From Cunninghamella blakesleeana (lineage: Eukaryota > Mucoromycota > Mucoromycetes > Mucorales > Cunninghamellaceae): a stretch of DNA of 64,000 bases. The translations under genes and the position numbers were made by a program. The DNA lies in the NCBI GenBank assembly GCA_017871115.1, contig JAFCIZ010000004.1:1092501-1156500 (forward strand). The letters run 5' to 3'. Below are positions 1 to 64,000 of this stretch, piece by piece; the first letter of the stretch is position 1, and every line of letters begins with the position of its first letter. Below the pieces are notes generated by a model. The model did no database searches, was not told where the DNA came from, and saw nothing but the letters and a program-made list of their open reading frames with translations.

Positions 1-529
1 ACAAAGAATTTCCAGTAAATATCGTTCATACCATAAAATTGCACTTCGCCAGGTTTGATATAACTATTATTATTATTTAAATATGATGGTCATTTGTCAA
101 TAAATGTTCATTATCATTATTATCACCCTACTATTTTTTTCTATATCCATTGAACTCTTGTTGTACATATATGATTATACCTTTTGCTTTTCATCCTCAT
201 TGATTTTATGATATCGGGTCATAAGGCAAGCCATTGTCACATCACTCACTTTTCTTGATGATTCTTCTACTTTACAAGCTAAATAAATACATGCGCCAGA
301 TACGTGCTAATATAAGATAATGAAATACAGTATATATATGTAATAGATATAATCAATACTATATATTAATATAACCATATGTGTTATTTATTTATTTTTT
401 ACTATTTTCGTCTGTATATGTCTATCTATATATTTATTATTATTACCTCCATCCCATATTCACTGAATGAACATCGCATATAGAATCTATGAAAATAAAC
501 TATTGCAGTGGCTACCGTTATTTGAGGTC

Positions 530-565
<36 letters not shown>

Positions 566-806
566 TAGTAATAATAATAATAATAATTATAATAGTAGAG
601 AGAAAATGAGTAAGGAGTAACAACTAAAACAGTAATTTATATATTTATAAAACAATATACAATAAAGTAACTTACACTGCTAATCGACAACCAATCGCTT
701 GAATAAATGAACATCCTTGAGATCTCATACGTTGCTCTTCGGCTACAGAAATACCATCCTGAATAATAGTAGGTGTTGATTGCAATTCATCTCTAGTAAA
801 AAACCA
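1..806 (-). CDS. Cyclin T/K-like protein (partial, runs off left edge)
   Basis: Four exons on the minus strand, at about 806-676, 528-447, 306-182 and 63-1, join in phase into a cyclin-box protein. The first has WFFTRDELQSTP followed by an Asp-Gly-Ile-Ser and a Gln-Gly-Cys-Ser-Phe-Ile-Gln stretch. The second has TVATAIVYFHRFYMR. The third has ACIYLACKVEES. The last, cut by the window edge, has WRSAILWYERYLLEIL. This order matches the N-terminal cyclin box of the C-type transcription cyclins (cyclin T, K, Bur2/Ctk2 relatives), which activate Cdk9/Cdk12-type kinases that phosphorylate RNA polymerase II. The start codon is not resolved. A 17-nt mini-exon at about 1364-1380 encoding WWQSQ would precede the first exon in phase, with the ATG further upstream. 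Cyclin identity is clear. The subfamily (T versus K versus L) is inferred from the WFFT...EL...TP signature. Confidence 0.82.
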
Positions 807-1934
807 CTAAAGATAATTTTAATAATAATAATAATAATATCATAGTTCAATAAATAAATAAAAAATTCTTCATTTTATAATTATACAATGAGTAATGTTT
901 TTATATATCATATATTTTTGACATACTTGTTCCATATTTTATATATTTATATTATTATTTATTTATATATATATCAAAAATAGATAGACTAATAAATAAA
1001 AAACAAAAAATGATTTTTTTATAACAAATAGAAAAAAGAGTAAAAAAAGGAAAACGGAAGGGAAAAATTGATTTATTTGGAAGCCGACCTTTTTTAAAAA
1101 AAGATTAAATAATGAGAATAGTTAACCTTTTTCCCCCTTCAAAAATTTCATTTGTATTTTATATTATATTTCCTTTAGTTTGATTATTGGCTGCCTATGT
1201 TATTGCTATTTATTTAATATAGTAAAAAAAAATTCATTTTAAAAATAGCAAGTTTTTATTAACTTTCTAGTTACTTTCCTTGAATAGTAACAATAAAAAA
1301 ACTATTACTTTTATTATTTTTTAAAAAAATTTCTTGCATGAAAAATATTGGATAATTTTACCTGTGATTGCCACCACGCTAAAAATTGACAATATCTTTT
1401 AAAGCTATTGATGAAGTAATCTCGAAATAAAAAAAAGCTCGAATACTACGAAAAAATTTTAATACGCTTTAGTTTGATCACTATATATATATATTAATGA
1501 GAAAAAAAGTACGTATGATTATAATGAAAAGCTAAATTTTTTAAATAATAATAATCGCTTATAGATTGGCTAATGACACATACATTAATATAACTTCAGA
1601 AATAATAAAATTTTATTAACATTGTGGTTTAACATTATTTTATAAGCTGTTAAAATATCTAGACGTAAAATAAAAAAATTAATAAGAGATATAAGTCAAT
1701 ATGGATAGCAAACATATATATTGACTAAAATATTTTCTCTCTTTATTATATGCAAGTATTTTGAGTTAAAAAATAAATATATAAAAAGTACAAACCGTTT
1801 TGTCAAAAAAAACTTCATATACAGTCTCAAAATTTTCCGTATCCATAAAAGGAAATATTCTAAGTATGTTCAAATATATAATTTTTTAAAATTAATCAGT
1901 AGTGTCTTAATAAAATAAGATATATTAAAAATTG

Positions 1935-2010
<76 letters not shown>

Positions 2011-2910
2011 TTATATATATATATGTATTTAGAATACACTTTTATATGAAAGAAAATAAATAATAACTTTCGCGCATTTTTTTATTATATGAGAGAAAAT
2101 CACTACATTATGCATAAATAAACATACAAAGATATATATTATTTAGCTTTTTATTGCAAATATAAAAGACTACATACATAAACACAAATATAAATGATAG
2201 CTGTGAATTTGATAAAGTTTTATACTTTCATTGTATTCATATCATAATACAGAATATTAATAAAAAAGTTATATACCATGATTTATCTGTAATCTAAAGA
2301 TTTTTAAAAAGGAACTAACCGCAATAAATGATACTTTTAATACAAAAAAAATATAGTATGGAAATTTTCCATTATATATTACAAAAATATCGTATAGTTT
2401 ATATTTTCGTAAAGCAAAACTAAAAAAAAAGTGTATCCTGAATTCAAAAGATATTATATATATAGATGGTTCAAGAATTTAGTAGTACAACTATCAAAGC
2501 TATAAAAATATTTTAAACTCCGTTATAAATGGGTAAGGGCAGCTTTTTTGAAAAAGTGGGAAAAAAATTAATTTTTCTTTCTTCTTTTTGATATGCTAAA
2601 ACATTACTCTTAATGGCTAAAAGTAATGGGTCAGGTACTTAAAACAAAGAGTCTCATAAATATTAAAAAAACAAAGAAAAATTTCATGGATTGGTCCTAA
2701 AATAAATAAAAATATTTACTATTATTATTGTTATAATTTATTATTATTACTATTATTATTATTTATTTATTTATTTATTATTGTTTTATTCACTTTATAA
2801 AATAAATAGCTCCTAGCAGCAGGTATCGGCAGGTAAGCTTACCCTTATCATGGATTAATAAAAATGAATATAATATATCACACATATCATTATTACATCA
2901 CCATAATTTA
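807..2910. other. Intergenic region, no gene recognised
   Basis: This lies between the divergent cyclin (-) and cullin (+) genes and must hold both promoters. It is almost entirely AT, with one A-run and GA repeat at 1935-2005. The only open stretch of any length (1721-1918, 65 codons) is Lys/Ile/Phe-rich with no recognisable motif and is probably chance. A 17-nt coding mini-exon of the cyclin may lie at 1364-1380. Confidence 0.6.
1935..2005. repeat. A40 homopolymer followed by GA microsatellite
   Basis: About 40 consecutive A are followed by about 12 GA dinucleotides. There is no retroposon body or target-site duplication beside it, so I treat it as a simple-sequence tract. Confidence 0.9.
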
Positions 2911-5900
2911 ATGTCAAATAATAACAGTGAACATGATTATACCAATTTATCTGTACAAAGTCTCGAAAATAGATCTACAATGCTCTCAAGAAATATTACG
3001 AAAAAACACGGTCCTGAAGATCTAGAGCAATCTCATTTCAACAAACGTAAAAGAACAGAAAATTTTTTCAACATAACAGAAGCTAAATTTAGAAATGTAT
3101 CGATAAATGATGATAATATGAATATAGATTTGAATACTACTATGAATAATAATAATAATAATGACACAAGCTTCAACAACAGCTCTAAGAATAATAATAC
3201 TAACAGTAATAATATAAACAACTTTATTAATACTAATACAAGCAACTATATTAATATTAATAATGTCAGTATTAATAAGGATAATATCAATAGTAACAAA
3301 AACAGAAATATAAGTGAAATCAATAATGACTTTAAAATGAATGGATTCGAGTCTTCACCAACCCAAAAACCTCAAAATGTCGTTGACAATACTCAAGAGC
3401 ATCATAAATTTAATATCATAGAAAATAATACACAGGATACCAACAATAGTGAAAGCACAACCGATCATTGTACTAATGAGCTTGTAAATCATACACATCA
3501 TAATGAGCATCGATCAAGGCGTTCAAATATTTGTACTGCTCCTTTAAAATCATTAATTGGGTTTAATAAAAAAAAACCAACACCAAAGATAATTATAATT
3601 GAAAAGGATAACAATGGTAAGTTCTATATTTATAATAAAAACAAAATAAAGAGAAATAAAAAAGTAGATCATTATTTACATAAAAAAACTATATTTTTAT
3701 ATATAAATATATCAGCACAAGAAAGTAAAATAGATAAATTGAATATGGATACAGTTTTAGATTTATTCTTAACTACTATTGATTCATTTTTTGAATGTAT
3801 ATTTAATGAGCAATCTATGGACTTTAACCTTGGGCAAATTGGCCAGGTGAATATTGAATATTAATAATAATAGTAATATGGAATCATGTGTTAACTAGAG
3901 TTGTTACTTTTATGCTTATTTTTTTTAAATAAATAGCAATGTCGTCATATATGCCAACAAATTGATGGTGACCAAATATATGTTAAAATACATAGTTCCT
4001 TAAACACTGCTATAGAAAATATTTGTTGTAAACTACGAATGTAAGTATTATTATTAATATAGTCGATTAACTTATGGTTTTTTACTTATTTATCAATATA
4101 ACTCTATTTTTATTTCATTTTTTAAATAATAGAGCACCATTCCAGAGCTCTGATTTTTTACAACATATGATTGAAACATGGGAAGATTATTATGGAAAGC
4201 TGGTAAAACTTTATAATAATAATAGCAATAATAATAATATTTAAGTATAAAGGGTAAATTATTCACGAACATATATATATATATATGATAACTATTGTAG
4301 AATGTTATAAATGAACTATTCAACCAAGTTAATAGCTCTTATGTTATACCAAAAACAAAATATTTATCGATCAAGTAATATATTTACATATATAATAATA
4401 ACAATAATAATAACAATATTAATAATAATGGAATGAAACAGATATTAATTGTTATTATTGTCATTGACATTAATACTGTTTAATTTTAGGGATATGGGAA
4501 AACAATTATATATAGAAGCTTTGATAAAAGATAAACTTATTAGAGAACGAACAATATCGAGCACTATTTATATATTTTCACGTTTAAGGTAATAATGTCC
4601 CTTGGTTACTTTTATTCTTATTTAAGTATAGATGTAAAAGTAGTAGTAACAATACTAATAGACCGATATATATTTTTATGATTAGATATCGCTATGAAGT
4701 TGATACTGATTTAATTCACTCAATAATGAAGTTTTTATACAAAGATCTATGTATATATACTGATTTATTTGAACAACGACTATCGAAATCAATAAAAGAG
4801 TATTATAATGAAAGAGCAATAAATGGAATTAATTCGCTTTCAACAGAGCTCTATTTAGCATTCAGTCTGGATTTAATTTTACGAGAAAGCTATTATGAAC
4901 GAGAAATATTTCACTTATATATACCTCCAAAGTTATCATTCACTGATATTGCAGTTAATGAATTATTAATTACTCATTTGGAACTCATATTACAAGGTAG
5001 TTATATATATTTAAGAATATTATTATGTAAATACGATAATTCCTCATATTAATAGTTCTTAATTATTTGTTCTATTATTTTGCTATTAATTTTATTTATT
5101 TTAAAAAAGAATTCGACTTATTATTAGAACATAAACCTTTATTAAAAGCTTTGTACAGATTTATACATCGATCAAAGGTTGTGGCTGAACTTCAATCTGC
5201 ACTAAGCAATTATGCAAAGGTATGTTAAAGAATGATGATAAAATATAAATTATATATTCGCGCACTAGCCTTTGTTTGCCAATATTAACACATACATACA
5301 AACACAAACCACACACACACACACACATATATATATATAGATCACATTATCAAAACGTATAGCATCTATTACAACCGATGATACAAATTTTGTTAATACT
5401 TGTCTAGAGTTCAAGTCATTTATGCATGGTATTATTGGAACATGCTTTAATAACGATGTAATGTTAATAAGTGCCTGTAAAGAAGTTATTAGAATAACTA
5501 TCAATAATCATATAAAATCAGCAGTATTATTAGCTTCCTACTTTGAAAGGGCACTGATATCTAATACAGTAAGTAATAAAAAAACTAAAAACCATCATCC
5601 AGTTATCATATTAAACTATATCAATTATGCATTTATTATATATATTATATGAATGAATTATTATAGCCTGAAAGGTTCAATTATTATATAGACAATGGTT
5701 TAGATTTATTTGGATATTTACAAGGTATTATATATTTATATAATGTTAAAGTATTTTACTTTTTAATCGTATATTAAATGTATCTTTCATTTCTCTCTTT
5801 TTAAAATATATATGTAGCAAAAGATATATTCAAGTCATGTTTTAAAGTTAATTTAGCAAGGAATTTATTAAGAAACTCCAATACTGAAGTCATTGATAAT

Positions 5901-7533
5901 GGGCTCACTATGATAAATAGATTAAGAGAATGTAATATAAATAGATACTCAAATGAAATAATTTCATATAAATAATATAATAGTGGTAACTAATCTTTTT
6001 TTTTTTTTTTTTAAAAAAAAATAAAATAAAAAAATAAATTAATATTTAGATTGTGGCAATGAATTTGTAAACGACCTGAATAATATGATTGAAGATATCA
6101 AATTATCTAAAGAATTAAATGAATCATTTAAAGTAAGTTTTTCCAATATTATATATACTTGTATGTATAAACATAAATGATTAATCTACTTGTATACATA
6201 TATTTAAATAGTTAACTCAGAAGAATGATGATGTTCTTAATGTTAATAAATTATTCGTAAACACATTGACTGGCGCTTTTTGGCCTTTTAAAGCTATAGA
6301 TGCAAAGGTTTATTTTCCAAACGAGGTAAGAGTAAGAATTAAAACAAAAATAATGATAAAAGCAACAGAGCTTAATTTGTTGAATATACTATAAATGTAT
6401 CTATATTATTATAATATTTTTAGTACTTGGACCTATTAAAGCTATATAAAGAATATTATCGAAGTGTATACCCCCATCGAAAATTAACTTGGATGAATTC
6501 GTTAGGAACATGTGAAATAGATGCCAATTTTCCATTATATAGCTTTAAAATGAAAACTACTTTATATCAAGCAACGATTTTACTGTTTTTTAATCTCAAG
6601 AATATACCGTTTTGGACTTGTTCGCAAATTGTTAACGCAACAAAAATAGGTAATGTATATGAATAGATAGGTAACTAAATACATAATTATAAGTAGTACT
6701 TACTCAATTAACTTTATTATTCTTATTTGTTAAGATAAAAATGTGGTCAAGCATGAACTCTCAACTTTAACGACAAGCAAAATGCCATTGTTAATTAGAA
6801 AAGATAGCAATGATGAATTAATTCTACCTTCAAGTGGAATTATTAAACCTATTAAAGATTCTGACCGATTTTATTTTAACTTTGAATTGAAAAATATTAA
6901 TAACATTAATATTTCAAATATTTTACATACACCAATTGAATTAATACCTTTCAATGATCAAGCTGTAGAACGCCATGTATTATTTGAAAGAAAAGATAAG
7001 GTAATATATATAAATATAGTAGTGAGTATAATAATAGTTAATAATGGTAATAATGATAATAAAAAGGATATAGCTACTTTTAGAAAAATATTAATATTAA
7101 CGCCTACATTATATTATATTTTATACATTATTCATTATATAGATTCAAGCGCTGATTTTACGAGTATTAAAAAAACACCGAGAGTTAAAATTAACAGAAC
7201 TAGTAAAAATAATGCAAGAATCACAAAAAAAGCTATATATATCTATTCAGGTAAAAAAAAATAAAAATATAAAAAAAATATAGTATGTACATTAAAATTG
7301 AAAATATAAAATTTATTAAACATATAAATATGCACTATTATAGTTTGAATCTATCATCAGCATATTAGATGACCTAGTTATACTGTAAGAATGTTTTTAT
7401 ATTATATAATGAAATACAACATAAAGCAGGGAAAAGGGTCTTATTAGGGTTATAACCTTATATCTTTTTTTATTTTTTTTATAGAGGGTATATTAAAAAA
7501 GATTCCAACGGTCGCTTACTTTATTCGGAATAA
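2911..7533 (+). CDS. Divergent cullin, nearest CUL4 type
   Basis: A multi-exon gene (a dozen or more short exons) encodes a cullin, the elongated scaffold of cullin-RING ubiquitin ligases. The first exon (2911 to about 3846) gives a roughly 210-residue Asn-rich N-terminal extension. Cullin repeats follow, including ENICCKLR (near 4035), NQVNSSYVIPKTKYLSI (near 4330-4375), DMGKQLYIEALIKDK (near 4495) and LLLEHKPLLKALYRFIHRSK (5115-5177). The cullin-homology domain includes FWPFKAIDAKVYFP, HRKLTWMNSLGTCE and MKTTLYQATILLFFN (6270-6600). The C-terminal winged-helix/neddylation domain is split over three exons. One holds IQALILRVLKKHREL (7143-7250), where the Lys after ILRVL corresponds to the NEDD8 acceptor. 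The last gives DDLVILGYIKKDSNG and ends at the stop at 7531-7533. The phase works through every junction I checked. Sequence divergence is high but the neddylation site and the RBX-binding end are kept, so it is probably functional. CUL4 type is judged from the DMG and IRERTISSTI segments. CUL3 is the alternative. Confidence 0.85.
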
Positions 7534-7769
7534 TAACATAAAATCATATTTAACATCACTTTCATTATATAATATTATTTTTTATCATCGTATGTACGTA
7601 TATTTTTGTATTATAAAGCATTATAATAAATATGAACAATTAATATAAAAGTTTTTTTTTTTATAATGTAACTGCGGTGTTTAAATTAAATTTCTATTAT
7701 AAATTTTTGGCGCGACCAGTTTTTTTTCCTTCCTCTTTAGTTTATTTTTCTATATTATATTTTTAAAAA

Positions 7770-7906
7770 ATGAAAGAAGTTCAAGTTAATGAAGATCCTT
7801 ATACACCAAAAGAAGAGTTTTATAAAGAACTTGCAGAACAAGTGAATGCCATTACTGAAGATCAAACATACTGGGTATTATTATTATTACATACATATAT
7901 TTACTG

Positions 7907-7946
<40 letters not shown>

Positions 7947-8738
7947 TGACAGATTACTAATATAAAGTAAAAAAAAATTTTTTTGTTAAAAACTGTAGGT
8001 AACCAATTTATCTAATGCTTCAAGTATAATTTATCATGGTTTAAACAGCCTTCAACACTTTAAAGAAAAGCCAGTTAATTGGGCAGGTTTTTATATAATT
8101 GATCCTAAAGACAATCAAAAGTTAATTTTGGGGCCTTTTCAAGGAAAGGTAACACGAAAAAAAAAAAAATAGTAGAATATATAAAACATAAAAAAAAATA
8201 GATAAAGACAGAGAGTGAGAGAGAGAAAAAATTGGGGAAAGGGAGCTAGGAGGCAAAAACAAAAAAACTAGGTTTTTTTTATTTAATCTCAACTTGGGGT
8301 TTTTTTTTCTTGTATACATACTTAGGTGGCGTGTACCGAGATTCCATTTGGTAAAGGTGTATGCGGTACTGCAGCAAGTACAAGAGAAACCCAATTGATC
8401 CGAGATGTTCATGAATTTCCTGGCCATATTGCTTGTGATTCGGCTTCAAACTCAGAGATTGTAGTACCTTTAGTAGTCAATGATGTAAGTTATTATATAT
8501 ATAAAAACATTAAAATACAAGATTTACAAGATATTCTCCTTAAAAAAAAAATTAAACATTTATCATATAATTGTTATTGAATTATTTCATTTTTATTATT
8601 ATCTTTTTAATATATGTATATTAGAAACTTATTGGTGTATTGGATATTGACTGTCAAGAAAAGGAAGGATTTGATGAAAAGGATAGAGTGGGGTTAGAAA
8701 ATGTTGCCAAGATTATAATTAACAATTGTGCCTGGTAA
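7770..8738 (+). CDS. Free methionine-(R)-sulfoxide reductase (GAF domain, fRMsr)
   Basis: Four exons (7770-7874, 7999-8148, 8326-8484, 8625-8738) give a protein of about 175 residues, the normal length for the family. fRMsr reduces free L-methionine-R-sulfoxide in the cytosol with thioredoxin as donor. The single GAF domain is complete: NWAGFYIID, LGPFQGKVACTEIPFGKGVCG, HIACDSASNSEIVVPL and LIGVLDIDC. The three family cysteines are visible in VACTEI, GKGVCG and HIACDS. The last two residues before the stop are Cys-Ala-Trp-like (NNCAW), as in many homologues. The start is the first Met after an in-frame AT-rich leader and is followed by KEVQVNEDPYTPKEEFY, a plausible N-terminus. The gene sits about 240 bp downstream of the cullin, in the same direction, with a T-rich promoter between them. 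Confidence 0.93.
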
Positions 8739-9106
8739 ATATAAATGTAAAAATAAAAAAGGTTTTGGATAGAATTAAATATGCATAAGATGATGATAAA
8801 ATGGCAAGTCTCTCTCTTTCTCCCTCTCTCTTATTATTTTTTTTCCTTTTTGAAGGGGTTATTTTTTTTTCTTACCAATCATCCTTTCTTTTTCATTTTA
8901 AACATAACTCCTTTTATATCATTAAAACCATTTTACCTTTTTATTCTTCCTTTTCTTTTTTTTTTTTATCATTATTATAATTATTATTATTATTGTTTGT
9001 TTGTTTATACTATTATTAGCAAATTGCTCTCTTATTTATTATTAAAAAAGTATACAAATTCATTAAACATATTTTTTTCACAACACTTCACTGCCTTTTA
9101 ATATAT
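8739..9106. promoter_or_regulatory. Pyrimidine-rich intergenic region, probable promoter
   Basis: This is the gap between the fRMsr gene and the following same-strand gene. It is a CT- and T-rich tract (TCTCTCTTTCTCCCTCTCTC near 8811 and long T-runs). It reads as a Phe/Tyr/Leu-rich open frame only because it is poly-pyrimidine. It is typical of a fungal upstream region. No defined factor site is identified. Confidence 0.4.
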
Positions 9107-11880
9107 ATGACAATGGAATTATTAACTATAATAAACCAAGAAGAAACAGAAAAAAATAAGGTAAAAAATCAATCATATATAATATTTTTATTTTTATTTT
9201 TATCTTGAATCTTTATTTTTAAAAAAAGGAATTTATTCATTTTGGAATGTTTGATTTCTTATTATTGATCATTCTTTAAATATATCGGCATTTAGTATTC
9301 TTTTTTATTCAATTTTTTTTTTTTTTCCTCTTCCTTTTTTTTTTTTTTAGGATCTTTCTTTTACATTTTATGAAATTGATAGAAAAAATATTACGAAATC
9401 CATTTCAACACCAATAATGAAAAAGGGGACAAAAGAAGTATATTCACAACAATTAATTCATGATGATCAAGATTTGAGTTATATATCTGAAGTAAATAAT
9501 CAACATTTTGAAAAAATGACAACTTATAGGACCAATAAAATACATGATATTCATAAGAAGAATACGAACGATAATAATAACAATGATACTTATGGCGATG
9601 ATAATGATATTATTACTACATGTTTGGATCCTAAAAAAAAATCAATTCGATCTCGTTTTAAAGATGTATTGAAAATATCGACTATTTACAACAAACCTAA
9701 TCTTCAACCAACTTGCTCTTCTCCTATTCCAAATACAAAACTAGCGACTCATTCTTCCCCTACTACGAAATTCACAATGAATACGGTACAAAAAAGACAT
9801 TCTACTACATCATCCTTATTAAATGGTCATTATACTAATAATAATAATAATAATAATAATAAATTTATCAATAACAGCAATATGAATACCAAAGTTGAAG
9901 ATGATGATGATCGCCCTATTTCTAAATTAAAAGCAAAGCATGAAGCTAAATCAAGATCTTGGCATTATACTGATAAAATTACACTATGGAATGATAGTAC
10001 ACCTTCATCACCACTTTCACCTACAGTTAGTAATAATAATAATAGTAGGCATCTCACTGCAAAGAAAAAAAGAAATTCTTTAACTGTAAACACAAATGAC
10101 CATTCACCCAATCCTTCTAAACAACCCACTTCACCATCAATTCATCAAACAAATAATAATCATAATAATAATAATATTCATCACGCTTTATTAAGCTCAC
10201 CTTTACCGTCTTCATCAACACAACCAATCCAACCTACTTCTTCTTCTTCTTCTCGACTTTTAACTGCATTTCAAAAATTACGACAACAAAAATCATCTAT
10301 TGATTCCCTTTCTCATGGAAATACATCAACAACTTCATTCATGTCATCCATAAGTACAAACCCATCTGTGAATAAAAATAACTCTACAAGCTTTGCTGAA
10401 AAAATTAAAATTAGATTTCAATCAAACAATAGCAATAGTAATAGTCCTCATAATAATAGCAATAATAATAATTTACATAATAAATCACAACAGCAAGGAT
10501 CAAGACTTCCAGCACCTATTAACACCTCTCCTAGTATTAAAAGAAGATCAACGGGCAATTCAAAAGGATCGATCGAATCTAGGCGTTTAGTAAGCCCAAC
10601 CTTCCATCTTCCAAATGACAATATGATTATACCGCCTTCCTCTTCTGTATCAACCTCTGCAGCAGCTTTGAATCGGACTTTAGCTCAGATTAATGCTCAA
10701 AAAAGTAAAAACCGACTTTCTGCTAAATCCTCTTCAACAACTACAAATAATCATAATCAATATCAGCATCAACATCATAGCTTATTACAAAAGAGGTGCT
10801 CATCACCACCACCATCACATAATATCATATTAAGTGCTATAGAACATAAAGAAAAGTCAATACGTCAATTTAACCTTAAACCAACAGTATCAGCTAGTTA
10901 TAAAGGTAATTGTAATAGCATATCATCCGTTTTTTTTTTTTTTTATTTTATAAAATATAAATTAACATGTAATTATTTTATTTCTATTTTTTTTTTTTTA
11001 AATATATATAGATCAACATATGTATCAACAATCTTATGCAGTAGCAACATCAGGGGTAAATTACTCTCGTGAAAAGGATAAAAGGCAGCCACGTCAAATA
11101 CAAAAAGAGCAGCGAATGCAAAGACAACAACATTTATATCAGGATTCATATACTAATGGAATAGAAGCACAAAAGGTACAAAATAATAATAAGGGCAATA
11201 GGGTACCAACTAGTTACCCTTTACATATTGATGCACAAGTTATGGAAGGAAATATGATTATATCACCTACATGTTCAACATCATCCAATATCTCTTCATC
11301 TACTGTATCTGTTGCATTATCATCTACCTCATCATCATCATCATCAACAACAACCACAACAAATAATAATAGTAGTAGTAGTAGTAATAGTGCTACGGGT
11401 CAACTTGACAATAATAACAATTATATATTGGGCAACTTGAAAAAAAATCAATCCAATTCATCATCATCTTCTTTGTCTTCATCTACTTCTTTATCGTCTG
11501 TGACATCTTCAACGTCAGTCAGTACTGTTAATTCAAAAAATCAAAATCAAAAACATCAACAAAATAATAATAATAATAATTTAGTAAAATCATCCATATT
11601 AGCTATTAAACCATCATTGAAAACTCTAGATAAAAAGAATAATAAAAAAAATCAGAGTAATAAGAAAAAGAAGAAACGTCAAGTTAGATTCATGTCAACT
11701 ACCCTAGTAGAAGATACATTTTCTAAGCATGATTATGATCGTTGTTCCGACCCATATGCAGTATGTACTAGGTTAACTTCTCTTCTTGCTCAACAAATTA
11801 AAGATGAATTAAATAATTTTAAATTACAAGAAATGATTGTTCATCATCAATCTCGTGGAAATACTCATTTCTTTTTATAA
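9107..11880 (+). CDS. Ser/Asn-rich protein with conserved C-terminus and PP1-docking-like motif
   Basis: Three exons join in phase: 9107-9160 (MTMELLTIINQEETEKNK), 9351-10905 and 11012-11880. The product is about 825 residues, mostly disordered Ser/Thr/Asn/Gln-rich sequence with many Ser-Pro sites (for example PSSPLSP). Only the last 75 residues look folded and conserved. There, KKKKRQVRF fits the [RK]-x-V-x-F docking consensus for protein phosphatase 1. It is followed by KHDYDRCSDPYAVCTRLTS, then AQQIKDELNNFKLQEMIVHH and SRGNTHFFL at the stop. I recall similar C-termini (YDR...LT..LA..IK.ELN.FK.EM.VH..S...THFF) in other fungal proteins, but cannot name the family with certainty. Judging by composition it may be a bud-neck or cortex scaffold such as the BNI4 type, but that is inference. 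The next gene downstream, on the opposite strand, also carries an RVxF motif. Confidence 0.75.
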
Positions 11881-13280
11881 AAAAAATAAAATATAAAAAA
11901 ATAAAAAAATAAGAAAACATAAAAAATATTTATTATTTATTTTTATTACTATTTTTATTCATCCTCCTCTAATGGTTAGTCTTTATTATTATTTTTTTAA
12001 CAAATAAAAATTTGTACGTATCATCCTTTTTTATTTATAAATAAATAAATTTAAATAATAAATAATAATTTATCGATAAGCATATTTCATTATGTTAAGA
12101 AGAAGAAGAAGAAGAATCAAGTTCTTCATGTGTCAAATGCATTGATTAATGGCGGAAAAAAAAAAAAAAATCAAGGGGCATGATTTGTTTATAAGTAAAA
12201 AAAAAAAAAAATGGAAAAAGACATCAAAGGTAAAAAAGAGAAAGAAAAAGGAGGGGGTGGGAATAATTGATAGGTTCAATCCTTTTTTTTTTTTGACAAG
12301 TTACTAAGTTGATATGTTTATAATAATAAATAAATAAATAAAATATTGTAGACTAAATAGATGGAATAATTAGAAAGAAAAAAAAAATAATATTTTTATT
12401 GAACTTTTTTTTTTTTTTTTTTTTAAAAAAAGAAAAGAATAAAAAGAAAAAGAAACTAAAACTAAATAAAAAGAATAAAAAAAAATGTTTTTGATTATTT
12501 AAATTTAAATAATAAAGTCAATCGATTGATAAATGGTGAATAAAAAAAAAAAAAAAGGTCGTAAATAAATGGTAAAAGGGTATTTTAACAAGTTCCAAAT
12601 TTGTAATAATAAAATAAAAAAAATGTTTTTTAAGCATACAACATAGAGTAAATAAATAAAAAAAAAAAATACAACATAAAAATTTTCATAGAGTTATAAA
12701 CATAAAATAAATGCACACACAAGTAATACACAAAAAAAAGTAAATAAAAATAAAAAAAAGTATACACACAAATAATCGGTAAATAAAGAGGATGGTAATA
12801 TAGCGGAATTCAATTGGTAAAGGTAGTATATAAACACACATATATACACACACACATATGAAGAGAGATAGGAAGAGATTGAGAGGAGTATACTTGACAC
12901 TGCACACACACAAAATACAAGACAAGTAAGAGAGAGAGAGAGAGATTTAAGGCCTTAAATAATGTAGGAGAGAGGAGTTATATATAAATATATTACACAC
13001 ACATAATATATTTATATATAAAGAGGTAGAGAGGTATACACACACACACATAAAGAGTAGGTTATTTTAAAAAAAAAGCGAGAATCACAATTTATAAAGG
13101 ATTCGGAATGGGGAAAGAATGGAAGTGGTTTCTAGGGAATAAGAGTTTTCCTTGTTTTTGTTTCCAATAAAGTGCTTTCTTTTTTGCAAAGTGCCAACCA
13201 AAAAGGAAAAAATTACCCAGCGGTAGAATTTTCAAAAAAGAAAAAAAGTGACCATTGCACACTTGTTATTTTAGAATTTT
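11881..13280. other. Convergent intergenic region with 3' UTRs and microsatellites
   Basis: This lies between two genes that converge (stop of the + gene at 11880, stop of the - gene at 13281). It holds AAG and A-run microsatellites, a T20A7 tract at 12405-12431, CA/TA-rich tracts at 12712-12855 and 12995-13050, and a GA run near 12930-12945. No coding sequence is supported. The reverse-strand open frames at 12686-12925 are translations of the CA/TA tract. Confidence 0.6.
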
Positions 13281-15789
13281 TTAAGTATATCCACCACACA
13301 TTAAAGGTGAGGCTGATGATGATGTTGAAGATATGGAGGTGGATGATGCTGAATAATGAGGTGAAGAATAAAGTGAATGATTCATCATAGCACGATCCAA
13401 TAACCCTATATATTCATTAAAAAAGGAAAAAAAAAATTGATGGCATTAAGTAAAAAATAATTATATAAAGATTCATATTATAAAAGTATATACTTACATT
13501 GGCATCGGATACGATTTAATCTTGACCCAGTACAATCTTCATATAAATAACCGTCATCCGTTTGAGCAAATAGATCAGTAATATTCAACGAAGCCAGGTA
13601 CTCAGCAACTTTCCACCTTCCTAAAGCCGCCGCATAATGCAAAGCCGTCCAGCCTAACAAAAGAAAATAAATAAACAAATAAATAAATATAATTGACCAA
13701 TCAATAAATAAATACGTTGCTATTGTTATTATTATTTAATATGATATTTACCATCAGCATCTACTTGATTCACATTGACTTTTATTTGATTCACCAGATA
13801 GTGAACAATATTTTCATGCCCATTCATAAGAGCCAGCTGTAATAGCGTACGATCATGAACCCCCGCGTAACCATGATGATTAAACAGCCAAGAAAGGTCC
13901 TTTGACGACTGAAGTGTATCCATCAGCTCTTGTAAATCACCACGAATACACGCTTCCATGAGTATCACCTTTGGGTCAAAATGAACACGGGGCTGAGTAC
14001 TATTATCAGCATTATTATTAATATTAGGAGGATCATGATCATCGTTCAGACCAGGAGAGGAAGTAAAAGATGGATGCAAAATGTTGCCATCACTCCCACC
14101 ACCACAAGAAACAGAAGAGGACAGGGCTAGATCACCAGGTGAAGCATCTGCCGCTTGGCCCTGTTTCTTTACCGTTGACGCTGTTGAAAATGGCCTAACC
14201 GAATCATTACCATTATCGTTGGTAATAGCAAAAGTAGAAGAATCCATTAAACTAGAAGGAGGAGAATGAGAAGAGAAGAGGCCTAGAGGTTGAAGGTGTT
14301 GAGCCTTACTATCATTACCATCATTGCCGCCACCATGATCATGATCATCCTTCATAACATAAGGATCATCATTGTTCCATTTCCGTTCTTGATAAATATA
14401 CGAAGATAAGCCATTCACATCATAAAGAAGAGGCATTAACGTCATCTCCCCGCCGTGATCACCATTACTACTATTACCCAATTCCAAATCAAGTTCAGGC
14501 AGTTCATCCATAGTCATCGAATCATTATCATCATCGTCCTGAACAGGCGATAAAGGAGGAGTACCTAATTCATCATGATGGTTTAGATCAAAAACTGGTT
14601 GTTGAGGCTGAAGAGATGAAGGATGAGGTGGAGTACCATGATCATATAACAATGATTGCTGAGGTTGGAGAGGAGAAAGAGAAGAATGACTATCCGATTG
14701 TTTTGAACTAGATAAGGAAGAGTCCGGAATCAAAGAGAGAGAGGGATCATTATCACAATCCCACGCATCCATTATCCAAGTATCGTTCAAATCAGTTACC
14801 CAACCAAGGTCAAGTACAGGAGTTGATAGCTGTTTAGTAGCAACCCCAAGTGGTGATACAAACGTCGCCTTGTCCAACATATTATTTCCTTTTTGAGGAG
14901 AAGAATCCATGACTTGACGATCCACAATTGTATGACACAAAGATGAAGGGTGATCTACAATGGCAGTAGCCATCGCTTTCTTCCCTTCATCCACAGCAGA
15001 TGTTGTTAAAATGAGATTATCTTCCACATTTTCTTTCACCGCTTCATCCTTAGAAGAGATCATCGCAGGAGCAGGAGCAGGAGCAGGTTTCAAAGCCAAT
15101 TCCAATAATTGGCGACATTCCACATTGTCCGTACAATCCAAAGGTGTTTTCAAGCGATCGTTTTTCAAATTGGGAGATAAACCAAAGTTTAGCAACTTGT
15201 CCACCACTTTAGGTAAGCCCAAAAAGGCAGCCAAATGCAAAGAAGAGATTTGTTTCCCACATTGATGATGAAGGAAAGAATGGAGCTCCTTTGGTGAAGC
15301 ATAAGTTGAAACATGATCCAACAAATAGCAAATCATCTCCTCTTGGCGATAAAGAATAGCCAGTTGTAAAGCATTTAAATCCGTTAAAGATTTACCAAAT
15401 TTTTCATACACTAGCTTTCTTCTCTTGATATTATTACTGTGATACAAGGCAGAATTCAATTGTTGATGAGAACCATTACCATCCATTTCAGTAGTAGGCA
15501 CCATGCAATCAGATAATTGCAAAACGAGATGTTTATTAGAAGCACCATACCTGGCAGGATCATTGTGATATCTTGAGGTTAATAAAACGCGTAAAACATG
15601 ACCCTTTTTCTCTTCGTCTTGACATAGGTTCATAAAGGCTTGATCATCTTGTTGATGAATAAATTGTTGAATGGATTTCCATAAACGTGAAGGTGAGCAG
15701 CATGAGGCTGAAGTACATTTTTTCTTATCATGAGTAGAAGCAGAAGCTTGGTGGTGACCAGTATCAGGAAGTACAGTTAAAGTTGCCAT
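13281..15789 (-). CDS. Ankyrin-repeat PP1 regulatory subunit, MYPT/PPP1R27-like
   Basis: Three exons on the minus strand are about 15789-13751, 13661-13496 and 13407-13281. An N-terminal ankyrin pair (residues about 120-230: LNALQLAILYRQEEMICYLL and SSLHLAAFLGLPKVVDKLL) is followed by an acidic, Ser/Pro/His-rich linker of about 320 residues. Then comes RVHFDPKVILMEACIRGDLQ, an RVxF protein phosphatase 1 docking motif placed directly before ankyrin repeats. The second ankyrin set (RTLLQLALMNGHENIVHYL, and GWTALHYAAALGRWKVAEYL across the first intron) and a DDGYLYED segment finish the domain. A Ser-rich tail ends in GGYT. RVxF immediately followed by ankyrins is the hallmark of MYPT1/PPP1R12, PPP1R16 and PPP1R27, which direct PP1 catalytic subunit to its substrates. 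The unusual part is the extra distant ankyrin pair at the N-terminus. Confidence 0.83.
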
Positions 15790-18276
15790 TTAAAATAATA
15801 GAGTTAAAAATTTAAAATAAGAATATGTAAAAAAAGTATATATAAAAAAGAATAAAGTAGATACAAAATATATAAAAGTGAGAGGTTTTTTTTTTTTATG
15901 TATATATTTGGTTTTATAAAGTTTTTTTTTTTAAAAGTTAATTCAAAAAGGTATAGTTAAGGTTCAAAAAAAAAAAAAAAAAATACAAGTTTTATATATA
16001 ACAAAGGTATAAAGACAATTAGATTGTTTTAAAAATATATATTTATATATATATATGAATAGAGTACAACAGTATTAAAAAGTAAAAATAAAAAAAAAAG
16101 TTTTTTATATTACTTTATATATAAAAGAAAAAAATAAGAGTAGTATAGAAAAGAGATATCTTATAAAAAGAAGATAGAGAGAAAGAAGAAAAAGAAAAAT
16201 TGAAAATTGAAAAGAACTTATTTATATTCAAAAAATTAAAAAAAAAAAAAAAATCTGGGTTTTAAAAATTAGTCACTCACCCACCTATACATAGAAAGAT
16301 TTGAAATATATGCATTAATGGTTTGAATTACCCCAACTTTAAAAAAAAGGGATCTCTCTTTTTTGATAATGAAAGACGCCCATGACATTATTTTTTTTAT
16401 GTTACATATTTTAACACTCAGTTTTTCTTACTTTTTTTTTTTTTTATGATGACCAAAAAAAAATCTATTTGTTATTTTTTTTTTATTTTTCTCAGGAGAG
16501 AGAGACAGAACATGATCTATGAGGGTAACTAGATCTCTATACTCTCTTTCGATCTCCGTGTTTACAACTGCTTAAACATAATTTATGTATATATAGTTTA
16601 TCTTTTTTTTTTTTCAAATAAAAAAATTAGGGAGGGCGTAAAAAAACAAACCAAATATAAACATTTCATTTATATATATTTATATAATATTATATTATCT
16701 TTATCTTTCTTTTTCATCTTTACATAAATACGTTATTCTCTATCAACTTTTTTCATTTTTTGGGTTATTGAAATTCAATTTTTTTTTTCTTTTTTTTGAG
16801 TTCAGTTTTTGGTTTTTTTTGGCATTTTTAAGAGATGGTACTTTTTTTTAATTTAATTATTATTGTCTCAACAATTAAAAAAAAAAAAGACATCATGACA
16901 TAGTTTATAATAAAATATTATTCTTATTATTCTTATTATTCTTATTATTATTGAAATATGAAGATATAAACAAATATTAATTTATCTTTTTGAATTTCCA
17001 GGAACGGTTAAATAGATGTTTGGGCAAAAAAATAATAATAATAAATTATTTGTTTATTACATTAAAAAAACATGATAATAATATTATATATAAATTCCAT
17101 ATTGGTGATTTTATCATCATCAAAAAAAAAAAAAAAGAACACCTGATACTCTGAGATTCAAATCCTCGCGGAGTCCTTTTAAAGCATCATGCAAGGTTTT
17201 TTTTAACTTTGAACACGCTCCGCCCATATCTCTTGGTAGCTAAACCATTGTTTCTTAGCAACTACTGGTCTTTTTTTTTTTTTCTATTAGAGATAATGAA
17301 AAAACAAAATGTTATAAAGAGCCATAATGGCTTCTTTATTTTTTTTATTATTTAACACGTAATAATAAAAATAAAAACCTTGAAAACCGAAGGATAGTAA
17401 TGCTTTTTCTTGTAAAGAATAAAAAATCTAAAATGGAACAATGAATTGAAAACGAGGAAACCTTTTTTTTGTTTTTTGTTTTCAGATGGCTATGACCAAG
17501 TTTTAAAGTTAAAAGTAAGACATTTAAATAAAATAGTTTTATTTATAACAATAATAATTCACGATATATATATATCAAACATATATTTATATAAATGTTT
17601 TATTATTATTGACATTCTTTAATTTTTTTGTTTAATTTATATAAAAGTATAAATTTTTATTTATATACCTAAAGATTGTTTATTTTTCTCACAGAATACT
17701 ACATTAAGTAACTAAAATAGTATGGAGTAAAATAGAATAGTTATCAACTCATGATAAGTAATCTATTTTAAAAAAAAAACATCAAACGTTTTAAAAAAAT
17801 GAGTGATCATGAATAATGATGATATATAAACTTTATTTAAGATTTTTTTATGTATTATTTTTTTAATACAGACACATAACATTCTTTATTTTAAATTCAT
17901 ATTGAAATAACTCAGTAATAAAATCATCTTTTTTTTTTATCATTGTATTTGGTGATGTTAGATTTTTTAACATAAATAAATAAATAATAAATAACAATAA
18001 TAAACAATCGAATCAAGGAAATTATTTTGTGGGGGAGGAATTTCCCCCTTCCCCTTTATAAGTTCGTGCGTACGTAAGGGTTGTTTTTTTTTTTTGTGGC
18101 ATGGCGTACTTTATTTTATTTTTATTTTTTTAAAACGGTATAAATCTATTTGACTTGGACGGTATTTTAATTTTTTTATTTTATATATAAATAATTTTAA
18201 AATAATAAAACGCGAAATTGTCATTTGACTTGAAAGAGGACAAAACTCAAAAAAAAAAAAATACGTATCCGCCTAA

Positions 18277-18326
<50 letters not shown>

Positions 18327-18461
18327 GTCATTTTTTAGAAAAAGATCTTCTTCTTCTTCTTCAAGTCCGCCATCATCTTCGGAGATGAAGTCCAAAGGTC
18401 GAATGATTTTTATATACATTTTCAAGTAATGACATCAATCGCTCATACGCAGTTTAAATTT

Positions 18462-18502
<41 letters not shown>

Positions 18503-19111
18503 CTATTGATAATAATACGTAGTAAGATTTATTTATGGCTAAGCTATTATGAATTAATACAAAAATAAAATGAAAATCTGATCAAGGTAGAGTTACACCA
18601 AAAACGATCACATTAGTTGTTTTATATATATATACATAGATACAATATATTATATCATCCTGGTTTTGAAAAATGAAAAGCTTATTTTTCTTTACTACAT
18701 TAATTAAATTAGCAGTAATAAGTAAATACTATTATTATTTTTAAATAATGTAGGCATATATGTAAATATTACAACTACTCTTGTTTTAATATATTGCTGA
18801 AAAAAAAGATCGTCGTCGGTTTTCTTGATTTTTTTAATCTCAGAAAATTTTTTTATTACTTTATTAAATTTTAGCTTCCTTTTTTTTTTTTCTTGTAATA
18901 ATATAAAAATATAATAAAATAGATTAAAGATTATATATATATATATCACTAATAATATATTTAAAACACTCTTGTATATATTTATGAATTATAGAAAAAA
19001 AAGAATATTATAATTACTAATATATCTTTTTTTTTTTAAAAAAAAATTTCATAATATATATTTATATATATATATACTTATATATATATATTTATATATA
19101 TAAACTTCATC
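15790..19111. promoter_or_regulatory. 3.3-kb divergent intergenic region
   Basis: This is the upstream region shared by the ankyrin gene (-) and the rhomboid/glycosyltransferase gene (+). It has many A/T tracts, a TTCTTATTA triplication near 16920-16950, a 45-A homopolymer at 18280-18324 and a TA tract at 18463-18495. A short relatively GC-rich patch at 17136-17275 stands out but holds no convincing tRNA or gene. No coding sequence is supported. Confidence 0.5.
18280..18324. repeat. A45 homopolymer
   Basis: An uninterrupted run of about 45 A, followed by CTTCTTCTTCTTCTTC 26 bases later. The length may be unreliable in assembly. Confidence 0.9.
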
Positions 19112-21815
19112 ATGAAGGATTCCCTATTTAAACTACTTGGATCAGTTCGCTTAGTTCAAGAAGTATCACGATCTAATTCAACATCATCATCACCATCATC
19201 ATCATCATCTTTAACTTCTAATGATCATAATAACTTGAATACATCCACTTCGATAATACCAACTACTGCAATACCTAACAATAATAATAGTAATAATAGT
19301 TTAGACTCTCAACATTTAATAATAGATCATAGTAGTAATAATAGTAATAACAACAATATCATTAATCCAGCTTCAATACAATCAGCCTCTGCTTCTTATC
19401 ATTCTGATCCGTCTAATATATCATCGACTTCTTCTTCATTATCAAAAACCTTTATTAATACTACCTCGGGATGTACAATCCGAGTTAACGATAATATACA
19501 TGACAATCATAATAATAATGATAATAATATCAATAATAATTCTATAAACAATAATAAACATTATACACAATCAAATGGCATCCGTCAGCATAAATTTAAA
19601 TCATCTTTACTATCACCTAATAATTTAAATATCACAACAAATAGTATGTATTCTACTACCAATCAGTATAATACTAATAATGGCAATGGTAATAATAATA
19701 ATAATAATTATCATAAAAACAGCATGAACCATGACCCTACATCTACAACAGTTATATGGCGTCCATCTACACCTCCATCCTTCCAACAACAACAAACATC
19801 TTTTTATACAAATAACCATTATCAACAACAACAACAATTTATAGAAGCACAAGCTTATAATAATAGATCCAAATCTAAATCGCAAAAATTATTATGCCTA
19901 TGGCCATTACCAATTATGACAAGATATATCATTCTTATATCAATTTTTGTTTCAATCTTGAATGCTTTTCATATCATTTTACCTCCTTTTATTTGTTCCT
20001 CGCCAAAATATGTGATTTATCGTCTTGATCTTATGAATTTATTATTATCACCGTTTGTATTTCATTTTACATTGCACGGTTTAATTCTTTTTGGTTGGAA
20101 TGTCTTGATTTTGGGTTTATTTGAAGAATCCTTATCTCAACCTTTAGGTGGGACTCGTCGGTTTATCCAAATCGTCATTTCTATGACTGGTCTTCTTTTT
20201 CTTCTTCGTCAATTGTTTGGCTATTTGTTCACTAAATCTACTGGCTGGGCTTTACCTAGTTTATTTTTTAGTGATGCTATTCATGAATGTAACCAAGGTA
20301 ATGATAATAATAATAGAGAGAAAGGGTTTATAAAAAGAAAAAAATAAGAGTTATTTTTTATTAAAAATAAATACATTCAATTAAATAAAAAGAATAATGA
20401 AATAGTAATTATACATCTATCTATATTTTTATAGGCTTGGCTCCATTTTTATTTGCATTATTAATTATTCAATCGGTCAGCATTGATGATAAATATATTT
20501 TAATCTTTGGGAATGATGAAAACTCAAATCATAAATTAACGATTCGCAAGGTTACTTTACAATTAATAATGTTACTAATCAACTATACGGAAAAAAACAT
20601 TTTATGGTGGTCATTGACTGGACTGATCACAGGCTTCATTGCAACCATTCTTATCCAAACTGTTTATTTATCCAGAGAGGAAGATGGATATTATTTTTTA
20701 ACTCATCCGAGTGAAGATCAAGAAAATGGAAACCCAATCCCACCATCTTTTACCAATCAAGAAAAAAAAATGAATACCAAAACATGGAATGGATTATTAG
20801 ATCCTTATCGTCGTACACCTTTATGGCGGATTTTATGGACTGCCCTCTCTCGTGGTATCTTAATGATGATAATCACACTTCCCATCTTATTTATTTGCAA
20901 TGCATATTATACACGTGAACAATTTGTAGATGAAACAACATTAAATCAACAACTTGGTAAAGAGGATACTTATCTTTTCACTTTTGTTATCATGACAGCG
21001 CCTAGAAAAAACGATCCCCCCTTCTTATCACAAACTTTACAAAGTTATTTAGATCAGTGGCCATTACCATCCACCTTTTCTTCTTCACCGTCAACATCCA
21101 TTTATCAACGTATACGGATTATGGTCTATACTCATTTTTCAAATCACACAGAATATGATCGAGCCTATGACTATTTTTCAAAGGATATAAAAGGCCAACA
21201 TTATATTCAATGGGTTAAAGAAGAAGGGAATGTATGGGATCATCGGTTACATATTACTAGTGCGCTTCAACACGCAGCAACACCATCATCAAGTATAAGT
21301 AATGCTTATGTTGTTCTTTTAGAAGATGATTTTCCTATTTGTGGACCTAAAGCATGGCGTGAAATGGAAACTATTGTATATCAAGCCAATCAACAAGTTC
21401 CTAATCACTGTGGTATATTTGTTGGAACAGGTGGAAGTGGTTTGTTTTTAAAACCAGACATTAGTCATCTTTTAACATCTCAAGCATTATTATTCAAGTA
21501 TGCCAAGCAGCATCCGCCTGACATTATTATTCAAAAATGCTTACTAGGTGAATTGGAGGAATGTCATTCTTGTAAACAATCTCTAGTAGCTAGTAAAACA
21601 TTATTAATGCATCATATTGGTTATAATGCTTCAACAAGTGCTGATAGAAAATATAAAAAAGATGAATTTCAATGTAATTGGCGACATCCATTTGTAAGTG
21701 TTTTAGAAAATAAAATAAAAAAATATAGCTTAATAGAGTAATATTATGAGCTGATTTTTTTTTTTCCCTTTTTTTATAACTATAGAATGGTGATCCAGAT
21801 GTGGTTATTTTTTAA
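19112..21815 (+). CDS. Rhomboid-like membrane domain fused to a PGAP4/MGAT4-like glycosyltransferase
   Basis: Three exons (19112-20297, 20435-21693, 21786-21815) give about 824 residues. Residues 1-260 are Ser/Asn/Gln-rich. A polytopic block follows: MTRYIILISIFVSILNAF, FVFHFTLHGLILFGWNVLIL, GLFEESLSQPLGGTRRFIQI and GLAPFLFALLIIQSV. This resembles the rhomboid/Derlin-like fold without a catalytic Gly-x-Ser, so it is a pseudo-rhomboid. After another hydrophobic segment (GILMMIITLPILFICNAYY) comes a lumenal-type glycosyltransferase domain: FTFVIMTAPRKNDPPFLSQT, then AYVVLLEDDFPICGP. There the Glu-Asp-Asp serves as the metal-binding DxD equivalent seen in MGAT4 and PGAP4-type enzymes. It ends with CNWRHPFNGDPDVVIF. 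The first intron interrupts the pseudo-rhomboid region and the phase is preserved, so this is one gene. The donor sugar and acceptor are unknown. GPI-glycan side-chain transfer, as for PGAP4, is a guess. Confidence 0.7.
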
Positions 21816-23246
21816 TTTATTTAATACACTATTTATTTTGTTTAGATTTGATTTCATTTATATATTTATAATTACTTGTTTATTTATTTTATTTACGTAT
21901 CATTTTTTTCTTTTTTCTCAAAAATGAAAAAATGTATTATAATTTCTTAAAACCATTATTTATTCGTTTTCTATTTTAATTTACTTTCTAATTATCTTAT
22001 TTTATTATTACATCCTGTTAAACTAATAAATATATTGTATTGTATAACTTATACAACATATTTCTAATTTTTCTCTCGTTTCTATTATCTTTACAGTAAT
22101 TTTTTCAAGTACTTTAGAATGTTTTTTTAAAAAAATCCATGTGTTGCATAATGATATTTATTTTTTTATTATTATTTTTAATATATCTATATATGGATAA
22201 ATCATCAAAATATAGAAAACTTTTTTATTTTTTTTAAAAAAAAAAAAAAGATAGAAAGATTTGATCACATCTAGACTATTTATATGATCATATAGATATA
22301 CTAACCTCCCTTTTTTACTTTATTTGTCAAAAGTTTCATTTCCTTTATAGAAAAAAGAAAGAAAAAAGAGATCAATGATGTGATTAAGTTGAAAGCATCA
22401 TTAATTTATAATAAATAATAAATTGAGTCTTATATATATATACATATATATATACAATCAAAAAATAATTGAAAAATAAAATAAAGATAATCGTTTATGA
22501 TGATTTATATTCTTTTTTCTTTTAAAAATAATATAAAAATGTTTTCTGTAAAAAGAAATGAAAATAAGGGTTCGATTTTTAGTACTATTACTATTTCATT
22601 ATTTTGAAAGGGATAGACCTTTTTTTTTTTTTAAAAAAAAAAAAAAACTTTGCTAATTATACACATATCCCTACTTGTATATATTAAACTTTACTTTTTT
22701 TTTTTTTACATTTATATATAAATATATACGTATTTAGAAAAGGGTTTTTTAATATGTAAATCCTTTACTTTTTCCAACTGTTGTCCCCTATAATATATAT
22801 GAAAAAAGGATGATCATCATTTGCATAAACATTTTACAATCATTAATTTCCTTTGAAGAATTGAATCGCCGGTGTTGTCTTGCCTTTTTCAGAAAGATTC
22901 GTGTTTTATTGTATGATGATAGTGATGATGATGATTTTTTAATATAAATAAATAAATCATCAATATACAAATAAAAAAGTATATCAAAAAAAAAAAAAAA
23001 AAAAAAAAAAGAAAGGGTAAATAGAATCATAAAGCACGAATGGTTTATATTATTTATCATTTTATTTTTTTTATATGTACGTATAAGTGAATACTTATTT
23101 ATGCATTAGCTATTTTTTTTAAAAAAAATAACTATAATGGATATCGTTGAATAAAATAAAGGAAAGGAAGGGAGAAAGATATATATATATATATATATAC
23201 CATTTTATAAATATTAATATTAAATAAATAATAATAAAATAAGTAC

Positions 23247-23286
<40 letters not shown>

Positions 23287-23299
23287 GAAAAAGTATATA
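21816..23299. other. Convergent intergenic region, no gene recognised
   Basis: 3' flanks of the glycosyltransferase gene (+) and SPA2 (-). It contains T-run/A-run dyads (around 22224-22247, 22620-22647 and 23113-23128), TA microsatellites and a run of about 24 A near 22986-23010. No coding sequence is supported. Confidence 0.6.
23248..23285. repeat. TAA trinucleotide microsatellite
   Basis: About 12 tandem TAA units directly downstream (in gene sense) of the SPA2 stop codon, in its 3' UTR. Confidence 0.9.
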
Positions 23300-26200
23300 T
23301 TAAGATTCACACAAATTAATAAGTTCTTTAACAAATTTAGCAATTTCATAAGATTCCTTAGCCAAATCCCTCTTTGCATTAGCAGATGCATTCTCAGGTG
23401 AATGGGCAAAAGAAGAGTTTCGAATATCCGTTAATTTATCAGCACATGATTTTAAATCCGATAAGATCATATCTCCTTGTTGACGATACCGAAGTCCTGC
23501 CCCAGTAGCATGGAAGGCTGCCTTGGATATATCTGTTATTTTATTGACCATAGTAATAAGTGATGTGATGATTCCATAGGCTTCTCCAATTTTTGTACTT
23601 GATCTTAATGCTTGTAATAAACTTTGAATTCTTTGTACAATTTGATCCGTCTCTGTTTTCAAGTAATTCTAGATATTAATAAAAAAAAAAAAATAGAATA
23701 AATTAACATCATATATTATAGATAATTGTACATATACACACACAACACACATACACGCATACATATATTATATTTATCATTGTGTCTACACTTACAGCTA
23801 ATTGAGTTGTATTCATAACATTAGATTCATTTTTATCATTATAGTTTTTCATTGAACTTTTATTATTATTGTTTAAATCTTGATAAGTACGGGATGGTTG
23901 TTGTTGATTATGAGATGAGTGATGATTGAAGGAAGGTGACAAAGTTCCGTTAGATAATTCTTTTTTTATGTCTGTATAAGTAGTAGTAGTAGTAGTATTA
24001 GTGGAAGGGGTGGTTGTCATGCCTAAAAGCTTTACCAAATTAATAATGGCTGATGTTAAGTTTACTGCTGCTACATCTAAAAGATAAACTGGACTTAATC
24101 CCATACCATTCACATGTGATTTGGCTGCCGTTACTAAATGTGCTAATCCATTTGAAAAAGGTGATTTTAACGATTGTAAAGATGCTTTTTTATCTGATGG
24201 AAGATTATTGTGAGTTTCATGATGTTCAACATCTTCGGTAATTGATTTGCAAGTCATTACTATTTTTTTCATGGATACCAATACATCGGATGGTGTTTTG
24301 GATCTATACATAATCAAATAAAGGTTAATATATTTGTTTGAATACATTCATGTTATATATGACCTTATTTCCTTGATGTATATCTGTGTATATGCCTATT
24401 AAAATAAACTTACCTAGCTTGACGTAGTAATTCTTCTATGGATGCTTGATAGCTAAGTATATGATCATATGAAATAACACCTGTACGTGTTGGTTGTAAA
24501 TGTTGATCTTTAATAAAATCTTGATTTGGTATATTATCTACTTCATTTGATACTAAAAATAATAAATCAAATAATAACAATAATAATATATATTTATAAG
24601 TCTTTCCATGCATTCTTTTTTTTAATTTTTTTAATTTTATTTCTGTATTTTTTTTTTTTTTTATTTTTTCACATTTTTTATATTCATATATATCATTTTT
24701 GTCTTTACGTTTACTATTTTTAAGTTGTAATTGTAATTTTTGATTTTTATTTTGCCAATCTTGTATCTATTCATTCAAAAAAAAAAAAAAAAAAAATATT
24801 ACTATAAATAAAAATCCCAGTATTTTTTCTTCAAAAATTTCTATATTTATATATATAATTACTTCTTGTGTAAGTTGTCGAACTTTATTATCAGATTGGT
24901 CTTTTTCTTGTCGCAGCTTATCATTTTCCTTTGATAAATTTTCTAATTCACTTAATAGTTGTGAAGTTTCTTTTTTTACAGTGCTTACAATCTATATAAT
25001 ATATAAATATGTGTGTGAGAGAGTTTTGCTAAATAATCCTAATATATATATTTACATATCCATTTTATAATGTATTTTTACCTCTTGTTGGTCATTATGA
25101 TCACGTTCCAACATTCTATATTGTTCATCCAATTTATTATATTCATCTTGTAACTGCTGTAATCGTGACTATTTGAATATATATATATATATATATGTTA
25201 AAATAAACTTCATACTTCCTATTTATATATATATATATATATATATTTATTTATATACATATATATATTATATTACTACTAACCTTAAGCATTTGTTCTC
25301 TGTCATTTTCTGAACCGCCATGTGATCCTTTTCTTGATATTAAGTCCTAATTTTTTATTTTTAAAAAAAGAGAGAGAAAAAAAAAAGTTGATGATTATAT
25401 AATATAAAACTAACCTTTATTATGTACATACGTCTATATATAAATATATAATTATATATATATGATTTTATACCTGATTTTCCATTTCAAGCATTTGAAT
25501 ACGTTTTGTCATAGAATTAATACGTTGTTCATAATCATCTATACGTTTATCTGAATCTATATTTCTCTATAATACATTATGATTATAATAATATTAATAT
25601 ATATTTTGGATTCAAAAAAAAATAATAATAATTAGAAATGAGATTAAACTTCTTTTTTTTAATTATGTATTTTCCAACTAAATTACTGTGTTACCTACCA
25701 TATTATCACTTTCTTGAGAACGAGAATGAACCATATTACCAAGGTCTGCCATTAAAGTATCTAAAGATTCCCCTTCTTGATTATTATATTTACCGTTAGT
25801 CATACGTTGAGAAGGTTGTTGTGATAATGGATGATAAGAAGAGTTAGAAGAAGGTGAAGAAGTAGAATGAATTGTATTAGCAATAGAAGCTTTTCTTGGA
25901 TACATAGTTTGTTGTTGTACGGAAGGAGCATATTTTCCAATTGGGCTATTTTCACTAAATTGGGTATGATTGTCTTCATCTAAATCATCATCGTCATCAT
26001 CTGAAAAATCTTTACTAGATATAGCCTCTACATTAATGGTACCTTTGATAGGGACAATAGTGGTGGCTTGACTAGCTGGTGGTCCATTTGTTTTAGGTGT
26101 TGGTGTAGATGAGGATGGCATAGGTGGCATTGGTGGTCGGTTCATTTCCTTTTTTTTTAAAAAAAAATTTAAGGGAGATAATAATAATAATAAAAAGTTT

Positions 26201-27072
26201 AATCCATCGATTTATATAGTATAATTATATTATATCCATTTTTTTTTTATAAGCGTCCCTTTTTTCCTCCTCTTTCATATATTTTGCTCTATAAAAAAAA
26301 ATATCGATTTTTCTTTTTTAATATAACTTACTTCATTATCCTTAATATTTGGGTAACGTCTAATTAATTCATAATAAACATCACTAGCTAAATCTTTGAA
26401 TCTTGAATCGGGTAGTGTTGCCAATTTTTGTCTAGCTTGATTTCTTTTTGGATGAAAGTCTTCTTTTACTGCCAAAAATGGTACTAAATAATATAGTTTA
26501 TATGTTCGTAAAATAAAATAATAATAAAAGATGAGATCATGATTTTTTTTTAAGAACTAGTTATTTTCTTTGTCAAAATTTTATAGAACCTATTTTCAAC
26601 TATTTTACCAAATTTATCGTTTAAATTTCTTCTCATAAGTTCATCATAAACATCCATAGCTAATTCATGAAATTGCAGATTACTAAGTTTTGAAAGTTTT
26701 TGTCTAGCTGAAGCTCTTTGTGGGTGTACACCTTCTGCCGCCTCTATTATTATTATTATTATAAAGTAAATGGAAAAAGTTATTATCTAAAAGTAAATTC
26801 CTTTTTGTTTTTTGTTGTCAATCAATAATATATATATGTTTACCTTTTGCTAATAAAGTAACTAAATATTTTTTTAATTCTATATAATAAGTTCTTGCAG
26901 CATTTTCGTAATTAGTAGAAGTGTATCGACCTGAAGATGATGCAGTAGAGATTGATCTAGAAGTGGTTGGATTCGTTGAACGAGAAGAAGTTGAAAAGGT
27001 TTTTGACATTTGCATTCCTTGTGATTTCCAGTCTTCAGGTGAATGTGGTGGAGTTCTAGGAAATAAGGACAT
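23300..27072 (-). CDS. SPA2: Polarisome scaffold SPA2 (SHD repeats, coiled coil, C-terminal domain)
   Basis: A gene of about ten exons on the minus strand. The N-terminus has MSLFPRTPPHSPEDWK and an Ser/Thr-rich segment, then two Spa2-homology (SHD/GIT) repeats. The first is ASARQKLSKLSNLQFHELA with a following MDVYDELMRR (about 26740-26630). The second is ARQKLATLPDSRFKDLASDV with YYELIRRYP (about 26440-26340). A Pro-rich start (MNRPPMPPMP), an acidic DDDDDDLDED stretch and a coiled coil over several short exons (25560-24740) follow. The C-terminal helical domain includes SMKKIVMTCKSITEDVEHHE, FSNGLAHLVTAAKSHVNGMG and QRIQSLLQALRSS, ending KFVKELINLCES. Spa2 sits at the growing hyphal tip, where it holds Bud6, Pea2 and MAP-kinase components and helps the formin build actin cables. 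All expected modules are present. Its first exon begins only about 270 bp from the edge of the 7-kb element. Confidence 0.92.
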
Positions 27073-27295
27073 ATAAATCTATATATTTATATATATATCT
27101 ATACCAATGTATCTAATTTATAATTTATAAGCTGTTGCAAATATATATATATATATATATAATACTATATTCTTTTAATCTATACTAAAAAAATAAAAAT
27201 ATAAACTTAAAAAAAAGAAAAAAGGAAAAGAGGAGAGAGAAAAAAAAAAAGGCTCCAAAATAAAATTATATAAAAAGATTCGTGTAACCTTACAC

Positions 27296-27505
27296 TTATA
27301 AGCTTTGCCTAATTTTTTTATATAAAATAAATTTATTTATTACAAGTTTATCACTTTGCTTTTGCGCATCGGAGTATATTTTGCGCACCCAATAAATTTT
27401 TTCCAATAAATCGAGACCTTTTTCTTTTGAACAAAGTACATAATAAATGGAAATAGCTTGCCTTTTATTTTCAAGGTGGTTTTTTAGACAATTTTTGATA
27501 GACAA
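27296..27505 (-). CDS. Outward-facing small ORF within the left terminal repeat
   Basis: A 69-codon frame containing NHLENKRQAISIYYVLCSKE and GLDLLEKIYWVRK. The same peptide is encoded in the mirror position of the right repeat (34271-34378). Conservation between arms may simply reflect the inverted duplication. The composition is less biased than random AT-rich frames here, so it could be a fragment of a captured or ancestral coding sequence. It has no recognised family and no downstream exon that I can identify. Confidence 0.3.
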   Translation of the reverse strand: MSIKNCLKNHLENKRQAISIYYVLCSKEKGLDLLEKIYWVRKIYSDAQKQSDKLVINKFILYKKIRQSL

Positions 27506-27720
27506 AGTAAATTGAAAATAATATTATATTAACTCGTTTTAATCGTAGTTTTTTGTTAATAGTTATATTTCAATAATGTTTAAAATATTTAATAATGTTT
27601 TGAAGGTTTCAGCATAGGACTGCAATTAATATAACCTATTTTATATTTTAATGTCTTCATTTGAAAAAAATAAAAGACTTGGATAAACCAAGATCATACC
27701 TGAGCTTGAGTACATAAATA
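27353..27720. repeat. Left terminal inverted repeat of the 7-kb element
   Basis: Reverse complement of 34050-34419 with high identity through the inner 330 bases, for example GGACTGCAATTAATATAACC here and its complement near 34125-34145. The outermost 40 bases match less well: the right end carries a 17-A insertion where this end has a short AT-rich spacer. A TIR-internal open frame pointing outwards spans 27505-27296. Confidence 0.88.
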
Positions 27721-27724
27721 TATA

Positions 27725-27835
27725 AACTGACCACAGTAATAGACCATGGTCAGATCTTGGTTATATCTTAGCTTAAACATATGAACATATAAAATGACCA
27801 CGGTAAAAGACCTTGGTCAGACCTGAGTTTGAATT
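27725..27835. repeat. Two satellite units upstream of the recombinase-like gene
   Basis: Two copies of the inverted-repeat motif (CTGACCACAGTAATAGACCATGGTCAG, here given as TGACCACAGT...ACCATGGTCA, and TGACCACGGTAAAAGACCTTGGTCA, here TGACCACGGT...ACCTTGGTCA) lie 80-190 bp before the ATG at 27917. They are the left-arm counterpart of the long array at 29850-34075. Being so close to the start codon, they may be promoter or recombinase-binding sites. Confidence 0.8.
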
Positions 27836-27916
27836 TCACCAACTATATTTATGTGAGAAAACAAAAAAAAATTACAAAAAAAAAAATGGAATCTTTCTTT
27901 CTAATAATAATAAAAA

Positions 27917-29294
27917 ATGACCAGCAGTATTAGCTACAATCAAGCACTTTGTATTTTTTTTCAATTTAAATATAATGAAGAAAATGTAATAAAAGCAAAA
28001 AAAAAATTTGAAGCTTTTATTGATGAATATGATATATGTTATTTAACCGATCCAAAAGTACCTGTAATGGTGTTAAAAACAAGAATCTATGGCAATCCAT
28101 TCCTATTTAAAGAATATATCTCTGTCAGTAATAGTGCGAACTTAGAGGATATTGGTCACAATGAAATTTTATTAAGTAAGATTGTAAATTATTATTCAAT
28201 TTCTTAGAACTAATAGAGTTCTTTAATATTTATATATATATAGAAACTAATGAACAAGTAGTAAAATTTATTAATGAAGTTTACGATCCTGAAGCTAATT
28301 TCTCCTCTGATCTGTATACATCCCAAACGATTACTCTTAAAGAACTCTTTATAAATGTATTAAAATATTCTACTTGCTTTGAAAACAAAACGTTAAACAG
28401 CTTTGCTTCTTTTTGTGGAAAGAATACTTTAAATTTTATGAAGAATGATAACGCTAAAAAATCGCGTATTAATATTAATGGCTCATATTCTCGTATTTGG
28501 AATGTCTTTGTATTGAATCAGGAATTACATAGTAATATTTATATCAATATATATATGCTTTCGATTTTTTTATTTTATTCTAATCAAGCTATTATTTATA
28601 GGTAAAATAGTGAATAATATAGTAAAATACTCTGAAATATACCACAGTTTCATTAATGACCAGAAAAACTTAGGCGTAGAAATTATTGGTTATGCACGAA
28701 AATCACCTGGATCTGAAAAAAAATCGGTAAGAGAAAAGCTCCTTAACAAAATGGTGGAAAAATTAAAAGAGCGTTCATTGGTAGAAAAAGTTTTTGTTTC
28801 TCCTTCATCAAATTCATCAACACCATTTAATGACCGTGACAAAGGGATTAAAGCAATGCGTGGTACCAATGGTACAATGATTGGTAAAAAATAATAATAA
28901 TAAAATAATACTAATAACCTAAGAAAAATAAATAACATGTTCAAATACAATTAGAGTTGCACTAACATGCTTGTATTATAGATTTAATTGACCATCTAGG
29001 CATAACAGAAAAAAACGTAATTTTGGTTGTGATCGATTATGCTGGCTTTTCTACAAATGTTGAAGATATAAGAAGCTTTTTATCGTAAGTAAAATATTAA
29101 TACTTTCAAAAAAAAAAAAATTGGCTAACCTGTATAATAGTTTTCATAAAAATATTATTAAAATAGTTGTTGATCGAGTTCCCATAACTTGTGAAATGGA
29201 AGTTTACGATTGTGAAGTACTAATAAAAGAGGAAGAAATTATAAACAAATTTGATTGTAGATCTGGTACGGGTCTGGTGCATCGATCCAGATAA
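27917..29294 (+). CDS. Serine-recombinase-like protein of the 7-kb element
   Basis: Five exons (27917-28175, 28244-28531, 28602-28883, 28982-29084, 29141-29294) sum to 1086 bases with matching phases, giving an intact 361-residue protein. Residues 1-200 look helical and may bind DNA. At about 208-217 comes VEIIGYARKS, matching the Y-x-R-x-S nucleophile motif of serine recombinases/resolvases (Ser about 217). REKLLNKMVEKLKERSLVEK, VFVSPSSNSS and FNDRD (about 258-262) follow, then NVILVVIDYAGFSTNVEDI (about 287-305) where resolvases have the beta-strand leading to LDRLxR. The DRLxR arginines are not present (DYAGF instead), so catalysis is uncertain. The last exon gives KIVVDRVPITCEMEVYDCE and ends HRSR. 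An N-terminal DNA-binding part before the catalytic fold recalls IS607-type TnpA order. I recall related YARKSP proteins as multicopy families in Mucorales, but that is memory, not a search. Confidence 0.72.
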
Positions 29295-29592
29295 TTAAAA
29301 TTCAACCAATAAACCAATTTATATCATTTTTAAATTTAATTCATTCTAGTATACTATCATATTTTATATTTTATATACTCTTATTGCCATTCTTATACCT
29401 CCCATATTGTATTTATACGAAGTTAATTTTAAATAAATAATTTTATTATTAAAGAATATCCACAAAAAAAAAAATTCTAATCAAAAATGGTAATGTAATT
29501 AAGTGTATCTGTTATTCCACTTTGTGATTAAGATAATGGATTTCATGACACAGCGTAGGAATGGTACTGAGAGAACTGGGTATAAATCAGTG

Positions 29593-29755
29593 TTTTTAAC
29601 ACCATTACAGGTACTTTTGGATCGGTTAAATAACATATATCATATTCATCAATAAAAGCTTCAAATTTTTTTTTTGCTTTTATTACATTTTCTTCATTAT
29701 ATTTAAATTGAAAAAAAATACAAAGTGCTTGATTGTAGCTAATACTGCTGGTCAT
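29593..29755 (-). pseudogene. Inverted, 5'-truncated copy of the recombinase-like gene
   Basis: Codons 1-54 of the gene at 27917 are repeated on the opposite strand almost unchanged, through VPVMVLKT. The match ends abruptly and the frame runs into unrelated sequence (LIYTQFSQ...). The upstream 100 bases, including the AATAATAATAAAAA leader, are also duplicated. This marks the inner breakpoint of the inverted duplication (28083 on the left arm, 29593 on the right). It has no later exons, so it cannot make the full protein. Confidence 0.9.
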
Positions 29756-29849
29756 TTTTTATTATTATTAGAAAGAAAGATTCCATTTTTTTTTTTGTAA
29801 TTTTTTTTTGTTTTCTCACATAAATATAGTTGGTGAAATTCAAACTCAG

Positions 29850-32800
29850 GTCTGACCAAGGTCTTTTACCGTGGTCATTTTATTTATTCATGTATTTAAG
29901 CTAAGGTATAACCATGGTCTTTTACCGTGGTCACTTTATATATTCTTATATTTAAACTTAGATATGACCACGGTCTGACCAAGGTCTTTTACCGTGGTCA
30001 TTTTATTTATTCATGTATTTAAGCTAAGGTATAACCATGGTCTTTCACCGTGGTCACTTTATATATTCTTATATTTAAACTTAGATATGACCAAGGTCTT
30101 TTACCGTGGTCATTTTATATATTCTTATATTTAAACTTAGATATGACCATGGTCTTTCACCGTGGTCATTTTATTTATTCATATATTTAAAATTAGATAT
30201 GACCATGGTCTAACCAAGGTCTTTTACCGTGGTCATTTTATTTATTCATGTATTTAAACTAAGGTATAACCATGGTCTTTTACCGTGGTCATTTTATTTA
30301 TTCATATATTTAGGCTTAGATATGACCACGGTCTGACCAAGGTCTTTTACCGTGGTCATTTTATTTATTCATATATTTAAGCTTAGATATGACCATGGTC
30401 TTTCACCGTAGTCATTTTATTTATTCATATATTTAAAATTAGATATGACCATGGTCTGACCAAGGTCTTTCACCGTGGTCATTTTATCTATTCATGTATT
30501 TAAGCTAAGGTATAACCATGGCCTTTTACCGTGGTCATTTTATATATTCATATATTTAAGCTTAGATATGACCACGGTCTGACCAAGGTCTTTTACCGTG
30601 GTCATTTTATCTATTCATGTATTTAAGCTAAGGTATAACCATGGTCTTTTACCGTGGCCATTTTATTTATTCATGTATTTAAGCTTAGATATGACCACGG
30701 TCTGACCAAGGTCTTTCACCGTGGTCATTTTATCTATTCATGTATTTAAGCTAAGGTATAACCATGGTCTTTTACCGTGGTCATTTTATATATTCATGTA
30801 TTTAAGCTTAGATATGACCACGGTCTGACCAAGGTCTTTCACCGTGGTCACTTTATATATTCTTATATTTAAACTTAGATATGACCAAGGTCTTTTACCG
30901 TGGTCATTTTATATATTCTTATATTTAAACTTAGATATGACCATGGTCTTTTACCATGGTCATTTTATTTATTCATATATTTAAGCTTAGATATGACCAC
31001 GGTCTGACCAAGGTCTTTCACCGTGGTCATTTTATCTATTCATGTATTTAAGCTAAGGTATAACCATGGTCTTTTACCGTGGTCACTTTATATATTCTTA
31101 TATTTAAACTTAGATATGACCACGGTCTGACCAAGGTCTTTTACCGTGGTCATTTTATTTATTCATGTATTTAAACTAAGGTATAACCATGGTCTTTTAC
31201 CGTGGTCATTTTATTTATTCATGTATTTAAGCTTAGATATGACCACGGTCTGACCAAGGTCTTTCACCGTGGTCACTTTATATATTCTTATATTTAAACT
31301 TAGATATGACCAAGGTCTTTTACCGTGGTCACTTTATTTATTCATGCATTTAAGCTTAGATATGACCATGGTCTTTTACCGTGGTCATTTTATTTATTCA
31401 TGTATTTAAGCTAAGGTATAACCATGGTCTTTTACCGTGGTCATTTTATTTATTCATATATTTAAAATTAGATATGACCATGGTCTTTTACCGTGGTCAC
31501 TTTATATATTCATATATTTAAACTTAGATATGACCACGGTCTGACCAAGGTCTTTCACCGTGGTCACTTTATATATTCTTATATTTAAACTTAGATATGA
31601 CCAAGGTCTTTTACCGTGGTCATTTTATATATTCTTATATTTAAACTTAGATATGACCATGGTCTTTCACCGTGGTCATTTTATTTATTCATATATTTAA
31701 AATTAGATATGACCATGGTCTAACCAAGGTCTTTTACCGTGGTCATTTTATTTATTCATGTATTTAAACTAAGGTATAACCATGGTCTTTTACCGTGGTC
31801 ATTTTATTTATTCATATATTTAAGCTTAGATATGACCATGGTCTTTCACCGTAGTCATTTTATTTATTCATATATTTAAAATTAGATATGACCATGGTCT
31901 GACCAAGGTCTTTCACCGTGGTCATTTTATCTATTCATGTATTTAAGCTAAGGTATAACCATGGCCTTTTACCGTGGTCATTTTATATATTCATATATTT
32001 AAGCTTAGATATGACCACGGTCTGACCAAGGTCTTTTACCGTGGTCATTTTATCTATTCATGTATTTAAGCTAAGGTATAACCATGGTCTTTTACCGTGG
32101 CCATTTTATTTATTCATGTATTTAAGCTTAGATATGACCACGGTCTGACCAAGGTCTTTCACCGTGGTCATTTTATCTATTCATGTATTTAAGCTAAGGT
32201 ATAACCATGGTCTTTTACCGTGGTCATTTTATATATTCATGTATTTAAGCTTAGATATGACCACGGTCTGACCAAGGTCTTTCACCGTGGTCACTTTATA
32301 TATTCTTATATTTAAACTTAGATATGACCAAGGTCTTTTACCGTGGTCATTTTATATATTCTTATATTTAAACTTAGATATGACCATGGTCTTTTACCAT
32401 GGTCATTTTATTTATTCATATATTTAAGCTTAGATATGACCACGGTCTGACCAAGGTCTTTCACCGTGGTCATTTTATCTATTCATGTATTTAAGCTAAG
32501 GTATAACCATGGTCTTTTACCGTGGTCACTTTATATATTCTTATATTTAAACTTAGATATGACCATGGTCTAACCAAGGTCTTTTACCGTGATCATTTTA
32601 TTTATTCATGTATTTAAACTAAGGTATAACCATGGTCTTTTACCGTGGTCATTTTATTTATTCATGTATTTAAGCTTAGATATGACCACGGTCTGACCAA
32701 GGTCTTTCACCGTGGTCACTTTATATATTCTTATATTTAAACTTAGATATGACCAAGGTCTTTTACCGTGGTCACTTTATTTATTCATGCATTTAAGCTT

Positions 32801-34075
32801 AGATATGACCATGGTCTTTTACCGTGGTCATTTTATTTATTCATGTATTTAAGCTAAGGTATAACCATGGTCTTTTACCGTGGTCATTTTATTTATTCAT
32901 ATATTTAAAATTAGATATGACCATGGTCTTTTACCGTGGTCACTTTATATATTCATATATTTAAACTTAGATATGACCACGGTCTGACCAAGGTCTTTCA
33001 CCGTGGTCACTTTATATATTCTTATATTTAAACTTAGATATGACCATGGTCTTTTACCGTGGTCATTTTATATATTCATATATTTAAACTTAGATATGAC
33101 CATGGTCTTTTACCGTGGTCATTTTATTTATTCATATATTTAAGCTTAGATATGACCACGGTCTGACCAAGGTCTTTTACCGTGGTCATTTTATCTATTC
33201 ATGTATTTAAGCTAAGGTATAACCATGGTCTTTTACCGTGGTCATTTTATTTATTCATATATTTAGGCTTAGATATGACCACGGTCTGACCAAGGTCTTT
33301 TACCGTGGTCATTTTATTTATTCATATATTTAAGCTTAGATATGACCATGGTCTTTCACCGTGGTCATTTTATTTATTCATATATTTAAAATTAGATATG
33401 ACCATGGTCTAACCAAGGTCTTTTACCGTGGTCATTTTATTTATTCATGTATTTAAACTAAGGTATAACCATGGTCTTTTACCGTGGTCATTTTATTTAT
33501 TCATGTATTTAAGCTTAGATATGACCACGGTCTGACCAAGGTCTTTCACCGTGGTCATTTTATCTATTCATGTATTTAAGCTTAGATATGACCACGGTCT
33601 GACCAAAGTCTTTCACCGTGGTCATTTTATATATTCATATATTTAAAATTAGATATGACCATGGTCTTTTACCGTGGTCATTTTATTTATTCATATATTT
33701 AGGCTTAGATATGACCACGGTCTGACCAAGGTCTTTTACCGTGGTCATTTTATATATTCATATATTTAAAATTAGATATGACCATGGTCTTTTACCGTGG
33801 TCATTTTATTTATTCATGCATTTAAGCTTAGATATGACCATGGTCTTTTACCGTGGTCACTTTATATATTCTTATATTTAAACTTAGATATGACCATAGT
33901 CTTTTACCTTGGTCATTTTATTTATTCATATATTTAAGCTAAGGTATAACCAAGATCTTTTACCATGGTCATTTTATTTATTCATATATTTAAGCTTAGA
34001 TATGACCACGGTCTGACCAAGGTCTTTTACCGTGGTCACTTTATATATTTATGTACTCAAGCTCAGGTATGATCT
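29850..34075. repeat. 56/67-bp satellite array with internal inverted repeats (about 70 units)
   Basis: Tandem units of about 56 bp contain TGACCATGGTCTTTTACCG followed by TGGTCATTTTATTTATTC, then an AT-rich spacer ending AAGCTTAGATA or AAGCTAAGGTA. A 67-bp variant carries an extra 11 bases (TGACCAAGGTC) inside the palindrome. Each unit contains a 10-bp inverted repeat, TGACCAYGGT...ACCRTGGTCA, with a short loop. Units are contiguous without unique spacers. The array degrades at its right end (33895-34075) as it joins the terminal repeat. Confidence 0.95.
30061..33010. repeat. Higher-order tandem duplication inside the satellite array
   Basis: A block of about 1.5 kb starting at 30061 is repeated from 31571. 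The pattern of 56- and 67-bp variants and rare single-base markers recurs in the same order. One marker, CATGGCCTTTTACC, lies at 30517 and 31960. Another, TTCATGCATT, lies at 31341 and 32784. The offset is about 1510 bp at the start and 1443 bp after the second copy loses one 67-bp unit. This points to unequal exchange of a large block of units. Confidence 0.85.
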
Positions 34076-34419
34076 TGGTTTATCCAAGTCTTTTATTTTT
34101 TTCAAATGAAGACATTAAAATATAAAATAGGTTATATTAATTGCAGTCCTATGCTGAAACCTTCAAAACATTATTAAATATTTTAAACATTATTGAAATA
34201 TAACTATTAACAAAAAACTACGATTAAAACGAGTTAATATAATATTATTTTCAATTTATGTTATCAAAAATTGTCTAAAAAAAACCACCTTGAAAATAAA
34301 AGGCAAGCTATTTCCATTTATTATGTACTTTGTTCAAAAGAAAAAGGCCTCGATTTATTGGAAAAAATTTATTGGGTACGCAAAAAAAAAAAAAAAAATA
34401 GGATACGCGAAAGCAAAGT
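34050..34419. repeat. Right terminal inverted repeat of the 7-kb element
   Basis: Mirror of 27353-27720. It contains the same small outward-facing frame (34271-34378, KKNHLENKRQAISIYYVLCS and onwards), here interrupted near the tip by a 17-A run at 34382-34398. The outermost matching bases are GCAAAGT at 34413-34419. Confidence 0.88.
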
Positions 34420-34663
34420 AAAAACCTGTATTATTATTATTATTATTATTGTTAAACAATATAATATCTAAAAAGAGTGGGGATAAAAGTGATAAATGAA
34501 TGAAATATATGTACATAAAATATAATATAATATAAACATCTTTTTTGTTTCAAAAAGAGGAATAATATTATAATAATGGAATGAATAAAATAAAAAAGAA
34601 TAATAAGCTATAATTACAATAAATAAATTTTCATATGGTAATTATTATTATTACTACTATTTT

Positions 34664-34759
34664 TTAATTAGCAAGTTTTAATGAATGCATATTTTGGTGA
34701 GCATTTTGCTGAGTTTCAAGACCATTAGCATATTGGAAGTCACCACTAAAAAAAGAAAA

Positions 34760-34795
<36 letters not shown>

Positions 34796-36006
34796 CGATC
34801 GTTGATAACCTGTAAAAAAAACTTCGTTCTATTTTTTTTTTTTTCTTTGATTTACCTTGTTTCATATTCATACATATCTAAAGCTACAACACAACTTTCT
34901 CTTACAACTCTTTCATTATCTTCTTTAAATTTATTTAATGTTTCAAGGACTTCAGGTGTAGCGATAGATCCTAATGCTTCTGCTGCTTCGTGACGTACCA
35001 TGCCTTCTTCATTATCATCCATTAAAGTTTCTGTTAAAGCTGGTACGGATGCTGGGTGTTGTAATTGACCAAAAACGTAAGCAACTAAAAAGTTTTAAAA
35101 AGAAGATATATATATAATTAATTCAAAATTCCATTCTATTATCGTTATTGATATATATTACCTTCATGACGGAATAAGGCACTTGATGCTTTAAGGCCTT
35201 TAGCCAAAGTTTCGACAGCTTCAGTATTTCCAATATCACGTAGAGCAAACATAGCACGATAACGTTCAAACAAAGGTAAAGAAGTATCCATTAATTGTAT
35301 GCCAAGTTCATCAATGGATTTTGTATTGGTAGTAGGAGGGGCAGGATCAATAGAACTATAAGCACTTTTATTCTTTTCTCTTTCTTCTTTTGTTTTAGGG
35401 TCATTGTCATAACGAATCTTTTCAATGGCTAATTCACATGTTTCAGATACAGCTTCGCTTTCATCCTTTAAATATTTTTCAAGATAAGGGACGCTTTCCA
35501 TAGATCCAATGGCTCCAAGAGCTTCAGCTGCCTTTAAATAATAAAAGAAGAATAAGCATAAAATTATAACTAAATGTATAATTATGTATATTATTTTATT
35601 CACTTACTTCGTGTCTAACCATTTCATGTTCTTTAGTATCTTCTAATACTTTGACTAAAGCATCGTTAGCATAAGGGTTTTTGATTTGACCAAGACAATA
35701 AGTAAGCTCATGTTTCAAAAGAGCAGATTCATCAGATAAAGCTATTTAACAATCGACAACAACAACAACAATAATAATAGTAATACAGTATATATGTGTT
35801 AATGTATTAATATAAATAGAAACTATTTTTATAAAAGGAAATGTTTATCTAGCTGTACCTTTGCTAATAATATCAATGGCTTTTGTATCAGCAATATTTT
35901 TCAAAGTGAATAAAGCTCTAAAACGTTCAGCCAAAGAGACTTTTCCGGAAGTATTGCATAATAAAGCTTCAAGGTGTTCATAATCAACTTTAAGTTCAGT
36001 AGACAT
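34664..36006 (-). CDS. LIA1: Deoxyhypusine hydroxylase (HEAT-repeat di-iron enzyme)
   Basis: About five exons on the minus strand, from ATG at 36006 ([20 protein letters not shown]) to the stop at 34664 (MHSLKLAN). The enzyme hydroxylates deoxyhypusine in eIF5A to give hypusine, the last step of that modification, in the cytosol. It is built of eight HEAT-like repeats in two halves. The four His-Glu pairs that bind the two irons are visible: [36 protein letters not shown] (across an intron) and [15 protein letters not shown]. The central linker [19 protein letters not shown] is present as in the family. Length and domain order are normal. It lies about 235 bp from the right end of the 7-kb element and is transcribed towards it. 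Confidence 0.95.
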
Positions 36007-36619
36007 TTTTAATATGATTTAAATTTATATATATTAAAAAAAAATAAGGAAAGAAAAAAGGAAGAAGGAAGAAAAAAAAAAAAAATTTAGGTGGCTTCTT
36101 TTTTTTTTTATTCAAGCATTACGTTTCAAACACCGAATCTCGAAATTAACCTCAATTTTTATAAAAAAGAAATATAACCATGTATATTAGCGTATATATA
36201 TAAATATATATATATATAATGATTTTATATTTAAGAAATGTCATATAATTGTACAAGTATATATACTTTAAAGTGATCACCATTCATTTTATTTTTTATA
36301 TATATAAACTACTTCTGCCTAGTTACTTTATTAAGAATAAAAATGTAAAATAATTTAAAGGCCGATGTCAACCTCGTGGAGTTAAAGGCAGTTTATAGTT
36401 CCCCTTTTTTTTTATTATTTCTTTCCTCTTTCTTTCCTCTTTCTCTTTCACTTTTGTTATATTTTGTATTTTAGTAGTTATTTTTGCTGGCCGAAATAGC
36501 TTCTCCTATTTATTTATTATATATATTCTACCTATTCATCTGATATCTTTTATTATTATATTAATCTTTTTTTCAATTGAATATTTTTATATATACCATT
36601 TGAAAATTAGTTGATATTG

Positions 36620-36653
<34 letters not shown>

Positions 36654-36658
36654 TGTCA
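36007..36658. promoter_or_regulatory. Divergent promoter region (deoxyhypusine hydroxylase / CaaX protein)
   Basis: A 650-bp gap between two diverging genes. It has TA microsatellites near 36198-36220 and ends in a T18A15 dyad at 36620-36652 that touches the ATG of the + gene. CT-rich runs at 36420-36450 are typical of fungal promoters. No specific factor site is claimed. Confidence 0.45.
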
Positions 36659-36718
36659 ATGACAACCTCTACAAAAGGGCCAGCTTTTGAAATAAGATTT
36701 TGTGAAGGAAATGTAAGT

Positions 36719-36761
<43 letters not shown>

Positions 36762-38296
36762 CTTTATTAAGTAGATATATCTTTATATATATGATATATA
36801 TATACATAAAGGAATGATAAAACTTATCTTTTTTGAATTATTGTTATCATGTATTAGAAAGTACAAGTATATGATTTATCAAAAAAAGGACAGCATGTTT
36901 TGCCAAGTGGTATGTAATAATGATAGTGATATTAATAGTAATAGTTATAATTATATATAAATAAATAAAAAAGAGCCGCTATAATAATAACAATCCCGGG
37001 TAACTTATGAGCTTCATTTTTATGCATATACATATGTCATATGATGTGTATTTTATTTATATACTTATTTAATAGAATATCAAGAAGATGATGTCGCAAA
37101 AGGAAGACTTCGGTATTCAAAGTTAGGAAACCAATCTACTATTGCTAAGCAAAATGAAAATGATTCAAACGATGATGACGACGATGATGATAATTATAAA
37201 TCAATAAACACCACCACAACTACTACATCAAATATTAATAAAGAAAATATGGGATTAAATGTCATACCTGTCGTTGCAAAACAAAAAGCTTTGGAAGATC
37301 AAAAAGAGTTGGAAAGTATTCGTCAAGCAGAAGAAGCTGTAAGGAAAGCAATGGAAAGAAAACAAAAAATAGAGAGGGCTAGAATTGCTAGACAGAAAGC
37401 TTTAGCTGAAGCAGAAGGGCAGCAACAACAATCAAGTGGTACGATGAATAATGGTAACAATAAATAAAAAATATATTTGTATCTTTGTTTATGTATTCTG
37501 ATCATTCTAATTTATTTTATTTTTTTATATCTAGATAATAATCATAATGATAGTATGGAAATAAATAGAAAAGAAGATGTACCTCAATTATCACCTCAAC
37601 CATCATATCAATCGGTTAATAAAATAAATAAAGTAATTAATAATATAAATACATTCATATCGTCGTTTTTATTATTTATATTTATATTAATCACAACCTT
37701 ATTTTTTTTATCATGCCAATTAATTTAGGAGCATACCATCATTACAGATATGAATATCAAAGAGGTAATAAATGATCATCAAATTTTTATATAATATATA
37801 TATATATAAAAGATAAAGAAAGTATAAATAATGACATATTCTCATTTTCTTAATTTAGAAATCGGACAATACAATGACTGTACATCAGCCATCTACCCCA
37901 GTTCCTCAACAACAGCAACAGCATCAACAACATTATTATCAACAATATAATAATAATGATAAATATAAGCATCAAGATCAAAATATATCCTCTTCTTCTT
38001 TACCATCATCTATTACTCCATTACCCACTTCATTATCATCTCCTCCCCAACCAGCCGCTGCATATTATAATAAAGCCTCTTATCCTACTATAAACCACCA
38101 CCATCAACAACAAAGTTATTCTTATCAACATAATATAAATAATAATATTAATAATGTTAATAATGTTAATAATAATTATGATAATATGAATATGAATATA
38201 CCACCAAAAGTTCAAAATGAAGAATATCCATCATTCTTTCATCAAGATATGGATGATCATAAAAAGAAAAGTTCTTGTTGTTGTATCATCTCTTGA
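36659..38296 (+). CDS. Coiled-coil protein with C-terminal CaaX box (CIIS)
   Basis: Several short exons join in phase: MTTSTKGPAFEIRFCEGN (36659-36712), KVQVYDLSKKGQHVLPS, then YQEDDVAKGRLRYSKLGNQ and onwards from 37078. A charged helix, QKALEDQKELESIRQAEEAV followed by RKAMERKQKIERARIARQKA, suggests a coiled coil. The rest is Asn/Gln/Ser-rich. The protein ends KKKSSCCCIIS, where Cys-Ile-Ile-Ser fits a farnesylation CaaX box. The two preceding cysteines could be palmitoylated and the lysines would add membrane affinity. It is therefore probably a lipid-anchored peripheral membrane protein, with the anchor inferred from the tail alone. No family is recognised. Exon edges in the 37460-37870 part are approximate. 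Confidence 0.72.
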
Positions 38297-38780
38297 CCTT
38301 TTTTTTTTTTTTTTCAAAAAAAAAAATTATATCACTCTTAAATTAATCTATTATCCATTGTTAAACTATTTTGTAAAAGATACCTTTTCCTTTATTATTA
38401 TTTTATCTATAATTTAAATTCTATATATACTTCATAATAAATTTTTATTGTTTTAAAAAAATCGCCATTTAAGGTTATTTTGAAAGATGAAAGGCTGTCC
38501 AAAATTGATATTTTCAATTTATCTCTATATCCAATTAAAGTATTATCTGTAGATATAAATGAATTTTCATCTTTATAAGCTATTCTCTTAAAGATAAAAT
38601 AAAAGTAGTATTATCTTTATTTAATGCATTTTCATTTCTAGACTACTTTTTGAGTTACTTAAGGAATCGCTGTTTTAATTTACTTTATTTGGAATATCTT
38701 CTATGAACAATTCTATTTTTACTCTCTTTCATATTCTTTTCTTTTTTTTAAAATAAATAAATAAATATTTATTATTATCA
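38297..38780. other. Intergenic region with a possible decayed coding fragment
   Basis: Starts with a T16/A9 tract right after the stop codon. On the minus strand, 38620-38420 reads as a frame containing AYKDENSFISTDNTLIGYRD and KLKISILDSLSSFKITLNGD, which is less biased than the surrounding AT-rich DNA. It has no start codon or matching upstream exon, and no family is recognised. It may be a remnant. The upstream part of this gap holds the promoter of the methyltransferase gene. Confidence 0.3.
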
Positions 38781-39840
38781 ATGGCAACTTTTTCACAGCA
38801 TAATTTTGATAGTCAAAGTTACTTGTTACATCGTCCAGGATATAATCAAACAACTTATAAACAAATAATAGATGAACATAAAGGATCGTTTAACATTGCA
38901 GTTGACATAGGTAAAGCATTTCTTTTTTCTACTTTTTACTATTATTATTATTAAAAAGAATAATAAGACTAATGGTAATAATAATAACAGTAAAGCAAAA
39001 GAAGTGTTATTATTGTGATATTATTATTATTATTATTATTCACTATCTTATTACTACTACTGTTGTCATTGCTATTCTAACAATATAGGGTGTGGACCTG
39101 GAACTGTTGCCTTTGAATTATCTACTTCTTTTAAACAAGTTATTGGTGTTGACCCTTCACCCAATATGTTACAAGTAGCAACTAAGACTGCCAAAGAACG
39201 GGGCCTAACCAATCTTGTATTTAAACAAGGTTATGGTGAATCATTGCCTTTAGAAAATGATTCTGTAGACTTAATCACGGTTGCACAAGCATTACATTGG
39301 TTTGACCAAGAATCATTTATGAAAGAAGTAAAACGTGTATTAAAAAAGGATGGAACTTTAGTTTGTTTTGGTTATATGTTTGGTAAAGTATTGAATTTGG
39401 GGGAGAAATATCAAGATCTATTATCACAATTAGGAGATGTAGAATACGGTGGTGTGTTGGGTCCATTTTATGAAAAGAACCGACCCATTGCAACAGCTGG
39501 GTTTATTGCTTGGTTCCCTACTTTTCAACAACATTTTCACTCTGTTCTACACAGATCTTATCCGTTACCGTTAACCGATCAATCTCTTTTACAGCAACAG
39601 CCTTGGATGGATGATACATGGCTAACGGTAAGACAATTAATTGGATATATTAAAACATGGAGCTCTTACAAAAATTGGCTAGATGATTATCAAGCAAAGC
39701 AACTGGAAAAAGCTCAAGGCGAAGTCGATGTGTTTGATATGTTTTTAAAAGATAAACTACCAGATCATATCACTTTAGATTCTCAGTTACATATGCAATG
39801 GCCGCATTCAATTTTTATTGTATCTAACCCAAAAAATTGA
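38781..39840 (+). CDS. SAM-dependent methyltransferase, CRG1/TMT1 (trans-aconitate methyltransferase-like)
   Basis: Two exons (38781 to about 38910 and 39090-39840) give about 290 residues. The N-terminus MATFSQHNFDSQSYLLHRPG leads into Rossmann motif I split by the intron, VDI/GCGPGTVAFEL, followed by GVDPSPNMLQVA (motif II acidic residue), QGYGESLPLENDSVDLITVA (motif post II/III) and ALHWFD. This is the class I methyltransferase type of the yeast Crg1/Tmt1 group. These methylate small carboxylic acids such as trans-aconitate (Tmt1) or cantharidin (Crg1). The C-terminal Trp/Tyr-rich part (YIKTWSSYKNWLDDYQ) is also typical. Substrate cannot be told from sequence. Confidence 0.85.
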
Positions 39841-40307
39841 ATCTATATATCTATATTTTTTTTTTAAAAATAATAATAATCTAATAATGTAATGAGAGAT
39901 TTGGGTAAATATACAGCTTGCTTTATGTATAAATATTTGATGGTACCTATGTGTAATTTTATAAAAATAAATTGAATTGAAAATACTATTAATAATAATT
40001 AAGTAAAAGTTAGTATAGTTTTTTAAACTAACTTTTATATATGTTTGAGAATTTTTGTATTACATATCGAAATTAGTTATTATTTTATTTCATCTCATTA
40101 CTTTATTAAATGTGTACAGAAGTGTTCTTTATCAAGTAGTTTTTGAATGCCCAATCTAGTAAAACTTAGTGCTTGCCTACTTGGATATGTTTTTTTTTAT
40201 TGTTACCTAAAAAGTCTATTATCCATGGTTTATTAAAGATTTTTAGCATAATTTTACCAAAAAAAGGTCATACATGCAAGCTAATCAAAAAATGGCTTAT
40301 GGATATG

Positions 40308-40310
<3 letters not shown>

Positions 40311-40350
<40 letters not shown>
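40311..40350. repeat. T40 homopolymer
   Basis: About 40 consecutive T, 125 bases before the copia-like fragment. True length uncertain. Confidence 0.9.
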
Positions 40351-40351
<1 letters not shown>

Positions 40352-40410
40352 GTTTGTTTCCTTTTATTATTGAATATTTGTTTTTATTTTATTTTATACA
40401 TCTATACATC

Positions 40411-40443
<33 letters not shown>

Positions 40444-40481
40444 ATGTATGTATGAATGTATATATAATCAACTTCCAATAA

Positions 40482-40573
40482 CTTATAGCAAGCTCATTAA
40501 AGATGAAAGACTATATTATTTGAACATAAATTATATATATGACAAACAAACAGCTGATATATTAGTAAAATGA
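40482..40573 (+). pseudogene. Possible Ty1/copia polyprotein C-terminal remnant
   Basis: The frame reads SKLIKDERLYYLNINYI then YDKQTADILVK and a stop. In copia-type Pol the RNase H end commonly reads ...I.DE.I....I.Y.PT.EQ.ADILTK. The spacing of the Ile/Asp, the Tyr-Ile pair and the Thr-Ala-Asp-Ile-Leu-x-Lys end fits well. Only about 28 codons are visible and no upstream integrase or reverse transcriptase is recognisable, so this would be a small decayed fragment. Confidence 0.4.
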
Positions 40574-40756
40574 ACTAAATGATGATAATGTTATTCTTTT
40601 TTTATTTATTAATTATTGATTTGTTCATGGTATTTTTAAATAGATCATCCCACTTTTTATTTACATTAAACTGGTATCTATCTATTCATGATGACTCAGC
40701 ATTTATTTTTATTATATATTATTAATATTATTTTTTACATTCTATTCGTCTAAATG

Positions 40757-40768
<12 letters not shown>

Positions 40769-40804
<36 letters not shown>

Positions 40805-40815
40805 TGTATGTATGA
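40769..40815. repeat. TATG/ATGT microsatellite
   Basis: About ten tandem ATGT units following a TA run, ending 8 bases before the stop codon of the GPI-type protein on the other strand. Confidence 0.9.
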
Positions 40816-40822
40816 ATGGGTT

Positions 40823-41503
40823 CTATAAAAGATAAATGGAAATCAATACAAAGGGCATAATAGTAAACAATAAAGTTGGTGAATAACCAAATGATACGGC
40901 CATAGAGGGAACAGATGGAGTTTCAGTGGCCAAAGCTGTTTGACTTGCTGCCAGGGACGAACTAAGTACAAATGGTGATGATGGTGATGATGAAGCTGGC
41001 GGTATTAAAGGTTGAATGGATACACTAGTTTGATTTGAATTGAATGAATGAATAGCACCATAACAATAATGATTGTATTGATCAATACACAAAACGTTTT
41101 TATCATTACAAAGACATGATACAGTTGAATTAAAATCAGTATGGCATGGGTCTGGAATGGTTGGACAATTAGTATTATGTAACGATACAGAGCCCCAGCA
41201 ATACTGATTTGCATCATTTTTACATATAGTAAGAATATCGTTACAACGACATTGGATTTTTGCGTTATTGTTATTCATACTATTCAATTGACTACATATC
41301 TTTGGTGCTTGGCAGTTATTATTAGCTGGCAATGCTTCATATGGTAAGCCTGTATCACGTTTCCATATACCATTATTGTTGGCCCAAGCAGAAAATCTGG
41401 TTATACCAGTAGCAGTAGTAGTAACAGTTGTTGTAGCTTCGCCAGTCAAGATATAATTGGTAAATAATAAAAAACAAAATAGGAAAAAATTTAATAATTT
41501 CAT
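40823..41503 (-). CDS. Secreted Cys-repeat protein, probably GPI-anchored
   Basis: A single-exon frame of 226 residues. It begins MKLLNFFLFCFLLFTNYIL, a clear signal peptide with likely cleavage near TGEA. The mature part has two related Cys modules: QCRCNDILTICKNDANQYCW (residues about 85-104) and SCLCNDKNVLCIDQYNHYCY (about 130-149). Both have the pattern C-x-C-N-D-x4-C-x5-N-x-Y-C-[WY]-G. A Ser/Ala/Pro-rich stem follows and the end is hydrophobic (LLFTIMPFVLISIYLL), as expected for GPI attachment with an omega site among the Ser/Ala residues. It is probably a cell-wall or plasma-membrane surface protein. No catalytic residues are visible and no named family is recognised. Confidence 0.82.
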   Translation of the reverse strand: MKLLNFFLFCFLLFTNYILTGEATTTVTTTATGITRFSAWANNNGIWKRDTGLPYEALPANNNCQAPKICSQLNSMNNNNAKIQCRCNDILTICKNDANQYCWGSVSLHNTNCPTIPDPCHTDFNSTVSCLCNDKNVLCIDQYNHYCYGAIHSFNSNQTSVSIQPLIPPASSSPSSPFVLSSSLAASQTALATETPSVPSMAVSFGYSPTLLFTIMPFVLISIYLL

Positions 41504-42280
41504 ATTCGTATTTTGTTTAAAATATTAATTTTATCAATATTTTTTTTTTTAAAAAAAAACAAATGATTATTTTTAGGAAAAGAGAAAGAAAAAAGAAAAG
41601 AAAATGGAATGAACCAAATGGGGATAATTTTAAAAAAATTATAACTGAGTTATTCGGAGTAACTAACTTTTTTAAGGGTTTTCGAAGGATTTTATTGGAC
41701 ACTTGGGTCTTTTTTTTTTTTTTTGGTTATTGATTGTTCTATTAACATTTGTAGGTAATGTTGGATTTTTCAAACTCTTTTATTTTTTACTATTTGTATT
41801 CATCAAATAAGTAATATACACACACATATATATATACATATATACATATATAAAATGTAAGTTGTACTAAAATATAGTTTTATAAAAGTTTGTAATTTAT
41901 ATAATTAATATAAATATATTTATAAATTGTAATCATCAACCAAAAAAATAAATAAATAAATAAAGTGTGTGACTAAATCTGATTAAACTTTCTCTCACTT
42001 TATTTTATTTTTTTAAACTCATAGATTCTATTAGCTTGTGAAATTTAGAGTTTATTTTATAAACTTGGCGGCTACTACGGCCATTATTGCCTTTTATTGT
42101 AGTACAAAATATATAAACGTCTATTGATATCAATTGTTTCCTTTTTTTATATTACAATTTTTATTTTATTTTTTTTTTACTTCTCTTCCCTTTTCCTTTT
42201 TATTTTATTTTATTTTATTTTTTTATTTTCTTACTCTCCTTTCCTTCCTTTAGTTTTATAAATATATTTTTTAATACTGA
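41504..42280. promoter_or_regulatory. Divergent intergenic region
   Basis: Upstream of both the GPI-type protein (-) and the membrane protein (+). It has a T11A9 dyad at about 41541-41560, CA/TA tracts at 41818-41855 and T-rich and TTTTA-repeat stretches at 42160-42235. No coding sequence is supported. Confidence 0.45.
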
Positions 42281-44650
42281 ATGACCCATCTAAGGTAAAT
42301 ATATTAAATTATAGATTAATATAAAAAAGGTATACAGTTTTAAAAAAACAAAAATTGATCATAATTATTACTTTTTTAATTTGTAGTGATTTTTCATTCT
42401 TACGTAAATATCAACCTCGAAAAAATAAAGTTATTACATGGAATAAATAAATAAAAATACTTATCATCATCATCCTATATTAATATTATAATTTAAATAG
42501 AGCGTGTTGCGCAAGAAATATATCTCAGTGCCTTTCTATTATATCGTATATGGTGTGGAGATCGATTTCAATGTCTTCGTCCCTCGAAAATTTTTTCTGG
42601 TGAACTTAAAAGTATAGTTACAGTATTTATGTTCCTGCTGATGCTAACGCAGAGTTCCTGGGGTGAGTAGTCTAAATAGAAAAATAGAACCATAAAAAAA
42701 AATTTTTTTTTTTATTGTATATTATTAATAGTAATAAGATGCATTAATGATTAATTTTTTTTTTTTTTTTCATAATGTGACGAAAAAAAAAAAAAATTTT
42801 TTTTATATAGATATTTTAAGTACATATATTAAGTACAACGAAGGCTTTTATCTTTTACCTGATTTGAACGTTGTTAGCAAACCTTTTTTTATGTGGTCGA
42901 AAAAAAATCAAGATCCTATGGCTGTAAGTGTTCTTTTTAAATATATAGATATAAATAACATAAACTTGTATATTTTATATTAATTTTTTTTCCTTTGTTT
43001 TTAGGTTATGAATTATGTACAAGCGGTTACTTTTTCATTACAAGTTAGTATTCTTTTATTATTACAATGTTTTTGGAATTATATCTCAAATACTGTTGCA
43101 AAGCGTACTTTTATGAGTTCAAGAGAATTTAGTTTTTACATTATATGGTAATATATATATATATATATATATATATGCTAATAAAAATTTATTAATAGTA
43201 AAATTAAAAAAAAAAAAAAAATAGTGGATAATCCAGACTCAGTAATTTGTTTTTATTAACCCAACCTGCATTTTCATTTAAATTATTATTTTTAGGACTA
43301 TTTGTTCAGTTGCAATGTTTCCAATTCTTCAATGGAGATATCGGGATGATCATGATTATCAAGAAGTAGTACCTCAAATGGCTTATTCCTGTGAACGTAA
43401 ATAGATATATAAATATATCATATAATAATAAGATTTATTTTATTTATATAAAAGAGCAAAAAGTAAACTTTTCAATTTTTGTATTTTTTATTTTTTTAAA
43501 ATAGTCTTGGTAGTAACTGCTATTGGTTTCATGAACGAATTTCGTTTTAAAAAGCTCATCAAATCATCCTTAGCTGGCAAACGTAAAGATATTACTGACA
43601 AATTGACTTATTTTCGTGATATGAATTTGCTTTTAACCATTTCATTATTGGTGTTTGGTTCAAGTATGTTTATTTTATGTGCTGATGGTTTTACTGAAGC
43701 AAAAGTCATTAATAAAAATAAATTTGGTGCCGATCTTTTAATTTGTAACGTCAATATTAGTTGTATCTTCCTTTGGTTAGTTCTTGTAAGTATTTTTTTT
43801 TTTTCAACTATAAAAAAAGATGATATAATGTAAATAAATAAAAAAGTGTATGTATCAATATTAATATTGATATTGGTATTGCTTTTTTTTTTTTTATTCA
43901 TTTATTTGTTTATAGATTAATATTTTCCATCCTTCCAAACCAGCAATTGAACCAGCTACTCAAACAACAGGTATTAGTAGCAATCAAGGATTTTCAAATA
44001 ATACACCAGGAAAAAATGGTAATTCAGTTCCTCTTGCACCCTTATCATCGCCAACTAATGCTTATACCAATACCAATAAGAATAATGCCTATTTTATGAA
44101 ATCCATTGAAAGTGATAGCTACAATGAAACAAAGAATAATAATATAGGTAATATTGCTGGCATAAATAAGGATTCCGATTCCGGTTATGGATATTCTACT
44201 TCACCACCTAAAACGGTCTATCAACAACAACAGCAACAACGACAACAAAATCCAAGAGATCAAGTCATATCCATTACTGATCCTTATATGAAGGAGCCTG
44301 TTACCTTTTCAATGGTTAAACCAAGTACCATTTCCTATGCATCTGGTCTTGATTATTATGGTATCAATAAACAAACACCATCACCTATCCCATCTACTCC
44401 TTCACCTTATTACTCTAATGCACCTAATCATTCTATGCCATCCTCCTCTTCTCCACCACCTCCTTTACCATCTTCTCCACCACCTTTCGCACCTAGTGAA
44501 CAACAATATAGTCAGTATGATCCTAATTATGAGGCACCTTCATCTCCTCCTGTAAAATCCTCTTCTGCTGTTCGTCATGATGATAATTGGTTAAGAAAAC
44601 CTACTACAAGTCCAAGTAGAAATAACTCTGGACCATTACATTATAATTAA
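42281..44650 (+). CDS. Polytopic (about 7 TM) membrane protein with Pro/Ser/Gln-rich cytoplasmic tail
   Basis: Reconstructed from about eight exons: MTHLSDFSFL (42281-42294 plus a short second exon near 42391), QRVAQEIYLSAFLLYRIW (from 42501), DILSTYIKYNEGFYLL, then VMNYVQAVTFSLQVSILLLL, REFSFYIIWTICSVAMFPIL, LLVVTAIGFMNEFRFKKLIK, MNLLLTISLLVFGSSMFILC and ISCIFLWLVLINIF. Each of the hydrophobic stretches is helix-sized, giving six to seven membrane spans, followed by a tail of about 240 residues rich in Pro, Ser and Gln (SSPPPPLPSSPPPFAP). The short acidic loop with LLPDLNVV and FFMWSKKN lies between the first spans. The topology resembles a G-protein-coupled receptor with a long cytoplasmic tail, but no diagnostic motif is seen. 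The second mini-exon and the start codon are tentative. Confidence 0.68.
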
Positions 44651-44921
44651 AAAAAAATATTGATTATTTTTTTTATTTTAAAAAATATATATAAATATAT
44701 TTATATACATTATACTATTTATTCATATTTAATTATTTATTTTTATTTTTCTATACATATATATATATTTCTCATCTTAGTTTTTCCTATTATTTTTATT
44801 ATTACCATTTTGTTTTTATTTTAATAAATCAATAAATAAATAAAACGTTGTATCAATTATATTTTTTTTTTTTATTCTTTATTGAAAATGGGGGGGGGAA
44901 ATATAGAAAAATAGCAAACTA

Positions 44922-44955
<34 letters not shown>

Positions 44956-45140
44956 TATAAAATAAAAAAAAGAAAAAGAAAAAAAAAAAAAAAAGAAAAT
45001 TTATAAAAAGTATCAAATGAAATAATAAAGTGTACTAGATAGTAAAGATAAAAAAAGAGATGACATTAAGTAATAATAGTAAAATAGATAATAATAAAAT
45101 TAGTAAGGAATAGATGTAATGTGTAAAATAAATAAATAGA
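44651..45140. other. Convergent intergenic region
   Basis: 3' flanks of the membrane protein (+) and CDC12 (-). It has a G9 run at 44890, a TA microsatellite at 44921-44954 and A-rich DNA. No gene. Confidence 0.6.
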
Positions 45141-46905
45141 TTATCGTTTGATCGATCCACGACCTTGTTGATGATATTGATAAAGTTGTTCCAATTCTGT
45201 TTCTAAAGATTTAATTTGAGCATGTTGAGTTTCTAAATCCTTATTGAGACGATCACGTTCATTAATAAGCTATTTATTATTAAAAAGAAAAGTAGAATAT
45301 GAAAGAAAAGTTAATGATACACTAGTCTTATATAAAGCCTTTATATATATTATTATCTTTATAAATTACCTGTTGTTCCCATTGACGGAAGCGATTTTCT
45401 TCTTGTCTAACTTGTTCAGTAAATACTTTACGAAGAGCATCTTCCTTTTCACGATGTTTAGGATTTTCATATTTCTTAATTCTATATAAATTTAAAAAGA
45501 GAAGAGTCATAGGTTAGTATATATATATATAGGAATAGTCATGGCCATTTTTTTTTTTTTTTTTTTAAATAAATAAAATAAAAGATCTACTTACTTTGGT
45601 TCACCGAATTTACGGTTAGCCATTTCACGTTGACGATAATTTTCATAATGATTTTCTTCAGTAGTAGAAATCAAATCCAACATATGAGAACGGATTAATA
45701 AGTTGCGCAATTTTTTAAAATCACAATGTTGTTCATTTTCCACTTCGGCTACACCCCAAGAATAAGCACGACCTTTCACTTGACGACCATCAGGAGTTGT
45801 TACAACTTCAGTAGATCCAATGATGGAGAAAGGCATAGCATCTAAAATGGTTTGATTACGTTGAGTTACTTCTTCATCCTCACTTTCTAATGGAGAGGTG
45901 TAAATTTGAATGTTTTGTGCGCTAATCACATCTTTAATACGTTGTTTGAACAATGATAAATCTTTAGGTGTTAATGTATCGGCTTTTGCAATCACAGGAA
46001 TTAAATTCACTCTTGATCCAAGTCGCTTCATGATTTCAATATCTAAAGGTTTTAAGCTAATAATGGTAATAATAATAAACATAAAGAATAAAAGTATTTA
46101 ATTGATCTATTGATCGCTTTTGTCTCTCCTTCTCTCTCTCTCTTTTTTTTTTTTTTTTATTTCATTTGTTATGATTATAGCCATAAATATTACCCTTGGC
46201 CAGTTGGACGAATAAAGTATAAACAAGCATGAACACGCATATCAATGATACCTTTACGGCTAGGTTGTTGTTCTTGTCTCATATAACTTTCATGTTGATC
46301 GTCAATAAATTCAACAACTGGTAACCAACTATCATAATTATTTACATAATCCCCAAAACCGGGTGTATCGATAACATTAAGGTTCACTTTAAACATTTTT
46401 TCTTCCAATTCTAGTTGATAAAAAAATAAACAAAGCAAAAAGTTTAAATATGTTGTCAATAAATAAATAAAAAATCAAAAGATATAATTATTCTTATATA
46501 ATTATTACCTGCTTTTGTGATTTCAATTTCAACAGTTCTATCCGTTTGTTTTTCATGTCGTTTAGCAGGGTCTTTATAGTCTTTAATAGAGGTTGTAAAA
46601 AGAGTATTGATAAAAGTAGTTTTTCCAACACCCGATTCACCTAAAGAATGGTAATAAAGTGATTTATTAATATGTATATATATGTATGTATGTATATATG
46701 TACGTGTGTATGTATATTTTTGTGTATCTATTTATAATATTTATATATGGTTCTTATTTTATTGATATATTTAATATATAGATATATCCAACTTACCACA
46801 AACCATGATGGTGAAATTAGCACCTCTGTTGGTAACGATTTTATGTTTTTGATTAGGTAAATGAGATACTCCAATACCATCTGAAGATACAGTAATTGGT
46901 GCCAT
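45141..46905 (-). CDS. CDC12: Septin CDC12
   Basis: Five or more exons on the minus strand, ATG at 46905. The N-terminus MAPITVSSDGIGVSHLPNQK is followed by the GTPase motifs: G1 GESGVGKTTFINTLF (split by an intron after MVC), G3 NVIDTPGFGDYVNN and G4 IPVIAKADTLT. FIDDQHESYMRQEQQP and VHACLYFIRPTGQG are highly characteristic of the Cdc12 group. The septin unique element and YENYR are present. The C-terminus has KVFTEQVRQEENRFRQWEQQ and then a coiled coil (LINERDRLNKDLETQ) ending RGSIKR. Septins form hetero-octameric rods and filaments at septa, branch points and hyphal tips. Length (about 390 residues) and order are normal. Confidence 0.95.
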
Positions 46906-48637
46906 ACTTGATGATTAATAGGTGTATGTATGTGTGTGTTTTTTTATTTAATTTTTTTTTTTTGAAAAAAAAAAAAAAAAAAAGGATAGAAGGACAAAGA
47001 AGAAGAAGAAAAAAAAAAAAGGAAATGGAATAAATTTTTTTAAAAAAAAAAAGTAGGAGTTTGAAAAAAGTTAAATATTGATTGGTGAATACCATTTATG
47101 GAATACAGTGTAACCTTATTTTTATATCAACTTTATAAATTACTATGTATAAAGTATCCACATCTCTCTCTCTCTCTCTGTATATTTTTTTTTATACACG
47201 TAATAATAGAAACAAAAATAAATAAAGAAGAACATGCTTTTGGGTATACAATTTCCTTTTATGTAATACCAAGTATTAAAATAAATAACTTTTTTTTAAA
47301 AAAGAAAACGATATCTGGGTTTATAAAAGGTATCACCAATAAAATATAATATGGACTTCTTGTTTAAAATATTTTATATTTTCTCTTCTCTTTATATATA
47401 TAATATATGTATATGATAATTAAATATTACACAAAACTTATATATTTTATTAAATGATCCTATTACTACTACTTATTATTTTATGATATAACATAATATA
47501 ATATAAAATAATATTATATATATATATATGTTATATTTGTATTATTATCATTATATTAAATGTGATCTTATTATCTAAAACATACAAAATTTTATTATTA
47601 TTATGATAATAATAATAAAAAAAACATATGATTATAAAAAAAAATTATAGGAGTAGTGTCAAGTTTTGTTTCATTATAAAAAGGTAACCCTTTTAAACAC
47701 ACATTTTAAATTAAAACTCAAACAAAACGTTAGTTCCCAATTTTTTCTATAGTCATCTTTCTCTTTCCTTTTAAATGAGAAAGGGAGAGGGAAAGAAATT
47801 ATGAATTGGTCACCGCGGTTTATTTCTAATTTTCAATTCATGATTAATATAATAAAAATTGAAAACAAAAAAATGGTAATATATGCTTGTATGAATTTTA
47901 AAAAAAATAAAAATGCTGGTTCCTCTCATTAAAACAACTCTTGCTCCCAAAAAAGAAAAAAAATCGGGGAATAAAAAAATAAACTTATTTTAAAGATTGA
48001 TCTTGGTTATTCTTTATTTAACAGCTATTTTTTTTTTTAGCTTATGCTACTTGTGGTTTTTTTTTTAAAAAAAAAAAAAATTACATACTAAAAAAGAAAT
48101 AATAAAATCAAAATAATAAATAATGAAAAACTTTATTTCTTCTTATTTTATGGCCGATAGGAAAAAAAAAAAAAAAAACTCTCATATGTATGCTAATAAA
48201 TGAGCATATGGCATAAAAAATGACTGAATCTTTAAAAAAAAGAAAAAAAAAAAAAAGAGCAGAAACTTAAAAAAAGATGATTTATATAAATAAGGTTTTT
48301 TCAATTTTTTTGTTTTTTTGATATATTTATTTTGAATGGTGATATATAATAAATAATAAATAATAAATAATAAATAAATAAACAATAGTATAAAAATAAA
48401 ATAGCTTATAAAAGGATTGTTTGAAATAGGAAATATAAATATATACATATGATAATCCTTTTTTTTTGTATATAAAAAGGTAAAAATGGAGTTTTTTTGT
48501 TGGTTTTGTTTGTTTTTGAATTTTTTTATACTTTTATGTTTTCTCTCTCTTTCTACATATATAGAAAGGTAGGATAATAATAACAACAAAAAAAGATATA
48601 ATAATAAACATGATGATCTTGATGGTAATCAAGCTTT
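46906..48637. promoter_or_regulatory. Intergenic region upstream of CDC12
   Basis: A 1.7-kb gap between two minus-strand genes: the promoter of CDC12 at its left end and the 3' flank of the small protein at its right. T/A dyads occur near 46946-46982 and 48057-48079. A slightly more mixed-sequence patch lies at 47640-47880. No gene is recognised. The open frame at 48182-48589 is a translation of low-complexity AT. Confidence 0.5.
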
Positions 48638-48967
48638 TTAAGACCAAGAGCTAGAAATTAAATCTTTTTGCATATAATCATCCGTAGCATTTTGTGAATA
48701 ACCAAATAAACTCGATCTTCTTCTTCGTGTAATGGGGATAGCATTACTTGCTTCATCCATCGACGTGGTTGGTGAAGTCGGTATAGATCCCGTCGTATAT
48801 AATTTTGTTAAAGCATAGGGTGGAGGTAAATGGTGATAATTATTATTATTATTATTGGTACTATTGTCTTCATCGGTAGATGATCTTCTTTCTGCTGTTG
48901 TGGCTGTATCCGTTGTATTTCGATTAGTGTTACTTCTTATTGAATCAATTATTTTTGAAAACATCAT
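48638..48967 (-). CDS. Small hypothetical protein with conserved-looking C-terminus
   Basis: A single-exon frame of 109 residues from MMFSKIIDSIRSNTNRNT to DLISSSWS. The middle is Asn-rich. The last 30 residues, RRRRSSLFGYSQNATDDYMQ then KDLISSSWS, are basic/Ser followed by an acidic-aromatic end and look like a conserved short motif with a possible RRxS phosphorylation site. I could not place it in a named family. Its nucleotide composition is richer in G/C than flanking DNA and its frame is uninterrupted, which supports a real gene. Confidence 0.6.
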   Translation of the reverse strand: MMFSKIIDSIRSNTNRNTTDTATTAERRSSTDEDNSTNNNNNNYHHLPPPYALTKLYTTGSIPTSPTTSMDEASNAIPITRRRRSSLFGYSQNATDDYMQKDLISSSWS

Positions 48968-49336
48968 AATATTTTTAAAAAAAGGAGTAGAAAGAAGGGT
49001 AAGAGAAAAGAAAAGAAAGAGGAAAGAAAAAAAAGAATGGGAAATGGGGAAATTTATAGTATTCTGAGTATGAAAAAACAAAGCGAAAAATTTCAGCATA
49101 AAAGAAAAAAGTAAAACCGCCGTGGTTTTTATGGTATGTATAAATATAAAATGAGTTTAAAACAAATCAGCACCAATCATATAATGTAGACTATTTAGGA
49201 AGTATATGGTAATTTTTTATGTAATAAATGGCATTATATTTAGTTTATATATAAAAAAAAAAGAATGATAATACTATGATATAAATAATGAATATGAATT
49301 ATATGTGATTGATGTATGTGTACATTTAGAAAATTT
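48968..49336. promoter_or_regulatory. Intergenic region between the small protein and NUG1-type gene
   Basis: AT-rich, with purine-rich tracts (GAAAGAAAAGAAAGAGG near 48995-49045) that read as CT-rich in the direction of the downstream minus-strand gene. This is typical promoter composition here. No gene. Confidence 0.4.
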
Positions 49337-51506
49337 TTAAAATACAACCATGCGACTAGAAATAAATAATAACAATAAAATAATAATAATAAATATATTA
49401 TTAATAATCCATTGATCATCCTTTTTTTTTTTTAATATATGTTTCCTTTATTTTTCTTTCTTTCTTTCTTTCTTTCTTTCTTTTTTTTCCACTTACCCTT
49501 TTGAGTCATCTGTCATTGAATTGTCGTCATCTTCCATCATCATAGATTCTGTATTATCCATAGAGTTGCTCATTGTATTGTCTTCATCATCATTAACATC
49601 CTATATTTCATCATTTATATTTTTTTTAAAAAAAAATAATAAGAGAAAGAGAGAAAGAGAGAAAGAAAACCCATTAATAAAGAAAAGAAATAGAGTTAGT
49701 TAATTTAATATGGTACCTTTTTTTTTTTTTTGTATATGTTTAAATCAATGATTTTTATTTTTATCACTATTATCACATTATAATTTACCATAATGACAGC
49801 GTCTTGATCAAATTGTGCTACTCCAGGAATGCCACCTAATACAAGTTGATCATCAGATTGCATATCGATATTCCATGCTTCACTCCACCCGGAAACCACA
49901 GATGATTCAATATGAGATTTCTTTGCTGAAGGAGGAACTGTATAAAAAGGAATTTTACCACCATTCCAATCATTCAAAACATGGCGTGCAACTTGTTGTA
50001 TATCAGGAATCCCACCTTTTTTTAATTTACCACGTTGTTGAGCCAATAACACCAAGAATTCATGTGCGTTATTAAAATAGCCAATGTTATATAATCCCAT
50101 CAAACGGTGTACAGAACATCGAGAAACAATCACTTCCACAGGTGTCACAGGATCTTCTAATAATTCTACTTTAATACAATTTCTTAAAGCAATTTCAGCA
50201 TCAGATTGTCCATCTTGACCTTGTTGAGCAAATACAATACCAGGACAATCTAATAATTTGATATTTTTATCTAAAGTAATTTGCTGGGCTACCTTGGTAA
50301 ACCCAGGTGTTGAACCAACACCACAAACTTTGGATCGCTTTAATGAATTAATAACGGATGATTTTCCAACATTAGGGTATCCAATGATACCGACGGTAAT
50401 GGTTGTTTTGATGTTGACATTACGACAGTAATTTTTTAGTAATCGGATCAACGTGTCAGCTCCTAAACATTCAGATGAATTTAATAAATTTTCATTGGCA
50501 AGTTCAGTTGAGACAGAAGATTGTCCTAAATGACTACGTTGATTCTGAGTTGATGCTTTAAATGCTATAGCTGGATATTCATTTCTAAGATATTTTAACC
50601 ATGCTTCTACATTTTCTCTAGGTACAAGATCTATTTATATAAATGTTTAATTACATATTTAGTTTCCTTGTATGAATTCTTTCTTCTATATATATATATT
50701 GTATTTATTTTTATCTACTTCTTTACCAATTTTATTTAAAACCAAAATAACCTTCTTATTTAACCCACTATCCATTATCATTCTTTCTACATTTTTTGTA
50801 CGAGTACCAAGAGGATCACGAGCATCCAATACTTCTAAAACTACATCGGCATTTTCAAGCACTTTACGAAATTCACGGAAATAAGCTTTTCTTGAATTAT
50901 CCTTTTGTCCTGTAGCTGCTGCATCGATTTGTGTTTTATCATCGTCCATCAAATTATTACTATTACTACTATCATAAACTTCATGACGACGCTCTGCGTT
51001 AGCTACCATATCTGTAAGTGACATTTTTGGTTTTTGTTGTTGCTGTTGAATTTTATTTTTCAAATCCTATAAATAATATTAATTTATAAGAGAAAAAAAA
51101 AAAAAAGATTGATTAGCGATTCTTTCTTTTTTTTTTATTATTATTTTTTGTCCATTAGATCTTGACAGAAGTATATATATTTATACAATTTACCTTTTGT
51201 TGTTGTTTTTGATTGTCTTTTTTCATTTTTTTTTGTTTTAAAAGTCCAAGCTTAGGGAGTCCAGGATCCTTTTTTTTTTCTATAGATCATAGAATAAAGA
51301 ATATATATATATTTAAAAATCAGTATCAATTCTAACTCTGAATTTTCTTTATAAAGCAACTTACGAGGCCCATTTAATCGTCGATCTACTTTTTTGTCTT
51401 TAAAATAAAAATAAAAAAAAAGAAACAGGTGAATATCAATGACAATATGGTTATATATATATAAATAATTATAGTATTAATCGATGAACCTACTTAATGC
51501 GCCCAT
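49337..51506 (-). CDS. NUG1: Circularly permuted nucleolar GTPase, NUG1/GNL3 (nucleostemin) family
   Basis: About seven exons on the minus strand. The first is only 13 bases (MGAL and one base), joining [29 protein letters not shown], the basic nucleolar N-terminus. The GTPase motifs occur in permuted order: G5-like DARDPLGTR (50825-50795), G4 LVLNKID (across an intron), then G1 [17 protein letters not shown] (50385-50335) and G3 LLDCPG (50255). This order marks the YlqF/YawG family, whose NUG1 and GNL3 members act in 60S ribosome assembly and export. The C-terminal domain has [10 protein letters not shown] (yeast Nug1 has the same type). The end is acidic. A splice donor GTAAGT at 49496 joins a last exon ending GRMVVF at the stop 49337-49339. 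Without that splice the frame would stop at 49493. The gene symbol is by family resemblance. GNL3L/Grn1 is the alternative. Confidence 0.88.
49454..49489. repeat. CTTT microsatellite in the last NUG1 intron
   Basis: About eight tandem CTTT units (AAAG in the gene sense) within the last intron of the NUG1-type gene. Confidence 0.85.
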
Positions 51507-51784
51507 ATTGTTTTTATATTAAAATTAATTTAAAAAAAATGAAAAGTGAAATGAAAAATGAAAAAAAATTTTTATCATTTTTTTTTAAAAAAGCGGAGGC
51601 TTAATTTTAAAGTTTAAATTTTCAAATTTTTATTATTTTTAAAAATGCATGAAAACCAAGAGTTACTGTTTATATAGATTTGAACAATTATCATAATTAT
51701 GTTTACTATGATTCTTTTTTTCACATATATTTTACAAATCATAAATAATTTTTTCTCTTTGTTTCTGTACGTATAAATTAAAAA

Positions 51785-52015
51785 TTATACATAGAATATC
51801 CTTAATCGTCGTTCCAATTCATAAATATATTGCTCCATTGTTCCTTTTACCACAGCAGTCAAATCTTCAGCACCACCACCAAGCATATCTATTATTCCTT
51901 TAGATGATACTATTTCTAACCAGTGTCGACTTAAATTGAAATAATCACCTCTATAAAAATAGTAAATTAGTTGTAGAGTAAGTAATTTGATCAATCATCT
52001 AACTATGTTTATCTT

Positions 52016-52051
<36 letters not shown>

Positions 52052-55000
52052 TTTTCCTACTTTGTTGCTTTTTGATAGGCAAATGGTTGGTTCGGTAATG
52101 GTGGCAATATAAAAGGCTTCCAATTTAAAGGAAATTCTACTATTGAGTCATTATATGATTTGATTTGATCGTTAATTATTTGTGTAGCTTCTTGTAATGA
52201 TACTATTAAAATAATATATATATATATATATATTTATAGGTTAATATATAATCATTATTTATATATTATTTTCAATTTATAATTTATATTTTATTTTTTG
52301 CTTTTTACCACCATCTTCTAATCGACGTGAATTTCTTTCAACTTCATAAGTTAATTTACGAATTTTATCTATATTTTAAATGTAAAGTATATAAAATAAA
52401 TAAAATTATTATTATTGGTATTTGTTCAGATTTTTTTATAAAAAAATAAATAAATATTAAAATTGATAAATTAATTAAATATAATTTACTCACAGGATAT
52501 ATCTCGATTTATCTTCAAGGGTTGATTGATAATAGTATTATTGCATAGCCATTCAATTTCTTGATCTAAACGTTGTTGAACTGTTGCTGGATTCATAATT
52601 AAAATATGGAAATCTGATATGACATTAACATTGCGGAAGTTTAGGAATTCTGGAATCTAATAAAATATTGTAAAATTGTATAAAATAAAATAAAAATAAA
52701 ATTAAAGAATTTGTTCAATTATTAAATACATACATATATATTATAAAACACTTCTTAAATATATTTATATATATACTTTGGCTATCACTTCATTTGTTGA
52801 TTTGGTATAAGGGAAATAGGTGAAAACAAAGGGGACTTGGATATTAGGATTGAATTTTTTTAATTCTTCAGTAAATGATTCTAAACGTTGCTTTTCTTCT
52901 AACCAATATTCAGTACTATAATATAAGAAATTCAATATTATTTGTTTGCCTTATTATTTTTGTCTTTTTTCCTATATTTTAACATTGTTATACTTACGCT
53001 ACTAAATCATCACAATCATTTTTTCGAAGATCTGATATAGAAAAAATAACCGCACCTAATTCATCGACTGCCTAATTTATATTTTTTATTTTTAATAATT
53101 ATGATATATATTTATATATTAATTAATGAGTATTAACTTTTTCATACATTCGTACTATTAGTATTTTTTTTATTACCTTTCCATACATATTGAATTGATT
53201 AGAAACAGATCGAATAGTTATTCTGCAATCATTAAAATATGATACATTTCTTGAAAATGCTTCATCTAACCCAAACTTATTGTTAAACCATTTAGATGAT
53301 AGCAAATCAAGATTTGCTACACTGATCCAAAGTTGCCAACCAGGTTTTTCATTATCTTCTAATAATCTTGATCGTATTCTATCCCATTTTGTCCTTACTA
53401 ATTGATGTATTTTTTCTCCATAATTTTCAGACCTCCAAGCGTCATCGATTTCATTCGTCTAATTTAAAAATATAAAAATAAAATTGTATATAACAAAAGT
53501 TAATAAATAAAAGAAAAATGGCTGTTTTTTTTTTTAAAAAAAAGTAATTGGTATATATATACGTACTTGATTAAACTTTAAAGCTGATGATTCATATTCT
53601 AAGGATAAATCTGTTCTTTGTTTTATACATTCTTCATTATTAATAATATTGTTATTATATCTAATATATCTATTACGTGGTGTGATCATTACATTTTGTG
53701 AAAAGTGCTCTATGAGTGAATTTCCAGATATAATGTTTTTACTAAAGCTTAAATGTTGTAAACGTTTAGATGCAAGTTGATGCCGCGCTTGAATTCGTTT
53801 ACGCACACGTAATAACCAAGGGCGAGTATATTTTTTTGCAATTGATTGTTTACGATGAAATTCTACAATAGCATTATCCATAATTTCTTGCATAATAGAT
53901 GAGACGAGTTGTTTTGTATATCTTTTTTTTGCTTGTGATACAATAGCTGCTTTGCGTTGTCTTTGTAATTCCATTTCACGCTGTTCCTTTTCCCTTTTAA
54001 TTCTTGCTTCTTCCTCTAATATTTTTTGTTTTATTGCTTTTTCATTTTCTTCCTTTAATCGTTTTTCCATTAATGCTTGTTGTTCATGTTCTTTCTTTAA
54101 TCGTTCTTGCTCTTCTTGTTCTTTCTTTTTAAGTTCTAAATATTCTTGTCTTTTTTGGATCTTCATTTGTTCTAATAGAACTTCATCATCCAATTCTTTT
54201 CTTCGTTGTTGTAAATTTTTAACTAATACATCACGATCATGTACACGATGCTCCTTTACCTGTTTCATTTCCACTTTTTCTCGCCTTTGTATATAATCAG
54301 CTGATAAAGGTAATGGCTCCTTGAAAGCTGGTATAGAGGTGTTCGTTATTCTATTGTTTGGTGTAAACATGGTCCTCTTATTATTATTTTTCATTCTACG
54401 AGTGATTGCAGTTGCTGAACATGTTTGAGGGTCGTTGACAATATCTTTTAATTCTAATTTCCCCTTTTTTGATTCAATTAATAATATTGATGGATGTTGT
54501 TTTGGATTTGATAAAGGTTCTATTAAATACATATAACACATTGAAAAAAAAATAGGAAGATAGACAAATGAGCAAATATAAAAAATAAATAAATTTAAAA
54601 ACAGTAATTCGTGTATAAAAAAAAAAATGATATATATATAAATTTACCAATAAAAAACGGTTGATTAGCATTATATCTACGTTGGCCAAACATAATGATT
54701 GGTTCACCAGAGCTATCATCCACTTTTAATCCATAAAGCTGTAATTCTTCTAATAAAAGATCAACCGTATCATAGGCAAGTACCTCTCTTACGTATTCTG
54801 CATTAATACGCGCATGACGATAGGCTGTGTTCATTGCTTTAAGTGCACCTTTTCGAACATCAGGGAAATGCCATTCAAGCATACAGGCCATTAAAAAAGG
54901 CGTTTGATCATCCTTAACTAATTTAAAAAATTGTGAATAAAAATTTTGACTTGCTTCTACATTGACAGGTTTATTACGTCTAGATGAAGTTTCCATAATT

Positions 55001-56802
55001 TCATTATTGCGTTGCATGAGTCCATAAAATTGAATAGCCAATTGTATATTTGGATGTAAAAAGACGTGTTTAGGTAAAGTTTGTAAATTTCTAGCTGCAT
55101 CAGGATCACGTACGTGACTGATAAGATTATAGGCTCTAAATTCTGCTTCATTTTCCATTTCAATTCCTTCTTCTCGTAAATCATCATAGAATTCCATTAA
55201 ACTAATTAATACTACATATTATAAATGAATAAATAAGTAAAAATATATAGTTTAAGTGAGTTCATTTTCCATAAATATAAATAATAAAAAAAAAAATTAG
55301 AAAAATATCATCTATCTTCTTCAAAACTACCTTTTCTTAATTGTTCCGTTTCTTGTTGTTCACTGAATTTTTCTTCATCCAAGTGGCACATTTCATGAAG
55401 ACATAGTATATGGAATCTAGCAATTCTTTCATGGGCTTCGACTGCCTTTTGATCTCTAATATTTTGAAGGGTAAAATCTTGACGAATAGATCTTGTTCGA
55501 TCACGTATAAAAGGATGGCATTTTTCCAACGGATACTGACCAAGTATAGAGTTCATTAGATAATCCAAAGTTCTGATTAAAGCATCTGGTGTTCTTACAT
55601 CTGATGGAAGCGGTTGCTCATTACCTGCTGCAGATCTTCTGTATGTTTTGACAGCTTTTTCAGGATCTAGGTTACCATCTTCATCCTATGAAATTTAAGT
55701 TTTAATTCCGTAAATATACATAATCAATGCATGAGAGTGATAATAGTATATTATATTATATTTTAATTTATTAACATATAGTATATGTTTTTATATATGA
55801 TATTATAAAATATTACCATTTCTAAAGAATCAAGGCCATTTTGTAATTCACGTTCTACCATTTCAAATTCAGGACACATACTTGTGCAAGTACCACGAAA
55901 ATCAATAGCATCTTCCAAACGAGTAGGTGCATTTGGATCAGGTATTAAACCCCGTTGAATAGCTCTTTTTCGTTCTTCAATACGTTTTTGTTTCATCTAA
56001 TATAATTAAATATATATATAATAAAATGACAATAATAATAGTAAGTAAATAAATCCTTTTTGAATGCATATGCAAACATATATATTTCATACTACTATTA
56101 TATTTAACTTACTTCGTCATAAAGAGCTGTTTTTGTTGTTGAACCAAATCTAGCAGCACGGTCGGCTTTTGTTGCTTGACTAGATTGTTGTGTATTTATT
56201 GTATCATATTCATGATCTTCAATAGAGTTCTCTATTTTAGACGTTGTCAAAATATTATTAGTGTTATTGTTGTTGCCACCTAATACTTCAGGTAATCGTC
56301 TTGTTGATCTTTTCCAAGGTTTGTTATTATTATTATTATTATTATTGTTGTTGTTGTTATTGTTGTTGTTGTTATGTTGAATATGACCATTATTATGAAA
56401 AACACTCATATTATTGTTATTATTAAACATATTATTATTGTTGTTCATATTATTATTAGCACCAAGATTACGAATAGGATTCATTTGCCCCGTTGAATTT
56501 ATATTTCCAAATACAGAATTAATATTCATATTATTGTTATTATTATTATCGCTATTATCATTGTTATTAGTAAATCGTGAATTAATAAATGGCGAATTAT
56601 ACCCACCACGTTGCGAAGTAAAACCGCTGTTGTTATTGCCGCCTCTGTTGACATTTTGGTTTCCTTTCCTCCCTCTTGTTGCGTATGGCCCTCCACCACG
56701 AAGATTATTATTATTTTTTCCTCGACCTCGTGTTGAAGTCATTTTAAAAGGTGAGTTGTTATTGTCAGCATTCATATTTAATAAATTGTTATTAAACTGC
56801 AT
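51785..56802 (-). CDS. SAC3: SAC3/GANP mRNA export factor
   Basis: A gene of about twelve exons on the minus strand with ATG at 56802. The N-terminus (MQFNNNLLNMNADNNN...) is Asn-rich with RGG-like stretches (GRGKNNNNLRGGGPYATRGR). The SAC3/GANP domain starts with the hallmark DFRGTCTSMCPEFEMVERE and continues with SDVRTPDALIRTLDYLMNSI, FIRDRTRSIRQDF and AEFRAYNLISHVRDPDAARN. A coiled, Glu/Lys/Arg-rich region (54000-54250) follows, as in GANP-type homologues. A C-terminal region covers 53500-51785, ending with TMEQYIYELERRLRIFYV. Sac3 is the scaffold of the TREX-2 complex, which tethers transcribed genes to nuclear pores and aids mRNA export. The extended C-terminus is closer to animal GANP/SAC3D than to the short yeast form. 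Terminal exons are approximate. Confidence 0.9.
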
Positions 56803-57762
56803 GATTAATTCTTCATATATTATAGTAAATATGTGTTTATATAAGTATAAATTAATAAGTGGATTAAGAAATAAAAAAAAAGTAAAAAAAGGAAGGTTGA
56901 AAAAAAGAAGAAAGGTGAAAAAAGCAAGAAAAAAAATATAAACTTGACAATATTTATTCTCCAAATTTAAAATGCCGCTTTTTTTGCAAAAAAATATTGT
57001 TACTTCTACTATTTATTATTATTATTTTATTTATTTTTTCATTCCAATTACTATTATTATTATTTTTATATAATTTATATCCCTTTATTTTTCATTTCCA
57101 TTTTCCATTTTCTTCAAAAAAAAAAAAAAACACTACCATTTTCTTATAAAAAAATGTATAGCCGATTGGAGACACTAAGCGGTGTTATACTGAATTAAAA
57201 AAATTCGACGCCTAAGGTACTATGATAGCTTTTTAAAGTATTAAAAAATTATTCTATCTTTTTCTCCAAATATAAAGCTATACTCGTTAGGCAAAGTCAA
57301 GATCAGAAAAAAACTCTCTTTTCAAGACTACATGAAGTATAAAAAAGCTTAACATGTCCTCTAAGTAAAGCCGAAAAAGATTGAATGAAAAAAAAAAAAA
57401 AAAAAATTTAAAAAGATTTCAAGTTTTAAAGAACGAATTTTTAGCCAGTAAAAAATTGTGGGACACCACCATTTTCTTCTTTTTTTTTAAAAAAAAAATT
57501 AATAAAATATGAATATAATAATAAATTAGTAGATACAAATATAAAAATGATCATTTATTTTAAAATAAAATATATGTGTATATGTAAATAAATATAGTAC
57601 TTTCAATTGATGTTTATTTAATTTATTATTTATCCTCGTATTTACTTTTACTTTTTTTTTCCAACTGCTATTTCTTTTCTTTAGCTTTGTATTTTCTTTT
57701 CTTTTTTCTTTTTTCTTTTTTCTTTTTTCTTTTTTTAAAGGTAATTAAATTAAGTATATAAA
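56803..57762. promoter_or_regulatory. Intergenic region upstream of SAC3, with a candidate structured segment
   Basis: Holds the SAC3 promoter and the SPT5 3' flank. The segment 57155-57480 is less AT-biased than its surroundings and contains an inverted repeat (GCCTAA...ATAGCTTT at 57210-57232 with its complement at 57274-57292). CTTTTTT repeats lie at 57690-57735. No protein-coding sequence is seen. Confidence 0.45.
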
Positions 57763-60700
57763 CTACATAACATCTTCAGTACCAGTATATTTCCCTACGG
57801 ATCCCATACTCATAATTTTAAAACCACCACCATCACCTTTAATACGAACAATGCCATCATGACTATCCACACCAATTAATGATCCAAGTTCACCTCTTTG
57901 TTCACCTAGCATAATCTTTACATGATCTTTTTTACTTGGCCGTACAGGTTCTAATGCTTCGTATGACACGCCATCAACTCTATTATTTGAATCATATAAT
58001 TGAATACTACATGTCCTTGAATTTCTTTGAATTGATATAATAGATCCGATTTGCCCTTCATGAGCATCACCGACAGATTGTATTACTTTAATTTCAATTT
58101 CTTCAATTGGCCATTCAGTAGTGGATGTATCAGCTAAAAATAATATAAAATGCAATAAAATATAATAGATGAATAAAATATTAAAATTGTTATCATTATT
58201 ATATTTTATTTTTTTATTTTTTGGTCCGCGTTATAATTACCTGAACTTTCTTCTATTTGGCTATAATCTCCACCGCTTGGTATAAATGGTGTTTGGGCTT
58301 GAAGGGCGGCAGGCGTAGCAGGAATATATGACCCAGGTGTTGGAGCACTTAGCATATGAGCAGCAGGCGTAGGAGCGCTTAAAGCAGCAGGGGTAGATGG
58401 AATCAAACTGGCACCAGGCGTAGGAGCACTATCATAAGGTGTAGCAGCATGATCATAAGGTGTTTGTGCAAAATTAACTGCTGGTGTTTGCGGGTATGGT
58501 GCTGGTGAAGGTGCAACATGTCCATATGATGCCTAACAAAGAACAAAAAAAATAAAATAAAAAAATAATTGTTATAGATAAATTAATAAAAAAAATCGTA
58601 ACAATTTATAGTTTATATACATGCAATTCATTTAAACTTACTGCTGGTGTTTGTGCTGATAAATGTGCTGCCGGAGTTGGAGCTATATCGTTATCATTAT
58701 ATCTATTCCAAGTTGGAGTTTTACTTCCAGAATCTGTAAAACCGGGAGTTTTAGCATTATTACTATTCCACATAGGAGTCTTACTTCCAGAATCCCAAGC
58801 AGGTGTTTTTGAACCATCTTGAAATGCATGTGGATTTGGTGTTTTACTTCCTACATCCCAAGCTGGCGTTTTGGAACCATCCATTGCATAAGGATTTGGT
58901 GTTCTTGCTGATGAATTCCATGCAGGTGTTTTTGAACCGGATAAACCATAATGTGAAGGTGTCATTGATCCATCTCCATAACGTCTTGGCGTAGCAGCTG
59001 ATGAGAAATCGTTTCTTGATCCAAATCTTTCATTACTATCCACTGCAGGACCAATTGTACCGCCTCTCGAATCAACAAGGACAAGTTTTGCTTTATCAAC
59101 ATTAATGATTTTACAATTAGTGTGAAGTTCAACTCTGGCTGTAGTATCTGTAGTATCTTTGACAATACCAAGATAACCTTTATGAGGCCCCTGGGCAATA
59201 CGCACGGTTTTAGCGACTAGATTATCACGACCACCTCTACCACGCCCATAAAATCCACCACGAGCACCGCGACCGCGACCTCTAACATCCAAACTTCCAC
59301 CACGTCCCATACCAGGTCCATTATATGGTTGTTGTTTAGAAATATCTTGAGTTGCCTGTAAAACAAAGCAATAAAAATAATAATCCAAAGAGGTTTAAAA
59401 TAATGCTATTGAAAATATTGTTATTATTTTATATATAATATGTATTTGTATATGATTACCAATGATTTGGAATTTTGTGCAGCAACGCTTAAAACTTGAC
59501 GAGTAGGTAACACCCATACACCATAATTTTCAGCATTTTCCCTTGAATGTAAAAATACCAAGTTTCTATAAATGTGTAAAATGTTACAATTTCTTCTTTC
59601 ACCACCAACCTCAATTACACTATCACCAGCACGAATACTATTCCCATTTGCATCAGTTGCTACTGCTCTGTTACTGTTATGTTTATTAGTGATTTGATGT
59701 GGTTCAATTGTACGTACTTCACTGTTTTGTGTTAATATTTTAAATGAATTGCGATCTACTTTTGTAATTACACCAACTGTATGGAAACTATAATTTTTTT
59801 AAAAAAGAAAGATAATCAAATAATAAAGAAAATTAGTAAGACAAAAGATATTACTATTTTTATTATTTTTATTATTTTTATTATTATAAACTTTTTTTTG
59901 AAAAAAATACCCATATCGCTATTATTAACTTACTCTAGTTGGACCAATTCATGTAATTCATATTCGCCAATAGTAGTTTTTCCAAAAGATACATCCATAG
60001 CTTCACGTAAATCTTTTGCAAATACTTTGACTTCTTTCAAAGTTGCATCGGACAAAATTGTAACGATGTTATCCCTTACATTAACAATCATACCACTTTC
60101 ATCTTTAAACCGACCATGAACCACCTTCACATGGTCACCCTCTTTAAATAGTTTCCGTATATGTTTGGGTGGGAATGACACTTGTTTATTAAATCCATCA
60201 ACATTCAATGATACCATTACTGCTGAATCACTAACACTGACCACTGTACCAGTACTATGTATCAAATCACCTTCAATAACTTCAATGGCGTCGCCATTTT
60301 GGAATAAAGAAGAAGCTGACACATCATTTACTGATTGAACTGATAAGGTAGCCAAATCCAATGTACGTTCACCATCTTCAGGATTTAATTCATTGTCCCC
60401 AGCAAATTTAGCAATTTCATCTAATGTTGGATTTACATTGCTTGTTTGCAAAGTCTGTATTTTCATTCTTTTTTCTAAATAACCATCACGAAAATGATCG
60501 CCATTAAATACCCAATATGGTCCCTTCTTTTGTAAACTAGAAATAACATGCTTGCTTAACCGTTCAGGATTAAACAATTTTTGTGGAGGTCTTGAAGTTG
60601 CAGTGCTACCAGGTTTTTTTCTTTGTCCAAGAGTATCTTCACCTCTAGGTGAATCTAAATCTAAACGTGGTACTAATTTAATCAATGCTGTTTCCTGTCC

Positions 60701-61891
60701 ATCAGAAATTTCAAGTACTTGACCAAGATCGCCTGTATACTTCCCACGTTTTATACGTACCCATCCACCCATTGGAATGTCTTTATCTTGGCGTACAATA
60801 TTAATAGAGTCCACCATTTCCTTAATCGGTACCAAATTTAATGAAGATTGATATATAAATGGAATGTTTGCAATCGTCTATTTTTTTTTTTTTTTAATAA
60901 TAATAATAGTCATAAAATTAATAATCATAAACATCGTCCATTTCCCGAAACAATCATTATTTTATATTGTTGTTTACTTGTTGGACGTGTGCTTGTCGTC
61001 TCCCTTCAATATAAACATATCCTTTCAAAGAATCTTTTGCAAAGACTGAAAATGTTTCCAATGGATTATCACTATATTGTCTATCAAAATAACGTTTCAT
61101 CATTCCAAAAATAACATCCTTTTCTTTTCCAGGCTATCAAAAACAAAAATAATAAATAAATAAAAATTAAAAATTTAGATCAACTTAATTGGCGTTTTTT
61201 TTTTATTATTTTATTTTTTTATGCCACAATATTTTATTTCTTACTTTGCATTTCACCACCCATAAATTAGGATCACTAACACTTGGTAAAAGTAATTGTT
61301 GTGGTACATCCTGTGTTGATTTAAAAGCTTGACTCTTTTTTCCACCATATTTTTTAGCATAAAAAGCTGCCACTTCTTCGTCGTCCATATCTTCAACTTC
61401 ACGTCGTCTGCGATCAAGATCTAAGTGTCGTCGTTGAATATCTGTAGCTGAAGGAAGGTCTGCTGTTTCTTCTTCAATAAAGCCATCTGTTGTAAACCAA
61501 ATTGTAATATATATTTATATATATAATTAGTATTTTCCATTTTCATTATTTAATTAAAAAAAGGTTTCAACTATATATATATATTGTTTATTTACCTTCT
61601 CTTGAATAATCATCGTCTTCGTCTTCTTCGTCATCCTCATCATTTACAATAGCCATTTCATCAATAAAAGGATTATATTTACGTTTAGCTGGTCTCTATG
61701 ATTATTAATTAATAATAAATAAATATATTAATGTTTATTTTGTTATCCCTTTATATCTGCGAGTAATTGATATTTAGATAAAAAAAAATTACCACATCGT
61801 CTTCGTCATCTTCTTCTTCTTCGTCATCTTCAATATCATCATATGGAACTTCTTCTTCTTCAATTTCATCACCAGTTCGTTTGCGACCCAT
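57763..61891 (-). CDS. SPT5: Transcription elongation factor SPT5
   Basis: About nine exons on the minus strand, from MGRKRTGDEIEEEEVPYDDI at 61891 to GKYTGTEDVM at 57763. The order is: acidic N-terminus; DIQRRHLDLDRRRREVED and the NGN domain (LWVVKCK/PGKEKDVIFGMMKR, GYVYIEGRRQAHVQQV); then several KOW domains, for example GGWVRIKRGKYTGDLGQVLE, FKEGDHVKVVHGRFKDESGM and AGDSVIEVGGERRNC. An RGG stretch (GRGRGARGGFYGRGRGGRD) and a further KOW (VRIAQGPHKGYLGIVKD) come before the C-terminal repeat region, with GSKTPAW-type repeats (59000-58700) and then TPA-rich repeats. A last KOW follows (HVKIMLGEQRGELGSLIGVD). With Spt4 it binds RNA polymerase II and regulates pausing and capping. Thr in the GSKTP repeats is the P-TEFb/Bur1 target type, so the cyclin T/K gene at the left edge could act on this protein, although their proximity is incidental. 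Confidence 0.95.
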
Positions 61892-62170
61892 TTTTAAATT
61901 TTTTAAATTATTATAAAATGAAAAAAAAAATAATGAAAAGAAAGTGAAAGAGATCTATTTTATTTTCTCTCCAGTTTTGTCAATTTATAGGCAAAAAAAT
62001 TCCAAAAATCACTTGGTGACTTTTTTCTGAGTTTAAATCTGATAATTTTTTTTATATCCACCATATGTTTTTATTTTATTTTCTTAAAGCCTTTTCCTTT
62101 TATTTTTATATAAATATATATACAAATATATATACATATTATATTTTTAATCATTATAAAAAAATTATTA

Positions 62171-63051
62171 TGTTACGCACAAACAATCTTAGAATTCAGC
62201 AGCAATTGAAACCATTATATAGACAAGGATTATTTGCTATCCGATATGAATCCACTGTTTCCCCCTCTTCACCTGTAGCAGCAGCAGAAACTACAGAAAA
62301 TAAACCTAAAAAAACTGAAAAGACTGAAAAGAGAATACCTTTATCTGAACGTTTAGGCGGTAGTGGACGTGGAAAAATTTTAGACAATAGTGATGGCAAA
62401 ACTAATAATAACGATGTCTTTGCTACCTTTTTATTACAGGCGCAAAAGAAAGAACGAGCTCGTAAAGAAAATAAGCAAAGAAGAAATATGAAAGAACGAA
62501 GTGAAGCTAAACCTGGTCAATTTGATGACGCTGTAGAAGATAATATAGTAAATAATACCAACCAACGTAAATCTCAACAAGCTTTCAACAAAAATAGTAA
62601 CAACAACAATAACAACAACAGTAATAATAGTAAACGTCAAGGTCAACAAAGATCACGTGATAGAAAAGGGCAACAACAACCCCGTCAAAATATGAAAAAA
62701 AAGACTGCATCGGGAGGATCTACTGCTATACCTGTTCGTCGTGCCACTACTTTTATTGATAAAGATATTGATTGGACGTCGCTTAGTTCAGTAGATATTT
62801 CTAAACAATCATTAGAAAGTGAACAAAAAGAAGGACAAGATCAAGCATCACAACAATTAGAAGTGGAAAATGGTGATTATTCTCGTTTTATTTCTGTGGG
62901 TCAATCAATCCAATGGCCAGCTAACATTAACAGACAAGCTTTAGAATCATTAGTTAGCACAAATTCATCCTATGGTTTAGATCAAAAGTTAGTCTTTTTA
63001 GAAACTGTAGCTAAAGCATCAAACGTTGGTGGTGCCTCTGTAAAAAAATAG
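62171..63051 (+). CDS. Putative mitochondrial protein of unknown function
   Basis: A single-exon frame of 293 residues starting at the Met in MLRTNNLRIQQQLKPLYRQG. An in-frame upstream Met exists at 62065, but that extension is purely Phe/Tyr/Ile from AT-rich leader DNA. The first 30 residues are basic and hydroxylated without acidic residues (to LFAIRYESTVS), a typical mitochondrial presequence. The middle is highly basic and Asn/Gln-rich. The C-terminal third is better structured: IPVRRATTFIDKDIDWTSLS, DYSRFISVGQSIQWPANINR and LDQKLVFLETVAKASNVG. A mitoribosomal or RNA-binding protein is possible from the composition, but no family is recognised. Confidence 0.65.
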
Positions 63052-63415
63052 ATTTTATATAAATATTCTCCATAAATTTACATTTTTTATTATTTTTTCT
63101 TTATATATATTTTCTTTTTAATATAATTATTTTCATACAAAAAAAAAAAAAAATTAATATACAATTATAAAAAATTATATTCCTTTACCAATAAAATTAA
63201 AATATAGATTTTATATAAATAATATGCTTATAAATATATATGTATATACTTATTTTATTTATGACATCTCGTAATTACTGTATTCTTTAACTTTATTAAT
63301 CAGAAATAATTATGCTTGTATTAATCAATAAAAAGTATCTTAAAATTACAAATAGAAAAGGAAAATTAAAATAAAAAAAACCTGCCAAATAAGCTATTTT
63401 TACTAGATTATTTAT
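63052..63415. other. Convergent intergenic region
   Basis: AT-rich 3' flanks of two convergent genes. It has an A-run near 63139 and TA tracts. No gene. Confidence 0.6.
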
Positions 63416-63983
63416 TTAGTTTTCACAGTTTTCATCAATGATTCGTCTTATTTTTTTAGATGAATGATTGACTTCATCTTTCAATGGGTCTTTTTCTACT
63501 TCTTCAAATAATTCATTTCCAGTCCTTTTACTAAATAAAGCATTGATCATTTGATGCGCAGCAAAAGTTTCCGTTGTATATTCAATTGTTTTTTCTGTAG
63601 ATGATCCAATTTTACAATGTATAATATCTAGAATAAAATTAAAATAATAAATTAATAATTATGATATACTTATATATATATATATATATACTTTTCATTT
63701 TTTAACTCTATGACCCATTTATTTATTATTTTTTATTTTTTTTTTTACCATCTGCATTTGTTAAATTTGACGATTGTAATGCTATGCCTTTAATAATTTG
63801 CTTCTCACCAGATCTATTTACTTGTTTGTTAAACCTTAACTCTTCGTAGCTAATTGGCTCCTTCCGTCCAGATGTGCCCAAACATTCTTTTGTAGAGGCA
63901 ATAAATTCATAATGTCCAGTTGAATTCTTATAATAAATATAGCTTTTCGCAAATCTTTTAAACCTTTGTTCCATTAAACTCAT
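63416..63983 (-). CDS. Hypothetical protein, 148 residues, two exons
   Basis: Exons 63983-63749 and 63627-63416 join in phase (235 + 212 bases) to a 148-residue protein. It starts MSLMEQRFKRFAKSYIYYKN and ends KKIRRIIDENCEN. Recognisable parts are a basic-aromatic N-terminus, TGHYEFIASTKECLGTSGRK and a C-terminal helical part, TFAAHQMINALFSKRTGNEL. No known family is identified. Only 17 bases remain upstream in the window, so an additional 5' exon beyond the edge cannot be excluded. Confidence 0.6.
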
Positions 63984-64000
63984 ATGCTGTTTGTTATTTA

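What the first reader, a model, noticed from the sequence alone, without database searches (positions are those of the whole stretch)
27340..34430. Asymmetric inverted-duplication element with satellite and recombinase-like gene
The two arms share, in mirrored order, terminal repeat, satellite, promoter and the first 54 codons of the gene. In the left arm the satellite is about 0.1 kb and the gene complete. In the right arm the satellite is 4.2 kb and the gene is cut. The whole sits cleanly between two housekeeping genes. Either it is a transposable element with a giant asymmetric TIR, or a smaller element suffered an inverted duplication with one-sided satellite growth. I know of no named element family with this plan.
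Basis: partly seen in the sequence, partly recalled or inferred. Interest (0 to 1): 0.9.

Follow-up and report, generated by a model that had tools for sequence, protein, structure and literature searches.

The report
Mirror-image gene pair with private satellite
This stretch of a Cunninghamella-like fungal genome is one of several diverged copies of a mirror-image unit in which one arm holds a long gene, predicted to make a recombinase-shaped protein, and the other arm holds a short open reading frame for only its first domain; the shared stretch matches far better within each unit than between units, so the short product likely acts as a built-in regulator of the long one.

The parts
27341..27342 (.). 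TA dinucleotide at left boundary (candidate 2-bp target duplication; could equally be the tip of the terminal repeat)
   Evidence: TA abuts the terminal repeat at all 8 ends compared (W, C2 outer, C2 inner, C1; C2 ends not independent)
27343..27690 (+). Left outer arm: terminal repeat CAAGTTTATCACTTTGCTTTTGCGCATC plus about 300 bp shared with the right arm
27684..27838 (+). Short left satellite, about three units, 4 TGWCCA sites on both strands
27789..28081 (+). Left copy of the 293-nt identical block (upstream region and codons 1-55)
27917..29294 (+). Main gene, predicted five exons (27917-28175, 28244-28531, 28602-28883, 28982-29084, 29141-29294), 361 aa: N-domain, middle part, predicted serine-recombinase-fold C-domain
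29543..29755 (-). Mini-gene: 70-aa N-domain-only open frame, convergent to the main gene, own C-terminus TLIYTQFSQYHSYAVS
29591..29883 (-). Right copy of the 293-nt identical block
29849..34072 (-). Expanded right satellite, 4.2 kb, upstream of the mini-gene; 139 TGWCCA sites on both strands
34073..34428 (-). Right outer arm and terminal repeat (reverse complement begins CAGGTTTTTACTTTGCTTTCGCGTATCC)
34429..34430 (.). TA dinucleotide at right boundary

Best explanation
The segment is one of at least four diverged copies, in one fungal genome, of a convergent inverted gene pair: a long gene whose product is predicted to end in a serine-recombinase-fold domain, and, in the opposite arm, a short open reading frame for its first domain alone whose product likely acts as the long protein's matched regulator. 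Shown: the shared plan, the open mini-frames, a matching short protein in another species, arm identity that stops near codon 54 within units, and satellites longer on the mini-gene side. Inferred from those: gene conversion between the arms re-matches the two N-domains, so that both keep recognising the same partner. Inferred only: the N-domain would bind the satellite (shared core TGWCCA) or the N-domain of the long protein; the mini-protein would compete there and damp the long protein; the enlarged array in front of the mini-gene would serve as a binding platform or sink. Whether the long protein still cuts DNA is open, because two usual active-site arginines appear to be missing. The TA-flanked terminal repeats suggest that this copy was once carried as a DNA transposon.
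Confidence: 0.5

Rival explanations
1. It is a foldback-type DNA transposon whose inverted arms have grown to include promoter and first exon; the mini-gene is a by-product of the arm and makes nothing useful.
For: TA-flanked terminal repeats shared with C2 and an unrelated C1 element; Galileo TIRs are known to recruit inner sequence and to expand tandem repeats (PMC3573991, abstract and section 7).
Against: Mini tails (codons 55 onward) look old, and the W tail is conserved in C. echinulata; the mini-frame is open in 6 of 6 convergent pairs (C2 counted twice), and it persists where the long gene is broken (L066) or reduced (L065). L061 and L062 did not turn up in the searches for the W-type ends.
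Confidence: 0.2
2. The inverted first exons serve at the RNA level: read-through of the long gene into the mini-gene's antisense would give a long hairpin that triggers RNA interference and silences the unit.
For: 293-nt perfect inverted arms about 1.5 kb apart and convergent genes with about 250 bp between their stops; Mucorales have RNAi (recalled).
Against: An RNA role does not need an open frame, a distinct C-terminus or protein-level similarity among short proteins of Lichtheimia, Sporodiniella and Cunninghamella; L062 arms are only 82% identical over the first 52 codons.
Confidence: 0.12
3. The gene pair is cargo carried by a non-autonomous TA-targeting (Tc1/mariner-like) transposon; its own function is unrelated to mobility.
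For: TA at all 8 ends compared; the genome gave 159 DDE_3 matches, nearly all of those listed without internal stops; an unrelated gene pair at C1:3588375-3594149 lies between similar ends; W-type ends were not found at L061 or L062.
Against: No DDE_3 element with these terminal repeats was found (limited sensitivity; the DDE_3 loci were not inspected one by one).
Confidence: 0.13
4. Two-protein selfish gene of poison-antidote type, with the long and short products sharing an N-domain that lets one neutralise the other.
For: Two matched proteins apparently kept matched by conversion; low-copy, fast-diverging, lineage-restricted family.
Against: No toxicity, drive or segregation evidence; the predicted C-domain fold is a recombinase fold.
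Confidence: 0.05

Closest known systems
Galileo and other Foldback-like transposons (P superfamily; Tetris, Mutator-type foldbacks)
   Same: Long inverted arms with internal tandem repeats, variable arm lengths, exchange of sequence among copies; transposase-binding sites inside the TIR repeats in Galileo (PMC3688188 abstract and discussion; PMC3573991 abstract and section 7; PMC4079207 abstract and one section).
   Different: Here the arms carry the upstream region and first coding exon, giving a second, N-domain-only gene; no THAP or DDE transposase matched the long gene; boundary TA rather than the 8-10 bp TSDs reported for Tetris.
IS607-family TnpA serine recombinases (bacterial; also in the yeast Saccharomyces kluyveri)
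   Different: IS607 lacks terminal inverted repeats and target duplications (PMC6188088 abstract); R68/R71-like arginines absent here; extra middle part; introns; mini-gene; it is unknown whether the N-domain is a winged helix.
P-element KP-type repressors
   Same: [quoted passage not shown] that KP keeps the N-terminal part is recalled).
   Different: KP comes from internally deleted copies; here the short gene sits in the other arm of the same unit, has its own tail and appears re-matched by conversion.

Membership tests
Serine recombinase superfamily | Catalytic-domain fold | tested here: met
   [not shown]
Serine recombinase superfamily | Nucleophilic serine and nearby Tyr/Arg (gamma-delta Y6, R8, S10; numbers recalled) | tested here: met
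   G-Y-x-R-K-S: Y and R invariant, S nearly so in 15 aligned sequences; Pro in Absidia P0003
Serine recombinase superfamily | Second arginine pair of the active site (gamma-delta R68 and R71 in DRLGR; numbers recalled) | tested here: not met
   The aligned stretch reads like D-Y-A-G-L-T-T-N; no member that covers it has Arg at either place; register set by sequence pattern, not by coordinates
Serine recombinase superfamily | DNA strand exchange activity | not testable with these tools
   -
IS607 family | N-terminal winged-helix DNA-binding domain | tested here: inconclusive
   N-domain model has H-H-b-b-H order but no supported match
IS607 family | No terminal inverted repeats | tested here: not met
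   W has inverted ends
IS607 family | Companion TnpB gene in many members | not tested
   -
Foldback/Galileo-like transposons | Long inverted arms with internal tandem repeats | tested here: met
Foldback/Galileo-like transposons | P-superfamily transposase (THAP plus RNase-H-like domain) | tested here: not met
   Pfam scan of the long gene to E 10 gives only DUF1548 at E 0.0074, below its cut-off; predicted C-domain fold is a different one
Tc1/mariner non-autonomous element | TA at insertion boundaries | tested here: met
   indistinguishable from a terminal TA
Tc1/mariner non-autonomous element | Terminal repeats shared with an autonomous copy | tested here: inconclusive
   DNA search with a C2 end found only C2 and W ends; C1 came from the pattern search; DDE_3 abundant but not linked to these ends
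KP-type truncated repressor | Protein of the N-terminal part only | tested here: met
   open frames of 70-89 aa and matching short proteins elsewhere
KP-type truncated repressor | Binds element DNA and represses the full protein | not testable with these tools
   -

The most novel reading that the evidence does not exclude
A new class of eukaryotic element, so far seen only in Mucorales: a self-matched effector-regulator pair on a DNA palindrome. A serine-recombinase-fold protein with a rebuilt active site and its own N-domain regulator are encoded in opposite arms, gene conversion between the arms keeps their recognition domains matched while copies diverge, and a fast-changing private satellite with a conserved core is their shared binding platform.
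Probability: 0.35. Interest if true: 0.88.

Novelty: new variant of a known kind. Interest (0 to 1): 0.72.

Why it matters
If the mini-gene regulates the long gene, the unit shows a way for a mobile or selfish gene to keep its regulator in register: put both recognition domains on the arms of a palindrome and let gene conversion copy one onto the other. It would also be a lineage-restricted eukaryotic protein family with a serine-recombinase fold but a changed active site, and a clean setting for asking why tandem satellites grow on one side, since four independent units show the same bias.

Tried and rejected
Assembly artefact or one-off duplication: rejected for the plan by recurrence in paralogs and by C. 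echinulata proteins. Rfam (gathering threshold) and tRNA scans of the window: nothing. Pfam on the long gene: only DUF1548, below its cut-off. Pfam Resolvase over the whole genome: no match in G000, although the control found it in 10 of 14 genomes, so that model does not see the family. PDB sequence searches: nothing relevant. Profile comparison with gamma-delta resolvase: E 1.3e-4, probability 54, but in my reading the register is wrong after the first motif, so it was not used as evidence. N-domain fold search: no supported match, which neither shows nor excludes a DNA-binding fold. DDE_1 search silent, with a silent control. One-mismatch hits to the terminal motif: one search listed 35 hits, 6 exact and 29 with one mismatch (control pattern 15); 2 of the 29 are the W right end and the C1 left end; 3 others were fetched and do not look like ends (12, 17 and 19 of 31 bases); the other 24 were not followed. 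The P0002 row was out of register and is not used. L066 arm figures are one codon out of register (the ATG is at 5385) and are not used. The 80 bacterial resolvase loci were not used. Literature: eight searches; among the papers listed (the best 7 to 15 of 7 to 1,341 matching papers, by title and start of abstract) none describes this plan or a Mucorales serine-recombinase-like family; serine recombinase together with Mucorales gave 0 papers. Most subscription journals are not held, so this does not show that it is unpublished.

Full report
WHAT IS THERE. The window is G000:C4:1092501-1156500, in a 31.9-Mb, 12-contig genome. The nearest proteins to the main gene are from Cunninghamella blakesleeana (87% identical over 86% of it) and C. 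echinulata (89% over 72%), so the host is likely a Cunninghamella; the assembly is unnamed. The unit runs from 27343 to 34428 (7086 bp), with TA on both sides and ends CAAG...CCTG. Left arm: terminal repeat, about 300 bp of shared sequence, a short satellite, upstream region, main gene. Right arm, mirrored: terminal repeat, the same shared sequence, a 4.2-kb satellite, upstream region, mini-gene. A block of 293 nt (128 upstream of the ATG plus 165 coding) is identical in the two arms and ends abruptly at codon 55. The main gene reads as five exons with GT-AG introns, 361 aa. This is a prediction, but three paralogs can be spliced into open frames at matching positions.

IT IS A FAMILY WITH A FIXED PLAN. 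A whole-genome search with the main protein and with a mini-protein found diverged relatives. Of 19 N-domain matches listed, 18 have E below 1e-3. Twelve of these form six convergent pairs: W; C12:22 kb (L061); C12:65 kb (L062); two on C2 at 551 and 556 kb (L063); and C5:3798 kb (L066). The other six are single; four of the six have stops inside the match. The long gene was spliced into an open frame at W, L061, L062 and one C2 copy; the two C2 copies are halves of one palindrome (3538 of 3540 aligned bases identical), so there are four independent intact units. At L066 the long gene is broken. The four long proteins are 114-164 of 338-360 aligned residues identical to each other. Each unit has its own satellite, upstream of the genes: W 4224 against 155 bp, L062 1106 against 82, L063 670 against 163, L061 181 against 128 (lengths as I cut them; arrays). 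The longer array is on the mini-gene side in 4 of 4. That is a small number; chance alone would give 1 in 16.

THE MINI-GENE. The four independent intact units have an open frame of 70 (W), 83 (L061), 80 (L062) or 74 (L063) codons in the right arm, starting at the mirrored ATG. At L066 an 89-codon mini-frame is open beside the broken long gene. L065 is a solo frame of 78 codons. In other species: P0024 from C. echinulata is 70 aa and 64/70 identical to the W mini-protein, own tail included; it is listed on a contig of 9,094,544 bp, the same length as that of P0002, the W main-gene homologue. P0020 from C. echinulata is 75/78 identical to L065 and ends at the same residue. P0022 (unnamed source) matches the L066 mini at 82/89. 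A search with five mini-proteins found 23 proteins at E <= 0.01 among 220 candidates; 15 of the 23 are 70-91 aa, including Lichtheimia (76 aa) and Sporodiniella (74 aa). Caveats: this search can only see short proteins (the longest found has 147 aa), some of these (P0021, P0023, P0025) look like first exons of long genes rather than mini-genes, and outside this genome I could not see where any of them lies relative to a long gene.

CONCERTED EVOLUTION. One search splits the shared exon. Codons 1-54, main against mini within a unit: 54/54, 52/53, 37/53 and 45/52 residues (W, L061, L062, L063); first 52 codons at DNA level 100, 98, 82 and 91%. Between units the same stretch is 51-68% identical in DNA. 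Codons 55-67: 5/10, 5/13, 5/13 and 5/13 within units, which is about what is seen between units (main-main 4-7 of 13; mini-mini 1-7 of 10-13). So the mini tails look as old as the family, while the first 54 codons have been re-matched within each unit, most simply by gene conversion. Two residues agree: S3 and V52 are in both W copies, while C. blakesleeana main and C. echinulata mini have N3 and A52, and C. echinulata main, annotated from residue 51 on, has A at 52 (read). dN/dS of the arm pairs over 70 codons is 0.28-0.47. Values below 0.5 suggest constraint on both copies, but conversion blurs this test.

THE N-DOMAIN AND THE SATELLITE. The mini-protein model (P0028, 25 sequences) is confident (pLDDT 88, pTM 0.73) and small: two helices, a beta hairpin, one helix. 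It matches nothing in the PDB with support. The four satellites have different units but share one hexamer core, TGWCCA (TGACCA in W, TGTCCA in the other three), in one orientation in L061-L063 and both in W. Among 1000 sets of shuffled units, 5 shared any comparable core. This is after-the-fact support for a common binding site, not proof.

ENDS. The W-type terminal repeat with TA was recognised only at W, at four places around the C2 palindrome and, more diverged, at both ends of C1:3588375-3594149 (L069), which holds an unrelated inverted gene pair; 24 one-mismatch motif hits were not followed. The genome gave 159 DDE_3 matches, so a Tc1/mariner-like enzyme might move TA-flanked elements in trans, but no such enzyme with these ends was found. 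Whether the gene pair moves itself, is moved, or no longer moves is open.

HOW IT MOST LIKELY WORKS. Shown: a conserved convergent pair with an N-domain-only partner, arms whose identity far exceeds that between units, and one-sided satellites. Inferred: conversion keeps the N-domains of long and short protein matched, which makes sense if both must meet the same target. The closest functional parallels are the KP repressor of the P element (PMC7776569, passages), Galileo transposase sites inside TIR tandem repeats (PMC3688188, abstract and discussion) and IS607 TnpA filaments on direct repeats at one transposon end (PMC6188088, abstract and passages). On that basis the mini-protein is proposed as a matched competitor that damps the recombinase-like protein, with the satellite as platform or sink. 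Confidence: plan 0.95, mini-gene a real protein gene 0.85, regulation of the long protein 0.5, satellite as its binding platform 0.35.

Noticed in passing
L063:2244-9552 (G000:C2:550243-557551): Near-perfect 7.3-kb palindrome (3538 of 3540 aligned bases identical between arms) holding two copies of the unit in opposite orientation, with W-type terminal repeats at its outer ends and again about 500 bp inside.
   Followed up: partly
L069:2076-7850 (G000:C1:3588375-3594149): Another TA-flanked element with similar terminal repeats, carrying an unrelated gene as a 1.29-kb inverted duplication (99% identical arms); no Pfam match for three of its open frames.
   Followed up: partly
L063:2430-2609 and 9167-9346: A 60-aa open frame between outer and inner terminal repeats; the only matches to it in this genome were these two places.
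   Followed up: partly
G000:C12 (117.5 kb): Small contig rich in this family (7 of the 18 N-domain matches with E below 1e-3) and holding several DDE_3 transposase matches; could be an accessory or subtelomeric piece.
   Followed up: no
window 29849-34072: The satellite has internal duplications at lags of 1443 and 2953 bp, pointing to recent block growth on top of unit-by-unit growth.
   Followed up: partly
L061:2682-3436 and 8902-9633: A direct repeat of about 750 bp (83% identical) flanks the C12:22-kb unit on both sides, each with traces of a small open frame.
   Followed up: no
L062:3562-3657 and 6636-6734: The L062 unit has short inverted ends of its own (77% identical, partly satellite), different from the W-type ends.
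   Followed up: no
G000, whole genome: 159 DDE_3 (Tc1/mariner-type) matches, a lower bound, nearly all of those listed without internal stops and many clustered on C2:1.36-1.48 Mb and C3:0.15-0.34 Mb.
   Followed up: no
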